Source: Rothia aeria
Lineage (GTDB): Bacteria > Actinomycetota > Actinomycetes > Actinomycetales > Micrococcaceae
Assembly (NCBI GenBank): GCA_002355935.1
Contig: AP017895.1
Location: 1,116,001 to 1,180,000 of the forward strand
Direction: 5' to 3'
DNA: 64,000 nucleotides
The position numbers were made by a program, and so were the translations under genes. Below, one piece after another: positions 1-64,000 of the stretch. Under the pieces are notes generated by a model that saw only the letters and a list, made by a program, of their open reading frames with translations, was not told the origin of the DNA and did no database searches. How positions within the stretch are numbered: position 1 is the first letter of the stretch; the number at the start of each line of letters is the position of its first letter.

Positions 1-83
1 TGTAAGTACGATCATGTGGCAGTGTTGTCTGTATCTGAGTCAACGAGGCGAGGGAAACGTATTAGCTGCCTGGAGCATGGTGA

Positions 84-100
84 CTGTCCAGTAGGGACAG
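84..100 (+). other. Small hairpin in the stretch before rpsB
   Basis: CTGTCC at 84-89 pairs with GGACAG at 95-100 around a five-base loop. There is no T-run after it, so it is not a standard terminator. I recognise no gene in 1-444. The reverse-strand open frame here (about 65 codons) resembles nothing I know and has no ribosome site that I can see. Confidence 0.3.
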
Positions 101-261
101 AAACAAACTGCCTCATAAGTGGAACTGCCACTGGGGTGAGGTATTGAGGGCAGGGGCGCGGGCACGGTGAGAGAGCCGAAGCAGAAAAACCTGCGTCAAT
201 AGGGTACAATTTCGTATTGCAGTGTGCGCTTTTGCGTACTCTGACTACGCGCGGCGTGAGC

Positions 262-346
262 GTCCGGTATCACAAGCCGGACGATAAGGAACCTTCGGTC
301 CGCCCCATAAACTAGGCGGTGAGGGTCTGAGGCCCGGGGCTACCCC
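262..346 (+). promoter_or_regulatory. Structured leader of rpsB
   Basis: Three short hairpins follow each other. GTCCGG (262-267) pairs with CCGGAC (277-282), CCGCC (300-304) with GGCGG (315-319), and GGGG (336-339) with CCCC (343-346). They lie about 100 nt before the rpsB start. A possible -10 box, TACAAT, is at 205-210 but I see no good -35. Leaders of ribosomal protein genes often carry autoregulatory structures, so an S2-responsive leader is a reasonable inference and nothing more. Confidence 0.35.
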
Positions 347-444
347 TGGCTTAAGCGCCGCTAGGAGAAACCGATAACTACTATGCGCGCGTGCGGCTAG
401 CCCGAGACGGGAGGTCGGCGCGGCACCCAGAAAAAGGAGACGAC

Positions 445-1251
445 ATGCCCGTCGTAACTATGCGTGAGATGCTGGATTCCGGCGTTCACTTCGGCCACCA
501 GACCCGTCGCTGGAACCCCAAGATGAAGCGTTTCATCCTCACCGAGCGCAACGGCATCTACATTATTGACCTGCAGCAGTCCCTCGAATTTATCGACAAG
601 GCTTTTGAGGCTGTGAAGGCAACCGTCGCACACGGCGGTAATATCCTGTTCGTGGGCACCAAGAAGCAGGCCCAGGAAGCTATCGCTGAGCAGGCTACCC
701 GCGTGAACATGCCGTACGTGAACCACCGCTGGCTCGGTGGTATGCTCACCAACTTCTCCACCATCGCTAAGAGCATTGAGCGCATGAAAGAGCTGGAGCA
801 GATCGACTTCGACGACGTCGCGGGTTCACGCTACACCAAGAAGGAACTGCTGCTGATGCGTCGCGAGTTTGAGAAGCTCGAAAAGACCCTGGGCGGTATC
901 CGTAACCTGACCAAGGTTCCCTCCCTGGTGTGGGTTGTTGACACCAAGAAGGAGCACCTGGCGGTTAACGAGGCTCAGAAGCTGGGCATCCCCGTGGTGG
1001 CTATTCTCGACACCAACTGCGACCCCGACGAGGTGGCATTCCCCATCCCCGGCAACGACGACGCAATTCGCTCCGTGAACCTGCTCACCCGCGTGGTGGC
1101 GGATGCGGTGGCAGCTGGTCTGCTTGAGCGTAACGCTAAGAAGAGCGGCAAGGCGGAGACCACCGAGGAGCCCATGGCTGCTTGGGAGCGTGAGCTTCTG
1201 GAGCAGCACGAGGCCGCTAAGACCGAGGAATCCGCAGAAGAAGCTAAGTAA
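445..1251 (+). CDS. rpsB: 30S ribosomal protein S2
   Basis: S2 binds the 30S subunit late in assembly and is needed for S1 docking and mRNA binding. The product has 268 residues and begins [20 protein letters not shown], the classic S2 N-terminus. The start is ATG 445 after AAAGGAG at 434-440; an upstream in-frame ATG at 391 would add an 18-residue tail not seen in the family. The C-terminus is a charged Glu/Ala-rich tail, as in other actinobacterial S2 proteins. tsf follows 125 nt downstream, the normal rpsB-tsf pairing, with two hairpins between them. Confidence 0.98.
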
Positions 1252-1256
1252 GCTTT

Positions 1257-1316
1257 AGCTCACCCGGTAACGGGGAGCTCACGGACGGTACCCACCCGCT
1301 CAGGGCGGGTGCCGTC
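1257..1316 (+). terminator. Tandem hairpins between rpsB and tsf
   Basis: AGCTC (1257-1261) pairs with GAGCT (1275-1279) with CCCG/CGGG inside. A stronger stem follows: GACGG plus CACCCGC (1284-1299) against GCGGGTG plus CCGTC (ends 1316), with a small bulge. No T-run follows, so this probably attenuates or processes the rpsB-tsf transcript, giving unequal S2 and EF-Ts output, and is not a full stop. Confidence 0.5.
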
Positions 1317-1376
1317 TGCTCATAACTCATGGGCGTTATTGCGCCCACATCTTATAAAGGATAAAGAGGAGTTCAC

Positions 1377-2207
1377 ATGGCGAACTACACCGCAGCCGAC
1401 ATTAAGGCACTGCGTGAGAAGACCGGCGCAGGTATGCTCGACGTTAAGAAAGCCTTGGACGAGGCAAACGGCGACCAGCAGAAGGCCGCGGAGATCATCC
1501 GTGTTAAGGGCCTGAAGGGCATCACCAAACGTGAAGGCCGTGCGACCGCTGAGGGTCTGGTTGCTGCCCGCGTGGAGAATGGCGTTGGCTACATGGTTGA
1601 GGTTAACTCCGAGACTGACTTCGTGGCGAAGTCCGACCCGTTCATTGCGTTCGGTCAGAATGTGCTGGAGGCTGCTATTGCAGCTAACGCGTCCACCCTG
1701 GAAGAGCTGCAGGCTGCATCTTACGAGGGGAAGACCGTTGAGGAGCTGACCACTGACGCAGGTGCGCTGCTGGGTGAGAAGATTGTGGTGCGCCGCGTGG
1801 CCCGCGTGGAAGGCGAGAACGTGGCAGTGTACCTGCACAAAACCTCCAAGGACCTGCCCGCACAGGTCGGTGTTCTGCTGGCTGTATCCGGTGCTAACAC
1901 CGAGGAAATCGCACACGATGTTGCTGTGCACATTGCCGCTATGAGCCCCAAGTACCTGGATTCGGCGTCCATCCCTGCTGACCAGGTTGAGACTGAGAAG
2001 CGTGTGGCCCGTGAGACCGCGATCGCTGAGGGCAAGCCCGAGCAGATTCTGGACAAGATTGTTGAGGGCCGTCTGAAGGGCTTCTACAAGGAGAACACTC
2101 TGCTGGATCAGGACTTTGCTAAGGATCCCAAGAAGTCCGTTGCCCAGGTGCTCTCTGAGGCAGGCGCAACCGCAACCGGTTTCGCACGTTTCCGTGTGGG
2201 CGCATAA
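1377..2207 (+). CDS. tsf: Elongation factor Ts
   Basis: EF-Ts is the nucleotide exchange factor that releases GDP from EF-Tu in the cytoplasm. The 276-residue product starts MANYTAADIKALREKTGAGM, with the N-terminal UBA-like domain and the conserved LREKTGAGMLDVKKAL stretch at residues 11-26. The dimerisation region follows, including the VNSETDFVA motif near residue 76 that contacts EF-Tu. The start ATG 1377 has GAGGAG upstream. The length matches actinobacterial EF-Ts. It is co-oriented with rpsB and ends in front of a terminator-like hairpin. Confidence 0.98.
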   Translation: MANYTAADIKALREKTGAGMLDVKKALDEANGDQQKAAEIIRVKGLKGITKREGRATAEGLVAARVENGVGYMVEVNSETDFVAKSDPFIAFGQNVLEAAIAANASTLEELQAASYEGKTVEELTTDAGALLGEKIVVRRVARVEGENVAVYLHKTSKDLPAQVGVLLAVSGANTEEIAHDVAVHIAAMSPKYLDSASIPADQVETEKRVARETAIAEGKPEQILDKIVEGRLKGFYKENTLLDQDFAKDPKKSVAQVLSEAGATATGFARFRVGA

Positions 2208-2277
2208 AAATACGCAGCCACTAATTTTAGTGCTCCCCTAACCCGGTGAAACCTGGCGGCGGGGGCGAGAAAACGAG

Positions 2278-2306
2278 GGGAGGTCGTCACACGGCGGCCT
2301 CCCTTT
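2278..2306 (+). terminator. Probable terminator of rpsB-tsf
   Basis: GGGAGG at 2278-2283 pairs with CCTCCC at 2298-2303, followed directly by TTT (2304-2306). It lies 70 nt after the tsf stop and 68 nt before pyrH, which fits termination of the rpsB-tsf unit. Confidence 0.5.
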
Positions 2307-2373
2307 AACGTATCCTTGATAAAGACTGATGGGGCATACCCCGACCACTACTAACTAACCGTTGGAGGGTTCT

Positions 2374-3120
2374 ATGAAAGAATCGATCGCACACCCCCTG
2401 TACGAGGACAGCAACCGGCATCGACGCCGTGTTTTACTCAAACTTTCCGGCGAAGTTTTTGGTGGCGGTGAAGTGGGTATTTCCACCGAGGTGGTGCGCA
2501 ATATTGCTCGGCAGATCGCGGCAACCGTGGGTGAGGTAGAGACCTCCATCGTGATCGGTGGCGGCAACTTTTTCCGTGGCGCCGAACTTTCCCAAGCAGG
2601 GATGGACCGTTCCCGTGCCGACTACATGGGCATGTTGGGTACCGTCATGAACTCTTTGGCACTTCAGGATTTTCTGGAGCAGGAGGGTATTGATACCCGT
2701 GTGCAGTCTGCTATCACTATGCCGCAGGTTGCCGAAACTTACATTCCACGCCGCGCGATTCGTCACATGCAGAAGGATCGCGTGGTTATTTTTGGTGCTG
2801 GTGCGGGCTTGCCGTACTTCTCAACTGACACCGTAGCCGCCCAGCGCGCCCTGGAAATCCACGCGGATGAGGTGCTGGTCGCTAAGAACGGTGTGGACGG
2901 GATTTACACCGCCGACCCGAATAAAGACCCAAATGCTGAACGTCTGTACAACCTCACCTACGATGAGGCGATGCAGCGTAATATCCGGGTGCTGGATCAG
3001 ACCGCGTTTTCCTTGTGCCGCGATAATAACGTGACGATGCGCGTGTTCGGCATGCAGGGTGAAGATAACGTGACTCGCGCCATTAAGGGTGAGAAAATGG
3101 GCACTCTGGTGACTCGCTAG
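2374..3120 (+). CDS. pyrH: Uridylate kinase (UMP kinase)
   Basis: It phosphorylates UMP to UDP with ATP in pyrimidine nucleotide synthesis; the bacterial enzyme is a hexamer of the amino-acid kinase fold. The 248-residue product shows [12 protein letters not shown] near residue 20, [10 protein letters not shown] near residue 63, the [11 protein letters not shown] segment, and the C-terminal NVTMRVFGM. The start is ATG 2374, seven bases after GGAGG; a TTG four codons upstream is inside the ribosome site. pyrH-frr-cdsA in one direction is the usual bacterial order. Confidence 0.97.
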
Positions 3121-3122
3121 GT

Positions 3123-3143
3123 GCCGCGCTATTATACAGCGGC
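3123..3143 (+). other. Hairpin after pyrH
   Basis: GCCGC (3123-3127) pairs with GCGGC (3139-3143) immediately after the pyrH stop. There is no T-run. The rest of the 216-nt gap before frr holds no gene; TATAAC near 3211-3216 could be a -10 box for frr but has no clear -35. Confidence 0.3.
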
Positions 3144-3336
3144 GTCTTGCCCCATCGCACCGACACACAGGCGCAAAGAGTCGCCGCGAAGGCCGTGGGG
3201 CGACTAAACTATAACTACAGGCATTGCTCAAGTACCCGGGCACCATCGTAGAGCCCGCCCGTACCGCTGGAAGCCGCCACGAAAATAATGTTCAGATTCG
3301 GCTCGCGCCGACTTCACCCCCAGAAGGAGATCCGAA

Positions 3337-3894
3337 GTGATCGAAGAAACCCTTGCCGAAGCCGGCGAGAAGATGGACAAGACTGTTGAAGCTGCTAAGG
3401 CTGAGTTCGCTAAGGTGCGTACGGGCCGCGTAAACCCGGGCCTGTTCAGCTCGCTCACCGCCGATTATTACGGGGCACCCACCCCGCTGCAGCAGCTTGT
3501 TTCGTTCAATGTTGAGGACGCCCGCACCGTGAAAATTGTGCCGTTTGACGTGACCGCCCTCGCCGCTATCGAGAAGGCGCTACGTGACTCGGATTTGGGT
3601 GTTAACCCCAGCAACGATGGGGCGGCTATCCGCGTGGTGATGCCAGAAATGACCGCTGAGCGCCGTAAAGAATACACGAAACTGGTGAACCATAAGGCCG
3701 AAGAGGCCCGCATTTCGGTGCGTAATATCCGCCGTCACGCCAAGACCACCATCGATAAGTACGTCAAGGACGGTGAAATCGGTGAAGACGACGGGGCACG
3801 TGCCGAGAAGGAACTGGACGCCCTCACCAAGAAACATGTTGATACCATTGACGAGCTGTACAAGCACAAGGAATCCGAACTGCTAGAGGTTTAG
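3337..3894 (+). CDS. frr: Ribosome recycling factor
   Basis: RRF works with EF-G to split the post-termination ribosome. The 185-residue product has the family length. It carries the diagnostic AKVRTGRVNPGLF segment near residues 29-41 and the C-terminal helical repeat, including RRHAKTTIDKYVKDGEI. The start is GTG 3337 with AAGGAG nine bases upstream. cdsA follows after 18 nt, so the two are likely co-transcribed. Confidence 0.97.
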   Translation: MIEETLAEAGEKMDKTVEAAKAEFAKVRTGRVNPGLFSSLTADYYGAPTPLQQLVSFNVEDARTVKIVPFDVTALAAIEKALRDSDLGVNPSNDGAAIRVVMPEMTAERRKEYTKLVNHKAEEARISVRNIRRHAKTTIDKYVKDGEIGEDDGARAEKELDALTKKHVDTIDELYKHKESELLEV

Positions 3895-3912
3895 CGGGAG
3901 CCGGTACCAACG

Positions 3913-4791
3913 ATGACAGCAGAACCCGAAAGCACCGGGGAATCCCCCTCACTACCGCAGGTAAAGCCCACGTCAAAGGCTGGGCGGGACCTGCCCGCCG
4001 CCATTGGTGTGGGGGTGGCTTTCGGGGTGCTTCTTCTCTTGGGGCTGTTCTTCCCGCCCGTGATGGTTTTTACTGCCGCGCTAACCGCTGGGGTGGGTGC
4101 ATGGGAAGTCGCTCATGTTTTGAACGATAAGCGCGGGCACGGCATCCCCGCCGTCGCGACCGGGGTGCTGACGGTGATGACCGTTGTCGCCTCATATATT
4201 CATGGGGTGCTTGGGCTGGTTATATGTACTGCGGTATCGGCAGTTATTCTGCTGGTGTGGACCCTGCTTCTGAGTGGACGTAGGCGCACCGCAAACATCC
4301 CGGCGGCCACCTTCGGGGTTCTTGGGACCCTACTGTGGGTGCCGGTGCTGATGAGCATCCCCATTGTCTACTTGGGGAGTGTTGAGCGTGGCTGGCTGGG
4401 AATCCTGATGATCCTCCTTATGGCCATTAGCAACGACACGTTCGGCTATATTGCCGGGGTAAACTGGGGGAGGCACCCCATGGCCCCGAAAATTTCACCC
4501 AAGAAAAGCTGGGAAGGGCTGGCTGGCTCTATTATCGGGTCGGCCCTGGTAGCCATTGTCACCCTCATTATTGTGGGACAGCCGTGGTGGTACGGGCTGC
4601 TCGTAGCCCCTGTGATGGTGGTCGCATCCACGGCTGGGGATTTGATGGAGTCGGTGGTAAAACGTCGGCTGGGTGTGAAAGACATGTCGAACATCCTGCC
4701 CGGTCACGGCGGCATGATGGACCGTTTGGACTCAATTCTTTTCGCGGCTGCCGCCGGGTGCCTGATTTTTGGGACCGTGATGCCGCTGTAA
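3913..4791 (+). CDS. cdsA: Phosphatidate cytidylyltransferase
   Basis: It makes CDP-diacylglycerol from phosphatidic acid and CTP at the cytoplasmic membrane, feeding phosphatidylglycerol (pgsA at 44722) and phosphatidylinositol. The 292-residue protein has about eight hydrophobic segments after a hydrophilic N-terminus. The family signature lies near residues 246-273 (SVVKRRLGVKDMSNILPGHG followed by MMDRLDS). GRHPMAPKISPKKSWEG in the middle is also typical. The start ATG 3913 follows GGGAG. Confidence 0.95.
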   Translation: MTAEPESTGESPSLPQVKPTSKAGRDLPAAIGVGVAFGVLLLLGLFFPPVMVFTAALTAGVGAWEVAHVLNDKRGHGIPAVATGVLTVMTVVASYIHGVLGLVICTAVSAVILLVWTLLLSGRRRTANIPAATFGVLGTLLWVPVLMSIPIVYLGSVERGWLGILMILLMAISNDTFGYIAGVNWGRHPMAPKISPKKSWEGLAGSIIGSALVAIVTLIIVGQPWWYGLLVAPVMVVASTAGDLMESVVKRRLGVKDMSNILPGHGGMMDRLDSILFAAAAGCLIFGTVMPL

Positions 4792-4861
4792 CGAATACCG
4801 TACACTAGATGTTTAGCCGCGCTGCAGGTTATTGAACGCCAGTACACGAAGGAGCGTCCTT

Positions 4862-5460
4862 TTGGCAAGGAAAAAATTAGGCCCGCCCGTGACGGGGGCT
4901 TCTCCCGTACCGCTGAGACCGTTGCCGGGTACCGCCGTGTGGAGGTAGACCGCCTATTTACCCGCCTTGCCAACGACTACGAGCACCTCAGCAGCGGAGC
5001 AGAAGTGCCTTCAGACATATACACGTCACGTTCCATCCGGCAGGTGATTTTTCAGGCTGAGCCCGGCGGATACAATCCCGTGGAAGTGGACCGTGCCTTG
5101 GAGCAGGTGGGGGAGAGGTTCGCCAAACTGGAACGCAGCCGCTATATTCAGCGGTATGGACTGACCGAATGGGAGCGTTCTTTACGGTCCACTGGTGAGT
5201 TGCTGGCGGGGCGTTTAGAGCGTCCTCGGGGTGAGAAATTCCGCCGCCCTACTAAACGCAAAACGGTTGGCTACTTCATTAGTGACGTAGATGAACTGTG
5301 TGACCGGGTGCTTGCCCAGCTTAACAGTGAGGAGCCGCTGGATGCTGGTGTAGTGCAGCGCGCCTCGTTCCGGCCTGCCACCGGGTCTGTCTGCTATGAC
5401 GAAACTCAGGTGGACGCGTTTTTGGACCGCTGCATTGAGCTGCTGCAGGACTTAGCCTAA
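4862..5460 (+). CDS. DivIVA-domain protein (start region frameshifted)
   Basis: The N-terminus reads ...TAEYTVAGYRR-like: the actual residues are ETVAGYRRVEVDRLFTRLA, matching the DivIVA-type motif in which GY precedes VD. A second copy, PGGYNPVEVDRALEQVGERF, follows, and a third VCYDETQVDAFLDRCIELL is at the end. DivIVA proteins bind curved membrane and organise polar growth; this short form may be only an accessory. GAAGGAG (4848-4854) precedes TTG 4862, but that TTG is one base out of frame with the body. Making the A-run at 4871-4876 seven long gives MARKKIRPARDGGFSRTAET and joins them. The first in-frame standard start otherwise is GTG 4939, which would cut the first motif. Confidence 0.65.
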
Positions 5461-5607
5461 GGCGGCGTGCTTTCTCTCTGAGGCGCCAACGTTACGGGTC
5501 CGTGCGTAGCCGCTGACTTTCCGCAGGCGATACTGGGGTTCGCAGCTGTTGACGGGCGGGAGTAGTCCGCTTCTGGTTCTAGCCTCGGATAGGGGATACT
5601 TATAACT

Positions 5608-6922
5608 ATGAAATTTGGTTCCTCCGCCCGCTTAGATGCCACGTCCCCACCCTTACTAATACGTTGAAAAGCCTTGTGCGCACACCCTCACGTGTCACTC
5701 TTCTAGGTTCTACCGGTTCTATCGGCACCCAGGCAATACAGGTTATTGAGCATCTTGCGCGTCTTGCAGGCACCACCGTCGATGCTGAGGATGCACCGCT
5801 GAAGGTTGCAGCTCTCAGTGCCGGTTCACGCTCCCTCGAATTATTAGCACAGCAGGCGGTGCTGGTACGGGCCGAGCTTGTTGCCACCAGCGGCACGGCG
5901 CAGGATGCACAACGGTTGCGAGAATACCTTGATGCGGCTGCCCGCAGCACGGGCATTAGCGGGTACAGTCCGCGCATCGTCTGGGGAGAACGTGCCAGCG
6001 TTGAGGCGGCGGCGCATCCGGCGGATGTGGTGCTCAATGGCATTACCGGATCTATCGGTTTAGAACCCACACTGACCGCCCTCAAAGCGGGGTACCGGGT
6101 TGCCCTTGCGAATAAAGAATCTCTGATTGCGGGTGGTCCGCTTGTGCGTGCCGCCGTCGATGCCTCACCGTTAGAAACCCCGATGGTTCCGGTGGATTCG
6201 GAGCATTCGGCTCTTGCCCAGGCTCTAACCAGCGGTACCGACGCCGAGATAGACCGGCTGATTCTCACGGCCTCAGGCGGGCCCTTTCGCGGGTACACGC
6301 GTGAGATGCTTCACGATGTTACCCCACGGCAGGCGCTGGCGCATCCTACCTGGGATATGGGGCTGGTGGTCACAACCAATTCGGCAACGATGGTGAATAA
6401 GGCCCTTGAGGTATTAGAGGCACACCATCTTTTGGGGTTGATCTTGACCGCATTGATGTTGCGGTACACCCGCAGTCGATTGTGCATTCAATGGTTCAGT
6501 TCGTAGACGGCGCGACTATCGCCCAGGCGTCCCCGCCGACCATGCTTCTGCCTATTGCTTTGGGACTGACGTGGCCGCATCGTATTCCGCAGGTAGCGGC
6601 CCCTTGTGATTGGACTCAGGCGCAAACATGGACTTTTGAACCGCTTGATGCGACGGCTTTCCCTGCTGTGCAGATGATTAAAGAGGCGGGCAAGCGGGGC
6701 GGAACTTTTCCCACCGTTTTTAACGCCGCTAATGAGGAAGCGGTTAGTGCTTTCCACGCCGGTAAAATTCGGTTTACCGATATTGTGGATTCCGTGGCGC
6801 GTGTTTTGGAGGCACACACCGCCAGCGGCGAAGCCGTGACAGACACCGAGATGACCCTAGACGCAGTGCTTAACGCCGAAACCTGGGCGCGGACACAAGC
6901 CCGTGAATTACTGATTCTGTAG
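5608..6922 (+). CDS. dxr: 1-deoxy-D-xylulose 5-phosphate reductoisomerase (frameshifted)
   Basis: It converts DXP to MEP with NADPH, the committed step of the MEP isoprenoid pathway; ispG at 9940 acts later in it. LLGSTGSIGTQAIQVIEH is the NADPH-binding start, and LANKESLIAGG, PVDSEHSALAQ and LTASGGPF are catalytic-domain motifs. The frame breaks at T4 (6430-6433): one more T gives HHLFGVDLDRIDVAVHPQS and runs to the stop at 6922. A second break is likely at C4 (5645-5648): one more C joins ATG 5608, which sits 7 nt after GATACT, to the body. Without that repair the start is TTG 5664, which has no ribosome site. With both repairs the protein has about 438 residues, with a short N-terminal extension. 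Confidence 0.9.
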
Positions 6923-6957
6923 GCGGGATTGTAAAAGCACATGCTGTAGACCCAATA

Positions 6958-7226
6958 GTGGGGTCAGTCAACTTTGGCTCGGCTCCTGTGCTAGATTCCC
7001 CCGCTCCTGCGCCTGGACCGAGCCCGGTAGAGCCAAGCAGCGCCGGGGCAGATGCTTCGGCTCAGCCTATTGATTCAACTTACACCCCCTCACCGGAGAA
7101 GTCTTCGAGCGCCCCGAACCCGGAGCCTTCTGCGGCGACAGTGGCACCGGATCCGAGGAACCCATAGCGGTATCGTACAAGGAAGGGTGCACGGTGAAGC
7201 GCGCAGGGCAATTCCCCGTTTATTAG
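6958..7226 (+). CDS. Hypothetical Pro/Ser-rich small protein
   Basis: An open frame starts at GTG 6958, 35 nt after dxr, and encodes a 69-residue Pro/Ser/Ala-rich peptide ending at 7167. If one base is missing near 7153, the frame would continue as EEPIAVSYKEGCTVKRAGQF to a stop at 7226. That would resemble a real protein tail. No family is recognised, there is no clear ribosome site, and composition alone could explain the frame. It might be a linker part of the membrane gene that follows. Confidence 0.3.
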
Positions 7227-7257
7227 TTGTTCAGCAGAGGAGAGGGAAATATCGGTT

Positions 7258-8167
7258 ATGGGTGGGTATGGTGAGGAGCCGCGTCATGCGTTGGAGCCGT
7301 ATTTTTGTGAGCGGTCTGTGGGGCCTGTGTCTGAGGAGTCGCGGGGCCGGTGGGGGACGTGGGATTGGGAGCCGGGAGAGCTGGGGCGGTATTTATTACG
7401 GCCGATATTGGCGATGGTGTTTGTGGTGGGTCCTGCAATGTATGGTGCTATATATTTGGGGCTTCATGAACCTACTGCGCCTCCGGTGTTGTTTTATGTG
7501 TTGGCGGTGTTGGCGCCGGTAATTTTTACGGGGTTAACGGTGGTGCGGTATGTGCGTCGTCGGGGAGGATGCATGGTTTGTGGGAAGGAAATCTGTTTCT
7601 GATAGGGATGCTTATTCCTAATTTGGCAGGTCCCCCGTATAAGTTGTTGACCACGGTGTGTGCTGCTTCGTCTTTGGTGGCGACGTTTTGGGCGTCGGTG
7701 GTGGTGACGTTTTGGGCGCAGTATCGGGGGTTGGATCCGAATTATTATTTACGGTATGTTCCTCCGGCGCCGGTGGCGAGGAAGGAGGGGGTGCGGGGGT
7801 ATGTGCAGTATGTGCGGGGTGAGGCGTTTTTTATTTTTGTGTGCCTCGCAGGGTTCCCTGCGTTCTTTTTCTTGGCAATAGGTATTTTTGTTCATGATAA
7901 TGATCGGGCTATCTCTGAGTTTATTATTGCTATGGAAAGTTTTGCTGTGGCAATATTCCTGTGTTTGATTCTTCGGGGTATTTTTAAGGTGCATTCGCGG
8001 TGGCGTCGTTTAGGAGTAATAGCGGTAGTAATTTTTTGGTTTTTCATCCGGCAGGGTTTAATCCGTTGCTTACATTGTTTTATGCTATTGCGGGGGATGT
8101 TTCAGGTGGTATGTTCTTTCCTTCTGTTTCTCGGGGGAAGAACGCTGAAGAGGTTGAGGGTGCTTAG
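7258..8167 (+). CDS. Uncharacterised multi-pass membrane protein (two frameshifts)
   Basis: Three frame segments join into one protein of about 303 residues if one G is added to GGGG (7562-7565) and one T to the six-T run at 8032-8037. The second repair changes a basic, implausible tail into VIFLVFHPAGFNPLLTLFYA followed by an acidic end at 8167. I see about six hydrophobic segments (near residues 47-65, 75-95, 115-155, 180-205, 220-240 and 265-285) and no known motif. The stretch is visibly more T-rich than its neighbours, which may mark transfer or weak codon selection. It sits between dxr and rseP. ATG 7258 follows GGAGAGGG. Confidence 0.6.
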
Positions 8168-8272
8168 CTTGAGAGATTCGGTGCTGCCTTCAGCAGGTTC
8201 ACAGATAACAGGAGTATCCTAGAGGCTTTGCGGTATCCCGCACACACAAGCAGTCCGCTCTGAAGGAGAGAC

Positions 8273-9770
8273 GTGGAGATTCTGTACTACGCCGCTGGCG
8301 TGATTATTATGGCGTTTGCCATCGCGGTATCCATTGCTCTGCACGAGGTGGGGCACTTGGTGCCCGCTAAACTCTTCGGCGTGCACGTACCCCAGTATAT
8401 GATCGGCTTCGGAAAAACCATTTTCTCGTTCCGCCGGGGCGAGACCGAGTACGGGTTTAAAGCCATCCCGCTCGGTGGGTACATCTCTATGATTGGCATG
8501 TACCCGCCCGCCGTCCAAGAAAAAACTGATGCTTCAGCCGAAGAGGATGCTTCGACTGAACGTGAGAAGGTCACAGCGTCCGCGGCCGCAGGTACCGTGG
8601 CGGGGCAGGCAGTATCTGAAACCGCTGAACTCACCGGTGATACTGCAGAACCAGCCGAAAATACGCTGTACCCCAGCGGCAGGTGCGTTCCGGGAACACC
8701 AGCCTGCTGGCATCGCTCTCTGCTGCTGCCCGTGAGGCGGATGCCGAACGTATCCAGCCTGGCGATGAGAACCGTCTCTTCTATAAGCTGCCGGTGTATA
8801 AGCGCATTATCATTATGCTCGGCGGGCCGTTCATGAACCTGCTGATTGGGGTTGTGTGCACCGCAATCCTAATTTGTGGGTTTGGGCTGCCCACCGCCAC
8901 GAATAAGGTCAGCTCTGTGTCGGAGTGTGTGCCGACGGTCAGTATGAACACAGATTCCATCACCTATGAGGAGTGCAGCGCTTCTTCTCAGCCGTCCCCG
9001 CGAAAACTGCCGGGCTGCGTGCAGGGGACACGGTGCTGGCGGTGAACGGTACTGAAACCAGCAGCTGGACGGCGGTCTCAAGCGCTATCCGCGCGGCAGG
9101 GACCACCCCCAGTGAGATAAAGATCATGCGGGACGGGCGTGAACAGACCCTCACCATCACCCCGGTGCAGCTGGTGCGGCCCGTGGTTGATGAACAGACC
9201 GGCCAGTACGCCCGCAATGAGGACGGGTCCTTTAAAACAGTCAGCGGCGGGTTTGTGGGTATTTCTCCCACCTCCGAGCTGAAGCCTGGTAACCTATCCG
9301 ATGTGCCGCCGAACGTGGGGCATACCCTGGCTCGTATTGCCGGGTCCATGTGGTCGTTGCCGCAACGGGTCTGGGATCTTGGGGTAACTCTCGTTACCAA
9401 TGGTGACCGCGACGCGAACTCGCCGGTTTCTGTAGTGGGGGTGAGCCGTATTGCGGGGGAGGTCGCCTCTACCGATCAGATTGACCGCACCTCTAAGGAA
9501 GCAACTCTTGTCTCCCTGGTGGCCAGCATGAACTTGATGCTTTTCGCGTTCAACCTTATTCCGTTGCTGCCCCTGGATGGCGGGCACGTGTTTGGGGCAC
9601 TATGGGAGGCTACTCGCCGTGCCTTCGCCAAACTTACCCGCCGTGAAGACCCGGGTCCCTTCGATCCCATTAAGCTCATGCCGCTTACCTACGTGGTGGC
9701 TGGAGCATTCATCCTCATGTCCGTTATCCTTATTGCCGCAGATATTATTAAACCGATTAGGTTGTTCTAA
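8273..9770 (+). CDS. rseP: Site-2 (RIP) zinc metalloprotease, RseP family (two frameshifts)
   Basis: Intramembrane protease that cuts anti-sigma factors and other membrane proteins; in actinobacteria it lies between dxr and ispG, as here. HEVGH (residues 24-28) is the zinc motif in the first membrane helix, GFKAIPLGGYISMIGM follows, a PDZ-like core lies around GLRAGDTVLAVNG, and NLIPLLPLDGGHVFGALWE holds the third ligand near the C-terminus. Frames join by adding C to CCCC at 8671-8674 and to CCCC at 8996-8999, giving about 499 residues. The acidic Ala/Thr-rich insert before the second helix is unusually long. GTG 8273 follows GAAGGAG. Confidence 0.9.
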
Positions 9771-9939
9771 ATGTGCGGCTCGTGAGAGCCGCAACCTACG
9801 GTTTGGACGCCCCATCCTTAACGCCCTGTGATTTATCACGCGGTTAGGGTATCCGTATTAGTGAATCGCCGCGCGGCGGTGGCACAATAAGAAGCTGAAC
9901 GGCGCACCCAGCGCCACCTCAACCCTTTGGAGGAATACC

Positions 9940-11107
9940 TTGTCGGTTAGCCTCGGCATGCCCGTACTTAAGCCCGCACCCCAGGTTCTTGCGCCGCGCC
10001 GCAAAACCCGCCAGTTCAAGGTTGGTACTGTAGGCATCGGTTCCGAATCGCCCGTCTCGGTGCAATCCATGACCACCACCAAGACCCACGATATTGGTTC
10101 TACCCTGCAGCAGATTGCCGAGCTCACCGCCGCCGGGTGCGATATTGTGCGTGTTGCGTGCCCCACCGATAAGGACGCTGAGGCGCTGCCGATTATCGCC
10201 AAGCAGTCCAATATACCGGTGATTGCCGATATCCACTTCCAGCCGAAATACGTGTACGCCGCCATTAAAGCCGGCTGCGGTGCGGTGCGAGTGAACCCCG
10301 GTAACATTCGTAAGTTTGACGACCAAGTAAAAGAGATCGCCGAGATGGCATCCGACCACGGCACCTCTATACGTATTGGTGTGAACGCCGGTTCACTCGA
10401 TAAACGGCTGCTTGAGAAGTACGGTAAAGCAACCCCTGAAGCACTGGTTGAATCAGCCGTCTGGGAGGCTTCCCTGTTTGAAGAGCACGGCTTCCGGGAC
10501 TTTAAAATCTCCGTTAAACACAACGACCCGGTGATTATGGTCGAGGCGTACCGACAGCTTGCCGCCAGCGGCGACTGGCCCCTGCACCTGGGAGTGACCG
10601 AAGCTGGCCCCGCATTCCAAGGCACCATTAAAAGCTCCGTCGCGTTCGGCACCCTGCTCTCACAGGGGATTGGTGACACTATCCGTGTATCTCTTTCCGC
10701 CCCGCCGGTTGAAGAGGTAAAAGTTGGTACAAAATCCTTGAATCGCTGAACCTGCGCGAACGTAAACTAGATATTGTTTCGTGCCCCTCGTGCGGGCGCG
10801 CCCAGGTGAACGTGTGGGAACTGGCCGAGAACGTGACCAAGGGCCTGGAAGGCATGAAAGTTCCGCTGCGTGTGGCCGTGATGGGGTGCGTGGTGAACGG
10901 CCCCGGTGAGGCGCGTGAGGCCGACCTTGGGGTGGCATCCGGCAACGGTAAAGGCCAAATTTTTGTGAAGGGTGAGGTCATTAAGACTGTGCCTGAGGAC
11001 CAGATCGTAGAAACCCTCATTGAGGAGGCGAACCGTATCGCCGCCGAAATGGAGGCACGCGGTGAATATGTCCCGAGGGAGCCGCCCCCGCCGTCACCGT
11101 CAAATAG
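9940..11107 (+). CDS. ispG: (E)-4-hydroxy-3-methylbut-2-enyl-diphosphate synthase (two frameshifts)
   Basis: A [4Fe-4S] enzyme that reduces MEcPP to HMBPP in the MEP pathway. The TIM-barrel part runs from [14 protein letters not shown] to [13 protein letters not shown]. The Fe-S part has [12 protein letters not shown] and [14 protein letters not shown], which carry the cluster cysteines. One A added to AAAA at 10731-10734 restores [20 protein letters not shown]. One C added at 11072-11074 restores a normal tail ending AAPAVTVK at 11107 in place of a 30-residue read-through. Final length is about 389 residues. The start GTG/TTG region has TTGGAGGAAT before TTG 9940. Confidence 0.93.
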
Positions 11108-11114
11108 TTTTCAG

Positions 11115-11141
11115 CGCCCCGCACCCGTGTGCGGGGCGTTT
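11115..11141 (+). terminator. Rho-independent terminator of ispG
   Basis: CGCCCCGCAC (11115-11124) pairs perfectly with GTGCGGGGCG (11129-11138) over a four-base loop, followed by TTT. It lies eight bases after the corrected ispG stop at 11107, which supports that stop over the longer uncorrected frame. Confidence 0.8.
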
Positions 11142-11172
11142 CGCCCACTCGCCGCCCAGCACCTTACAACCT

Positions 11173-12194
11173 TTGGACGTCACAGTGTTACCTAAGCTCT
11201 TCACCGCCGCAAGCGCATCGCAGTCGGTGCCCCGCCGCGCTATCCCGCTGGATGTGAGGCACGCGGATGCGCTGGAAGAGGCATTGTATTCGAGTATTGT
11301 GGGTAACCTGTATGCCGTTGATTTTTACGAGCAGGTCGGTCTGCCCATGGCCGGGTCGGTGGGTGATAAAGTACCGTCTGGTTACGCTGGTTTTGTGGGT
11401 ATACCGGCTGAGGGAGACGAAAGAGACGGTGCGCAGCAGCCGAATTTGAGCAGCATTATCCTGTTGGGGAACAATACGGTTCCTGTGGTTGTGGCTAATA
11501 GTGATTACGCTGTATTGGCAAAATGTATCCACCGCAGCAAGCGCCGCCTTGACTCTATTTTTGGGCCTGCGGATATGGTGAACCCGCTGTGGCACACCCT
11601 TGAGAGCCGTATGCCCGCGCCGTCTTCGTACCGCCCGATTCAGCCTCTGCTGTACCTGTCGCCTGAGGTCGATCTCACTGAGCATATTGATGCGACACTA
11701 CCGCGTATCCCTACGCACCTGCCTCCGCTTGCTACCACCGACCTGTATGACCAGCAGGTGGGGCATTACGTGCGGTTTGCTAATAGCGCCGACTATAATG
11801 CGTTGCTGCCCGCAGCGGCCGCCATGTTCCGTGAGGAGGTGGGCCTTGACCCGCTGGAGCGGTATGGACAAGGGTACCGTAACCGTGTGCATACCCTCAG
11901 CGCGCAGCAGCGAACCGTGGTCGCTACTAATGTTGAGGGGCGGTAGTGTATAAGGCAGACGCAGGCCTTACCAGCCTGGACACTGCCCAAATACAAGGGT
12001 TGTGGGTGCACCCGGATTACCGGGGTTTGGGGCTGGCGGCTTCACTGACCGCCGCGGCGTGCGCCCTGCTACGCCGCCGCTACCGGCATCTGAGCCTGTA
12101 CGTGAACGACTATAATGCCCGCGCCCGTGCCCTGTACGCACGCCTGGGGTGGGAGCCGGTGGGTGAATACGCCACCGTCATCTTCGCGCGTTAA
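11173..12194 (+). CDS. GNAT-family N-acetyltransferase with DUF4081-like N-terminus (frameshifted)
   Basis: The last 80 residues are a GNAT fold: [20 protein letters not shown] is the acetyl-CoA loop and [20 protein letters not shown] is motif B. The N-terminal 200 residues resemble the DUF4081 region that actinobacteria place between ispG and proS. One G added to GGGG at 11937-11940 joins the two parts ([12 protein letters not shown]). The product has about 340 residues. The start is TTG 11173 or GTG 11185; neither has a strong ribosome site. The substrate is unknown. Confidence 0.8.
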
Positions 12195-12313
12195 CCCTGC
12201 GAACAGATAGACTAGAAAGATGGCACAGCCTGTGCCTGGTTTTGTGTGCCCGCACCGTTTACGCGCCTTTGTGCGCGAACAAGACTATTTCAACCGATTG
12301 CAGGAGGCTTCCC

Positions 12314-14131
12314 GTGGTACTTCGACTGTCCAACCTCTTCGTGCGAACTTTGCGCGAAGACCCTGTAGACGCTGAGGTGGCCAGTCACAAGCTGCTGGTG
12401 CGCGCAGGTTATATTCGCCGTGCCGCCCCTGGCGTGTACACGTGGCTGCCTCTGGGGCTGCGGGTCCTGCGCAAGGTCGAGAATGTGGTGCGTGAGGAAA
12501 TGAACGCGATTGGAGCCCAAGAAGTTCTCTTCCCGGCGCTGCTGCCGCGAGAACCCTATGAGGCAACCAACCGGTGGGAAGAATACGGCGATAATCTCTT
12601 CCGCCTGCAGGACCGCAAAGGCGCCGATATGCTGCTGGCGCCCACCCACGAGGAAATGTTCACCCTGCTGGTGAAAGACCTGTATTCCTCCTACAAGGAT
12701 CTGCCGCTGTATATTTACCAGATCCAGAATAAGTACCGTGACGAGGCGCGACCCCGCGCCGGTCTGCTGCGTGGGCGCGAATTCATCATGAAGGATTCCT
12801 ACTCTTTTACTGTGGACGACGAAGGCTTGACTGAAGCCTACGAGGCCCACCGTGCCGCTTACCAGCGTATTTTTAACCGCTTGGGATTAGACACCGTCAT
12901 TGTGACCGCACAATCGGGTGCTATGGGTGGTTCCCGTAGCGAAGAATTCCTGCATCCGACCCCTGTAGGTGAAGACACCTTCGTGCGTTCCGCCGGTGGC
13001 TACGCCGCAAACGTGGAGGCAGTCACCACTGTTGTGCCCGCAGACATTGATTTCACGGATACGCCCGCAGCTATCGTGCTCGATACCCCCGAATCTCCCA
13101 CGATTGAAACCCTCGTAGCCCAGATGAACGACCTGCACCCGCAGGTGACCGGTGGTGAACTCACCGCAGAGCAAACGCTCAAATGTTTTGTGGGCGCAGT
13201 CATTACCCCTGCCGGGGAGCGTAAGCTCTTTGCTGTGGGTGTGCCCGGTGACCGCGAAGTCGATCTGGGGCGCGTCGAGGTTAACGTTGGTGCACTCCTG
13301 GGTATCGGCGGCGAGATCGAGGTTGAGGCTGCCTCCGAGGAGGACCTAAAGAAATTCCCGCAGCTCGTCAAGGGCTATATTGGCCCGGGTCTTACTCTTG
13401 ATCAGCCTATGCTGGGTGAGAATACCGAAGAGCGCCACACCGCTACTGGTATTCCGTTCTTCGTTGATCCGCGCGTGGTTCGCGGCACCTCGTGGGTGAC
13501 CGGCGCTAACGAGCACGGCAAACACGTGGCAAATCTCGTGTACGGGCGGGACTTTAGTGCAGACGGTGTTTTGGAGGCGTGTGAAGTACGCGAAGGCGAC
13601 CCGGCACCGGATGGTTCCGGACCGCTTATTGCTGCACGTGGTATTGAGATGGGGCATATCTTCCAGCTTGGCCGTAAATACGCCGAGGCGCTGGGCCTGA
13701 AAGTACTCGATCAGAACGGTAAACTCCAGACCGTGACGATGGGGTCTTACGGTATTGGTGTAACCCGCGCGCTTGCCGCAATTGCTGAGGGCAATCATGA
13801 CGAGAAGGGTCTGATCTGGCCGCGTAACTTGGCACCCGCCGATGTGCACATCGTCATCACGAATAAAGACACTCAATCCCACGAGTACGCAGAAACCTTG
13901 AGCACGGAGCTTGAAGGCGCCGGGGTGCAGGTGCTGTTGGACGACCGTCTGAAAACCAGCCCGGGCGTGAAATTCGGCGATGCAGAGCTTCTGGGCGTAC
14001 CCACCATCCTAGTGATTGGCCGCGGGTTCAAAGACGGTACTTTGGAGCTCAAAGACCGGCGAAGCGGCGAAGCACGCGATATTGCCGTATCGGATGCGGT
14101 ACGCGAGGTCCTGGCTGAAACTCGCCCTTAA
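12314..14131 (+). CDS. proS: Prolyl-tRNA synthetase
   Basis: Class II synthetase that charges tRNA-Pro. The 605-residue product has motif 2 and 3 features ([33 protein letters not shown]), an editing-type insertion near residues 225-385 as in the long bacterial form, and a C-terminal anticodon domain around [36 protein letters not shown] is motif 3. The start is GTG 12314 after AGGAGG at 12302-12307; an in-frame GTG at 12242 would add a tail outside the family. Confidence 0.97.
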
Positions 14132-14170
14132 CTGTTCTGGGTGTGGGATAGCAGGAAAGAAGGGATATCT

Positions 14171-14826
14171 ATGGCGTACAAACCTAAACGTTCGGGCGGT
14201 AAGAAAGGCGGTGCCTCCAACGCTCGTGCCCGGCGTGCCGCCTCACGAGCCGCAAGCGGCGTCTCACGCGCACCCGCCGAGAAGGCTCCGCAGGCTCCAG
14301 TGGGTACCCGCCCTCTTCATGCCGATGAGGTGCGGGCTGCGATCGAACCAACCCTAGCGGAGTTCTCCCTTGTGGTGGAGAGCATTAAAATTACCGGCCC
14401 GGCACAGAACTGCACCGTTGAAATTACCGTGGATTACACGGAAGACCGCGCTGATTCGCTTTCTTTGGATACGATCGCCGAGATTTCGGGGTATTCTCTG
14501 CGGCCCTAGACCGTGCTGATGCGAACGATGAGTTCTTCCCGTATTTACTGGAGGTCTCCTCGCCGGGGGCAACGCGTGAACTGTCTGAACGCCGCCACTG
14601 GGTGCGAGCCCGAACCCGACTCGTGGCCATTACCGAGACTGATGGCTCCGAGTATGTGGGGCGCCTTGATGAAGTTACGGATGATGGCCCAGTTCTGCGG
14701 CGGAAGAAGCAGACTAAGAAGGGGCAGAAACCTTCGTACCATGAGCCGCAGACCCTGCCGTGGGAGCGTATCGCCAGTGCTCATCTTCAGATTGATTTCA
14801 ATTCCACAGCCGATTCGGTAGAATAG
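14171..14826 (+). CDS. rimP: Ribosome maturation factor RimP (frameshifted)
   Basis: RimP helps late 30S assembly and usually starts the nusA-infB operon, as here. After a basic Arg/Ala/Lys-rich N-terminal stretch come the RimP_N region (ADEVRAAIEPTLAEFSLVVE) and, in the next frame, YLLEVSSPGATRELSERRHW, the typical central motif. One G added to GGGG at 14488-14491 gives ISGVFSAALDRAD and joins them. The product has about 218 residues. The start ATG 14171 has GAAGGG upstream. Confidence 0.9.
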
Positions 14827-14938
14827 GAGTCAAAGTGGGCTCTTCACCGTTGTTGCCTATTTTTAGGTGGTGAAGGGCATACCGTCCGGTAGCCGGGGCG
14901 CCCAGAGCGTCCCGGCGCTGTGCTACAGGGAAAGGCTG

Positions 14939-15990
14939 ATGAGCGTGGACAATAATATGACGATTGACCTAAGCGTTCTGAGCACGCTTGAGAAGGAACG
15001 CGGGATCGCTCTGGAAGAACTGTTTGCGCTCGTCGAGAATGCGCTACTGCTGGCGTACATGAAGCAGCCGGGCGCTATTAAAGGTTCCCGTGCAGAGATT
15101 GACCGTAAGAGCGGTCAGTTCGTCATTTTAGCCCCCGAACTTGACGACGATAACCAGAAGATCGCCGAGTTTGATGATACCCCCAATAACTTTGGCCGTA
15201 TCGCCGCCGCGACTGTGCGTCAGGTGCTGGCGCAGCGCCTGCGAGACGCCGAGGACGCCAGCGTGCTGGGGGAGTTCCGTGACCGTGAGGGCACCCTCGT
15301 CTCTGGTGTGGTGCAGCAGGGCAATAATCCGCGTATGGTGCAGGTCGATCTGGGAACCGTTGAGGCGGTGCTGCCAGCTAATGAGCAGGTGCCGGGAGAG
15401 AAATACCCGCATGGCGCGCGCATCCGCGCATATTTGGTGGAGGCACGCCGAGGCCAGAAAGGCCCCTCAATTGTGCTTTCCCGCTCCCACCCGAACCTAG
15501 TGCTGCGTTTATTTGAGCATGAGGTTCCCGAGATTTCTGACGGGCTGGTGAAGATCGCCTCGATTGCCCGTGAAGCGGGGCATCGTTCGAAGATCGCGGT
15601 GCACGCCACCGACCCGTCTATTAACGCAAAAGGTGCCTGTATTGGTGATATGGGTGCGCGTGTTCGTGCTGTTGCCGCGGAGCTGAATGACGAGAAAATC
15701 GACATTGTCGATTATTCCTCAGACCCCGCCGAGTTTATTGCCGCAGCGCTTTCCCCCGCGAAGGTGACTGAGGTCATTATTTGGATGCGCGTGAGTATTC
15801 GGCCCGAGCCGTTGTACCCGATGACCAGCTGTCGTTGGCTATTGGTCGTGAGGGGCAGAACGCCCGGCTTGCCGCTAAACTCACCGGGTGGCGTATCGAT
15901 ATTCTCTCGGAATCGAAGTATGCGCAGCTAAAGGCTGAAGAGGAAGTGGCGGAGCGGGTTTCTCGCGCTTTGCACGCTGACAACGAGTAA
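14939..15990 (+). CDS. nusA: Transcription elongation/termination factor NusA (frameshifted)
   Basis: NusA binds RNA polymerase and RNA to control pausing, termination and antitermination. Domains in order: NTD (residues 7-120), S1 (about 125-200, [19 protein letters not shown]), KH1 ([20 protein letters not shown], then [12 protein letters not shown]) and KH2 ([20 protein letters not shown]). One T added to TTT at 15780-15782 gives [14 protein letters not shown] and joins KH1 to KH2. About 350 residues, the short actinobacterial form without acidic repeats. ATG 14939 follows GGGAAAGG; ATG 14957 is an alternative closer to homologues. Confidence 0.93.
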
Positions 15991-16127
15991 TATTCGTTCA
16001 TAGCCGCAATGGCGGCTCTGAAAATACCGGCATACCGTATAGAATATAAATGTGCGTTTGTGATCGCGTGCCTTAGTGCGCCCTCAAACGAGGGTAATTG
16101 ATGTTGGGACGATAAAGGGGGAAACTT

Positions 16128-16436
16128 ATGAGCCTACCCCTGAGGACCTGCATCGGTTGCCGTGACCGCGATACCCAGCGGAACATGCTCAGGATCGTAC
16201 GATCCTGCGGCGGTGACGGGCCTACCTCCCAGCGTATTCTTGTGGATGCGCGAAGAGATATGCCTGGGCGCGGAGCGTGGCTACACCCCAGCGTGCAGTG
16301 CCTGCAGCAGGCAGTACGCAGGAATGCTTTCGCCCGCGCCTTCAAAACTGTCTGTGGCGCTTCGCAGGTGCAGGCTTTTGCCGAGCAGCTTCAACAGCGT
16401 CTGGAGGCGGAGGAGAGAACCGCAGGCCCCATGTAA
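16128..16436 (+). CDS. ylxR: YlxR family RNA-binding protein
   Basis: Small protein always found between nusA and infB; reported as nucleic-acid binding and linked to transcription or RNase P, with the exact role in this group unclear. The 102-residue product has [10 protein letters not shown] at residues 6-15 and [13 protein letters not shown] near residue 45, both diagnostic. ATG 16128 follows GGGGGAAAC. A 196-nt gap with hairpins separates it from infB. Confidence 0.9.
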
Positions 16437-16603
16437 GTCAAACAAGTTTGACGGCTTCTTAACACTGTATGAAAGCGAGTCAGAAAACTGATGGATATCT
16501 AATGAGTGCCGCAGAATGAGTACTTACCTGTGCTCAGAAAACGGCTGTCTAATGCCACCGTGCGCCGTAGTGCGCACACCCATACATCACTAGAGCCCGC
16601 GCC

Positions 16604-16623
16604 GTCCTGGCGCGAGCCAGGAC
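16604..16623 (+). promoter_or_regulatory. GNRA-loop hairpin abutting the infB ribosome site
   Basis: GTCCTGGC (16604-16611) pairs with GCCAGGAC (16616-16623) over the loop GCGA, a GNRA tetraloop. The Shine-Dalgarno AGGAG begins at the next base (16624) and the TTG start is at 16633. A second stem, GTGCGC with GCGCAC, lies about 30 nt upstream, and GTCAAAC/GTTTGAC forms a palindrome at 16437-16452. The position suggests control of InfB translation or mRNA stability. Confidence 0.5.
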
Positions 16624-16632
16624 AGGAGAAAA

Positions 16633-19416
16633 TTGGCTAAGCCTCGTGTACACGAGCTCGCTAAAGAGTTTGGCGTCACCTCTAAAGAAGTTATCGCCAA
16701 ACTCGGCGAGATGAATGAATTTGTTAAGGGTCCTTCCTCGACCCTAAACCCCATGGTTGTCAAAAAGCTGCGTGAGGCGTTTCCCGCTGCAAAACCTGCA
16801 GCTGAAGCAGCTCAGAAACCTGCCGCATCCCAGAAAGCAGCCTCCGGTGCCTCTGCCGCGCCGAAATCTGCAGCAAAGCCTGCGGCGCCGAAACCTGGGC
16901 CTAAATCTGCCGCTCAGAAACAGAGCGGTACAAAGGCCGCTCCGTCGGCGGGGAAGGCTGCTGCTGCGCCGAAGCCTGCAGCTCCTAAGCCCGGTCCGAA
17001 ACCCGGCCCGCGCCCGGGTAATAACCCGTTCTCATCGCAGCAGGGCATGAAACGCCCCGATGCGCAGTCCGCAGCACCGAAACCCGGCGCCCCCAAGCCT
17101 GCCGCGCCAAAGCCTGCGGCTCCTAAGCCCGGTCCGAAACCCGGCCCGCGCCCGGGTAATAACCCGTTCTCATCGCAGCAGGGCATGAAACGCCCCGAGC
17201 GTGGTGAGCAGCGTTCCGGCGGGCCGCGCCCGCCGCGTGGTGGACAGCGTGGTGCTGGTTCCGGCGGCCCCCGCCCCGCAGCGGGCTCACGCCCCGGTGG
17301 CGGCCCCCGTTCAGGCTCAGGCGGCGGTTCACGCCCCACCCCGTCAATGATGCCGAAGGTATCCAATGTTGGGCCCGGATCGCCTTCAGGCGGCGGTAAC
17401 TCCGGTGGCGGCGGTGGCTCCCGTCGCGGCGGCGGTGGCTTTAACCGTGGCCCGGGCCGCCCCGGCCCCGGCGGTCGCGGTAACGCCCAGGGCGCTTTCG
17501 GACGCGGCGGTTCCAAACGTAAAAACCGCAAGTCGAAGGCGGCACGCCGCAGCGAGCAGGAGCAGCTTAACGCACCAGCACCCGGCGGCGTGGTCGTGCC
17601 TCGCGGCGACGGCTCAACCGAAATCCGTATGCGCCGCGGCGCCTCCATCATGGACTTTGCCGAGAAGATTGGCGCGAACCCCGCAGCCCTGATTACGGTG
17701 CTCTTCCACTTGGGTGAGATGGCAACTCAAACCCAATCCCTGGACGAGGACACGTTTGAGCTGCTGGGTGCCGAGCTGGGGTACGTTATTAAGATCGTTT
17801 CCCCCGAAGACGAAGAGCGTGAACTGCTGGAGTCCTTCGACATTGACCTTGAGGCCGAAGCGGCTGCTGAAGGCGATAAAGAGCTTGAGGTGCGCCCGCC
17901 GGTTGTGACCGTGATGGGTCACGTTGACCACGGTAAAACCCGCCTGCTGGATGCCATCCGTAACACCAACGTCATTGAGGGCGAGGCCGGCGGCATTACC
18001 CAGCACATCGGTGCGTACCAGGTACACACCACCGTTGAGGGAGAAGACCGTGCTATTACCTTCATCGATACCCCCGGTCACGAGGCGTTTACCGCTATGC
18101 GTGCCCGCGGTGCGAAGGTTACCGACGTCGCTATTCTTGTGGTCGCAGCGGATGACGGCGTGATGCCGCAGACCGTTGAGGCCCTGAACCATGCCCAAGC
18201 GGCTAACGTGCCGATCGTGGTTGCGGTTAACAAGATCGATAAGGAAGGTGCCTCGCCCGATAAGGTCAAGGGCCAGCTGACCGAGTACGGTCTGGTACCC
18301 GAAGACTACGGCGGAGACACCATGTTCGTGAATGTTTCTGCCCGCAACGGCACCAATATTGACGAACTGCTGGAGGCTGTGACCCTCACCGCCGACGTCC
18401 TAGAACTGCGTGCTAACCCGAATAAGGAAGCTCGCGGCGTTGCCATTGAAGCGAACCTGGACAAGGGCCGCGGTGCGGTCTCCACCGTCCTGGTGCAGTC
18501 CGGTACCCTGCATGTGGGTGATGCGATTGTTGCCGGCGTGGCACACGGTCGCGTGCGTGCAATGTTCGATGAAAACGGCCAGGCAGTGAAAGAAGCCGGC
18601 CCGTCCCGTCCCGTGCAGGTTCTGGGCCTTTCGACGGTGCCCCGTGCGGGTGATACCTTCCTCTCGACCGAGGAAGAACGCACTGCACGCCAGATCGCTG
18701 AGAAGCGTGAGGCAGCGGACCGTAACGCACAGCTTGCGAAGCGTCGTAAGCGCGTAACCCTTGAATCCTTCGATGCCGCCGTGGCTGAGGGCAAGATGGA
18801 CACTCTGAACCTGATTATTAAGGGTGACGTCTCCGGTGCTGTTGAGGCCCTGGAAGAGTCGCTCATGAAGATCGACGTGGGCGGCGACGAGGTTCAGCTG
18901 CGTGTGATCCACCGCGGTGTGGGTGCTATTACCCAGAACGACGTGAACCTGGCAACCGTGGACAACGCGGTGATCATTGGCTTCAACGTTCGCCCCGCAG
19001 AGCGCGTCTCGGAGCTTGCCGACCGCGAGGGCGTCGAGATGAAGTTCTACTCGGTCATCTACCGTGCGATTGAGGAAATCGAGCAGGCCGTTAAGGGTAT
19101 GCTCAAGCCCGAGTATGAAGAAGTTGAGCTTGGTTCAGCTGAGATCCGCGAAGTGTTCCGCTCCTCCAAGTGGGGCAATATTGCCGGTTCGCTGGTCAAG
19201 AACGGTATTATCAAGCGTAACTCCAAGGCACGCCTGGTACGTGACGGGTCCGTGGTGGCTGAAGACCTCACCATTGAGTCGCTACGCCGCTTCAAGGACG
19301 ACGCCACCGAGGTTCGTGAAGGCTACGAGTGCGGTATTGGGCTCGGTTCCTTCAACGACATTAAGGAAGGCGACGTTATTGAAACGTGGGAGATGCGCGA
19401 GAAGAAGCGCGTCTAA
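16633..19416 (+). CDS. infB: Translation initiation factor IF-2
   Basis: IF-2 is the GTPase that brings initiator tRNA to the 30S subunit and promotes 50S joining. The 927-residue protein starts [20 protein letters not shown] (IF2_N). A long Pro/Ala/Lys then Gly/Arg-rich linker (about 50-310) follows, then a second IF2_N near 335, and the G domain with GHVDHGKT (about 430), DTPGHEAF and NKID. Beta-barrel and C-terminal tRNA-binding domains finish it. The start is TTG 16633 after AGGAGA. The linker holds a recent exact duplication (see repeats). Confidence 0.97.
16981..17060 (+). repeat. Direct repeat in infB, copy 1
   Basis: This 80-base segment is identical, base for base, to 17119-17198; the offset is 138 bases, exactly 46 codons, so the frame is kept. 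It encodes [20 protein letters not shown] followed by QGMKRP. Identity at all synonymous positions points to a recent duplication or gene conversion within the linker. Confidence 0.9.
17119..17198 (+). repeat. Direct repeat in infB, copy 2
   Basis: Second copy of the 80-base unit at 16981-17060, in the same frame and with no mismatch. It is followed by the Gly/Arg-rich part of the IF-2 linker. Confidence 0.9.
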
Positions 19417-19432
19417 GGCACTAAGGCCGTCT

Positions 19433-19456
19433 GCTTCCCAGCCGCAGTAGGGAAGC
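19433..19456 (+). other. Hairpin just after infB
   Basis: GCTTCCC (19433-19439) pairs with GGGAAGC (19450-19456) over a ten-base loop. It stands directly upstream of the much larger structure at 19462-19530. Confidence 0.5.
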
Positions 19457-19461
19457 GGGCA

Positions 19462-19530
19462 CCTCACATACCGTGCGGGCCGGTCCTTATGAACGGGAGT
19501 TTATAAGGACCGGCCCGCGCCGCTGTGAGG
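19462..19530 (+). terminator. Very strong hairpin between infB and rbfA
   Basis: GCGGGCCGGTCCTTAT (19475-19490) pairs without mismatch to ATAAGGACCGGCCCGC (19503-19518). An outer arm, CCTCACA (19462-19468) with TGTGAGG (19524-19530), extends it past an internal loop. No T-run follows. It could terminate by itself, be an RNase III site, or protect the infB 3' end; rbfA starts 107 nt later. Confidence 0.6.
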
Positions 19531-19636
19531 CCAGTGTCAGCGATGCACCAGCGGCATCGTACCTTGCGAGCAGAAAATATACGGAAGAACTATCGCGTCG
19601 CCCCCGCGCCGCGTATCACCTACAGAGGAGAACAGC

Positions 19637-20101
19637 ATGGCTGATGCAGCCCGCGCGGCTCGCCTAGCCGACCGCATTAAAGTGATTGTGGCACAGGCGT
19701 TAGAGCGTCGTGTCAAAGACCCCAGGCTCGGGTTCGTGACCGTCACAGACGCCCGCGTCACCAACGATCTGCAGCACGCAACCGTGTACTACACGGTGTA
19801 CGGTTCCGAACAGGAGCAGGCTTCGACAAAGGCTGCCTTGGAATCCGCCAAAGGTATCCTGCGGTCGGAGGTGGGGAAGAACATTACCGCCCGCCTGACC
19901 CCAACCCTCACCTTTGTGCCTGATGAAGTCCCCGTAAACGCCTACCACCTGGAGGATTTGCTCCGTAAGACCCGTGAACGCGACGCTCAGCTGGCCGCCG
20001 CCGCCACGGGCGCGCAGTATGCGGGGGAGGCCGACCCCTATAAGAAATCCGCCGACGATAACGAGTTCGGCGAAGACACCACCGGTGAGGACACCGAATA
20101 A
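19637..20101 (+). CDS. rbfA: Ribosome-binding factor A
   Basis: RbfA binds the immature 30S subunit near the 5' end of 16S rRNA. The 154-residue product has the KH-like core: RIKVIVAQALERRVKDPRLG, VTVTDARVTNDLQHATVYY, and LTPTLTFVPDE. A disordered acidic tail follows. ATG 19637 has GAGGAGAA upstream. The truB GTG start directly follows its TAA stop, so the two are translationally coupled. Confidence 0.96.
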   Translation: MADAARAARLADRIKVIVAQALERRVKDPRLGFVTVTDARVTNDLQHATVYYTVYGSEQEQASTKAALESAKGILRSEVGKNITARLTPTLTFVPDEVPVNAYHLEDLLRKTRERDAQLAAAATGAQYAGEADPYKKSADDNEFGEDTTGEDTE

Positions 20102-21250
20102 GTGGCTAAAACGAAAGGGGACGGACCCAGCGGGCTGGTAGTGATCGATAAGCCCGAGGGGATAACCAGCCACGATGTGGTGTCGAAACTCCGCTGGATT
20201 GCGGGCACCCGTCGCGTTGGTCATGCGGGCACCCTTGACCCGGCGGCCACCGGGGTGCTGATTCTGGGGCTGAATAAGGCGACGAAACTGCTGACCTACC
20301 TGGTAGGGCAGGATAAGACGTATCAGGCCACGATTCAGCTGGGCATTAGCACAGAAACGGACGACGCGCAGGGCCGACAGACCGGAACTTGCCCGGAGGC
20401 TGTGGAGGCACTGACTGAGCAGCGCATTCTTGAGGCGGTCGCAAGCTTAACCGGCGATATTATGCAGGTGCCTTCTGCGGTATCTGCCATCAAGGTTAAT
20501 GGGGTCCGCTCTTACACTCGGGTGCGCAGCGGTGAACAGGTAGAACTAGCTGCCCGCCCGGTGCGGGTGAATGAGTTCACGGTGCATTCCATACAACGCA
20601 CTATGACCAGTTGGTGTGTTCTCGTTTCTCAGCAGGAACTTGCCGAGGCGGGGATCGACGCGGCTGGAACACACGGCGAGCTGTCAGATCCCACTACTGC
20701 GATCACCTCGGTGCCGGTGATCAACTGTGAGGTGACGGTATCCTGCTCCTCAGGCACCTATATTCGTGCCTTGGCGCGGGATCTGGGTCAGATGCTGGGC
20801 ACCGGCGGGCACCTCATACGTTTACGCCGCACCCGGGTGGGAGGAACCACCCTTGCAGACGCCGCTGCTTTGCCGGAACTGCTGGAACGCCGGGAGGCGG
20901 CGGGGCAACCGTTGACGGATATGCCGCTGCTGAGTTTAGAGGAGGCTGCGCGCCGTCTCTTTAAGGTTCGTGAGCTATCGGCGCAGCAGGCCACAGATGT
21001 GTCTTTTGGCCGCCGCATTAGCCCGAACGGGGACGGGACGGTGACTCTGCGGCAGGCCCACGCAAGTACCGGTGACGGAGGGGAAAAGCAACACGCTACT
21101 ACCGAGGGCGTGTACGCGGCTTTTGCGCCGGATGGCACGCTGGTGGCGTTGCTGGAGAACTTAAAACAGCGCGGTAGCGTGGTGGCTGCACCGACCCTGG
21201 TGTTCGAGGCTGGGACTGATTTTTCCGGAACATTGGAGAAGAGCTCATGA
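20102..21250 (+). CDS. truB: tRNA pseudouridine-55 synthase
   Basis: Makes pseudouridine 55 in the T-loop of tRNAs. GLVVIDKPEGITSHDVV and GHAGTLDPAATGVL carry the family motifs; the catalytic aspartate is at about residue 46. YIRALARDLG and a C-terminal PUA-like region follow. At 382 residues it is longer than E. coli TruB (314), with extra sequence around residues 150-200 and near the C-terminus. The GTG start 20102 abuts the rbfA stop, and the stop overlaps the next ATG by four bases. Confidence 0.95.
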   Translation: MAKTKGDGPSGLVVIDKPEGITSHDVVSKLRWIAGTRRVGHAGTLDPAATGVLILGLNKATKLLTYLVGQDKTYQATIQLGISTETDDAQGRQTGTCPEAVEALTEQRILEAVASLTGDIMQVPSAVSAIKVNGVRSYTRVRSGEQVELAARPVRVNEFTVHSIQRTMTSWCVLVSQQELAEAGIDAAGTHGELSDPTTAITSVPVINCEVTVSCSSGTYIRALARDLGQMLGTGGHLIRLRRTRVGGTTLADAAALPELLERREAAGQPLTDMPLLSLEEAARRLFKVRELSAQQATDVSFGRRISPNGDGTVTLRQAHASTGDGGEKQHATTEGVYAAFAPDGTLVALLENLKQRGSVVAAPTLVFEAGTDFSGTLEKSS

Positions 21251-21618
21251 TTGCTGGGCTGGACTGGTGGTTTTGGGTAACTGCCGTACTGGGCTCCCTC
21301 TCAGCGGCTGCAGCACTGGTGCAGTATGTGCGCGGGTACGCCCCGGATGATTATTCGCAGGGCCCGGTGCTGCTGCTTGAGGCGTACCTGGTGGTGTACC
21401 TGATAGGGTCGATTATTATGCAGGCGGTTGGCCCGGGACCTCGCGGTGACTGGCTGGAGTACTACGGGTATTTGCTGACGGCTATGGTGATCCCGGCGGG
21501 TGCGTTTTTCTACTCGTTGAGTGAACGCACCCGGTGGGCTACGCTTCTGTTGGCGGTTCCCGGCCCGGTGCTGATTGTGATGGTGCATCGGATGAATATG
21601 TTGTGGTACTACTACTGA
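21247..21618 (+). CDS. Small conserved membrane protein, truB-linked
   Basis: 123 residues with four hydrophobic segments (about 9-27, 40-60, 73-90, 97-115). The start ATG 21247 overlaps the truB stop (ATGA), so it is translated with truB. Similar short membrane proteins sit beside truB or ribF in other actinobacteria, as far as I recall; no function is known to me. Confidence 0.75.
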   Translation: MIAGLDWWFWVTAVLGSLSAAAALVQYVRGYAPDDYSQGPVLLLEAYLVVYLIGSIIMQAVGPGPRGDWLEYYGYLLTAMVIPAGAFFYSLSERTRWATLLLAVPGPVLIVMVHRMNMLWYYY

Positions 21619-21663
21619 GCCGGCCGCAGTGACCTTCTGCCGCACACACTTTTGGAAGGAAAC

Positions 21664-22107
21664 ATGGGTAATAATCTTCAATCCGCCTCCGGTGGGCGGC
21701 CTCAAAACCGCAGCATGGGCTCCTACCACGCCTCGGGCCCGGGGAAGCTGATCGCCGTTTTGTACGGTGTTTTTACGTTGTCGGCTGGGGCGCGGGCGGG
21801 GTACCAGCTGGTGCGTAAATTTGATGAGGCTCCGCTGGCAATCCTGCTGTCTTTGCTGTCGGCTGTTATTTATGCTGTGGCTGCGGTTGCTTTGGCACGG
21901 CGCGGGGAGCGGGCGCGGCGAGTTGCCCTTGTGACTATTTCAGCTGAACTTGCGGGTGTGCTGGGGGTGGGGGCGTTGTCTCTGGCTGCCCCGCACCTGT
22001 TCCCGCTGGCCTCAGTGTGGTCGCATTTTGGGCAGGGGTACGGGTTTATTCCGCTGGTTTTGCCCGTTGTGGGCCTGTGGTGGCTGTTCCACTCCAGGCG
22101 TGCCTAG
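21664..22107 (+). CDS. Conserved four-helix membrane protein
   Basis: 147 residues: a polar N-terminus, then GPGKLIAVLYGVFTLSAGAR and three further hydrophobic segments ending in PLVLPVVGLWWLFHS. ATG 21664 has GGAAGGAAAC upstream. Second of three small membrane genes between truB and ribF. The pattern matches uncharacterised proteins conserved in Micrococcales. I cannot assign a function. Confidence 0.7.
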   Translation: MGNNLQSASGGRPQNRSMGSYHASGPGKLIAVLYGVFTLSAGARAGYQLVRKFDEAPLAILLSLLSAVIYAVAAVALARRGERARRVALVTISAELAGVLGVGALSLAAPHLFPLASVWSHFGQGYGFIPLVLPVVGLWWLFHSRRA

Positions 22108-22166
22108 GCGCTGGGTAGCCGTGGCGCAAATTATTGAATTGTACACATTATGTGAGGAGAGAATAT

Positions 22167-22829
22167 ATGAATGACAAGACCTCAAAAAACGAGGCTGCGA
22201 GTCAGGGCGACCGTGAGGAATCTGCGGGTTTCCCCGCCAGTGAAGCGGGTACTGCGGGTCGGCCTGAAAAAGAGCCCCAGGCCCTGAAACCGGCCCGAAC
22301 CACACCAGAGAACGGTGAGACGGTAAAGCAGCCTGCACCGAAGAAACCCGAGCAGAAAACGAAACTGGAGCAGAAGCCGCAGACCCTTGAGGATGCGGCA
22401 AAACCCCAAAACCGTGGGCTGTTCCGTTCGGTGGTGGGGCTGTACGGCGTGGCGATTATTGCCTACGCGGCGTGGCAGGTGGTGGCGGGTACGCAGGCTG
22501 CCCCGGACTCCGCTGCGGTTGCGGTGAACCCGTCAATTGAGTCGAACTATGCGTTTCTTGCCGCCGTGTATGCGGGGGTGGGCATCGCGTTCTTGTTTAT
22601 CGCCTGGAAGTTTAAGTGGGCGAATATGCTGGTACTGGCGTGCCTGGTGGTGTTCCTTGGCGGTGTGGGGCGCATTATTTCGTGGGCTTCGCACGGTACC
22701 CCGCACTGGTCGCTTATTGTGCTGATGGTGACGGATTTGGTGATCCCGCCGTGTCTTCTGGTGTGGTACGCCTGGATTAATAAGTCGAATACGATCCGTC
22801 AGCAGATGCTCAGCGCCTCCCGCGTTTAA
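22167..22829 (+). CDS. DUF4345-like membrane protein
   Basis: 220 residues. The first 85 are charged and Lys/Glu/Pro-rich, likely disordered. Four hydrophobic segments follow, with NYAFLAAVYAGVGIAFLFIA and FLGGVGRIISWASHGTPHW, which fit the DUF4345 pattern. ATG 22167 has GAGGAGA upstream. It is the third small membrane gene before ribF. The family assignment is from memory and moderate. Confidence 0.65.
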   Translation: MNDKTSKNEAASQGDREESAGFPASEAGTAGRPEKEPQALKPARTTPENGETVKQPAPKKPEQKTKLEQKPQTLEDAAKPQNRGLFRSVVGLYGVAIIAYAAWQVVAGTQAAPDSAAVAVNPSIESNYAFLAAVYAGVGIAFLFIAWKFKWANMLVLACLVVFLGGVGRIISWASHGTPHWSLIVLMVTDLVIPPCLLVWYAWINKSNTIRQQMLSASRV

Positions 22830-22943
22830 TCGGGGCTTTGGACGGGCTCGCCGTACCGGGGTGCACCCCGTTTTAGGATTCAGCATCTATGCCCGCGCTG
22901 GTCTAGGATGTATAGGTACAGTATTTTTTATGCAGGAGAGCAC

Positions 22944-23900
22944 GTGACCCTCTATACCGAGCTGAGCGATATTCCGGCGGATTTTGGGCCGTCGGTGGTG
23001 ACTATCGGCAACTTTGATGGTGTGCATATTGGTCACACCCGCGTGATTTCGCGCGTTGTCGAGTTGGCTGAGGAGCACGGGCTGGCCTCTGTCGCGGTCT
23101 CATTCGACCCGCACCCAATGCAGGTTCACCACCCTGAGCTAATGCACCAGGAGATTATGGGGCAGGGTTCACGCCGCTATTTTATGTGTCAGCTGGGCCT
23201 GCAGAATTATGTGCTGCTTCACTACGACCTGGAGTTTGCGAAGCAGAGCCCCGAAGAGTTTGTGAAGAGCGTTTTTGTGGATACCCTGCACGCCCGTTAC
23301 GTGGTGATTGGCGATGATGTGCGTTTCGGGCACCGCAACTCTGGTGACCTTAACACCATGCGTGAGTTGGGCGAACAGTACGGGTTTGAGGTTGTGGTGG
23401 TTGACGATCTCATGGCTGATGACGGCACCAGGTGCTCTTCTACGCGTATCCGCGAACTGCTGAATACGGGGGATATGGAGGGTGCCGCCAGATTGTTGGG
23501 CCGCCCTCACCTCATGTACGGGGAGGTGGTGCACGGGTTGGCTCGCGGGCGTGAGCTGGGGTTCCCCACCGCAAACCTGGAGCTGGAGGCGCGCGGTTTT
23601 ATTCCGGTGGATGGAGTGTACGCCGGGTGGCTGACAGACGAGTCGGGAACACGCCACCCGGCGGCTATTTCGGTGGGAACGAACCCAACGTTTGACGGTC
23701 TTGAGAACCGGCAGGTTGAGGCGCATGTGATTGACCGGCCGCAGGAGCGTGTCGAGGACTTTGACCTGTACGGTCAGCATGTGGTGGTGGAGTTTGTGAA
23801 GCATCTGCGCCCGATGGTGGCGTACCACGGGGTGGAGGCCCTGGTGGAGCAGATTAACCAGGATGTGGTGCAGACTCGGGAGGTGCTGGCCGCCGCGTAG
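22944..23900 (+). CDS. ribF: Bifunctional riboflavin kinase / FAD synthetase
   Basis: Makes FMN from riboflavin and then FAD. The N-terminal adenylyltransferase has VVTIGNFDGVHIGHTRVI (about residues 20-37) and SSTRIRELLNTGDM. The C-terminal kinase has HGLARGRELGFPTANLE and GVYAGWL. 318 residues, the usual length. GTG 22944 follows AGGAG; the upstream ATG at 22908 would add 12 residues before the ribosome site. Confidence 0.96.
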   Translation: MTLYTELSDIPADFGPSVVTIGNFDGVHIGHTRVISRVVELAEEHGLASVAVSFDPHPMQVHHPELMHQEIMGQGSRRYFMCQLGLQNYVLLHYDLEFAKQSPEEFVKSVFVDTLHARYVVIGDDVRFGHRNSGDLNTMRELGEQYGFEVVVVDDLMADDGTRCSSTRIRELLNTGDMEGAARLLGRPHLMYGEVVHGLARGRELGFPTANLELEARGFIPVDGVYAGWLTDESGTRHPAAISVGTNPTFDGLENRQVEAHVIDRPQERVEDFDLYGQHVVVEFVKHLRPMVAYHGVEALVEQINQDVVQTREVLAAA

Positions 23901-23909
23901 TCCCTGCGA

Positions 23910-23942
23910 ACCGGGCGTACCGTGTTGAGGGACGCGCCCGGT
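23910..23942 (+). other. Hairpin after ribF
   Basis: ACCGGGCG (23910-23917) pairs with CGCCCGGT (23935-23942), ten bases after the ribF stop. No T-run follows. It may mark the end of the truB-ribF unit before luxS. Confidence 0.45.
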
Positions 23943-24027
23943 ACCCGTCTGCACCGCCAAAGGTGTGGGCATCTATGCGTGCAGCTTTTTGGGTTACATT
24001 ACTCAGGTTTTAAGCGAGAATGGAACC

Positions 24028-24486
24028 ATGGAAAAAATGAATGTTGAGTCCTTTAACCTGGACCACCGCGCTGTCGCTGCTCCCTATGTGCGCATTGCGG
24101 ACCGTAAGATGCTGCCGGGCGGGGACACTCTCATTAAGTATGATGTCCGTTTCACTCAGCCAAATACTGCGCATCTTGACATGCCTGCTGTGCACTCTAT
24201 TGAGCATTTGAGCGCCGAGCTGATGCGCAACCACACCGATAAGCTCATTGACTTCTCTCCCATGGGCTGCCAGACCGGCTTCTACGCTCTCACTCTAGGT
24301 ATTGAGCCGCAAGAATTTATGCCCATCCTTGAAGCAACGATGCGCGATATTCTAGAGGCTACCGAAGTTCCCGCCGCAAACGAGGTGCAGTGCGGCTGGG
24401 GGGCACACCATTCTCTGGGTGCTGCTCAAGAGGCCGCCCGCGGTTTCCTAGCCGCCCGCAGCGAATGGGAGCAGGTGATGGCGTGA
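24028..24486 (+). CDS. luxS: S-ribosylhomocysteine lyase
   Basis: Splits S-ribosylhomocysteine into homocysteine and DPD, the precursor of the AI-2 signal. The 152-residue product has HSIEH at residues 56-60 (metal-binding His and catalytic Glu), [12 protein letters not shown] with catalytic Cys81, and [10 protein letters not shown], whose Cys122 is the third metal ligand. All active-site residues are present. ATG 24028 has only a weak ribosome site (ATGGAACC). It overlaps mtnN, the enzyme that makes its substrate. Confidence 0.96.
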
Positions 24487-25373
24487 GCGATTCTCCTTTT
24501 GCAGCGGCGCAGATGAATCCTGACGAGGTTTACACTGCCATGCTTGCTGACCTCGAAAACCTTAACGATCTGATGCTGAACTTCTCCAACGCCGTCATTA
24601 TTCAGGTGGCTATGGACGAAGAAATCGCGCCGCTTCTTAACGCCACCGCCTGGGCGCAGGAACCTATTGATGAGGGCGCGGCGGTCTTTCATCCGCGCAC
24701 CCTGACCGTTAACCAGCGTGAGGTGCCTCTGCTGCTGGTGCGTTCCAAGATTGGGCTGGTGAACGCCGCATCCGCCGTGACCGAGGCATTGAGCTACGCC
24801 ACCGACTGTTCTGGCGTGATAAGTGCAGGCACCGCTGGCGGGCTTGCTGCCACAACGAACGTGGGGGATGTGATAGTCGGTACAGAGTACACCTACACCG
24901 ATGCTGATGCGAGCGCTTTCGGGTATGTACGTGGGCAAATCCCCGGCATGCCCGAAACCTATGGCGGCCCGGATTCCGACGTGGATGATGCGGTTGCCGC
25001 CGCCGTCGAAGCTCTTGATGCTGAGCAGGCAGAAGGCGGCTGGCAGGTGTGCCGGGGGCTGATGCTTGCCGGACATTCATTCGTGACCGCCCATAATGTC
25101 AAAGACACCCGTGAGGCGTTCCCCGCCGCGTTAAGCACCGATATGGAAACCACAGCTATCGCCCAGGTGTGCCATAACTATGAGGTGCCGTTTGTGGCGG
25201 TGCGGTGCGTCTCTGATTTGTGCGGCCCCGCCGCGGGGCAAGATTTCCACCTTGGTGTGGAGGTGGCTGCTGCCCGCTCAGCCCAATACGCCTTGCGGGT
25301 TGCCGCGCACCTGTGGTTCCTGCGCGGATACACGGATGACACCGAAGACACAGAACAGGAATCTAAGGCGTAA
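24483..25373 (+). CDS. mtnN: 5'-methylthioadenosine/S-adenosylhomocysteine nucleosidase
   Basis: Removes adenine from SAH and MTA; its product feeds LuxS. Family motifs: [28 protein letters not shown], and [12 protein letters not shown], which holds the ribose-binding Glu; [12 protein letters not shown] has the catalytic Asp. 296 residues, about 60 more than the E. coli enzyme, owing to a longer N-terminus and internal inserts. GTG 24483 overlaps the luxS stop by four bases, so the two are coupled as an activated-methyl-cycle operon. Confidence 0.93.
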
Positions 25374-25532
25374 TACGGGCTGCAGCTGCGGCTATGCCGG
25401 TGCTGCGCGGCGCTCACTTGCTCTCTGCGGACCCTGCCTAGTGGCGGTTCGCAGCGGGGTGAGGATGCATTTGTGGCGCACATGCAGTATGGTTATTAGG
25501 CAAGAGATTTTTCGGACCCCAGGAGAAACCCC

Positions 25533-25835
25533 ATGAAGGTTTGCCCCACCCTCGCATCTGTCACCGGTCTGCTCGGTGGCTACAAGGTGGCTTCCACCAC
25601 AGGTAACCGTCCCCTCGGCGGTGCTGTGCTGGGTGTGTGCGGCATTATTGCCTTTATGAACTGGAAGCGTAAGGCCGGGGCGCCCCGCGCTACCTTCCTG
25701 ACCGGTCTGTACCTGGGTGCTTTCGGTGCATCTCATCCGCTCGCCAAGAAGATTGGCGCGTGGCCTTCGGTTTACACAGTGACCGGAATAACCGCTCTCG
25801 CTTCGATCCTTATTGGTCGTAAGCGTAAGAAATAA
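25533..25835 (+). CDS. Small membrane protein of unknown function
   Basis: 100 residues, Gly-rich, with three hydrophobic segments (about 8-20, 27-42, 76-93) and a basic end GRKRKK. ATG 25533 has AGGAGAAACC upstream. A strong terminator follows, so it is a single-gene unit or the end of luxS-mtnN; 159 nt separate it from mtnN. No family recognised. Confidence 0.7.
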   Translation: MKVCPTLASVTGLLGGYKVASTTGNRPLGGAVLGVCGIIAFMNWKRKAGAPRATFLTGLYLGAFGASHPLAKKIGAWPSVYTVTGITALASILIGRKRKK

Positions 25836-25847
25836 GTCTTAGAAAAG

Positions 25848-25883
25848 ACGGCGGGTTGGCTTCGTTGCCAGCCCGCCGTTTTT
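25848..25883 (+). terminator. Rho-independent terminator
   Basis: ACGGCGGGTTGGC (25848-25860) pairs with GCCAGCCCGCCGT (25867-25879) over TTCGTT, with a T-run to 25883. It is one of the clearest terminators in the window. Confidence 0.9.
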
Positions 25884-26062
25884 GCTTGCGTCCCTCACGC
25901 ACCGGGGGTTGCGGGCATCACGGTATACGGCGGGTGCGGCAGCCTCCGGCGTTGGCTTATCCCCTGCGGGGAAACGGGCCTAGCCTATCCAATCCGCTTA
26001 GCCCACCGTCCCGCCGGGCCCCGCGTAGCAGGCGCCTGGCACCCCAACCCAGTGAGGACAGT

Positions 26063-27484
26063 ATGAAAAACACGGACTCAACGGACCGTAACCCCACACC
26101 GGTAGATACCGCTAAGGTGCAGCCGGGCACCCCGCACCTTCAGCGTGTCCTGACGCTGCGTCACATTATGTTCATTGCCCTTGGTTCGGCGATTGGTACG
26201 GGCCTTTTCTACGGTTCAGCATCTGCTATCCAGTTGGCTGGGCCTTCGGTGCTGGTCGCCTACATGGTTGGCGGCGCAGCGGTGTTCATGGTGATGCGCG
26301 CTATGGGAGAGTTAGCGCTTGCCAACCCGGTTTCGGGGGCGTTTTCGGAGTACGCTACCCGTTACTTGGGGCGCTGGGCGGGTTTTGTGACCGGCTGGAG
26401 TTACGCCCTGGAGATGGCGCTGGTCGCTATTGCGGATGTGACGGCGTTCGCCGTCTATATGCAGTTCTGGTTCCCTAATAGCCCCGCCTGGGTGTGGATT
26501 GTGTCGGTGCTTCTGATTCTGCTCGCCATTAATCTCACGAAAGTAAAAGCGTTCGGGGAGGCAGAGTTCTGGTTCACCCTAGTGAAAGTTTCGGCTATTA
26601 TCGCCATGATTATTGGTGGCGTGATTCTGCTGTTTGTTGGGGTTCAGGCGCACGATTCTGTCGCACCGTCGGTTACCAACCTGTGGTCGCTGGATGGCGG
26701 TTTCATGCCGAACCAGTTCACCGGCTTCTTGGCCTGCTTTACCGTGGTGATGTTTTCTTTTGGCGGTATTGAGACTATTGGTATTGCGGCGGGTGAGACG
26801 AAAAACCCGCGTGTTTCCATCCCTAAGGCAATCCGCACCGTGCCGGCCCGCATCATGATTTTCTATGTGCTTACCCTGGGTGTGATTATGTCCCTGTACC
26901 CCTGGTATTCGGTCAGTAAAGAGAACTCGCCGTTCGTGCAGATTTTTAGTTCTTTGGGTATACCTGCGGCAGCTGGCATTTTGAATATTGTGGTGATTAC
27001 CGCCGCTGTTTCGGCCATGAACGCAGATGTGTACGGTGCCGGGCGTATGCTGTACGGTTTGGCGCAGCGCGGGCTGGCCCCCGCATCGTTCCGTAGGGTG
27101 AGCCGTAACGGCGCGCCGTGGATGACCACTTTGCTCATGATCGTGGTCATGGCGGTGGGTGTGATTGTGAACGTGCTCTTTAAGGATGCTTTTGAGGTGG
27201 TTGCCTCGCTGGCCACCTTCGCCACGGTGCTGGTGTGGGTGATGATTCTGCTGGCGCACATCGCCTATAAGCGCGGCGGGTATGACACCGAGAAGCAGCC
27301 TGTGCGCCTGCCCCTGTGGGTCAGCTACCTCACGTTGGTGTTCATGGCGTTCGTGGTGGTGCTTCTGGGGCTCTTTGAGAGCACCCGTTTGGCGCTGGTG
27401 GTTGGGGGTGTCTGGTGCGTGTTCCTGCTGGGGTACTACCTCCTGGTCTTGCGGGGTAAGCAGCCCGGCGTTACCGTCAAATAG
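26063..27484 (+). CDS. Amino-acid permease, APC superfamily
   Basis: 473 residues with about 12 membrane segments. The family start is present: LRHIMFIALGSAIGTGLFYG (about residues 36-55), followed by MGELALANPVSGAFSEYATR. FGGIETIGIAAGETKNPR matches the amino-acid transporter subgroup that includes proline, histidine and aromatic permeases; substrate is not decidable. ATG 26063 has GTGAGGACAGT upstream; earlier in-frame starts lie beyond the terminator region. Confidence 0.9.
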   Translation: MKNTDSTDRNPTPVDTAKVQPGTPHLQRVLTLRHIMFIALGSAIGTGLFYGSASAIQLAGPSVLVAYMVGGAAVFMVMRAMGELALANPVSGAFSEYATRYLGRWAGFVTGWSYALEMALVAIADVTAFAVYMQFWFPNSPAWVWIVSVLLILLAINLTKVKAFGEAEFWFTLVKVSAIIAMIIGGVILLFVGVQAHDSVAPSVTNLWSLDGGFMPNQFTGFLACFTVVMFSFGGIETIGIAAGETKNPRVSIPKAIRTVPARIMIFYVLTLGVIMSLYPWYSVSKENSPFVQIFSSLGIPAAAGILNIVVITAAVSAMNADVYGAGRMLYGLAQRGLAPASFRRVSRNGAPWMTTLLMIVVMAVGVIVNVLFKDAFEVVASLATFATVLVWVMILLAHIAYKRGGYDTEKQPVRLPLWVSYLTLVFMAFVVVLLGLFESTRLALVVGGVWCVFLLGYYLLVLRGKQPGVTVK

Positions 27485-27517
27485 CGGGTATATTCCCCAA
27501 AAACACGGCTTGTGCAG

Positions 27518-27605
27518 TAGAATAGTAAGGATGCGTGTCTGCGGTCCGCGGTTGACACGCTGAGGGCTTTTGCCCAAACCCCGCGCAACAACACTATTGT
27601 GCGGG
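27518..27605 (+). promoter_or_regulatory. rpsO promoter and leader hairpin
   Basis: TAGAAT at 27518-27523 is a good -10 box. The leader that follows holds CCCGC (27580-27584) paired with GCGGG (27601-27605), plus a small GGGC/GCCC stem near 27564-27575. S15 represses its own mRNA through leader structure in other bacteria. A similar role here is an inference. Confidence 0.4.
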
Positions 27606-27639
27606 AGGTACGCGGCACTAACTCCAGGAGTTAACTTTC

Positions 27640-27909
27640 ATGGCACTAGATCCGGCAATCAAGCAGGAAATCATCAAGGAATACGCAACCCACGAGGGCG
27701 ACACTGGTTCGCCTGAGGTGCAGATTGCTGTTCTGTCTCGTCGTATCTCCGACCTGACCGAGCACCTGAAATTCCACAAGCATGACCACCACTCACGTCG
27801 TGGTCTGATGATGCTCGTTGGTCGTCGTCGCAACTTGTTGGGTTACCTCAAGAGCATCGACATCGAGCGTTACCGTTCGCTCATTGAGCGTCTGGGCCTG
27901 CGTCGATAA
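27640..27909 (+). CDS. rpsO: 30S ribosomal protein S15
   Basis: Primary 16S rRNA binding protein of the 30S platform. 89 residues, the full family length, with [20 protein letters not shown] and [22 protein letters not shown] 27640 has CAGGAG upstream. pnp follows after a 333-nt structured leader, the usual rpsO-pnp order. Confidence 0.98.
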
Positions 27910-27922
27910 AGGGCTTATAGTG

Positions 27923-28195
27923 CGGGCGTGTCAGTCTCTCCACAGAGGCGGGCACGCCCGTAACTGCAACCTGGGGAGGGGCATGGGGTGGCAAGCAGCA
28001 ACACTTGGCCGACCCCGGTTGTCTCATGATGCAATGAGCCGCAGGGGAGTGCCCCGCAAATGTGCCACGCATCGAACACAGTGAAATATTAACCTGAGGG
28101 AGCGCCCCGCGCGTTTAGGTGCGGTCCTCGGTAGCGAATTACGGGCCCCCGCCCGGGAGCGGGTGCGGCCGTGGTTTCCTATCGAAGGCCGATAG
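27923..28195 (+). promoter_or_regulatory. Long structured leader before pnp
   Basis: The 333-nt rpsO-pnp gap holds no gene but a chain of hairpins: CGGGCGTG (27923-27930) with CACGCCCG (27953-27960); GGGGTGGC (27985-27992) with GCC-G-ACCCC (28008-28016); and CTATCG (28179-28184) with CGATAG (28190-28195). GC-rich stems lie between. In E. coli a double-stranded pnp leader is cut by RNase III for autocontrol by PNPase. A similar role is possible here, though the first stem could also end rpsO transcription. Confidence 0.5.
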
Positions 28196-28242
28196 TTAGA
28201 ACGCACGGTGTGCCGACCTCACCAACACAGAAAGAAGGAACC

Positions 28243-30456
28243 GTGGAAGGTCCCGAAATCCAATTTTCCGAGGTCGAAATCGACAACGGTGTGTACGGTA
28301 AACGTCATGTGCGTTTTGAAACTGGCCGCCTCGCCAAGCAGGCGGCGGGCTCCGTGCTTGTCACCATTGACGACGAAACCACCCTGCTCTCTGCAACCGC
28401 TGTGGGGAAGTCACCGCGTGAAGGCTTTGACTTCTTCCCGCTGACTGTGGATGTTGAAGAGCGCATGTATGCTGCCGGTAAGATTCCCGGCTCGTTCTTC
28501 CGCCGTGAAGGGCGCCCCGCAACTGAGGCCGTGCTCGCTGCACGTCTGATTGACCGCCCGCTGCGCCCCGCCTTTACCAAGGGTATCCGCAATGAGGTGC
28601 AGGTTGTCGTAACCGTTCTGACCGTTGAACCGGACGAAATCTACAACACCTTCGCCATTAACGCTGCTTCCGCCTCAACCTCGCTTTCGGGCGCACCGTT
28701 TACCGGGCCTATCGGCGGTGTGCGTATGGCTCTTATTGACGGGCAGTGGGTGTGCTTCCCCAAGTACTCTCAGCTGGAAAACGCCGTATTCGATATGGCT
28801 GTGGCCGGTCGCATCGTGACCAAGGCCGACGGCAGCGAAGACGTTGCGATCATGATGGTAGAGGCAGAGGCAACCGATAACTCCTGGAAGCTCATTAAGG
28901 AAGACGGCCATACTGCCCCCACCGAAGAGATCGTAGCCGAAGGTTTGGAGGCTGCGAAGCCCTTTATTGCTGCTCTGTGCAAGGCTCAGGCTGACCTTGT
29001 GGAGCGCGCCGGTAAACCCGCCCTGGAGCTTCCCTACTTCGGCGGACACGGTGAAGACGTTGATACCGCCGTGAAAGACTTCGCGGGCAAGCGCCTCGTG
29101 GAGGTTTACTCCATCGCGGGTAAGCAGGAGCGTGAAGCCGCTGCCGCGGAGCTTGAATCCGAGCTGATGGAAGCCCTCACCGGGGAAGGCAAAGAGTTTG
29201 AGGAGCGCGCTAACGAGGTTTCAGTAGCGTTTGCGGCTCTCACCAAACACACCGTGCGCCAGCGCATCCTCACCGAACAGGTGCGCATTGACGGTCGCGG
29301 GCTCACCGATATTCGCCAGCTGACCGCCGAAGTTGAGGTGCTGCCGCGCGTGCACGGTTCGGCAATTTTCGAGCGCGGCGAAACCCAGATTATGGGCGTG
29401 ACCACCTTGAATATGCTCAAGCTGGAGCAGCAGCTCGATTCACTGCACCCGGTCAAGTCCAAGCGGTACATTCACCACTACAACTTCCCGCCGTACTCCA
29501 CTGGTGAGACCGGCCGTGTTGGTTCGCCCAAGCGCCGCGAAATCGGCCATGGTGCGCTCGCAGAACGCGCACTGACCCCGGTGCTGCCCTCGCGTGAGGA
29601 ATTCCCCTACGCGATCCGCCAGGTCTCTGAGGCCTTGGGCTCGAACGGCTCCACGTCGATGGGGTCGGTCTGCGCTTCAACCCTGTCGCTGCTCAATGCC
29701 GGTGTGCCCCTGCGCGCACCTGTTGCGGGTATCGCAATGGGCCTTGTCTCTGACGAGGTTGATGGCGAAACCCGTTACGCCGCGCTGACCGATATTCTGG
29801 GTGCTGAAGATGCCCTGGGCGATATGGACTTCAAGGTCGCCGGTACCAGCGAGTTCGTGACCGCTATTCAGCTGGACACCAAGCTTGATGGTATTCCTGC
29901 ATCGGTGTTGGCAGGTGCACTGACCCAGGCACGCGAGGCTCGCCTGCATATCCTGGAGGTGCTCACCGCAGCTATTGATGCACCCGATGAGATGAGTGAG
30001 TTCGCGCCGCGCATCATTTCGGTGAAGGTTCCGGTCGCTAAGATTGGTGAGGTGATCGGCCCGAAGGGTAAGACCATTAACCAGATTCAGGAAGATACCG
30101 GTGCCGATATTTCCATTGAGGACGACGGTACTGTGTTTATTGGCGCGACCGATGGGCCCTCTGCTGAGGCTGCCCGCACGGCGATTAACGCCATCGCGAA
30201 CCCGCAGGTTCCCGAGATGGGTGAGCGCTACCTGGGCACCGTGGTGAAGCTGACTGATTTTGGTGCGTTCATCTCTCTCACCCCCGGCAAGGACGGGCTG
30301 ATGCACATTTCTGAGATGCGTAAGCTCAACGGCGGTAAGCGCGTGGTAGACACCGAGGATGTGCTGTCGGTGGGGCAGAAGGTGCAGGTTGAGATCACTA
30401 AGATTGACGACCGCGGCAAGCTTTCGCTCTCCCCAGTGGTTGATGACGCCCAGTAG
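28243..30456 (+). CDS. pnp: Polyribonucleotide nucleotidyltransferase (PNPase)
   Basis: Phosphorolytic 3'-5' exoribonuclease of the RNA degradosome. 737 residues: two RNase PH domains (first from [20 protein letters not shown], second from [20 protein letters not shown]), a helical domain between, a KH domain ([20 protein letters not shown]) and a C-terminal S1 domain ([20 protein letters not shown]). GTG 28243 follows AGAAGGAACC; the upstream ATG-type start at 28171 is in the leader. Confidence 0.97.
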
Positions 30457-30484
30457 TATGCCCGCTGCGGCACTCTAACTGGCG

Positions 30485-30540
30485 AGGATGCGTCTTCCGC
30501 ACGGCGCCCCGGGTTCGGGGCCCGGTGGGAGGCGCATCCT
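30485..30540 (+). terminator. Hairpin after pnp
   Basis: AGGATGCG (30485-30492) pairs with CGCATCCT (30533-30540), with TCTTCC/GGGAGG and a GCCCC/GGGGC arm inside. It lies 28 nt after the pnp stop. Only TTCG follows, so termination may be partial. Confidence 0.55.
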
Positions 30541-30595
30541 TCGCGTATATTTGTGTGTGGTTCATATTGTTCGTGAGGTAAGGACTGACTTTTTC

Positions 30596-31927
30596 ATGGC
30601 TATTAGCCTTCCTGTGGTGCCCGGTGAAATCGCTGAGGAGCTTGATTATGAGCGTGGCCGCCTGATTTTTGCTGGTGCTGATTCGAATGAGGTGCGCCGT
30701 TCCATCCTGCCCGGCGGGGTGCGTGTCATCACCGAACGTATGCCGGGCACTCGGGGCGTTTCGATCGGTTTCTGGGCGGGGGTTGGTTCTCGGGACGAGG
30801 CCCCGGGCATGTTGGGGTCTACCCATTTTTTGGAGCACCTGCTTTTTAAAGGCACGGCTTCGCGCACGGCGCTGGATATTGCACAGGCGTTTGATGAGGT
30901 GGGCGGCGAGTCAAACGCCCTCACCGCGAAGGAACACACCTGCTACTATGCGCGCGTACTTGACGACGACGTGCCAATGGCGATTGATGTGCTGGCGGAT
31001 ATGGTCAGTAACGCCCTGCTGGATCCTGAGCATTTGGAGCAGGAGCGCGGGGTGATTCTGGAAGAGCTGGCGATGGATCAGGACGACCCGACCGATGTTG
31101 CCTTCGAGAATTTTGTGGAACAGCTGATGGGTGATAACCCGCTGGGCCGCCCGATTGGTGGCACTCCGCAGGAGATTATGCAGGTTCCGAGGGAGGCGGT
31201 GTGGGAGCATTACAAGCAGTATTACACGCCGGATCGACTGGTTGTTTCAGCGGCTGGGTCGCTGGAGCACTCGCGTATTGTGAACCTGGTACTGGATGCG
31301 CTCACCCGCTCCGGCTGGAACCTTCGCGAGGGTGTGGCTCCGGCGCCGCGCCGTGTGCGCACCGAAAGCGGTATCGTTCCGTTCTCTGAGCTGCGTGAAG
31401 TCCAGAAGGGCTTCGAGCAGACCAATATTGTGATGGGCTGCCCGAGTATTATTGCGGGGGATGAGCGACGCTACGCGATGAGCGTGTTGTCGAGTGCTTT
31501 TGGGGCGGGTATGTCTTCACGGCTTTTCCAGGAGATCCGCGAGAAACGCGGGCTGGCGTACAGCACGTTCGCGTTCTCAGGTGCCTACTCCGATGCGGGG
31601 TATTTCGGCATGTACGCCGGGTGCCTGCCCGCTAAAACCGAGCAGGTGTGTGAGCTCTTGCAGTATGAGTTTGATAAGTTGGTGTTCGCAGGAATTACCG
31701 CAGAAGAACTCAGCAAAGTACGCGGGCAGCTGGCTGGTTCAACTGTTCTGGGCAGTGAGGACTCGGGCTCCCGCATGTCCCGTCTGGGGCACGCGGAACT
31801 GGAGTCGGGCCGGTTTACGAGCACTGATGAGTTACTTCAGAAGATCCGCGCGGTCACCCTTGAGGATGTGCACGGCCTCGCCAGGTATCTGGGGCAGCAG
31901 CAGATGATCACCACAATTGTGCGCTGA
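30596..31927 (+). CDS. pepR: M16-family zinc metallopeptidase
   Basis: Insulinase/processing-peptidase fold. The inverted zinc motif HFLEH is at residues 77-81 (THFLEHLLFKGTASRTAL), with the second-shell Glu in ESNALTAKEHTCYYARV downstream, and the C-terminal M16 domain around REIREKRGLAYSTFAFSG. 443 residues. Its place after pnp is typical of Gram-positives. The cellular substrate is unknown. ATG 30596 has AAGGA upstream with a longish gap. Confidence 0.9.
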   Translation: MAISLPVVPGEIAEELDYERGRLIFAGADSNEVRRSILPGGVRVITERMPGTRGVSIGFWAGVGSRDEAPGMLGSTHFLEHLLFKGTASRTALDIAQAFDEVGGESNALTAKEHTCYYARVLDDDVPMAIDVLADMVSNALLDPEHLEQERGVILEELAMDQDDPTDVAFENFVEQLMGDNPLGRPIGGTPQEIMQVPREAVWEHYKQYYTPDRLVVSAAGSLEHSRIVNLVLDALTRSGWNLREGVAPAPRRVRTESGIVPFSELREVQKGFEQTNIVMGCPSIIAGDERRYAMSVLSSAFGAGMSSRLFQEIREKRGLAYSTFAFSGAYSDAGYFGMYAGCLPAKTEQVCELLQYEFDKLVFAGITAEELSKVRGQLAGSTVLGSEDSGSRMSRLGHAELESGRFTSTDELLQKIRAVTLEDVHGLARYLGQQQMITTIVR

Positions 31928-31961
31928 CAGATTTTGCTGTTCCGGTTGGTTGAAGGACGCC

Positions 31962-31967
31962 TATAAT
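31962..31967 (+). promoter_or_regulatory. Candidate -10 box of the Imm10-like gene
   Basis: TATAAT exactly, 37 nt before the ATG at 32005. No good -35 at 16-18 nt; TTGCTG at 31934-31939 is too far. The box suggests separate transcription from pepR. Confidence 0.4.
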
Positions 31968-32004
31968 TTTTGGTAGCGAGAGTTTGGTGGGAGCAGCTGG
32001 TGTC

Positions 32005-32370
32005 ATGATTGAGCCTCACTCCATAGAGTACAGCCCCTCAAATGAGGACGGGTTGGCGTACGTTTATTTCTCGTATGGGCAGCACGAGTACTTCACACTT
32101 GCACGTACTCCTGAGGAGGAACCCGTCATCTACTTAGAGCGTAATGACCAGTCGCTCGCTCTTGAGAGCAATAACGTGTCCTACACGCTCAGCGGCAACA
32201 CGGTGGTGTTCACCATGGGGGAGGATATTCAGCAGGCGCTGCAGGTTGGGTCTGTCCTGGAGGTGCTGGTGAATCTTGACGACCGGCACCTGCCGGAATT
32301 CCGTAGGGCGCTGGCCGCTATTTTCCCGGTGGCGCGCTCGTCGCAGGGCGCCGAGCATCCCGACCGATAG
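32005..32370 (+). CDS. Imm10-like immunity-family protein
   Basis: 121 residues. The segment YFTLARTPEEEPVIYLERND, followed by a beta-rich middle and a C-terminal ...LPEFRRALAAIF, fits the layout of the Imm10 family: a substrate-like beta start, YVE/YLE-type strand, then a helix ending in L--IF. Such proteins guard against polymorphic toxins, often as orphans away from a toxin. No toxin gene is visible nearby. ATG 32005 is chosen over GTG 31984, which lacks a ribosome site. Assignment is from memory of the family pattern. Confidence 0.5.
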   Translation: MIEPHSIEYSPSNEDGLAYVYFSYGQHEYFTLARTPEEEPVIYLERNDQSLALESNNVSYTLSGNTVVFTMGEDIQQALQVGSVLEVLVNLDDRHLPEFRRALAAIFPVARSSQGAEHPDR

Positions 32371-32390
32371 CCGATAGCGGGTCAGCCTCA

Positions 32391-32418
32391 CCTGCTGGAA
32401 AGACCGGATGTCAGCAGG
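32391..32418. terminator. Hairpin between two convergent genes
   Basis: CCTGCTG (32391-32397) pairs with CAGCAGG (32412-32418), filling the gap between the Imm10-like stop and the end of the reverse-strand gene at 32419. It may stop transcription from either side. Confidence 0.4.
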
Positions 32419-33384
32419 CTATGGTGTGGCTAAGAAATCCAAAAGCTGCCGGTGCAGTGTCTCGGCGGGGTACTCGTCCGAGATGAGGCGCCGTAAGGCG
32501 GCAAGGATGCGTTCCTGCGGCTTTCGACTAAAGAACAGCTCGTACTGTGCGCGGGCAATGCGGGCAGCAAGATCAACTTGAGAGTATGCGGGACTGCTTA
32601 ATTCACCAAGCGTGTCTGCGAGAATGCTGTACTTCTGCAGGAGCTGCTCGCTGTCGCTGAACACATCATTCTCGTGGGTACGGTACACCTGGTGCCACCC
32701 CAGCCGGGGGAGAGCAACCGGCTCCACTACGGTCTCTGAGCCTATTTCCTGAAGGAAAGAACGCAGATCATCCACGGGCCAGGTGACGTGTTCAAGAAGA
32801 CGTACACCAAGGTCTGTGAAGAACGCCAGATCTTTACCCCGATCCGCCAGCTCGCGGCAGAGGTCCCGTAGTTTAAGCAGACACGCATGCCGATCAAGGT
32901 AATCTTGAAGATCACCTGTGAGGTCTTCAACCGAATAATCTTTTCCCACAAGCCCCTCAACCGCACAGGTAACACGCCTGCGCGGGTCTGGCTCAAAATA
33001 CGAGCTGTAGTGGGCATTGACGATTTTCCACAGGATGCGAAGATCATATCCTGTCAGGGTCGTATCTTTTGGAGCGGCAGTAGATATGTGGCGGGAAGTT
33101 ACCGCCTCATCGAAAGCTTCCAGAAGTATGGAATATTTGCCCATGAGCCATTCGCTTTCCAGAAACTTTGGGTTTGTGCGGAGCTTGGCAGGATCGCGTG
33201 GGGCTGCCATATCTTCGGGCTCTAGACCCCGCATAAAAGCCTTAACATCCCAACCGTGCTGTGGAGACCGCGCAAGCAGACGAAGACAGAGACTTATGTA
33301 GAAACTAAAGTCTTCTTCATGCTCTACAAGTTCTTGAAGGAGAGACTCCAATATATCGTGTGATGTTTCCTGCTGTGGCTCCAT
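32419..33384 (-). CDS. Uncharacterised protein with two tandem helical domains
   Basis: 321 residues, mostly helical, acidic, no signal peptide or membrane segment. The protein is an internal duplication. The first half has FYISLCLRLLARSPQHGWDV, LMGKYSILLEAF, VNAHYSSYFEPDPRRRV and SVEDLTGDLQDYL. The second half has FFTDLGVRLLEHVTWPVDDL, LLQKYSILADTL, ARAQYELFFSRKPQERI and PAETLHRQLLDFL, in the same order and spacing of about 155 residues. No family recognised. ATG 33384 has AGAAGGATT upstream. It is divergent from the orphan at 33531. Confidence 0.8.
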   Translation of the reverse strand: MEPQQETSHDILESLLQELVEHEEDFSFYISLCLRLLARSPQHGWDVKAFMRGLEPEDMAAPRDPAKLRTNPKFLESEWLMGKYSILLEAFDEAVTSRHISTAAPKDTTLTGYDLRILWKIVNAHYSSYFEPDPRRRVTCAVEGLVGKDYSVEDLTGDLQDYLDRHACLLKLRDLCRELADRGKDLAFFTDLGVRLLEHVTWPVDDLRSFLQEIGSETVVEPVALPRLGWHQVYRTHENDVFSDSEQLLQKYSILADTLGELSSPAYSQVDLAARIARAQYELFFSRKPQERILAALRRLISDEYPAETLHRQLLDFLATP

Positions 33385-33530
33385 AGAATCCTTCTGATAT
33401 TGGGTGTAGGGGTGGTGCTTTGCAGAGAGTATCGTGTGCAGTTTTCACGAGTTTCTCATGCGAAGATTCCTCCCTGCTTCACTTTACCCTTGTGCTAAAG
33501 TTGAGGGAATTCGCGAAAGGAACCCCCGCT

Positions 33531-33974
33531 ATGTTCACTATCGTTGTCCCTCCCGACTACGCCGAAGAACTACAGCAAATCTGCACTCTAGATGCATCAC
33601 AACGTGAGAAACTCATCAGCCTTTTAGCATTGGCGTGGCTTGACTGGAAACGGCAGCACCTTTCAGCGCTTGAGGTGGCTGAGGATATTGTGCGTATAGT
33701 GCGTGAGCAAGAAATCTTCTCCCACCCCGAACGTCTCCAGCAGTGGGCAGAGCACATGGACGAGATGTACCTTGAGGAGCTCGACGCCGATAAACCGTAC
33801 GATATTGTACAACCGCTTTTCTACCGTGCCCGGTTTGCCGCCTCTTTATCGTATGCTCAAGACGCTCTTACGGAGGATAAAAGCCTGGATTATCTGCTCT
33901 ACGAATACTCCTTCTCACAGGAGACCGGCACCGATCACCTGATGCTTCATGCACTTCACACCGTGCGCGGCTAG
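33531..33974 (+). CDS. Uncharacterised cytoplasmic protein
   Basis: 147 residues, helical and acidic, with WLDWKRQHLSALEVAEDIVR near residues 38-57 and no membrane segment. ATG 33531 follows GAAAGGAACC, so the upstream in-frame part from 33420 is probably not translated. TAAAGT at 33496-33501 may be the -10 box. It is divergent from the duplicated protein at 32419 with 146 nt between. No family recognised. Confidence 0.65.
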   Translation: MFTIVVPPDYAEELQQICTLDASQREKLISLLALAWLDWKRQHLSALEVAEDIVRIVREQEIFSHPERLQQWAEHMDEMYLEELDADKPYDIVQPLFYRARFAASLSYAQDALTEDKSLDYLLYEYSFSQETGTDHLMLHALHTVRG

Positions 33975-34019
33975 GCACCCTATTTTCACCGCCCCACACT
34001 ACACACAACACCCACCGCG

Positions 34020-34025
34020 TATACT
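34020..34025 (+). promoter_or_regulatory. -10 box of a likely leaderless transcript
   Basis: TATACT ends 8 bases before the ATG at 34034. Transcription from it would begin at or within a base or two of the start codon. No ribosome site precedes that ATG, which agrees with leaderless translation, common in actinobacteria. Confidence 0.5.
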
Positions 34026-34033
34026 GGGGCCTC

Positions 34034-34627
34034 ATGAACCTGTTGCCAGAAGCTAACCTGCTGTACCAGGAAATCAACGACGCCACAACGAACGCTGAGA
34101 TGCGCGCCAAAGGGTACACGCCGGTGTACACCGCTACCGCAGCAGCACGCATTATGCTGGTGGGGCAAGCACCCGGCAGGATTGCGCAACAAACCCACAA
34201 ACCCTGGAATGACGCCAGCGGGCGGCTGCTGAGGCAATGGCTGGGTGTTACTGATAACGAGTTCTACAACCCGGACCTTTTCGCGCTTACCCCCATGGAC
34301 TTCTACTATCCGGGTAAAGGCAAACATGGGGACAAACCGCCGCGCAAAGAATTTGCCCCCACCTGGCACCCGCGGCTGCGTGAGCTCATGCCGCAGGTGC
34401 GGCTCACCATTCTCGTCGGCTCGTACGCGCAGCGCTACTACCTTGGTACCGGCGCTAAGAAAAACCTGGCCGAAACCGTCGCCGACTATGAACAGTACCT
34501 CCCCGCCCAGCTGCCGCTGGTGCACCCCTCGCCACTGACCATTGGCTGGCGCAAACGCAACCTGTGGTTCGAAGACGAAGTGATTCCCGCCGCGAAAGAG
34601 CTGGTGCGCAGCATCATTGACCAGTAG
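34034..34627 (+). CDS. Uracil-DNA glycosylase family protein
   Basis: Member of the UDG fold that removes deaminated or mismatched bases from DNA. MLVGQAPGRIAQQTHKPWND is motif 1 (GQAPG), followed by GRLLRQWLG; LVHPSPLTIGW is the C-terminal DNA-intercalation motif HPSP. 197 residues. It is the type usually named only uracil-DNA glycosylase family; exact substrate uncertain. It ends before a bidirectional hairpin shared with the reverse-strand oatA-like gene. Confidence 0.85.
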   Translation: MNLLPEANLLYQEINDATTNAEMRAKGYTPVYTATAAARIMLVGQAPGRIAQQTHKPWNDASGRLLRQWLGVTDNEFYNPDLFALTPMDFYYPGKGKHGDKPPRKEFAPTWHPRLRELMPQVRLTILVGSYAQRYYLGTGAKKNLAETVADYEQYLPAQLPLVHPSPLTIGWRKRNLWFEDEVIPAAKELVRSIIDQ

Positions 34628-34672
34628 CGGCGGCGTTGCCTGCCATCACCTGCCGGTGAAGCCCCATACTAC

Positions 34673-34740
34673 GGTGGGCGGTGCGGCCCCTGATACATCC
34701 GATCAGTAAAGCCGAACCGCCCACACCTTTAAGCTTGTCC
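34673..34740. terminator. Bidirectional terminator between convergent genes
   Basis: GGTGGGCGGT-CGGC (34673-34686) pairs with GCCG-ACCGCCCACACC (34711-34737), with CTGAT/ATCAG inside. TTTAAG follows on the + side. It lies between the ends of the UDG gene and the acyltransferase gene and probably serves both. Confidence 0.6.
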
Positions 34741-34741
34741 T

Positions 34742-36695
34742 TTAAGACTGTGCTTTTGCTACCGCCTCAGTTATCACGCGCGCATAGATAACCTGCCCCG
34801 ACAAATCCGGATGCACCCCGTCGGAGGTCATGAGCGTCGGATTTTTCTGCAGCTCCTCACGGATTGTGCTGTTCCAGTCGGCCAGCACCACACGCGAAGA
34901 GTTCTTCTGGGCAAACTCGCGAATGATACTGTTCGAGTTTTCAATCCACGTCAGATTACTAGGGCCGAACCCTGTCACCACCACCAGTTTGCTGTCCTGC
35001 GGCAGGGTCTCAAGAATCTGCTCCAGCTGCCCCGGGGCGAACGTTGAGTTAGCGGCCACAGAAATTACCACGGTCTTGCGCAGCTGACCGTTGGAGGCCA
35101 TTGACTTCACTATCGGGATCACTTTATCAATGGTGCGGCCTTCTTCAGCGTCCACCTGAGCATCGGGCATCGTATCGTATAGGTCGGGTTGGGTTGCCAC
35201 CACAATCGAATCACCAATAATGGTGACCTGTGAAGAATCAACCTTCGGCTGCGAATCCCCGGAAGGTCCGGGGGAGGGCGCCGCGGAAGGATCCTGCGAC
35301 TGCTGCGGGTCGGCCGCGGCGCTGGCGGAGGCAGACGCACGGGCCTCCTTCTTCGCCTGCAGCCGCTCCTGGGCGGCCTTCTTACCGTTCTCCACAGCGG
35401 TTTGTGCACTGGTCATCTGCGGTGCACTGTGCACCGCCATTGCGGTGCTGGCAAAGCACGCTCCGATCACGGCCACAGTAATAGAGAGCGGTACAAGTTT
35501 CATCCGGTCGGTGCGTAGCCACTGCCACACCATGCGTGCACACCCGCGGAACCCATAGCGGCGTACCGGTGTCTCAACAAAACGGTACGACAGCTCTGCC
35601 ACCGCTAACGTCAACGCCAGCACCAGCAGATTAATCAGGGGAGAACGATCGGGCCCATACAAGTAATGAGCAATGACCGCCAGCGGCCAATGCCACAGGT
35701 ACAGCCCGTACGAACGCTGGCCAATCCACAGAAGCGGCGGGAAAGACAGCACCTTACGCAGCAGCTCAGAGGCGCCCGCCACCATATCGGGCAGCATCCC
35801 CTGAATCACACCGATCGTCAGCAAAGAAGCGCCAAACAGCCCCAAGGGATGAAGAACTTCGCCGACTCGTGAGCGAGCACAGCATAGGGGATGAGCGCAA
35901 ATAGGCACACCCAGCTGATGAGCACCCGCGCAAACGTGACCATGCCGTAAGGGCGGGACACCGTGTAGAGCACGTGCTTATCCGTGGGCGGGTACAGCGA
36001 CCAGGGCACCGCAAACGCCAGCAGAACGCCGCTGAGCAGACCGTACATGTGGGTGTCAGTGCCGTAGTACACGCGACTCAATGGCGCTTCGCCAGCAGCC
36101 AGCACCGTGCTGATTGTCAGCGAAAAAACCACTAGGACCCCCACAGCAATGGCGAATAAGCGCCACCTGCGCTGAAGGATAAGGGCCATAGCCACCAGTA
36201 ATAGCGGCCAGATTACATAGAATTGTTCTTCAACCGCCAGCGACCAGAAGTTTGTGAACAGCTGCGGGGAAGTCTGCGTAAAGTAGTCGTTGCCTGAAAG
36301 GATAGAGAGCCAATTAGAGGAGAATGTGGCCGCGCCCAGCACCTGACGGTCAAGGGCCACCCGAATATCGCCCTGCATAATCTGGGTAATGGGGCCCATG
36401 AGAAGAATTACTAGTGCAATAGCCGGGAGCAGACGTCTGGCACGGCGTTTCCAGAACTCCAGCAGGTTAATACGCCCGGTGGTGGCTCCCTCACGCAGCA
36501 GCAGGGCCGTGATCAAATACCCGGAGATGACGAAAAAAATGTCTACACCAATCATGCCCCCGGGACTACCGTGGGCCATAGGTGATACACGATTACCAGA
36601 GACACTGCGATGGCGCGTAAACCATCTAGCCCAGGTAGTATGAACTTTTGATTCCCCTCTTCGGGGGCAATAGCGGAGGCGAAAAGCTGCTTCAT
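34742..36695 (-). CDS. oatA: OatA-type acyltransferase with C-terminal SGNH domain (two frameshifts)
   Basis: Likely moves acetyl groups across the membrane and onto a cell-wall polymer; peptidoglycan O-acetylation gives lysozyme resistance in the OatA family. The membrane acyltransferase-3 part has LDGLRAIAVSLVIVYHLWPT, GVDIFFVISGYLITALLLRE and NFWSLAVEEQFYVIWPLLL. An Ala/Ser/Pro-rich linker follows, then SGNH-type motifs VTIIGDSIVVA and SDGVHPDLSGQVIYA. Frames join by one more C in the + strand C-run 36557-36561 and one more A at 35844-35845, giving about 651 residues. The start is ATG 36695 on the reverse strand (MKQLFASAIAPEEG). Target polymer is inferred. Confidence 0.82.
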
Positions 36696-36894
36696 TGACG
36701 GTGACTACTCCGGGTCAGGTGATGGCGCAATAAATTACTGCTTAATTATAGGGTCGGTTCGTGCGGTTCTTTGCGCTTCCCCCAAGTTTAGGCCAGCTTT
36801 AACGGCTAATATTAAAAATATTAAGGGTACGGGTGCAGTATTTCCTGGGTAACGCCCATAAATACTGTGAGAGAAGGAACAAGGCAGGTAGACA

Positions 36895-37677
36895 GTGGTA
36901 CAACATACCGGTGAGATGACGACTAATAAAATATGGCGCGTGGCGGTGCTCGGTGCGAAAGGACGCATGGGCTCTGAGGCCGTGCGGGCGGTTAATACTG
37001 CCGCCGATATGGACCTTGTGGCAGCGCTGGGCAGCGCAGACCCGCTCACGAAACTACTTGATGTTAAAGCCGACGTCATCATCGACCTCACCGTGCCCAC
37101 CGCAACTGAAGCAAATGTGCGTTTCGCTGTGGAACACGGAATACACGCAGTGGTGGGAACCACCGGGTGGGATGAAGAACGGCTCAGCTCACTGAAGCAG
37201 CTTCTGGGCGAGCACCCCGGTGTGGGCGTGCTCATCGCCCCTAACTTCGCTATCGGCTCGATTCTCGCCACCGAATTTGCGGCCAAAGCCGCCCGGTATT
37301 TTGAATCGGCTGAAATCATTGAAATCCACCACCCAAATAAAGTGGATGCGCCCTCCGGCACCGCCGCACACACCGCCCGGAAAGTGGCTGCCGCTCGAGA
37401 AGCAGCCGGGGTAGGGGCGTCCCCCGACGCGACTGAAACTGACCCGCTAGGATCACGCGGGGCAAAAATTGATGGTATTAGTGTGCACGCGGTGCGGCTG
37501 CGGGGCATGGTCGCTCACCAGGAAATCCTGTTGGGAGACACCGGGCAGCTTTTGACGATCCGGCATGACTCGTTTGACCGTGCCTCCTTCATGCCCGGGG
37601 TGCTGCTGGGTGTGCGAGAGGTTGCCTCCCACCCGGGGCTGAGCGTGGGCCTGGATAACTACCTGGAGCTTTCATGA
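36895..37677 (+). CDS. dapB: 4-hydroxy-tetrahydrodipicolinate reductase
   Basis: NAD(P)H-dependent step of lysine and meso-DAP synthesis after DapA. VAVLGAKGRMGSEAVRAV (about residues 16-33) is the nucleotide-binding motif, VVGTTGWDEE lies near residue 86, and EIIEIHHPNKVDAPSGTA holds the catalytic His and Lys. 260 residues. GTG 36895 follows AGGTAG; the ATG at 36916 has no ribosome site. The next gene overlaps its stop by four bases. Confidence 0.96.
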   Translation: MVQHTGEMTTNKIWRVAVLGAKGRMGSEAVRAVNTAADMDLVAALGSADPLTKLLDVKADVIIDLTVPTATEANVRFAVEHGIHAVVGTTGWDEERLSSLKQLLGEHPGVGVLIAPNFAIGSILATEFAAKAARYFESAEIIEIHHPNKVDAPSGTAAHTARKVAAAREAAGVGASPDATETDPLGSRGAKIDGISVHAVRLRGMVAHQEILLGDTGQLLTIRHDSFDRASFMPGVLLGVREVASHPGLSVGLDNYLELS

Positions 37678-38325
37678 GCACCCCTGTGCCCTCTTCCGGC
37701 ACGGATTCCTCTCGCCGCTCACTTTTTTATCGTTGCGGCTCTGGAGTGCGCTCGCCTGCATCCTCTTAGCGGCTACAGTGCTGTTGCTGCCCGTGCCGTT
37801 TGGTGCCCGCGCTTTCATACTGGGAGTGTTGCTCTTTAGCGGTGTATTCTTGGTTGTCGATGCTGGCGGTAAAGGGAAAACCTTCGCGGCTCTCACCGTA
37901 GCGCTACTGGGGTTGTATCTGCTCTTTACCGCACAGCGTGGGGTGATGCTGATCGTCTCAGGCAATATTGCGGGAACTGTTCTGGGGTTGGGCTGCTGCT
38001 GTTGCCAGCGGTGGGGGCGTGGGCGTTGGTGCGTGAAATTATTTTTGGTGCACGCATCCAGAAGCTCGCCGATGAGCTGGCTGCTGCCGGTAAACTCCCT
38101 GAAGACACCCTGCCGCGCAGCCCCTCGGGGCGGGTGGACAAGTCCGCTGCCGCACAGGAGTTCGAGAAATTTGCGCTTGCCGTTGAAGACGCCCCTGACG
38201 ACTGTGTCAGCTGGTTTAATCTCTCCTGCATGTACGATGCGTGCGGCGAGCGCAAACGCGCCCGGGCCGCCATGCGTAACGCGGTGAGTCTGCACCGGGG
38301 GCGGCCCGCCAAGCCTATGGTTTAG
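37674..38325 (+). CDS. Membrane protein with TPR-like tail (two frameshifts)
   Basis: Starts ATG 37674 inside the dapB stop (ATGA). Adding T to the six-T run at 37723-37728 gives RRSLFLSLRLWSALACILLA, and adding G to GGG at 37990-37992 gives GLGLLLLPAVGAWALVREII. The joined protein has about 217 residues: three hydrophobic segments in the first 110, then a soluble helical tail, WFNLSCMYDACGERKRARAA, which resembles a TPR repeat. Sits between dapB and dapA, a position where actinobacteria often carry an unannotated membrane gene. Confidence 0.7.
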
Positions 38326-38387
38326 CCCGCCTGCCGTAACGGATAAGAAAAGTGGGCGTGACGCGCGACAAATAAAGCTGGGAGTAG

Positions 38388-38393
38388 TAGGGT
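38388..38393 (+). promoter_or_regulatory. Candidate -10 box of dapA, possibly leaderless
   Basis: TAGGGT ends seven bases before the dapA ATG at 38401, and there is no clear ribosome site. GCGACA at 38365-38370, 17 nt upstream, is a partial -35. Together these suggest transcription beginning at the start codon. Confidence 0.4.
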
Positions 38394-38400
38394 AGTTAGT

Positions 38401-39393
38401 ATGTCTGATAGCGCAGTGAACACCGAAACCTCCAACCGTCCCGTGAACAGTGCTGGCGGGCTGAAAACCCCGCATAACCAGGGTACGTTCGCCACACCGA
38501 TTTTTGGCCGTCTGCTGACCGCCATGGTTACCCCATTTGCCGCCGACGGCTCCGTGGACGAGGCGCAGACCGTGAAGTTAGCCGAGTACCTTGTCGACAA
38601 TGGGCATGACGGGCTAGTGGTGTGCGGCACCACCGGCGAGTACTCGACCATGACTGATGATGAAAATGAACGCGTGTTCCAGATCGTCAAAGATGCCGTG
38701 GGGCACCGGGCTAAGATCGTCGCGGGTGTTGGCTCGAATGACACTGCGCACACCATTGAGCTGGCTCGCCGTGCCGATAAGGTGGGCGTGGACGGGCTGC
38801 TGGTAGTTACCCCCTACTACAATAAGCCCACCCAGGCGGGCGTGTTTGCGCACTATCAGGCGGTGGCGAAAACCTCTGACACGCCTATTATGGTGTACGA
38901 TATTCCCGGGCGCTCCGCCATTCCGATTGAGCCGGATACCTACCGCCGCATGGCAGAAATTGATAGTATTGTAGCGGTCAAAGACGCGAAAGCTGACTTT
39001 GGCGCCGCGTCCGAGGTTATGGCAACTACAGACTTGCAGTACTACAGCGGTGATGATGGTTTAACTCTGCCCTGGATGTCGGTGGGGGCCGTCGGGCTGG
39101 TATCTGTTACAGCGCACGTTGCCCCGCAGCTATTCCGTGAACTTATTGATGCGGTCGTAGCCCAGGATCTGGTGACTGCCCAGCGTGTTCACCTCCTGCT
39201 GACCCCGATCGTGCGTGCGACAATGAGCCGTGCCCCCGGGTGCGTCTCCGCTAAGCAGATTTTGTCGTGGCAGGGTGTTCTTGGCACCCCTGTGGTGCGC
39301 CTGCCGCATGTGCTTTCTGAACCTGCCGTGGTGGAAGCGATGCGTTCGGATTTGCGTGACTCGGTCATTGCGCACAGCATTCAGAATTCTTAG
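38401..39393 (+). CDS. dapA: 4-hydroxy-tetrahydrodipicolinate synthase
   Basis: Condenses pyruvate with aspartate semialdehyde, first committed step of the DAP pathway; dapB (36895) and dapF (56169) are also in the window. LLTAMVTPFAADGSVDEAQT, GTTGEYSTMTDDE, YDIPGRSAI and VAVKDAKADFGAA (Schiff-base Lys) are family motifs. 330 residues, with a 35-residue N-terminal extension relative to the E. coli enzyme. Confidence 0.97.
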   Translation: MSDSAVNTETSNRPVNSAGGLKTPHNQGTFATPIFGRLLTAMVTPFAADGSVDEAQTVKLAEYLVDNGHDGLVVCGTTGEYSTMTDDENERVFQIVKDAVGHRAKIVAGVGSNDTAHTIELARRADKVGVDGLLVVTPYYNKPTQAGVFAHYQAVAKTSDTPIMVYDIPGRSAIPIEPDTYRRMAEIDSIVAVKDAKADFGAASEVMATTDLQYYSGDDGLTLPWMSVGAVGLVSVTAHVAPQLFRELIDAVVAQDLVTAQRVHLLLTPIVRATMSRAPGCVSAKQILSWQGVLGTPVVRLPHVLSEPAVVEAMRSDLRDSVIAHSIQNS

Positions 39394-39410
39394 CTGATTC
39401 TGTCTCCTTC

Positions 39411-39464
39411 ACGGGCCCGCGTGAGTACCCTGCACTATTGGGGTGCGAACGCCGGGTCCGTTTC
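39411..39464 (+). terminator. Terminator-like hairpin after dapA
   Basis: ACGGGCCCG (39411-39419) pairs with CGGGTCCGT (39453-39461) with one G-T pair, and GCAC/GTGC forms an inner stem. TTT overlaps the end. It lies 18 nt after the dapA stop. The rest of the 183-nt gap before rnj holds no gene. Confidence 0.5.
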
Positions 39465-39576
39465 GATGCATTCAGGTGTGTCCAAGATAGCGGGCCGCCA
39501 GCACAGGTTAGAGAGGCAGCAAAGCAACTATGAGTACAGACAATAGAAAACAGTAAAACCTATAAAGGAGAATAGA

Positions 39577-41295
39577 TTGAGCGTATTCGAGGCGGATCTG
39601 CCCGCCCCTCCGCCGTTGCAGAAAGACACCCTGCGAGTGGTGCCGCTTGGCGGTCTGGGCGAGGTCGGCCGCAATATGACCGTGTACGAAATTAACGGCA
39701 AACTGCTGATTGTGGACTGCGGTGTGCTTTTCCCCGAAGAGTCACAGCCCGGTGTTGATCTGATCCTGCCCGATTTGAGTTACGTGGTGGGGCGCATTGA
39801 CGACGTGGTGGCCATGGTGCTCACTCACGGGCATGAAGACCATATCGGTGCAGTACCTTACCTGCTGAAAAAACGCCCGGATATTCCCCTCATCGGCTCG
39901 GAGCTGACCCTGGCCCTTGTGGAGGCGAAACTTGCCGAGCACCGCATTAAGCCGTACACGCTGGCGGTGAAAGAACACCAGGTGGAGCGTTTCGGCCCGT
40001 ATGAGTGCGAATTTATTGCGGTGAATCACTCTATCCCGGATGCCCTTGCGGTCTTTATTCGCACCGGTGCTGGCACCGTGCTGCACACCGGCGACTTTAA
40101 GATGGATCAGTTGCCGCTGGATGGGCGTATCACCGATCTGCGCCACTTCGCTAAGTTGGGTGAAGAAGGCATTGACCTGTTCCTGCCTGATTCCACCAAT
40201 GCCGAGGTGCCCGGGTTCACCCCGACCGAGAAGAATATTGGCCCCGTTATTTCCAACGTGTTCCGGGACGCAACCGGGCGTATTATTGTGGCATCGTTCT
40301 CGTCTCATGTGCACCGTGTGCAGCAGGTTCTGGATGCTGCTGCCGAGCGCGGCCGCAAGGTGGTGCTGGTGGGCCGCTCGATGGTTCGTAATATGACGAT
40401 CGCCGAGAAGCTTGGTTATTTGAAGGTTCCCGAGGGTATCCTGGTGGACCTGAAAAAGGTAGACGAGTACCGTCCCGACGAGATTGTGATGATGTGTACC
40501 GGCTCGCAGGGTGAGCCTATGGCTGCCCTGTCCCGTATGGCAAATGGTGACCATAAGGTGCAGGTTGAGCCAGGGGATACGATTGTGCTCGCTTCCTCCC
40601 TCATCCCGGGGAACGAGACCAGTGTGTACCGTATTATTAACGCCTTGCTGAAGCTGGGGGCGAACGTGGTGCATAAGGGTAACGCGAAGGTGCACGTTTC
40701 GGGGCATGCTGCCGCGGGGGAGCTGCTGTACTGCTACAACATCCTCAAACCCAAGAATGTGATGCCGGTACACGGGGAGGTACGCCACCTGATCGCTAAC
40801 GGCGAGCTGGCGCAGGAGACCGGCGTTCCTGCGGAGAACGTGCTGCTGTGCGAATCCGGCACTGTGGTCGATATGAAGGATGGGGTGGCCCGCATTGTGG
40901 GCGAGGTGCCCTGCGAGTACCTGTACGTGGATGGCCGTTCCGTGGGCGCAGTCACCGAGGACGATCTGAAAGACCGCCGTGTGCTTGGTGAGGAAGGTTT
41001 TGTTTCGGTGGTGAGCGTTATTGACCGTGCCGCGAAGCGTGTGGTGACTGGCCCGGATGTTCACGCGCGCGGTATTGCTGAGGACGACTCGGTGTTTGAC
41101 GAAATTACCCCGAAGATCACCGCCGCCCTTGAGGATGCGCTTCACCGCGCACCGCAGAAGGTTCACACCACCCAGCAGCTGCAGCAGATTGTGCGCCGTA
41201 CCTTGGGCGCCTGGGTTTCGCGCCGGTTGCGCCGCAAGCCAATGATTGTGCCCGTTGTGGTGGAGCACAAGAGCGGCCCGGAAGCCGCTAAGTAG
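39577..41295 (+). CDS. rnj: Ribonuclease J
   Basis: Metallo-beta-lactamase-fold RNase with 5'-3' exo- and endonuclease activity, central to rRNA processing and mRNA decay in this phylum. HGHEDH at residues 84-89 is the metal site; VLHTGDFKMD holds another ligand; the beta-CASP region includes CTGSQGEPMAALSRMANGDH, and SGHAAAGEL follows. 572 residues. TTG 39577 after AAAGGAGAAT is the start. Downstream of dapA, as usual in actinobacteria. Confidence 0.96.
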   Translation: MSVFEADLPAPPPLQKDTLRVVPLGGLGEVGRNMTVYEINGKLLIVDCGVLFPEESQPGVDLILPDLSYVVGRIDDVVAMVLTHGHEDHIGAVPYLLKKRPDIPLIGSELTLALVEAKLAEHRIKPYTLAVKEHQVERFGPYECEFIAVNHSIPDALAVFIRTGAGTVLHTGDFKMDQLPLDGRITDLRHFAKLGEEGIDLFLPDSTNAEVPGFTPTEKNIGPVISNVFRDATGRIIVASFSSHVHRVQQVLDAAAERGRKVVLVGRSMVRNMTIAEKLGYLKVPEGILVDLKKVDEYRPDEIVMMCTGSQGEPMAALSRMANGDHKVQVEPGDTIVLASSLIPGNETSVYRIINALLKLGANVVHKGNAKVHVSGHAAAGELLYCYNILKPKNVMPVHGEVRHLIANGELAQETGVPAENVLLCESGTVVDMKDGVARIVGEVPCEYLYVDGRSVGAVTEDDLKDRRVLGEEGFVSVVSVIDRAAKRVVTGPDVHARGIAEDDSVFDEITPKITAALEDALHRAPQKVHTTQQLQQIVRRTLGAWVSRRLRRKPMIVPVVVEHKSGPEAAK

Positions 41296-41315
41296 CCGGT
41301 GTATGCGCCGTGATG

Positions 41316-41344
41316 GGGGTCAACCGCTGTGTTCGGTTGGCCCC
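41316..41344 (+). terminator. Hairpin after rnj
   Basis: GGGGTCAACCG (41316-41326) pairs with CGGTTGGCCCC (41334-41344), one G-T pair, loop of seven. No T-run follows. It lies 21 nt after the rnj stop. Confidence 0.5.
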
Positions 41345-41445
41345 GTTACGCTTTCAAGGTTCTTTATGCGGTTGTTCCGCATGGTACAGCGGTTTTTCGG
41401 CCGGTTAATCTATGAATGAGAGAGAAGGTTGTTACTCTAGTAAGT

Positions 41446-44400
41446 ATGGCTTCACGGACTTCTAAAGGTCGCTCGACCTCAGCCAAAAAGAAAACTTCGG
41501 GTTCTTCACGTTCCCGGAGCTCATCGGCGCGCCAGAATCAGGTTCCCGCCAATGCTTTCACCCGTTTCGTCTCTACGGTGTGGTTGAGTATTGCGCACGC
41601 CCTTGGCGGTATTGTGCGTTCTATCGGAACCGCACGTACCGATTCTGACCCGCAGCTGCGGCGTGATGGCGGCGCTCTTTTTATCGCCCTTTTTGGCCTG
41701 ATAACTGCTGGGGTGGAGTGGTACAGCTGGAGGGTCATGACCGGTCCGGCTATTATTCACTGGCCGCTATCGGCCTGGCACGTGATGCTGGGCGGTATTT
41801 TTGGGCAGGGGGCGCTGCTGGTTCCAGTGCTGTGTTTTGTGCTGGCGTGGTGCGTGTTCCGTGACCCTGAGCGGGTTCAGCGCAATAACCGGGTTACTTT
41901 CGGGCTGTTTGTTCTCTTGGTGACAGCCTCACTTTTCTTCGCCCATATTGCCGGGTACCCCAGTTTCGCTGACGGCTTCGAGAAAGTCTGGTCAGGCGGT
42001 GGGGTGATTGGCGCAACCGTGGGGGTTTTGCTCTCGCGCGTGGTGGGCCAGGTGCCGTTCCTTGAGTGGCTGCTGCTGTTTGTGCTGTTTGTGGTGGGGC
42101 TGATGGTACTGACCGGTACGACGGTGCGTCAGCTGATACCGCGTATCGTGTACCTGGTGCGGTTGGTGCTGGGGGAGAAATCTCCCGGGCCTGCGTGGGA
42201 ATCTGCCCGCGCTGAGGGCTCTGGAACCGCCGAGACCCGTACTGTTGATTTGGGGGCTGCGGAGCATGACCGCAGTTACCTGTATGGGGATGAGCCTACC
42301 GCACCCCAGAAGAAGCAGGGTTTCTTGACCCGGATGCTGGGCGCATTAGGGGTTATTCGCAACGAGAATGATACGGATGCTTCGCTTGACGAGTATGCGG
42401 GCGATGAGGCGTTTGTGAGCCCCGTTGTTTCGTCCGACCGTGCTGGTGAGGCGCACGATTCGGATGCTACTGCCGTGCACCCGGTGCAGCAGACCACGAA
42501 AAAACAGCGCGGTAACGGTAATGGTCGGCTTAGCCGCCTGCCCGGTTACCCGCATGGGGGTGAGCAGCCCTCAGCAGACCCGTTCGATGTGGAGGCCTCA
42601 AACGCCCCCGCCACGCGCCTGAACCAGGTGCAGCAGGCGGCCGTGGAGCATGGGCGAGTGAACCCGAATGAGGCCACCCTCTTTGATGTGGAGGCGTACG
42701 AGCAGCCGCAGAAGCCAGCGGCCCAGACGAAGCCCCAACCTTCCGTGCAGGAGCGGCCTAGTCAGGGGCGTGCACCTGAAGGCGCGGTCCCTGCCGCCGC
42801 AGCGAGCGCACCCGTGAAGCCTGCATCCGGCGGGACAGGCGTATCCCGCCCGCTGCAGAATAACACTCGTGTGGCGCAGACTGAGCAGGCCCGCCCGGCG
42901 CAGACTGTGGAATCTTCGCGAGGTAACTACACCTTGCCGTCTGAGCAGATGCTGATCGCAGGCCCGCCCGCGAAGGAATCCTCCGAAGTGAACGAGCAGG
43001 TGGTTCAGGCGCTCACGAGCGTGTTGGAGCAGTTCAAGGTGGATGCGCAGGTTACTGGGTTCTCGCGCGGGCCGACCGTGACCCGTTATGAGATTGAGCT
43101 GAGCCCCGGCACGAAAGTTGAGCGTGTGACGGCGTTGAGCAAGAACATCGCCTATGCGGTGGCGTCTGAAGAGGTGCGTATCCTCTCACCCATCCCCGGT
43201 AAATCGGCGATCGGTATTGAGATTCCCAATACCGACCGTGAGACGGTTGCGTTAGGTGATGTGCTCCGCTGCCCGCAGGCGCATTCGAACCCGCATCCGA
43301 TGGTGATGGGCGTGGGTAAGGACGTTGAGGGCGGTTTCGTGCTGGCGAATTTGGCGAAGATGCCGCATATGCTGGTGGCGGGTGCAACCGGTGCCGGTAA
43401 GTCTTCGTTTGTGAACTCAATGATCACCTCTATTTTGATGCGTTCCACCCCGGACCAGGTGCGCCTGGTGATGGTGGACCCTAAACGTGTGGAGCTGACC
43501 GCCTATGAGGGTATCCCGCACCTGATTACCCCCATTATTACGAACCCAAAGAAGGCTGCTGAGGCCCTGCAGTGGGTGGTTCGTGAGATGGACGCCCGCT
43601 ACGATGACCTGGCGCATTACGGGTTTAAACATGTGGATGATTTCAATAAGGCGGTGCGTGAGGGCAAGGTTCAGCCTGAGCCCGGCAGTAAACGTACCAT
43701 CCACGAGTACCCGTACCTGCTGGTGATTGTGGACGAGCTCGCCGATTTGATGATGGTCGCCCCGCGCGATGTTGAAGAGGCAATCGTGCGTATTACCCAG
43801 CTGGCTCGCGCCGCCGGTATTCACCTGGTGCTGGCCACCCAGCGGCCTTCAGTGGATGTGGTGACGGGCCTAATTAAGGCGAACGTCCCTTCACGTATGG
43901 CGTTTGCGACCTCTTCGGTGACGGATTCGCGTGTGGTGCTGGATCAGCCCGGTGCGGAGAAGCTGATCGGCCAGGGCGACGCCCTGTTCTTGCCGATGGG
44001 TGCCTCAAAGCCGCTGCGTGTGCAGGGTGCTTGGGTGTCTGAGTCAGAGATTCACGAGGTGGTTGAGCACGTGAAGCAGCAGGCCCCGACCGTGTACCGT
44101 GAGGACGTGGTCTCTGCCGCATCGAAACGTCAGATTGATGAGGAGATCGGTGACGACCTGGACGATCTGCTGCGCGCAGCGGAGCTGGTGATTAGCACCC
44201 AGTTCGGTTCTACCTCTATGCTGCAGCGTAAACTGCGGATGGGATTTGCGAAGGCGGGGCGCATTATGGACCTGCTGGAATCCCAGGGCGTGGTGGGTCC
44301 CTCAGAGGGTTCGAAGGCGCGTGACGTACTGGTGCGTCCGGACGACCTGCAGCTGACGTTGGCGCGTATCCGTGGCGAGGATGTTCCAGAACCGGCCGCC

Positions 44401-44520
44401 GAGCCGGAGGCCAGCCCCGACCCGTACGCCAATGCGGTGGATGCCGGTGAGCCGGCTGCTGACTATTTCGACGGTGAGGATGAACAATCTGAGGACGCCT
44501 GGCAGCTGACCGGGCGGTAG
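41446..44520 (+). CDS. ftsK: DNA translocase FtsK/SpoIIIE
   Basis: Hexameric ATPase that pumps chromosome ends through the closing septum. About 1024 residues: basic Ser-rich N-terminus, four or five membrane segments (about 85-235), a long Pro/Gln-rich linker, the FtsK alpha/beta motor with [16 protein letters not shown] (about 645-660) and [14 protein letters not shown] (about 760), and a C-terminal winged-helix gamma domain ([20 protein letters not shown]). ATG 41446 (MASRTSKG) is chosen; ATG 41416 is possible. Neither has a good ribosome site. Confidence 0.94.
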
Positions 44521-44573
44521 GGGTCCGGCGGGCGTTGAGCCGTTGTCTTGCTGTAAAAACTATAGAGTATGCG

Positions 44574-44618
44574 CCGTGCGCACCGTAACCAGCAGGTTTA
44601 CGGTGCGCACGGTTTCTT
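44574..44618 (+). terminator. Rho-independent terminator of ftsK
   Basis: CCGTGCGCACCGTAA (44574-44588) pairs perfectly with TTACGGTGCGCACGG (44598-44612), followed by TTTCTT. It ends the ftsK unit before the pgsA promoter. Confidence 0.85.
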
Positions 44619-44660
44619 GTGTGCGGTTTTTCGCGCAGTTCCTGTGGGGCGGGTGCATTC

Positions 44661-44666
44661 TATAAT
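44661..44666 (+). promoter_or_regulatory. Candidate -10 box of pgsA
   Basis: Exact TATAAT, 55 nt before the pgsA ATG and 43 nt after the ftsK terminator. No convincing -35 is seen at the usual distance. Confidence 0.45.
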
Positions 44667-44721
44667 GGAGGGACTTGCCCGGTATGGGGCCGGGAACACG
44701 ACGAGTACGGAGCGATAGAGC

Positions 44722-45339
44722 ATGAGCGAACAGGCCGGTGGCGCCGCACCTACCGCATCTAACTGGAATTTGCCGAATGCGTTGACGGTGGTTCGTATTG
44801 TGATGGTGCCGTTTTTCGTAGTGGCTCTTATTGCGGGAGGCGTCTATGGCGCCGATAGTTTAGGTGCGCGGTGGGCGGCGCTGGCACTTTTTGTTGCCGC
44901 AATGATTACGGACTGGGCGGATGGCTACTTGGCACGTTCGCGTCAGCTCATTACCAGTTTCGGGAAGATCGCGGACCCTATCGCCGATAAGCTACTCACC
45001 GGTGCGGCTTTTATAACGCTTTCATGGCTGGGGGAGCTGTGGTGGTGGGTGACTGCGGTGATTCTGGTTCGTGAGTGGGGTATTACCGTGATGCGCCTGT
45101 TCGTGATTAAGTACGGCGTGATGGCTGCGAGTAAGGGCGGTAAGGTGAAGACTGTGCTGCAGACCGTGGCGCTAGTGGTGATGCTTGTGCCGCTGGGGCT
45201 GTGGGGCACGGCGTGGTTAATCCCCGGGTGGGCGCTGATGGCGGCGGTCACTGCGATTACCGTGTGGACCGGGCTGGTGTATGTTCGTGATGCGCGTGAG
45301 CTGCGTAAAAACTGGTTAGCTCAGCAAAATAAGGACTAA
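44722..45339 (+). CDS. pgsA: CDP-diacylglycerol-glycerol-3-phosphate 3-phosphatidyltransferase
   Basis: Makes phosphatidylglycerol phosphate from CDP-DAG (product of cdsA at 3913). The CDP-alcohol transferase signature DWADGYLARSRQ...GKIADPIADK is near residues 64-91, with all four aspartates. 205 residues and about five membrane segments. ATG 44722 follows GGAGCGATAGAGC. Located after ftsK and before cinA, the common actinobacterial order. Confidence 0.93.
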   Translation: MSEQAGGAAPTASNWNLPNALTVVRIVMVPFFVVALIAGGVYGADSLGARWAALALFVAAMITDWADGYLARSRQLITSFGKIADPIADKLLTGAAFITLSWLGELWWWVTAVILVREWGITVMRLFVIKYGVMAASKGGKVKTVLQTVALVVMLVPLGLWGTAWLIPGWALMAAVTAITVWTGLVYVRDARELRKNWLAQQNKD

Positions 45340-45405
45340 AAGGGGCAGCACGGGCTGCTGCGGTATCAGGGGTGCAGTCAGCAGAACATAGGCAGAGAAA
45401 GGTGC

Positions 45406-45915
45406 ATGATGGGTGAGGGTATTCGCATGGTGGGGCCAACTGAAGTTGAGGAGGCTGCCCGTTCTCTGCATGATGCTTTGGCAGGGACTGGGCGAACAGT
45501 TGCCACCGCTGAGTCCCTAACAGGTGGGGACGTAGGCGGGGCTATCTGCACTATTGCGGGGGCTTCCGAGTATTATTTGGGCGGTGTTATTTCGTATGCG
45601 AGCGCAGTCAAAGCAGCTGTGCTTGGGGTGGATAGGGGGCTGTTAGAGCGGTGCGGTTCGGTGGATGCTGAGGTCGCCGTGCAGATGGCTGCCGGTACGG
45701 CTCGAGTGTGCGGGGCCGATTACGGGGTGTCAACAACCGGGGTGGCGGGTCCTGAGCCTCATGATGGTAAACCGGTGGGGACGGTATTTATTGGTGTGTT
45801 CGGCCCCGCCGGGTCGGCGGCGCATGAACGGCATTATACGGGGGATCGAGCGCAGATTCGGGCTCAGGCCACCTATGATGCGATCCTGCTTCTGCAGGCG
45901 GTGGCATCGGCCTAG
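45406..45915 (+). CDS. cinA: CinA-family nicotinamide-nucleotide amidohydrolase
   Basis: C-terminal CinA (PncC) domain only: deamidates NMN in pyridine nucleotide salvage. TVATAESLTGGDVGGAICTI, YYLGGVISYASAVKAAVLGV and TGVAGPEPHDGKPVGTVFIG are the core motifs. 169 residues; the N-terminal molybdopterin-binding-like domain of full CinA is absent, as is normal in this phylum. ATG 45406 follows AAAGGTGC. ClgR is next, a common linkage. Confidence 0.92.
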   Translation: MMGEGIRMVGPTEVEEAARSLHDALAGTGRTVATAESLTGGDVGGAICTIAGASEYYLGGVISYASAVKAAVLGVDRGLLERCGSVDAEVAVQMAAGTARVCGADYGVSTTGVAGPEPHDGKPVGTVFIGVFGPAGSAAHERHYTGDRAQIRAQATYDAILLLQAVASA

Positions 45916-46165
45916 CTGCGGTATTCGGGTAGCTATTTCTGGTGTTCGTGGGGTAGGATAAGGCGGAGTGTAAACTTTCTAAGTAAAGCTTTAGGGGGCT
46001 CTCAGCTGCTATTCAGCTCAGTGGGAATAACCGCACAGTTTTATGAGTTTGAATAGTTACAAGCCAAATGAGAGAGGTTCTCTAGCCTTGAAGCGAAAAA
46101 TAGGTTAGGCTTAATCGAGTACATACCCGCGTGTCGGGTGCAACTACGCAATAGGAGAACAAGGC

Positions 46166-46573
46166 ATGACCAAGCAGCGCGTTTCAATCAATGGTATTAC
46201 CAGGTGGAAGGAAGTAGACGCCACACCTAAGAAAGCGGCTCCCGCCGTTGAGGAGGCGAAGGTGGTTCCCCTCCGTCAGGCTATCGGCGAGGTTTTGCGC
46301 GATATCCGTCAGCGCCAGGGCCGTACCCTGCGTGAGGTGTCCCAGCGTGCACGTGTTTCTCTTGGCTACCTCAGTGAGGTAGAGCGCGGTCAGAAGGAGG
46401 CGTCATCCGAGCTTCTAGCGTGGATTTGCCAGGCTTTGGAGACCCCTATGTACCAGATGCTCCGTGAGGTCGCTGACCGCATGGCTATTCTTGAGGGCGT
46501 TCATGTTCCCGATACTGTTCCCGCCGAGCTGGCCGAGCAGTACAGGAATGATTACGCAATGGCTTCCCTCTAA
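46166..46573 (+). CDS. clgR: ClgR-type helix-turn-helix regulator
   Basis: XRE-family activator of clp protease and, in some species, DNA-repair genes. The HTH lies about residues 45-95: [20 protein letters not shown], followed by [20 protein letters not shown], which is close to actinobacterial ClgR. 135 residues. ATG 46166 follows AGGAGAACAAGGC. The 250-nt gap upstream holds AT-rich sequence with TAGGCT at 46106-46111 as a weak -10 candidate. ClgR levels are set by Clp degradation in relatives; the Ala-Ser-Leu end could be a degradation signal (inference). Confidence 0.9.
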
Positions 46574-46586
46574 ACGAGGCTCTTGT

Positions 46587-46628
46587 GGGCGGGTCGTACA
46601 CCGGTGGGTGTGCGGCCCGCCCGCTTTG
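46587..46628 (+). terminator. Rho-independent terminator of clgR
   Basis: GGGCGGG (46587-46593) with CCCGCCC (46616-46622), GTACAC/GTGTGC inside, then GCTTTG. It sits 14 nt after the clgR stop. Confidence 0.75.
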
Positions 46629-46735
46629 TGTCCGTTTTGCAGGTGGGGTGCGCGAGCAGGTGTGGGTTTTGGGCACTGCGTGCTGGTTATAAGCGTCATA
46701 GTCTGTCATGTAGACGGTGGGATGAGGAGATCCGC

Positions 46736-46957
46736 GTGAAGCTGAGTGAATTTTGGCTGTGTATGGAGCATGAATTCGGTCGGGGGTACGCCCGGGTGCT
46801 TGCCGCAGACCTGGTGCTGGGGCAGTTGGGGCAGCTGACCGCCTTGGAGGCTCTGGAAAAAGGCGTTGATCCGCGCCGTGTGTGGCTGGCGATTTGCGAT
46901 ACGCAAGACATTCCCTTAGAGCGCAGGCTGGGGCCGGATATTAAGCCAAGTAGTTAG
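46736..46957 (+). CDS. DUF3046 family protein
   Basis: 73 residues: MKLSEFWLCMEHEFGRGYAR, then ALEKGVDPRRVWLAICDTQD and IPLERRLG, which match DUF3046, a small family conserved directly upstream of recA in actinobacteria. Function unknown. GTG 46736 follows GAGGAGA. The gap to recA is 283 nt and carries the recA control region. Confidence 0.88.
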   Translation: MKLSEFWLCMEHEFGRGYARVLAADLVLGQLGQLTALEALEKGVDPRRVWLAICDTQDIPLERRLGPDIKPSS

Positions 46958-47053
46958 AGGCGAGGCGGCGTTTTGGCGGCATTGTGGGGTGGGCTGAATG
47001 TAGCGCAATATAGGGGTACTGTACTCCTTATCGAAAGCCTGTGCTATTTTCTA

Positions 47054-47065
47054 GAAATTTTGTTC
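47054..47065 (+). promoter_or_regulatory. Possible LexA box upstream of recA
   Basis: GAAATTTTGTTC differs by one base from the Gram-positive SOS box GAAC-N4-GTTC. It lies 175 nt before the recA GTG. The base that breaks symmetry makes this a moderate candidate only. Confidence 0.35.
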
Positions 47066-47079
47066 GATACATGGTAGGC

Positions 47080-47126
47080 TTATCCACGAAGAAATTTTTG
47101 CAGACCTTTTGACGGACTTATCCACA
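47080..47126 (+). promoter_or_regulatory. Two DnaA-box-like 9-mers upstream of recA
   Basis: TTATCCACG at 47080-47088 and TTATCCACA at 47118-47126, same strand, 38 bases apart. The second is a perfect DnaA box. Between them is CGAAGAAATTTTT (47087-47099), also present in the lexA upstream region at 62683-62695. Confidence 0.45.
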
Positions 47127-47240
47127 AAATCCGCAAACCGGTCTTAAACCGTCAGGGGCGGCCCCTACAGTGGTGCACGAAGGGGATAACCAGCATCCCC
47201 ATAAGTGTTAGAACCACGCAGAGAAAACGAGGTAACAACC

Positions 47241-48350
47241 GTGGCAAAGAACAACAAAGCTGAGAGCGTATCCCGCGTTCCCGAGGAGGGCCGCGCCAAG
47301 GCTATCGAAGCCGTCATGGCGAAAATCGATAAGAACTACGGTAAGGGTGCCGTGATGCGCCTAGGGGATAAAGAAACCACTAAGACTGAAGTAATCCCCA
47401 CCGGCGCCATCGCTCTAGATGCGGCTCTGGGCATCGGTGGTTTGCCGCGCGGGCGTGTTATTGAGGTGTACGGCCCTGAATCCTCCGGTAAAACCACTGT
47501 GGCACTTCACGCTGTAGCGAACGCACAGAAAGCTGGCGGGGTGGCTGCATTTATTGACGCCGAGCACGCACTTGACCCGGTGTACGCAGCTAAATTGGGT
47601 GTTGATACTGATGCCTTGCTGGTCTCCCAGCCGGATACCGGTGAGCAGGCGCTTGAGATTATGGATATGCTGGTTGGCTCCGGCGCCATCGACATTATTG
47701 TGGTGGACTCTGTTGCAGCATTGGTCCCGCGCGCCGAGATTGAAGGCGATATGGGTGACTCGCATGTAGGTCTGCAGGCACGCCTCATGAGTCAGGCGCT
47801 GCGCAAGATTACCGGGCGCCTGTCAGCAACCGGCACCACCGCCATCTTCATTAACCAGCTCCGTGAAAAAATCGGCGTGTTCTTTGGGTCCCCCGAGACC
47901 ACCACCGGCGGTAAAGCCTTGAAGTTCTATGCTTCAGTACGTATTGATATTCGCCGTATCGAGACCCTCAAAGATGGCGCAAACCCGATTGGTAACCGCA
48001 CGCGTGCCAAGATTGTGAAGAATAAGATGGCCCCGCCCTTCAAACAGGCTGAGTTCGACATTCTCTACGGTGAAGGTATCTCGGTTGAAGGCGGCATTCT
48101 TGACTTGGCGGTGGAACACGATATTGTGAAGAAATCCGGTGCCTGGTTCACCTATGAAGGGGAGCAGCTGGGGCAGGGACGTGAGAACGTGCGTAAACTG
48201 CTCAAGGACAACCCCGAACTCACCGAAGAACTGCAGTACAAGGTACTGGTGAAACTGGGAGTTATCGAGCCTGAGGAAGAGGAAACCGCTGAGGAGGCCG
48301 GTGCCGCCCCCGAGGTTGATCCCTTGGACGAAATCGCTGAGGAAATCTAA
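47241..48350 (+). CDS. recA: Recombinase RecA
   Basis: Strand-exchange ATPase and co-protease for LexA self-cleavage. 369 residues: [15 protein letters not shown] (Walker A at about 78-85), [15 protein letters not shown] (Walker B), the L1/L2 DNA-binding loops around [18 protein letters not shown] and [20 protein letters not shown], and an acidic tail. GTG 47241 follows GAGGTAAC. recX follows, with a strong hairpin between. Confidence 0.98.
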
Positions 48351-48364
48351 TAAGTATGCCGAGC

Positions 48365-48401
48365 GTGTGCCGCGTAACCCGCATCAGGGTACGCGGCACA
48401 C
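48365..48401 (+). terminator. Attenuator-like hairpin between recA and recX
   Basis: GTGTGCCGCGT (48365-48375) pairs with ACGCGGCACAC (48391-48401), with CCC/GGG inside. No T-run. It would let most transcripts end after recA and keep RecX low, as known in E. coli; the parallel is inferred. Confidence 0.6.
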
Positions 48402-48475
48402 ACCGCATAAGTGCTGTAAAGACATCATGGTATTCAGCAGGAACTAAACATTACAGGGTGTGGGAAAGGAAACGA

Positions 48476-49723
48476 ATGAGCGACTGGTTAGCGGACGCCT
48501 GGGGCGAGAACCCTCTGCTGGCCTCCGACCGTGCACAAAAGCAGCGGCCGCAGCAGCATTCAAAACCCACCCCGCCTGCCCAATGGTGGGGGAATGCTGA
48601 GGTGAAAAACACTCCGGAGCCTCCCTCAGACACTCCGGGTCTCCGCCAGAACGATAACGAAAAGCAGCGGGAAGAGAAACCGAACAGCCAGAGGGCTCAC
48701 CAGAGCACAGACTTTCCTGAGTGGCACCCGGCCGCCCTTGGGATTGACGAAGATGCACTGGGTATAGGTTCGGGCATCGGCCCAAGCACATTATCTGCTG
48801 ACGCAATACCTCCGCATACTACCCCAGCAGAAGAGACAGCACCGGGGTGGGAACAGACAATACCTCACGCCCTGCGGCGCGTTCTGCGGGCAGGACGCAC
48901 AAGGCAGAAAATACCAGTCAGCCAGCACGCACGGCCCGCCGTTATAATCCCGACAGGAAAAAAGGGTTCCGTCGCCCCCGCAATAACAACTCTCCGTTCG
49001 CCCCAGCGATCGGGGCTCAACGCTCGTCAGAACAGGAAAATTCACGCACCCACAACCCGCAGCAAAAAGCTGGAACCCGGCGTCTTTTCCGTGAAGGGAG
49101 CGCCTTAAACGATGCACTCACCCCGAAGAGGAGACACTCATTCGGGGTATCGCGGCGGAAGAAAACCAGAAAATCCCTGGGACTCGTGGGCGCGCCGCGA
49201 GCACTCAAGCACGTCGAGAAGAAACAGACCCATATACGCGGGCGAAAACCATTGTCTATAACCAGCTGGCGTATTCGGCGAAATCCCGCGCGCAGCTGCA
49301 CAAAAACTGGAATCTAAAGGGTTTGAGGCTGAGCTGATCGAACCACTCCTCGACAAATTTGAGGCGGCGCACCTGATTGATGACGCCGAGTACGCGCGTT
49401 CCTTCGTAACCCAGCGAGGCACAGGCAAAAAGCTTTCCCGAAGCGCCCTGCGCCGTGAGCTCAAAGAGCGAGGAATTACCGGCGACCTTGCCGAAGAGGC
49501 ACTTGCTGCACGCACCGATGAGGACGAACGCCGTGACGCCGCCGAATTAGTGCGCAAAAAACTGCGGCCCGCCATGAACTTCTCAGACCGTACCGAGAAG
49601 GAGAAAATCATGCGTCGCCTGGTAGGAATGCTAGCCCGCCGCGGGTATTCTTCGTCGGTGGCTTTCTCGGTGGTGAAAGAAGAAATCGAGAGGTACTGCA
49701 GCGAGTGGGAAGAAGACAGCTGA
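48476..49723 (+). CDS. recX: Regulatory protein RecX (about three frameshifts)
   Basis: RecX caps RecA filaments. The conserved C-terminal part is AKTIVYNQLAYSAKSRAQLH, then KFEAAHLIDDAEYARSFV, ALRRELKERGITGDLAEEAL and a last helical repeat to the stop at 49721-49723. Adding A to AAAAA (49302-49306) gives HKKLESKGFEAEL, clearly right. Adding G at 49096-49098 gives REGERLKRC, and A at 48908-48911 gives RQKNTSQPART; these two are less certain. ATG 48476 (MSDWLADAWGENPLL) follows AAAGGA. The result has about 415 residues, with a low-complexity N-terminal half of about 200 residues that is longer than usual. Confidence 0.85.
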
Positions 49724-49761
49724 GCTGTCTCACAAGAGCCGTGACCGATACGAGATCATCT

Positions 49762-50771
49762 ATGCAGCCGTTACAAGAACTTCGTGCCAGGCGTATGATC
49801 GCCCAGCTCCTCGCCCCAAGCGCAGCGCATCGCGATATAGGGGTAGACGCTGACACTCTGCGGCAAGAGACGAACGCTGCGGTATATGCCTTAGACCATC
49901 TCTACGCTGTTCAGGGGCAAAACTATAACGCCGGTGTGCGCGCCATTGCGCTACGAGCTGGGTGCAGTACTGACACAGTTCTTGAAGGCATTCACGACTA
50001 CAGCATTGTGCGTTCGTGGCCCATGCGCGGGACACTCCACTTTTTGACTCTCAATAGTGCAGATTCGCTGTATGCTGCTGTCGCCGGCCGAGGCGCGAAG
50101 CCTCAGCCCGCCTATATGCGTCAATGTAACTTTACGCTCAAAGACTTCGAACGGTGGCGTGAGCACCTTCATGACGCTTTACAAACCAGGGACATCTTGA
50201 GCCGCTCACCCGCACTGATCTCTACACCATTCTGTGCGAATACGGCTATAGCGGGCCAAGATCGCGGCGCAGCCACCTCATTCGACTCTACGGCGGTGAG
50301 GGCACGGTTCTCCAGGGGCCGCTTCGGGAAAAAGAAGAAAGCTTCGTGCACCGTGACTCCATACCTGTGCCCCGCACAAAATACGAGCGAAAACAGGCAC
50401 TGGCTGAACTGGGTACACGTTATATATGCGGTCACGGGCCAGTGACCGCGGAGGATCTGCGCTGGTGGGCTGGGATTACAATAACCGATGCCCGGTATGC
50501 ATTTAAACATGCTCGCCGTACCCAGACTATTGTGCTGGGTGGACAAGAATATGCGGTAGGTTCCTGGCAAGAAGGCGTTACCCGTTCGGAGCTCAGAGAT
50601 GCGCTCAACCGCGAGCTTAGTCTCCCGGCCTTCGACGAGTATCTGCTGGGGTACGCCGATAAGAGTTTTGCATTGCGTGAGGAACTGCGTCCGCAGGTTC
50701 TCACCTGGAACGGAATGAGCTGGGATTTTACGCTTGCCGCCGGTGAGGCAACCGGGCGAGCCAGCACATAA
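49762..50771 (+). CDS. Winged-helix DNA-binding domain protein, HTH_42/AlkZ-like (frameshifted)
   Basis: RSWPMRGTLHFLTLNSADSL near residues 90-109 is typical of the HTH_42 superfamily that includes the DNA glycosylases AlkX/AlkZ; VTAEDLRWWAGITITDARYA and LPAFDEYLLGYADKSFAL are later conserved blocks. One G added to GGG at 50189-50191 gives RGHLEPLTRTDLYTILCEYG and joins both frames; the joined protein has about 336 residues. Base-excision activity on alkylated DNA is possible but not shown. ATG 49762 has a weak ribosome site. It lies just after recX. Confidence 0.75.
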
Positions 50772-50808
50772 GTGCCATCAGCCTCAGAGGTCCAGCAGCA
50801 TCTTCTGC

Positions 50809-51824
50809 CTATTTGACATTCCCCAGGCGTTTGGCCAGATCAACCAGCGCCGTATCCTTCGAATCTCCGGTGCGTAGGAGCAGCATCATCAGCTCGGCAC
50901 TTTGCCGCCGGATACGCCCCAGCAGATGGGCGCGCTCGCCGTGAGAGTACAGCTCCATGAGGGTGCAGGCTGTCACGGCGGCGCATACCGCCAGATCTTC
51001 CGCTAGGTGCGTATCCAATGGGGTGTCCCCAAAGAGCGCCGCGAAGAGGCGGGGTACGGTACGTTCCCGGTTCACCTCATAATTCGGGTACCCCGGTGAG
51101 GACGGGAACCCCAGCATCGCCTCCACAAAGGGGAACCCCCGGTGGTGGATGCACGCCCCTTCCGCGTCGAAAGCCCGCACCGTATCTCGCGCCGAACCAA
51201 ACAGCACATTGTGAGGGGAAAAATCTCCCGAAGAGAACATGTACACCTGCCCGCGGTTCAGCGTGAACTGCTCAGGCACCGGGGGCGTTTCGTAAAAAAC
51301 GGCTGAACCACGCGGCGAAACCGGTAGGCCATTTCGATGAGCGTCTGCTGCTGTTCACCCAGTTCCTCAAGCTCAACGTCTTCGGGAACCTGCAACCCGT
51401 CAGCCTCGGGGTATAGCGACGCTAACCCGTTCTCAGCGAGCGCGGGGGAGGGCATAGCACCGGGGTGCTGAGCTTTCCGGTCTGCCTTCGCCAGTGCTTT
51501 ACGGTACCGTTCAACGGCGCGGGGCATGACTCCCGCTTCCGCTAGTGCGTTCCACACGGACAGGTATGAGTCTACTGCGAACGCGAGATATCCGGGTGGG
51601 GTTTGGGCTGTGCTTGGCAGGAGCGCATCACCCACGGCACGGGCGTCGGCAAACGCCACGTCTTCGAGGGCCACGCACCGCAGGGCATTGTCGGCGCCGT
51701 AGAGGTGGGGGAACACCCCGGGGGCCAGCTCCCCAAGAGCCACCAGCCCGTGACGTTCCCGCAGGTACCCGAAACCACCCGAGTTTTTCGCCGAATCCTG
51801 CCGCCGGTACCATTTTAGAATCAT
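50809..51824 (-). CDS. Aminoglycoside-phosphotransferase/kinase-like protein (frameshifted)
   Basis: Kinase-like fold: N-lobe [17 protein letters not shown] and VALEDVAF, catalytic-loop-like SSGDFSPHNVLFG, then a metal-loop position FDAEGACIHHRGFPF. One T on the reverse strand (A-run 51294-51299 on +) restores VQPFFYETPPVPEQFTLNRG and joins both parts; about 338 residues. Compared with canonical HGD-x-x-x-x-N, the first His is Ser, and the DFD/DWE-type motif is weak, so activity is uncertain. ATG 51824 overlaps the upstream gene's stop by four bases. Confidence 0.65.
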
Positions 51825-52117
51825 AGTGGAGGGGCATCACCCGCTGCCTCGTACCGCACCCGCAGCACCACCGAACGCATACCGGTACCCAAAATGGTCA
51901 CGGCAAGCGGCTCCCTGCCTGTGAAGACTGCCAGGGAACAGGCCCAGAGGATGGCTTGTGCGGCGTCCTCGCGGAAGGTACCGGAATCGGCGGGGGCGTG
52001 GTTTTTTGCGGGGGAGTAGGTGTCGATGGCTGATTCGATCAGCCCGGTCACTATACTTTCTATAGAGTCGGGGGCCATTGAGTCACCGGTTGAAGAATTA
52101 CTAAGGGGTACCTGCAT
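51821..52117 (-). CDS. Uncharacterised 98-residue protein coupled to the kinase-like gene
   Basis: 98 residues, Ser/Ala-rich with a helical middle ([20 protein letters not shown]) and a beta-like end ([20 protein letters not shown]). ATG 52117 on the reverse strand; its TGA overlaps the next ATG (51824). It is divergent from miaB with only 39 nt between starts, so the two promoters must overlap. No family recognised. Confidence 0.55.
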
Positions 52118-52156
52118 AGAGCCATTATCCCCATCCGTTACCCTAAAGGCGTGAGC

Positions 52157-53662
52157 ATGACCATCAGCGAAACCACAGAATCCCCTCAAACCAGCCTACG
52201 CACCTACGAAGTGCGCACATTTGGCTGTCAGATGAATGTGCACGATTCCGAGCGGATGGCGGGCCTTCTGGAGGCGAGCGGGTATGTGCGTGCCGCTGAA
52301 GGTGAAGAGCCTGACCTCGTGGTGTTTAACACTTGCGCGGTGCGCGAGAACGCATCGAACCGTCTCTACGGGCATTTGGGGCAGTTGGCCTCTGTGAAGC
52401 GACGCCACGAAGGCATGCAGATTGCTGTGGGTGGGTGCCTGGCTCAAAAAGACCAGAACACCATTATCGAAAAAGCCCCCTGGGTGGATGTCGTGTTCGG
52501 CACCCACAATATTGGCTCGCTCCCCACGCTCCTTGAACGCGCCCGCCACAATCATGAGGCGCAGGCGGAACTGCTTGAATCGCTTGAGGTGTTCCCCTCG
52601 ACCCTGCCCACGAAACGCGATCATGTGTACTCGGGCTGGGTGTCAATCTCTGTAGGATGCAACAACACCTGTACCTTCTGCATCGTGCCGTCACTGCGCG
52701 GTAAAGAGAAAGATCGTCGACCCGGTGATATCCTTGCCGAAGTTCAAGCGCTCGTCGATGACGGCGCGATCGAAGTAACTCTGCTGGGGCAGAACGTGAA
52801 CTCCTACGGCGTGGAATTTGGGGACCGTCAGGCATTCTCTAAACTATTGCGCGCCTGCGGTGATATTGAGGGGCTGGAACGAGTACGGTTCACCTCACCG
52901 CATCCGGCTATGTTCACCGACGATGTGATAGAAGCGATGGCAGAGACCCCGAACGTCATGCCTGTTCTGCATATGCCGCTTCAATCGGGATCGGATAAGG
53001 TGCTCAAAGACATGCGCCGCTCATACCGATCCAAGAAATTCTTGGGCATTTTAGAGAAGGTGCGCGAGCGCATTCCGCACGCTGTCATTACCACCGATAT
53101 TATCGTGGGGTTCCCCGGTGAGAGTGAAGAAGACTTCCAGGATACGCTGAACGTAGTGGAGCAGGCGCGGTTCTCATCAGCGTTTACCTTCCAGTACTCG
53201 ATTCGCCCCGGCACCCCGGCGGCAACTATGGAAAACCAGATTCCAAAAGATGTTGTGCAGGAGCGCTACGAACGCCTAGTGGCTCTGCAGGACCGTATTG
53301 CGGGCGAAGAGAACCGTAAACAGTTGGGCAAGACTGTCGAGCTGATGGTTGTCGCCGAGTCTGGACGTAAAGCGCAGCAGACGCATCGTCTGGCGGGCCG
53401 CGGACCGGATCAGCGCCTCGTACATTTTTCGGTGCCCGCTGGATGCGAAAAGCCTCGCCCTGGAGACATGGTGACCGTTCCTATCACTGAAGCAGGGTCA
53501 TTCCATCTGATTTCAGATCCCACCGCTGAGCAGTATCAGCTTCGCCGCACTCGCGCCGGGGACGCCTGGGACCGTTCGCAGGCCGAATCCTGCGGTGCCG
53601 GAACTACCCAAGTTTCGGGCGGCCCGGTGGGGCTTGGTATGCCCACTATCGGCCCGAAGTAA
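52157..53662 (+). CDS. miaB: tRNA-2-methylthio-N6-dimethylallyladenosine synthase
   Basis: Radical-SAM methylthiotransferase that adds ms2 to i6A37, acting on the product of MiaA (53904). Three N-terminal cluster cysteines are in [20 protein letters not shown] and [10 protein letters not shown]; the radical-SAM motif is [18 protein letters not shown]; a TRAM domain follows ([20 protein letters not shown]). About 501 residues. ATG 52157 after AAAGG is preferred to GTG 52151. It ends before a clear terminator. Confidence 0.96.
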
Positions 53663-53751
53663 GGCGGCTCAGCCCCCACATTGTGGGAGTGTCGTTCCTG
53701 ATCCGGTGGCCGAACTGCCGGTAGTATATAAGTACATCCTTTCTGTTCACG

Positions 53752-53784
53752 AGGTGGAGCCTAATCTGCTCCACCTTGTGTTTT
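53752..53784 (+). terminator. Terminator after miaB
   Basis: AGGTGGAGC (53752-53760) pairs perfectly with GCTCCACCT (53768-53776) over seven bases, followed by TGTGTTTT. Shorter CCCAC/GTGGG stem lies just after the miaB stop. Confidence 0.75.
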
Positions 53785-53806
53785 ATATCACTCATAATGG
53801 TTTCTC

Positions 53807-53835
53807 GGTGGGGAAGAAACTTTCCCAGCCCCACC
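53807..53835 (+). other. Second hairpin before miaA
   Basis: GGTGGGG (53807-53813) pairs with CCCCACC (53829-53835); GGGAA/TTCCC inside gives an alternative stem. Reading on either strand is possible. Confidence 0.4.
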
Positions 53836-53890
53836 TTAAAGAACTTGCCTAGCGGCAGCACATTCTCGCAATAGCCAATGAACCCGCCGG

Positions 53891-53896
53891 TAGAAT
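53891..53896 (+). promoter_or_regulatory. Candidate -10 box of miaA, possibly leaderless
   Basis: TAGAAT ends seven bases before the ATG at 53904, which has no ribosome site. No good -35 seen. The arrangement repeats that at 34020 and 38388. Confidence 0.4.
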
Positions 53897-53903
53897 GGTG
53901 CCC

Positions 53904-54873
53904 ATGACCTCACCAGCACCGGCTAAAACCCCGTCTCGTCCCATTCTCGCTGTCGTTGGCCCCACCGGCACCGGAAAAAGCGCTCTGGCCGTTGCGCTCG
54001 CCAAAAACTGGGGGGTGAATGCATTAACGCCGATTCCATGCAGTTCTATAGGGGTATGAACATCGGTACCGCAAAAATTACTCCCGCCGAAACCCAAGGT
54101 GTTGCGCATTATCTGATCGATATTATGGACCTCACCGAAGAGGCGTCCGTTGCCGAGTTTCAGGCACACGCTCGTGAAGTTATTACCGACATTACCAGCC
54201 GTGGAAAATACCCCATCCTGGTGGGGGATCGGGGCTTTATGTGCGTGCTGCCCTCGATAAACTTGAACTGCCCGGTACCGACCCTGCGGTGCGTGCCCGC
54301 CTTGAAGAAGAAAGCAGGGCCCACGGCATCGGGGCGCTTCGGGCACGCCTGGCGGACGTAGACCCGGACTCGGCCGCCAAACTGAACGATGAACGGCGCA
54401 TTATTCGGGCACTTGAGGTGTATGAGGTAACGGGGCGCCCCTTCTCTGCGTTTATGCCCACCCGCGAGTACGTGAGCGACACTTTGCAGATCGGGCTGAA
54501 CATGGACCGTGCTCGTCTGCACGAACGGCTCCACGACCGTGTGGTGGCTATGGAAAAGGCGGGGCTCTTGGCGGAAGTTGAGCAGCTTGTTGATCGGGGG
54601 CTACGTCAGGGTAAAACAGCCTCCCGCGCCATCGGGTACGCCCAGTTTTTACGCGCCTTTGAAGCCCAAACATCCGGGGCAGATCAACGATACACGGTGG
54701 CGCAGGCGATCGAAGACACAACTGTTGCTACCCGCCAGTTTGCCCGCCGCCAGCTCACCTGGTTCCGGGCCGACCCGCGCGTGCACTGGTTCGACGCCGA
54801 ATCCCCGACCCTCCTTGAGGATACGCTCACGCTCATACAGGGCTATATTGCAGGTTCTGCTAACCTAGCCTAA
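53904..54873 (+). CDS. miaA: tRNA dimethylallyltransferase (two frameshifts)
   Basis: Adds the isopentenyl group to A37 of tRNAs reading U-starting codons. [19 protein letters not shown] is the P-loop; adding A to AAAAA (54003-54007) gives [20 protein letters not shown], and adding G to GGGGG (54223-54227) gives [40 protein letters not shown] and [15 protein letters not shown] are later family motifs. Joined length about 323 residues, normal for MiaA. Located between miaB and dapF, the actinobacterial order. Confidence 0.94.
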
Positions 54874-54965
54874 ACCACTACTCAACCTGTAGGGTTTGTT
54901 ACAGAAGCCCGTCGGCACATTAGAATTTAGGAAGCAGCTCAACTCAATAAACCCTAAGAAGACTT

Positions 54966-56123
54966 ATGACCACACTGGAAGCCCACTCGCCGCCCACCCT
55001 GCGTGACGCATTACTGAGCCGTGAGAACTCCCTAAATTTCATACGATTAATGCTGGCGGTTGCGGTGATTATCTCGCACGCCCCATACCTGGTTCTTGGG
55101 GTGGAGGTAACCAGCGCAATACCTGTGCTGAACCTCAGCCACCTGTTGGGTGACTATGCGGTGAACATGTTTTTCTGCATCTCTGGTTTTCTGATCGCCC
55201 ATAGCGCCCAGCGCGGCACCTTCGGTGGCTACCTGAAACGGCGTATACTCCGTATTTTCCCGGCCTACTGGGCCTCAATCCTGTTTGTTGTATGCATTGG
55301 TGCACCACTGGCGAACTATACCGCGCACTCAGGTAGCCCGTGGACAGCACAGGGGGCTTTGGAGTATGTGGGCCACAACTTCGACTTATTCTTCCTGCAG
55401 TATTCGCTTTTTGACGGACCCTCCCATTTGCCCTACGAAAACTCCTGGAATGGCTCGGCATGGACACTCAGCTACGAGTTCTTGGGGTACTTGGTGCTCA
55501 TCCCAATCTTTTACCTGCCCGCGTTGAAACGAAATTCTCACAGGGTGGTACCCATGGTGTACCTGTTGAGCCTGCTGCCGTTTTTTATTTTTACTGCCGC
55601 TGGGGCGACAAACAATACGTTTTGGGAGGTGGCACGCCTGTACCCCATGTTTTTTGCGGGCGCACTCCTGTACGTTTGGGGGAATAAAATCAGGCTCCAC
55701 CCGCAGGCAGCCTTAGCGTGTTTCTTGGTTCCTTTTGCCCTGCAGTTCGTAGCCCCTAGCGTGGTGTTACAGCTTATCCAGCCCGCCTACGCGTACGGTA
55801 TCTTGGCGTTGGGGGCGCTTATCCGTGTCCCGCTGTGCCGCCGGAATGACATCTCTTACGGCATGTATATCTACGCGTGGCCGGTGCAGGTGATCCTTCT
55901 CATGCTTGGCAGCGAGCCGCTGGGGTGGGTGCTCAATGCGCTGCTGACCATTGTCGTGACCGTGCCTATTGCCTGGTTCTCGTGGCGGTATATCGAAAAA
56001 CCGGCTATGGCGTTGAAACACTGGCAGCTTATCCCCACTAAGCCCGTTGACCGCCAGACGGAAGCGGGCGGCACCGAGGCACACCCCGTGCTGGTGCAGG
56101 TAAGCACACCCCAGAAGCGGTAG
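54966..56123 (+). CDS. Acyltransferase-3 family membrane protein
   Basis: 385 residues with about ten membrane segments and no SGNH domain, unlike the gene at 34742. LNFIRLMLAVAVIISHAPYL, MFFCISGFLIAHSAQRG and GSAWTLSYEFLGYLVLIPIF are typical: the first His is catalytic in the family. The target could be a cell-wall or exported glycan or lipid; not decidable. ATG 54966 follows AAGAAG. It splits the usual miaA-dapF neighbourhood, so it may be an insertion. Confidence 0.88.
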   Translation: MTTLEAHSPPTLRDALLSRENSLNFIRLMLAVAVIISHAPYLVLGVEVTSAIPVLNLSHLLGDYAVNMFFCISGFLIAHSAQRGTFGGYLKRRILRIFPAYWASILFVVCIGAPLANYTAHSGSPWTAQGALEYVGHNFDLFFLQYSLFDGPSHLPYENSWNGSAWTLSYEFLGYLVLIPIFYLPALKRNSHRVVPMVYLLSLLPFFIFTAAGATNNTFWEVARLYPMFFAGALLYVWGNKIRLHPQAALACFLVPFALQFVAPSVVLQLIQPAYAYGILALGALIRVPLCRRNDISYGMYIYAWPVQVILLMLGSEPLGWVLNALLTIVVTVPIAWFSWRYIEKPAMALKHWQLIPTKPVDRQTEAGGTEAHPVLVQVSTPQKR

Positions 56124-56168
56124 AATTCTCACAGAGACACCGCACAACTACGAAGGGGCAACGAACGC

Positions 56169-57127
56169 ATGAGCGAGAACGCATCAGCCTGGGCAGATCT
56201 TACCGGGCGCACCCTCACCAAAGGGCAGGGCACCGGTAACGATTTTATTTTCATCACTGACCCCAAAGCCGAGGCGGTGCTTGACGCCGATCTGGTGGCG
56301 CGTGTGTGCGACCGTCATTTCGGGCTGGGCGCCGATGGGTTTATTCGCGCTGCGCATACCGAAACGTTCTCTACGGGGCAGAAAATCCTGGAAAAACACC
56401 CCGAGGCCACCTGGTTCATGGATTACCGCAACGCCGATGGCACGATCTCAGAAATGTGCGGGAACGGTGTGCGCGCCTTCGTTGAGTATCTGCGCACCGA
56501 GGGGCTGATCAGCCTTGAAGTGGGAGAACACGTGAGTATTGGCACCCGCGCCGGGGTAAAAACTGTGGCCCGCACCGACACCGGGTATGCCGTAGATATG
56601 GGCCCCTGGAGCTTTATCCACGGTGATGCCGCGCGTGAGGGCGGTGAAGACTCGCAGGTTTCCGCACGCGGGCTTAAGACCCCGCGCCCGGCTTTATCCA
56701 TCTCTATGGGCAACCCGCACACCGTGGTCATGCTCGGCAGCGACGGGAAACTCGACGGCTTAGACCTAGGCGTCGCCCCAGTGGTCACCCCCGCCCGGAG
56801 AACGGCACGAATGTGGAGTTCGTGGTGCCTCTCGAACTGGAGCATGACTCCGGCGATATTGGGGTCTTAGGGGAGCAGTCTGAGGTGGGAGCTATTCGTC
56901 TGCGTGTGCACGAACGTGGTGTGGGGGAGACCCTCTCCTGCGGCACAGGCGCGTGCGCAGCTGCCGCAGCCACCCGCTTCTGGGGAGGGGAGGACGCACC
57001 CGACGAGTGGCTCGTACATGTTCCTGGAGGCACCCTCGCGGTGACCTTCGTCTTAGGCCCCGACGACCTAGAGCACGTGGTCCTCGCTGGGGGCGCACAG
57101 ATGGTGTATACGGCGCAGCTGAGCTAG
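56169..57127 (+). CDS. dapF: Diaminopimelate epimerase (frameshifted)
   Basis: Interconverts LL- and meso-DAP, the lysine and peptidoglycan precursor. The two catalytic cysteines are present: MCGNGVRAFVEYL (Cys97) and LSCGTGACAAAAATRF. TKGQGTGNDFIFITDP is the N-terminal motif. Adding C to CCC at 56794-56796 gives TPAPENGTNVEFVV and joins the halves; the product has about 319 residues. ATG 56169 follows GAAGGGGCAACG. Confidence 0.94.
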
Positions 57128-57175
57128 CCGTACCCCACGCCCCGTGCGCCTGTATGCGCCGGGGACGGAAGCGGG

Positions 57176-57793
57176 TTAGGAGCGAAGAACCTCCAGCACA
57201 CGGAACCCTTTAGAAGTAGCGTACCTGCTTACCGTGAACTCTCCCTCGAACCGCTCTAAGAAGTGCGCATCCAGCCATTTCTGCAAAGAGTCAGACCCCA
57301 AATTCTTTTGAACCACCAGATAGGCTGCACCACCGGGAGCGAGTCGCGGAAGCCACGTGAGCAGAATATTGTGCAGAACCTCTTTACCCACGCGAATTGG
57401 AGGATTGGACCAGATAGTATCGAAACGTAACGTGGGATCTACCTCATCGGGGGTGCTCACCGAGACGTTCTGCAGCCCCAAAGCTCGGGCATTCTGTTCG
57501 GTGAGCGAGAGCGAACGGGAATTCACATCTACCGCATGAACCTCAGCCTGCGGGGCGAGCATCGCTAAAGATAGCGCGATGGGCCCCCAGCCACACCCAA
57601 TATCGAGCATATATTTCCCGTGCGGGGCAGGTGCCTGCCCCAAAAGGACAGCGGTGCCTTTGTCTATTCCCGAAGGACTAAAAATACCGTTAGCGGTCGT
57701 TACAGAAACTTCACGACCCGCCAGCTCAACTTGAACCGTGCGCGGCTTGAACTCGGTTTCAGGGGACGAGGAAAAATAATGCTGTTCGCTCAT
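57176..57793 (-). CDS. RsmC/RlmG-type class I SAM methyltransferase
   Basis: 205 residues. MLDIGCGWGPIALSLAMLAP is the SAM-binding motif and WSNPPIRVGK the NPP(Y) catalytic motif of base N-methyltransferases; FSPSGIDKGTAVLL precedes. It fits the 16S rRNA m2G methyltransferase-like group. Target site not known. ATG 57793 on the reverse strand; convergent with dapF (48 nt between stops). Confidence 0.82.
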   Translation of the reverse strand: MSEQHYFSSSPETEFKPRTVQVELAGREVSVTTANGIFSPSGIDKGTAVLLGQAPAPHGKYMLDIGCGWGPIALSLAMLAPQAEVHAVDVNSRSLSLTEQNARALGLQNVSVSTPDEVDPTLRFDTIWSNPPIRVGKEVLHNILLTWLPRLAPGGAAYLVVQKNLGSDSLQKWLDAHFLERFEGEFTVSRYATSKGFRVLEVLRS

Positions 57794-57903
57794 GCCTACC
57801 AGTGTACGGGACGTATTACGCCCACGCCCCGCAGCAGCCCGCTCCTACCAGCCACCGATTCCAGCGCACTGACTGTGCTGCGGGCATGAGGTAACGGAAC
57901 ACC

Positions 57904-57932
57904 GCGACAGCCCCGCATCCGCCCGGTAGAAT
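57904..57932 (+). promoter_or_regulatory. Candidate promoter of hflX
   Basis: GCGACA (57904-57909) and TAGAAT (57927-57932) with a 17-base spacer. The ATG follows 11 nt later with AGGAACC as ribosome site. This is the best-spaced promoter I see. Confidence 0.5.
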
Positions 57933-57943
57933 AGGAACCACCT

Positions 57944-59605
57944 ATGAATTCAATGCAAAACACTGAGAACACCACAAATAACCCCGGCGAAAAACTGCCC
58001 AGTGATGAGCAGCTACGCCAAACCGTAGAACGAGTCCTCGGCCGTGCAGACGCAGCGGCCCAGACCACTATCTACCCCGAAAGCACCGGCAGTCCCGCAC
58101 AACGCCGCGTGCTCGACACCCGTGCCCGAGAAATTTCCGATAATCAGCGGGAACACTCAGACTTTGACGGCGAACAGGAAGACCTCGCCGAACGCCGCGC
58201 ACTACGCCGAGTCGCCGGGCTCTCCACCGAACTCGACGACGTGACCGAAGTCGAATACCGTCAGCTGCGTCTAGAGCGCGTGGTTCTCGCCGGGCTGTGG
58301 ACCGAAGGAACCGTCGAAGACGCCGAGAACTCCCTGCGAGAACTCGCCGCGCTCGCCGAAACCGCAGGATCTGAAGTGCTGGACGGGCTAGTTCAGCGCC
58401 GCCTCAAACCAGACCCCGGAACTTTTCTTGGGTCCGGAAAAGCCCTCGAACTCAAAGACATTGTGCAGGCGACCGGTGCCGATACCGTGATCGTCGATTC
58501 TGAATTAGCGCCCTCACAACGACGAGCCCTCGAAGATATCGTCAAAGTCAAAGTGATCGATCGTACCGCCCTGATTCTGGATATCTTCGCTCAACACGCG
58601 AAGTCTCGTGAAGGCAAAGCACAGGTCGAACTTGCCCAACTTGAATACATGCTCCCGCGTCTGCGCGGCTGGGGCGCGTCCCTGTCACGCCAGGCAGGTG
58701 GGCGTGCCGCATCCGGTGAAGGCATTGGTTCACGCGGACCCGGTGAAACCAAAATCGAGATGGACCGCCGCCGTCTGCGTGCTCGCATGGCAAAACTCAA
58801 GCGCGAAATAGCCGCTATGGCGCCCGCCCGTGAAACAAAACGTCTGAACCGTAAACGCAACAGGGTACCCTCGGTCGCTATCGCGGGGTATACAAACGCC
58901 GGTAAGTCGTCGTTGCTGAATCGCCTGACTGATGCCGGTGTCCTGGTGGAGAACGCACTCTTCGCAACTCTGGATCCGACCGTGCGCAAGGCACAGACTC
59001 CGGACGGCATCGGCTATACACTTTCGGACACTGTAGGATTCGTGCGCTCGCTGCCCACCCAGCTCGTGGAAGCATTCCGTTCCACGCTCGAAGAGGTAGC
59101 CGATGCAGACGTGATTTTGCATGTGGTAGACGCATCTCACCCAGACCCTGAGGGGCAGATTCGCGCCGTGCGTGAGGTTATCGCAGATTTAGATGCTCGC
59201 CGTATACCCGAGATTATTGTGCTCAATAAAGCGGATGCGGCTGATCCTTTTATCCTCGAACGCATGCGCCAGCGTGAACCAAACCACATCATTGTCTCGG
59301 CGCGCACAGGGGAGGGCATTGACGAACTCAAACAGAAGATTGCGGATACGATTCCGCGCCCTTCCATCCTGGTGAAGCTTCTCGTCCCTTATGATCATGG
59401 GGAGGTCATCTCCCGCCTGCACTCGTGGGATGCCGAGATTAAACGCACCGAGTTTGTCTCCGATGGCACTTTTATCACCGCACTGGTACGTGAGGATGTC
59501 GCCGCTGAGCTTTCAGAATACGTTATTAGCGGGGAACTGCTAGAGGTGCTTGAGTCGGAGCTTGCGGATGCTGCCGCAACACCGGTGGCCGCTTCGGGCA
59601 GCTAG
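57944..59605 (+). CDS. hflX: Ribosome-associated GTPase HflX
   Basis: Splits stalled or stressed ribosomes. 553 residues: an N-terminal HflX domain with LVQRRLKPDPGTFLGSGKAL, then the linking helices GETKIEMDRRRLRARMAKLK, and the G domain (VAIAGYTNAGKSSLLNRLT near residue 313, LSDTVGFVRSLP, VLNKADAAD). A C-terminal tail follows. The first 100 residues are extended and acidic. dinG starts 8 nt after its stop. Confidence 0.95.
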   Translation: MNSMQNTENTTNNPGEKLPSDEQLRQTVERVLGRADAAAQTTIYPESTGSPAQRRVLDTRAREISDNQREHSDFDGEQEDLAERRALRRVAGLSTELDDVTEVEYRQLRLERVVLAGLWTEGTVEDAENSLRELAALAETAGSEVLDGLVQRRLKPDPGTFLGSGKALELKDIVQATGADTVIVDSELAPSQRRALEDIVKVKVIDRTALILDIFAQHAKSREGKAQVELAQLEYMLPRLRGWGASLSRQAGGRAASGEGIGSRGPGETKIEMDRRRLRARMAKLKREIAAMAPARETKRLNRKRNRVPSVAIAGYTNAGKSSLLNRLTDAGVLVENALFATLDPTVRKAQTPDGIGYTLSDTVGFVRSLPTQLVEAFRSTLEEVADADVILHVVDASHPDPEGQIRAVREVIADLDARRIPEIIVLNKADAADPFILERMRQREPNHIIVSARTGEGIDELKQKIADTIPRPSILVKLLVPYDHGEVISRLHSWDAEIKRTEFVSDGTFITALVREDVAAELSEYVISGELLEVLESELADAAATPVAASGS

Positions 59606-59613
59606 GGGTTAAA

Positions 59614-61640
59614 GTGCAAGAGAGCGTGAGCGCCCCCACCGGTGCTGAACCCGAGACCCTACCGGGGGCCCAGCCTGTGCTTCGTCTGCTTGACGAGGTG
59701 ATTGAGGCAACGGGTGGTCAGCGACGTGAGGGGCAGCGGCTTATGGCGGCCCATGTTGCTCAAGCTTTCGAGCTTGAGCGGCATCTGCTGGTGCAGGCTG
59801 GCACAGGAACCGGTAAATCTTTGGGGTATCTCATCCCCGCACTCCACAAGGTTGGCGACAGTAACAAACCTATTATTGTGGCGACCGCAACCCTCGCTTT
59901 GCAATCGCAGATCGTGAACCGCGATATTCCTCGTCTGCTTGCGGCACTTGAACCGCGCCCCGAGTCGCAGGCCCAGGTGGCGATTCTTAAAGGCCGCAAT
60001 AATTACCTGTGCCTGCATAAGCTAGAAGGTGGGTACCCTGAAGAGGAGCCCGAGGCTCTCTTCGAAGCCCCTGGATCTTCTGGGGCGTCGTCTCGCCTGA
60101 GCGAGGAGGTGCAGCGTTTGCGTGCCTGGGCGGGATGCACCGAGACTGGTGATCGTGATGAAGTGCGCCCCGGTGTCTCAGATAGGGCCTGGGCGCAGGT
60201 GTCTGTGAGTGCCTCAGAATGCTTGGGACGGCGCTGCCCAATGGTTGAGGAGTGCTTCAGCGAAATGGCGCGTACCCGCGCCAACGAATCGGATATTGTT
60301 ATCACCAACCACGCGCTGCTGGCCATTAATTCGTTTGAAGGGCTGGGCGTGCTGCCTGAGCATGACATTGTCATTATTGATGAGGCGCATGAGCTTGCCG
60401 ATCGGGTGACTGGCGCAGTCACCGGTTCCCTGTCGGCGGCGATGGTGCGCCGTGCCGCTCAGGGTATTCGTAAGAACTCAAAAGCTAGCCCGGCCGCTTT
60501 GGAGAACGCGGCTTCATCCCTTGAAGAAGCGTTTCTGGGGGTTCCGGAAGGTTTGCTGAAGGGCCTTGACGGGCGCCTACTCACTGCTGTGTCGGCTGTG
60601 AATGACGCCGCCCGAGGTGCACTGTCGGACTCTAAAACGGATTCGAAAGAGGTGGACGCTGGCCTGCAAATGGCACGTTCGCGTGTTTCTGAGGTGCATG
60701 AGGAAAGCGGGCGTATCCTTGAAGCTTTCGAGAACCGGGAGGTTCTGTGGGTTTCTCGCCCCCGGGTGTTTGAGAACGGCCGTTACCATGATGCGAATGA
60801 TACGGACCCAGCAACTTTGCATATTGCGCCTTTGAGTATTGGTTCTCGTCTGCGGGAGGGCTTGTTTGAGGATCGCACGGTGATTCTTACGAGTGCCACA
60901 CTTGCGGTGGGCGAGTCGTTTGACGCTGCTGCCGGTGCGCTTGGGCTGATGGGTACGGGTGCTCCGCGCTGGGAGGGGATTGATGTTGGATCTCCTTTCG
61001 ACTACCCCAAGCAGGGGGTCATGTATGTTGCTGCGGATCTGCCTAAACCTGGTTTTGGGGTGAGCACCCCGCAGCTTCAGCGGCTTCTCGAATTGTGTGA
61101 AGCAGCTAATGGCGGCGCGTTGGGTTTGTTTTCGTCGAAGAGAGGGGCCGAGCAGGCCGCAGAGTATGTGCGTCAGCACAGCGACTTGACGGTGCTTCTG
61201 CAGGGGAGTCGTCCCTGCGGGCGCTTGTTGACGAGTTCACGGAGGATATGGATGCGTGCCTGTTCGGCACGATGAGCCTCTGGCAGGGTGTTGACGTTCC
61301 CGGAGATTCGTGCCGGTTGGTGGTGATGGACCGGATCCCGTTCCCACGCCCAAACGATCCGTTGGTGCAGGCCCGTACTGAGGCTGTTCAGGCGAACCGA
61401 GGTAATGGTTTTATGGCGGTTTCGGCGTATCATGCTGCGATTCGTATGGCGCAGGGGGCTGGGCGCCTGATTCGTTCTGTGACGGATAGGGGCGTGGTTG
61501 CTGTGCTTGATTCGCGTTTAGCGACTCAAAGCTATGGCGGGTATATTATGCGTTCGATGCCGCCCCTATGGGCTACCCAGAAGAGGGAAGTGGTGCTGGG
61601 GGCACTGACTCGCCTGTCGCAAAGTATCCGTAACGGATAG
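59614..61640 (+). CDS. dinG: DinG-family ATP-dependent DNA helicase (frameshifted)
   Basis: XPD-like superfamily 2 5'-3' helicase. HLLVQAGTGTGKSLGYLIPA is Walker A (about 59-78), DIVIIDEAHELADRV is the DEAH box. Cysteines in NYLC, GCTE and CLGRRCPMVEEC are candidate Fe-S ligands. Motif VI region is MDACLFGTMSLWQGVDVPGD and AQGAGRLIRS. Adding G to GGGG at 61203-61206 gives LLQGESSLRALVDEFTEDMD and joins both frames; about 675 residues. GTG 59614 follows AGGGG. It stands next to lexA, as in many actinobacteria. Confidence 0.93.
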
Positions 61641-61708
61641 CAGATGCATTTGTTTCGGGTTGAGCTGTGGGGCTGGTGTCCGGTAGCCGCGGTACATACT
61701 GGGGGATA

Positions 61709-61762
61709 CTAGGGTGGGGCGGCAGTTCCAAAGAACTGTCGCCCCACCCTAGTGTTTTATTT
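61709..61762. terminator. Strong bidirectional terminator between dinG and lexA
   Basis: CTAGGGTGGGGCG-CAGTTC (61709-61728) pairs with GAACTG-CGCCCCACCCTAG (61733-61752) with one internal mismatch and loop CAAA. A T-run follows on the + side. The genes are convergent, so it may act on both. Confidence 0.88.
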
Positions 61763-61857
61763 CACGCGTATTTGAGGTTACTGATTAGTGCAGATGTTCT
61801 TAAACCGTCAGGGTGGGGGCGCATCCTGTAGCCATGAGGACAACACGCAGGATGAAA

Positions 61858-62541
61858 TTACAGGCTCCGCAGCACCGAGACGACCTTACCCATAACAGTT
61901 GCTTTATCTCCCATAATCGGCTCGTACTGGGAGTTGCGGGGCATCAGCCACGTGTGCCCGTCTACCTGACGGAAAACTTTCACGGTGGCTTCTTCATCCA
62001 GCAGGGCCGCCACGATGTCCCCGTTATCGGCGGTGTGCTGTTCGCGAACCACCACCCAATCGCCGTCACAGATGGCGGCGTCGATCATCGAATCTCCTTT
62101 GACGCGCAGCATAAAGAGCTTGCCGCTGCCAACCAGCTGTTTGGGGAGGGAAAGCACATCCTCAACGGATTGCTCTGCCGTGATGGGCCCGCCTGCCGCT
62201 ATGCGGCCTACCAGGGGGATAGGCACCATATCCTCGTCGCTGACTTCAAAGGTAGGCAGTTCCGGAACTTTGGGCGCTTGGGTATTGGCACGTTGTTCGG
62301 AGTTTCCTGAGGCGTCCAGCACCTCAATTGCTCGCGGCAGTTTAGGGTCACGGCGAATATAGCCCATTTTCTCAAGTCGCCCCAGCTGGTGCGTCACCGA
62401 CGAGAGGGATGCAAGGCCCACCATATCGCCGATTTGGCGCATTGATGGGGGATATCCTTTCTGCTCAATCTCGGTGCGAATAGCGTCCAAAATTTTCTGT
62501 TGGCGCGGAGTTAGGGCCGGGCGTGGGGTCTCGGGTGCCAT
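61858..62541 (-). CDS. lexA: SOS repressor LexA
   Basis: Represses DNA-damage genes and cleaves itself when RecA filaments form. 227 residues: winged-helix DNA-binding domain ([20 protein letters not shown]), cleavage site Ala116-Gly117 ([10 protein letters not shown]), catalytic Ser151 ([13 protein letters not shown]) and Lys188 (EATVKVF). ATG 62541 on the reverse strand has AGAAGG upstream. The divergent LysM gene starts 375 nt away, with possible LexA boxes between. Confidence 0.97.
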
Positions 62542-62607
62542 GGGTGCCTTCTTTCCTAGACTGCGGCGCCTGCTGAAGCGACTGGTATGTGCGGCGTAGC
62601 GCCAATG

Positions 62608-62619
62608 GAACGATCGTTG
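62608..62619. promoter_or_regulatory. Possible LexA box in the lexA-LysM intergenic region
   Basis: GAACGATCGTTG differs by one base from GAAC-N4-GTTC. It lies 67 nt before the lexA start on its coding strand. The 13-mer CGAAGAAATTTTT at 62683-62695 is shared with the recA control region. The 375-nt gap has no other gene. Confidence 0.4.
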
Positions 62620-62916
62620 ATCCTATTTTAGAACAAACTTCCTCAAAAACCAAACATTTATTCTAGATTTCCCGTGAAACTTCGAAGAAATTTTTAGTAC
62701 ACATCTACTAGAATTTGGAATAGAGATTCGATATACTCGGTTCTACCTAAGGAACACATCTTCGAAAGCAGAGGTTTGCTCATGATTGCTCATACATCCA
62801 GTGCATGTGTGCAGAGTCTTGCTGATAGCCCGCGTCCGAAGAAACGGGATGATTCGTTACTCGTCCCATCACCACATCAACACCTTTATGACAACCAGCC
62901 AGTGAAAGGACTCGTT

Positions 62917-63471
62917 ATGGATACCCAGGCAAGCCCCGCTATTCCTTCCGGTCTAACGGTTATTCACCCCGCCCGACGTAAATCATCGGCGGCCGTGCGA
63001 CGGCTGGCTCGGGAACGCCAACAGGCTGAACGGGCACGTTCCACGCACCGCGGCGGTTCGGCTGAGAACCCGGCTCAACAGATCTCAGTGACTCAATCAC
63101 CGCGTGACACTCGAGTACCTCAGCAGCAGTCTGGCGGGCGTATCTTTTCGCCCATTAAATATATTCACAGTCGTTTGGGCCGCAGGGGTATGCTCCTGCT
63201 GGGGCTGCCGTTGCTCACACTTGCGGCCCTCATTGTGCTTGGCGCCATCACCCTATTAGCGCCCCAGGGCGCACAGGCTGGAACATCACAACAGACTACG
63301 GCAGTTACTAAGGTGGTTACTGTCAAAGCAGAGCAAACCCTATGGGATATTGCTCATGAGGCGGACCCTGAGACAGACCCTCGGGACACGATTGTGCGCA
63401 TCATTAAACTGAATGATTTACAGAACACCAAGCTTCAGGCTGGTCAACGGCTGGAGGTTCCTGCACGGTAA
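62917..63471 (+). CDS. LysM-domain membrane protein, likely SOS cell-division inhibitor
   Basis: 184 residues: basic cytoplasmic part with RRLARERQQAERARS, one membrane segment (GMLLLGLPLLTLAALIVLGA, about residues 88-110), then a C-terminal extracellular LysM domain (VVTVKAEQTLWDIAHEADPE to QAGQRLEVP). Divergent from lexA, like YneA in Bacillus, DivS in Corynebacterium and ChiZ in Mycobacterium, all SOS-induced division suppressors with this layout. That role is inferred from place and architecture. ATG 62917 follows AAAGGA; ATG 62782 with GAGG is possible. Confidence 0.8.
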   Translation: MDTQASPAIPSGLTVIHPARRKSSAAVRRLARERQQAERARSTHRGGSAENPAQQISVTQSPRDTRVPQQQSGGRIFSPIKYIHSRLGRRGMLLLGLPLLTLAALIVLGAITLLAPQGAQAGTSQQTTAVTKVVTVKAEQTLWDIAHEADPETDPRDTIVRIIKLNDLQNTKLQAGQRLEVPAR

Positions 63472-63593
63472 ATAGTGGCTATGCGAAACATATTTTGTGG
63501 GTCGGGTGTGCAATAGCACCGTCTCAAAAGACCCTGTACCCTAGAAGTTGTGGGTTCAGTGCCTATGGTACAAAGCGATGAATCGGAGGAATG

Positions 63594-64000
63594 ATGGCGC
63601 AGGAACAACCGGTCGTTGCGATCCTGGGGGAGCCTGGCACGTTCGGGGAACTAGCACAGGCTCTTGGACGCGCAGGGGCGCAGGTTCTTGTCACTAAAAC
63701 CTCTAATGAATTGTTGGACGCTGATGGCATGATTATTCCTGGCCATACAAGCTCTATTGAGACTTATCGCACGGTGCAGTCTTTCGATGCTGAACGTGTG
63801 GTGGGGCGTCGTGTGGCTGGGGGACGTCCAGTGCTTTTTGCGGGGGCAGCTTTTGGCATGTTGTTCGAGACAATGGACGATACGACTTCAGCCGGTGCCG
63901 TCGAAGTTAAAGGTATGGGGGAGTGGCCCGGGCATGCCTGTAAGCTCGCTGCTGCTGGTGCCCCTCTCGGTGTACAACAGCTGGTGCCCGCACAAGAAAG
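63594..64000 (+). CDS. HisH-like glutamine amidotransferase lacking the catalytic Cys (partial)
   Basis: First 135 residues, running off the window. VAILGEPGTFGELAQALGRA, DGMIIPG, VVGRRVAGGRPVLFAGAAFG, KGMGEWPG match HisH (the amidotransferase of imidazole glycerol phosphate synthase) in order. But where HisH has G-I-C-V-G-M-Q, this has A-G-A-A-F-G-M, so the nucleophile Cys is gone; the MGWN motif also reads LGVQ. It is therefore likely inactive as a glutaminase. ATG 63594 or 63591 after GGAGGA. Histidine genes follow lexA-LysM in relatives, which fits. Confidence 0.75.
   Translation, partial: MAQEQPVVAILGEPGTFGELAQALGRAGAQVLVTKTSNELLDADGMIIPGHTSSIETYRTVQSFDAERVVGRRVAGGRPVLFAGAAFGMLFETMDDTTSAGAVEVKGMGEWPGHACKLAAAGAPLGVQQLVPAQE

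Follow-up and report, generated by a model that had tools for sequence, protein, structure and literature searches.

Retention of a triad-less, probably pseudoenzymatic HisH protein in Rothia genomes that have lost the histidine pathway

Eight Rothia genomes in which we did not find the histidine pathway still carry an uninterrupted hisH gene whose product has lost all three residues of the catalytic triad. We consider it probable, if not strongly so, that this protein is a HisH-derived pseudoenzyme kept for a role other than that of a glutaminase, most likely protein binding. Several observations argue for this reading, namely that the loss of HisG and HisD matches the loss of the triad in eight of eight genomes, that the frames are intact, that dN/dS is low, that the change took place at least twice, and that shared columns were kept. 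The gene was found at the end of the window, by which we mean the whole stretch of DNA that was analyzed, 64,000 nucleotides (G000:C1:1116001-1180000) from a genome of 2.59 Mb in one contig. Its frame has an ATG at 63591 and a second ATG at 63594, after "cggagga," and ends at the equivalent of 64289. The initial annotation had described the frame as open over the visible part, and this was borne out beyond position 64000, where reading on gave an unbroken ORF of 232 aa. The features that matter here are as follows.

61858 to 62541, minus strand: lexA, a flanking gene recognized from its sequence rather than by a family scan, used as a synteny marker and tree gene
62776 to 63471, plus strand: gene for a LysM-domain protein, the upstream flanking gene, seen at 19 of 20 compared loci
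63472 to 63590, plus strand: 119-base gap, where Rothia amarae (G002) has hisC-like and hisB genes (locus comparison)
63591 to 64000, plus strand: first part of the HisH-like ORF without the triad, whose full length is L007:5592-6290 (ORF reading, profile, alignment, AF2 model)
63738 to 63755, plus strand: former PGVGAF motif, which reads PGHTSS (alignment)
63804 to 63836, plus strand: kept motif GRRVAGGRPVL, residues 72 to 82, with G72, R73, R74, A76, G77, and R79 to L82 present in eight of eight triad-less proteins
63843 to 63845, plus strand: codon of Gly85 (P0001), where the catalytic Cys would stand; all 82 canonical rows have Cys here, and the eight triad-less proteins have Gly (seven) or Gln (one)
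63918 to 63932, plus strand: kept motif GEWPG, residues 110 to 114, in eight of eight triad-less proteins

Other genes of the window call for brief comment. The dapF gene (56169 to 57127, plus strand) lies in two overlapping frames that match positions 4-170 and 196-268 of TIGR00652, a pattern that points to a frameshift and might reflect an error of assembly. The gene for a DinG/YoaA-type helicase (59614 to 61640, plus strand) shows a change of frame near 61203 relative to the uninterrupted 672-aa gene of G005, and these two breaks together hint at indel errors in the G000 assembly. The miaA ORF (54241 to 54873, plus strand) covers only the C-terminal part of its family model (115-287 of 288), and the 5′ part of the gene may lie in another frame. 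The LysM-domain protein, encoded divergently from lexA, gives a sub-threshold match to YneA (37.9 of 60 bits) and, going by this resemblance, is possibly an SOS division inhibitor.

The assignment to HisH, proposed earlier from the order of motifs, proved sound. TIGR01855 matched residues 15-212 of the protein with an E value of 6e-12 and 45.8 bits, and HisH is its nearest NCBIfam family, although the equivalog cut-off of 105.4 was missed; the general model PF00117 gave no match at an E value of 1. An AF2 model, computed with 12 canonical HisH sequences in the alignment, had a pLDDT of 91.7 and a pTM of 0.89. In a structure comparison its top 12 entries were all HisH or fused HisHF (Z scores of 21.0-22.4; 4gud, Z of 22.4 and rmsd of 2.5 over 191 residues), followed by PdxT-type chains with Z scores of at most 18.6. 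By prediction, the protein retains the class-I amidotransferase (HisH) fold. We also looked for a second, intact hisH in the genome with TIGR01855, under which intact HisH proteins score 187-199 bits, and the single match was the gene itself; none of the five PF00117 matches in G000 was a TIGR01855 match. A single-protein scan of genome contigs found no relative, a search for homologous loci covered the best 80 of a larger number, and no promoter-like site was found upstream of the gene by a scan that has little power here.

Alignment to canonical HisH confirmed that both the Cys position and the MGWN segment are altered, as reported in the initial annotation. The canonical set comprised 82 rows (90 minus eight second copies), mostly from Micrococcaceae by their titles, and L094 and L107, which are copies of the triad-less genes of G012 and G023, were kept out of it. 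The Cys, His, and Glu of the triad are present in 82 of 82 of these rows and in none of the eight proteins from genomes without the pathway, where Cys is replaced by G or Q, His by C, A, or D, and Glu by I, V, P, or L. In the window protein, GICVG has become FAGAA with Gly at the Cys85 position, YFVHSY has become YKAEDG, QFHPEK has become QFCPIA (the latter beyond the window), and PHMGWN is deleted or rewritten. We take the PGVGAF segment, also lost, to be the oxyanion strand, and some of the lost segments presumably also dock HisF. In six of the genomes (G000, G005, G012, G013, G014, and G027) the former active site carries consistent motifs of its own: AGA followed by A or G, QFCP followed by I or V, and F/Y-K-A/S-E. 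A sequencing error at the Cys codon was considered and ruled out, since all eight genomes are without the triad Cys, and in the seven besides G000 an unbroken frame likewise encodes none of the three triad residues.

The distribution of these lesions follows that of the pathway. Our genus set consisted of 35 genomes, here called Rothia, although a few bear Kocuria or Curtobacterium titles; it includes Rothia mucilaginosa 141_RMUC (G012), R. amarae, and the metagenome assembly UBA7136 (G023). HisG (PF01634) and HisD (PF00815) are absent from the same eight genomes, i.e., G000, G005, G012, G013, G014, G023, G027, and G033, which we call his-minus. A hisH gene was found in 34 of the 35 genomes, the exception being G031, which is 65% complete and has HisG. 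Among those 34, every HisG-less genome has a triad-less HisH (8/8) and every HisG-bearing genome an intact triad (26/26, corresponding to 23 of the canonical rows plus G010, G022, and G029). A draw across the family found HisG in 291 of 295 genomes, and the four without it all belong to Rothia.

A PF00977 search gave no HisF in any of the eight his-minus genomes. It returned one full-length protein in each of seven, PriA-like by position, together with two weak partial matches in G033, and no match in G023, which is 72% complete. In G002, the one intact relative compared at this locus, a gene for an aminotransferase, taken to be hisC, and one for an IGPD (hisB) separate the LysM gene from hisH; both are missing from the syntenic 119-base gap of the window. 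The earlier proposal that a histidine pathway is decaying stands in a stronger form for the pathway, of which HisG, HisD, and HisF were not found and hisC and hisB are missing from the gap, and fails for hisH itself, which is uninterrupted in eight of eight genomes and has dN/dS values of 0.16-0.24 in the pairs tested. Looking for hisD and hisF, as the initial annotation had advised, gave neither in G000 and a PriA-like PF00977 gene instead. Because HisF was not found, we rejected it as a partner of the triad-less protein as far as the search goes, and the idea of a non-catalytic HisF partner that uses free ammonia loses its ground with the HisF reaction that it would have served.

The his-minus state arose more than once. 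We built a tree from LexA, the C-terminal part of DinG, SseB, InfC, and RplT of 20 of the 35 genomes, in which seven his-minus genomes are grouped (100/100) and G023 falls with G004, G006, and G020 (100/100). These well-supported branches of the neighbor-gene tree force at least two changes. As the pathway is intact in the rest of the family, both changes can be read as losses.

The frame of hisH is uninterrupted in all eight his-minus genomes, including G033, where the TAA is the gene's own stop. NG86 estimates of dN/dS for the triad-less gene were 0.155-0.236 among G012, G013, G014, and G027, and 0.154-0.235 for G012, G013, and G014 against G000, with synonymous change near saturation in the latter. 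Pairs with G005 and the G027-G000 pair are saturated, and G023 has no close relative. Bootstrap upper bounds were 0.24-0.36. The close pairs, at 0.16-0.24, show that the triad-less HisH is under purifying selection. Of five canonical HisH pairs, the two that are not saturated gave 0.049 and 0.074; values for the triad-less protein are two to five times as high, showing that constraint is looser than on the live enzyme. PriA in the same his-minus pairs ranged from 0.056 to 0.300, and InfC values at short distance were erratic, reaching 0.63 on the basis of very few changes, so the method is noisy in that range. In neutral simulations at the observed synonymous differences (2000 draws), the mean numbers of stops were 4.6, 8.9, and 11.0, and 1%, 0%, and 0% of the draws were stop free. 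Thus, in the unsaturated pairs of the six-genome subgroup the triad-less HisH is under purifying selection, and in this measurable group loss of the catalytic residues goes together with a frame kept by such selection, as in a pseudoenzyme.

We then asked which conserved residues survive in the triad-less proteins. The canonical rows have 118 columns with a conservation of 90% or more; all eight triad-less proteins preserve 32 of these, and 44 persist in at most one protein. With an 89-row version of the canonical set, 31 of 117 columns were kept and 44 lost. The two lineages kept largely the same columns: comparing the seven-genome clade with G023, 32 columns are kept in both, 5 and 28 in one only, and 53 in neither (odds ratio of 12, Fisher P of 1.1e-7). 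The kept columns are also grouped along the chain (27 runs, versus a shuffled mean of 47.6 and a minimum of 32). Both statistics carry the reserve that they assume independent columns and the columns are not independent. Under the same assumption, the average score over five HisH proteins taken from the order's other families was lower for kept than for lost columns (3.75 versus 4.43 of 5, P of 0.02), so that the kept set is the less universal, lineage-typical one. By this comparison, the triad-less proteins appear to have dropped near-universal HisH residues around the active site and to have kept the lineage-typical GRR-AG-RPVL, GEWPG, W-x-F, P-x-V-x-W, and ENGPL elements, part of which may be folding core.

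The nearest candidate for a partner is PriA, although it is not the one that we favor. The triad-less hisH lies just upstream of the sole priA in seven of the eight his-minus genomes, with only an ORF of 57-59 aa in between in G000 (L007:6297-6470) and G005. All 35 genus genomes have TrpC, and trpF (PF00697) is absent from the search results of those seven, which leaves PriA as their only candidate for TrpF. The his-minus PriA proteins have diverged too. With position numbers that we assume to carry over to the Rothia proteins by motif, the Trp145 position is occupied by Thr and the Thr105 position by Ser in seven of seven, and the R85 position by Lys in three of seven, R85 and W145 being among the ProFAR-binding residues; the R19 and T170 positions are kept, as are those of the catalytic Asp residues D11, D130, and D175. 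The alignment of loop 5 is uncertain, with a Trp two residues on. The Trp145 and Thr105 positions are linked to the loss of HisA activity in two studies (PMC5404923 and PMC13055916). These features would fit a dedicated non-catalytic subunit of a neighboring, TrpF-only PriA that stabilizes the enzyme or tunes tryptophan synthesis. Against this, the adjacency is ancestral, since hisH precedes priA in all 12 canonical loci that were compared, and G023 keeps a triad-less HisH without a PF00977 match: there, priA is gone from the locus, which reads HisH-like gene, small membrane-like ORF, SseB, and InfC. PriA may be encoded elsewhere in G023, given the incompleteness of the assembly. As a separate observation, the only trpF found in the genus is that of G023 (C43:38380-39682, L090), beside trpC. 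As G023 is also the one his-minus genome in which no priA turned up, TrpF seems to have taken the place of PriA there.

We considered two further neighbors as partners. The membrane-like ORF of 55-59 aa between hisH and priA occurs in G000, G005, G023, and the seven canonical loci examined; it is not in G014 or G033, the space between the genes would not accommodate it in G012, G013, or G027, and the two copies tested had no Pfam match. SseB was not found in the loci of G012, G013, G014, G027, and G033. Neither accompanies the triad-less HisH in all eight genomes, and both were rejected.

Genomes outside the genus provided a comparison. Among the matches listed were 17 HisG-less genomes outside Rothia, with eight more beyond those. 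HisH was not found by TIGR01855 in 16 of the 17. As a control, this search recovered seven of the eight known triad-less HisH proteins but not the one in G033, and it may likewise have overlooked strongly diverged HisH proteins outside the genus. Eight of the 17 genomes gave zero match, and candidate matches in others were set aside: that of G510 is an SNO/PdxT protein (L195), and L199 of G545 reads as nearly the same protein; those of G464, G527, G544, and G584 were judged to be PdxT from two of the four, which were read (L200 and L203); and those of G450 and G334 are PurQ-like and GuaA-like by eye. The remaining genome, G512, is without HisG and has a HisH above the cut-off and two PF00977 genes, for which reason its lack of HisG is probably an assembly gap. 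Five of the 16 genomes without a HisH found (G450, G464, G527, G544, and G584) encode a full-length PF00977 protein. With the reserve that the search missed G033, PriA-family proteins thus do without HisH elsewhere, just as the triad-less HisH does without a detected PriA in G023. A partnership with PriA, as suggested in the initial annotation, is still conceivable, and it is weakened by both these observations.

The reading that we prefer, a pseudoenzyme with a non-glutaminase role, is the best supported, followed by a subunit of PriA and then by a slowly decaying relic. HisH in the Rothia lineage would already have had a second role besides that of glutaminase, probably as a protein-binding or scaffold component acting through the kept elements listed above, and with the loss of histidine synthesis only this second role would have stayed under selection. 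It may be, though we hold this wider version only tentatively, that Micrococcaceae HisH in general has two functions, feeding ammonia to HisF and another for which the lineage-typical residue set is needed with or without histidine synthesis, and that the two losses in Rothia exposed the second as a stand-alone pseudoenzyme. A subunit of PriA appears unlikely in the light of G023, of the ancestral gene order, and of the five HisG-less genomes outside the genus.

It is less likely still that the gene is a relic whose function went with the pathway and that has simply escaped deletion, perhaps through co-transcription with priA. The relaxed constraint (dN/dS of about 0.2 versus 0.05-0.07), the loss of many universally conserved columns, and the position upstream of a needed gene would all suit a relic; they have to be set against frames intact in eight of eight genomes where neutrality predicts several stops per gene, the upper bounds on dN/dS, the retention of largely the same residues in two independent lineages, and the presence of the gene in G023, where no priA was detected. 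We regard as very improbable a new enzyme or ligand-binding protein built on the class-I amidotransferase fold with a remodeled pocket. Such a protein might be read from the consistent motifs at the former active site of the six-genome subgroup; however, the pocket residues differ in G033 and G023, and therefore there is no single new active site common to all eight.

The loss of a pathway usually takes with it the subunits that serve only that pathway. In Rothia, all eight his-minus genomes, which go back to at least two losses, preserve an unbroken gene for a HisH that is without its catalytic residues and for which no HisF partner was found; in the order's other families, by contrast, HisH was not found in most pathway-less genomes. 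One practical consequence is that the label "HisH" in Rothia does not imply histidine synthesis. In culturable Rothia, whether a textbook enzyme has such a second, hidden role could be tested directly. Literature searches, mostly without subscription papers, returned nothing on Rothia and hisH or on PriA, Rothia, and histidine biosynthesis; among the matches listed, nothing relevant appeared on HisH pseudoenzymes and no lead on HisH moonlighting or on amino acid synthesis in R. dentocariosa. The one paper that brings together R. mucilaginosa, auxotrophs, and histidine mentions histidine in connection with streptococci. A report on an R. mucilaginosa metabolic model names histidine once, as a tested substrate, and does not contain the term "auxotroph" (PMC11237427).

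In its predicted fold, its position upstream of priA, and the order of its segments, the Rothia protein is like canonical HisH (PDB 4gud, 1ka9, 7ac8, and 1gpw). Unlike canonical HisH, it lacks the triad Cys, His, and Glu as well as the PGVGAF and PHMGWN segments, and HisF was not found in its genome. Pseudoenzymes form a general class of proteins whose fold is conserved under selection while the catalytic residues are gone, and the triad-less HisH shares these traits; we know of no HisH pseudoenzyme described as such. A parallel is offered by SubTrpF and SubHisA2, PriA enzymes retained after the loss of his or trp genes in Actinomycetaceae (PMC5404923), and by SubTrpF2 (PMC13055916). As in those cases, loss of the histidine pathway has gone along with the reshaping of a retained protein, and the neighboring PriA of his-minus Rothia appears altered at some of the same positions. 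A term search of the main text of PMC5404923 and PMC13055916 gave no mention of HisH or Rothia. Those works are about PriA, whereas the oddity in Rothia is a glutaminase subunit whose catalytic residues are wholly lost, and the gene-loss account known for PriA is thereby broadened to include another product of that locus.
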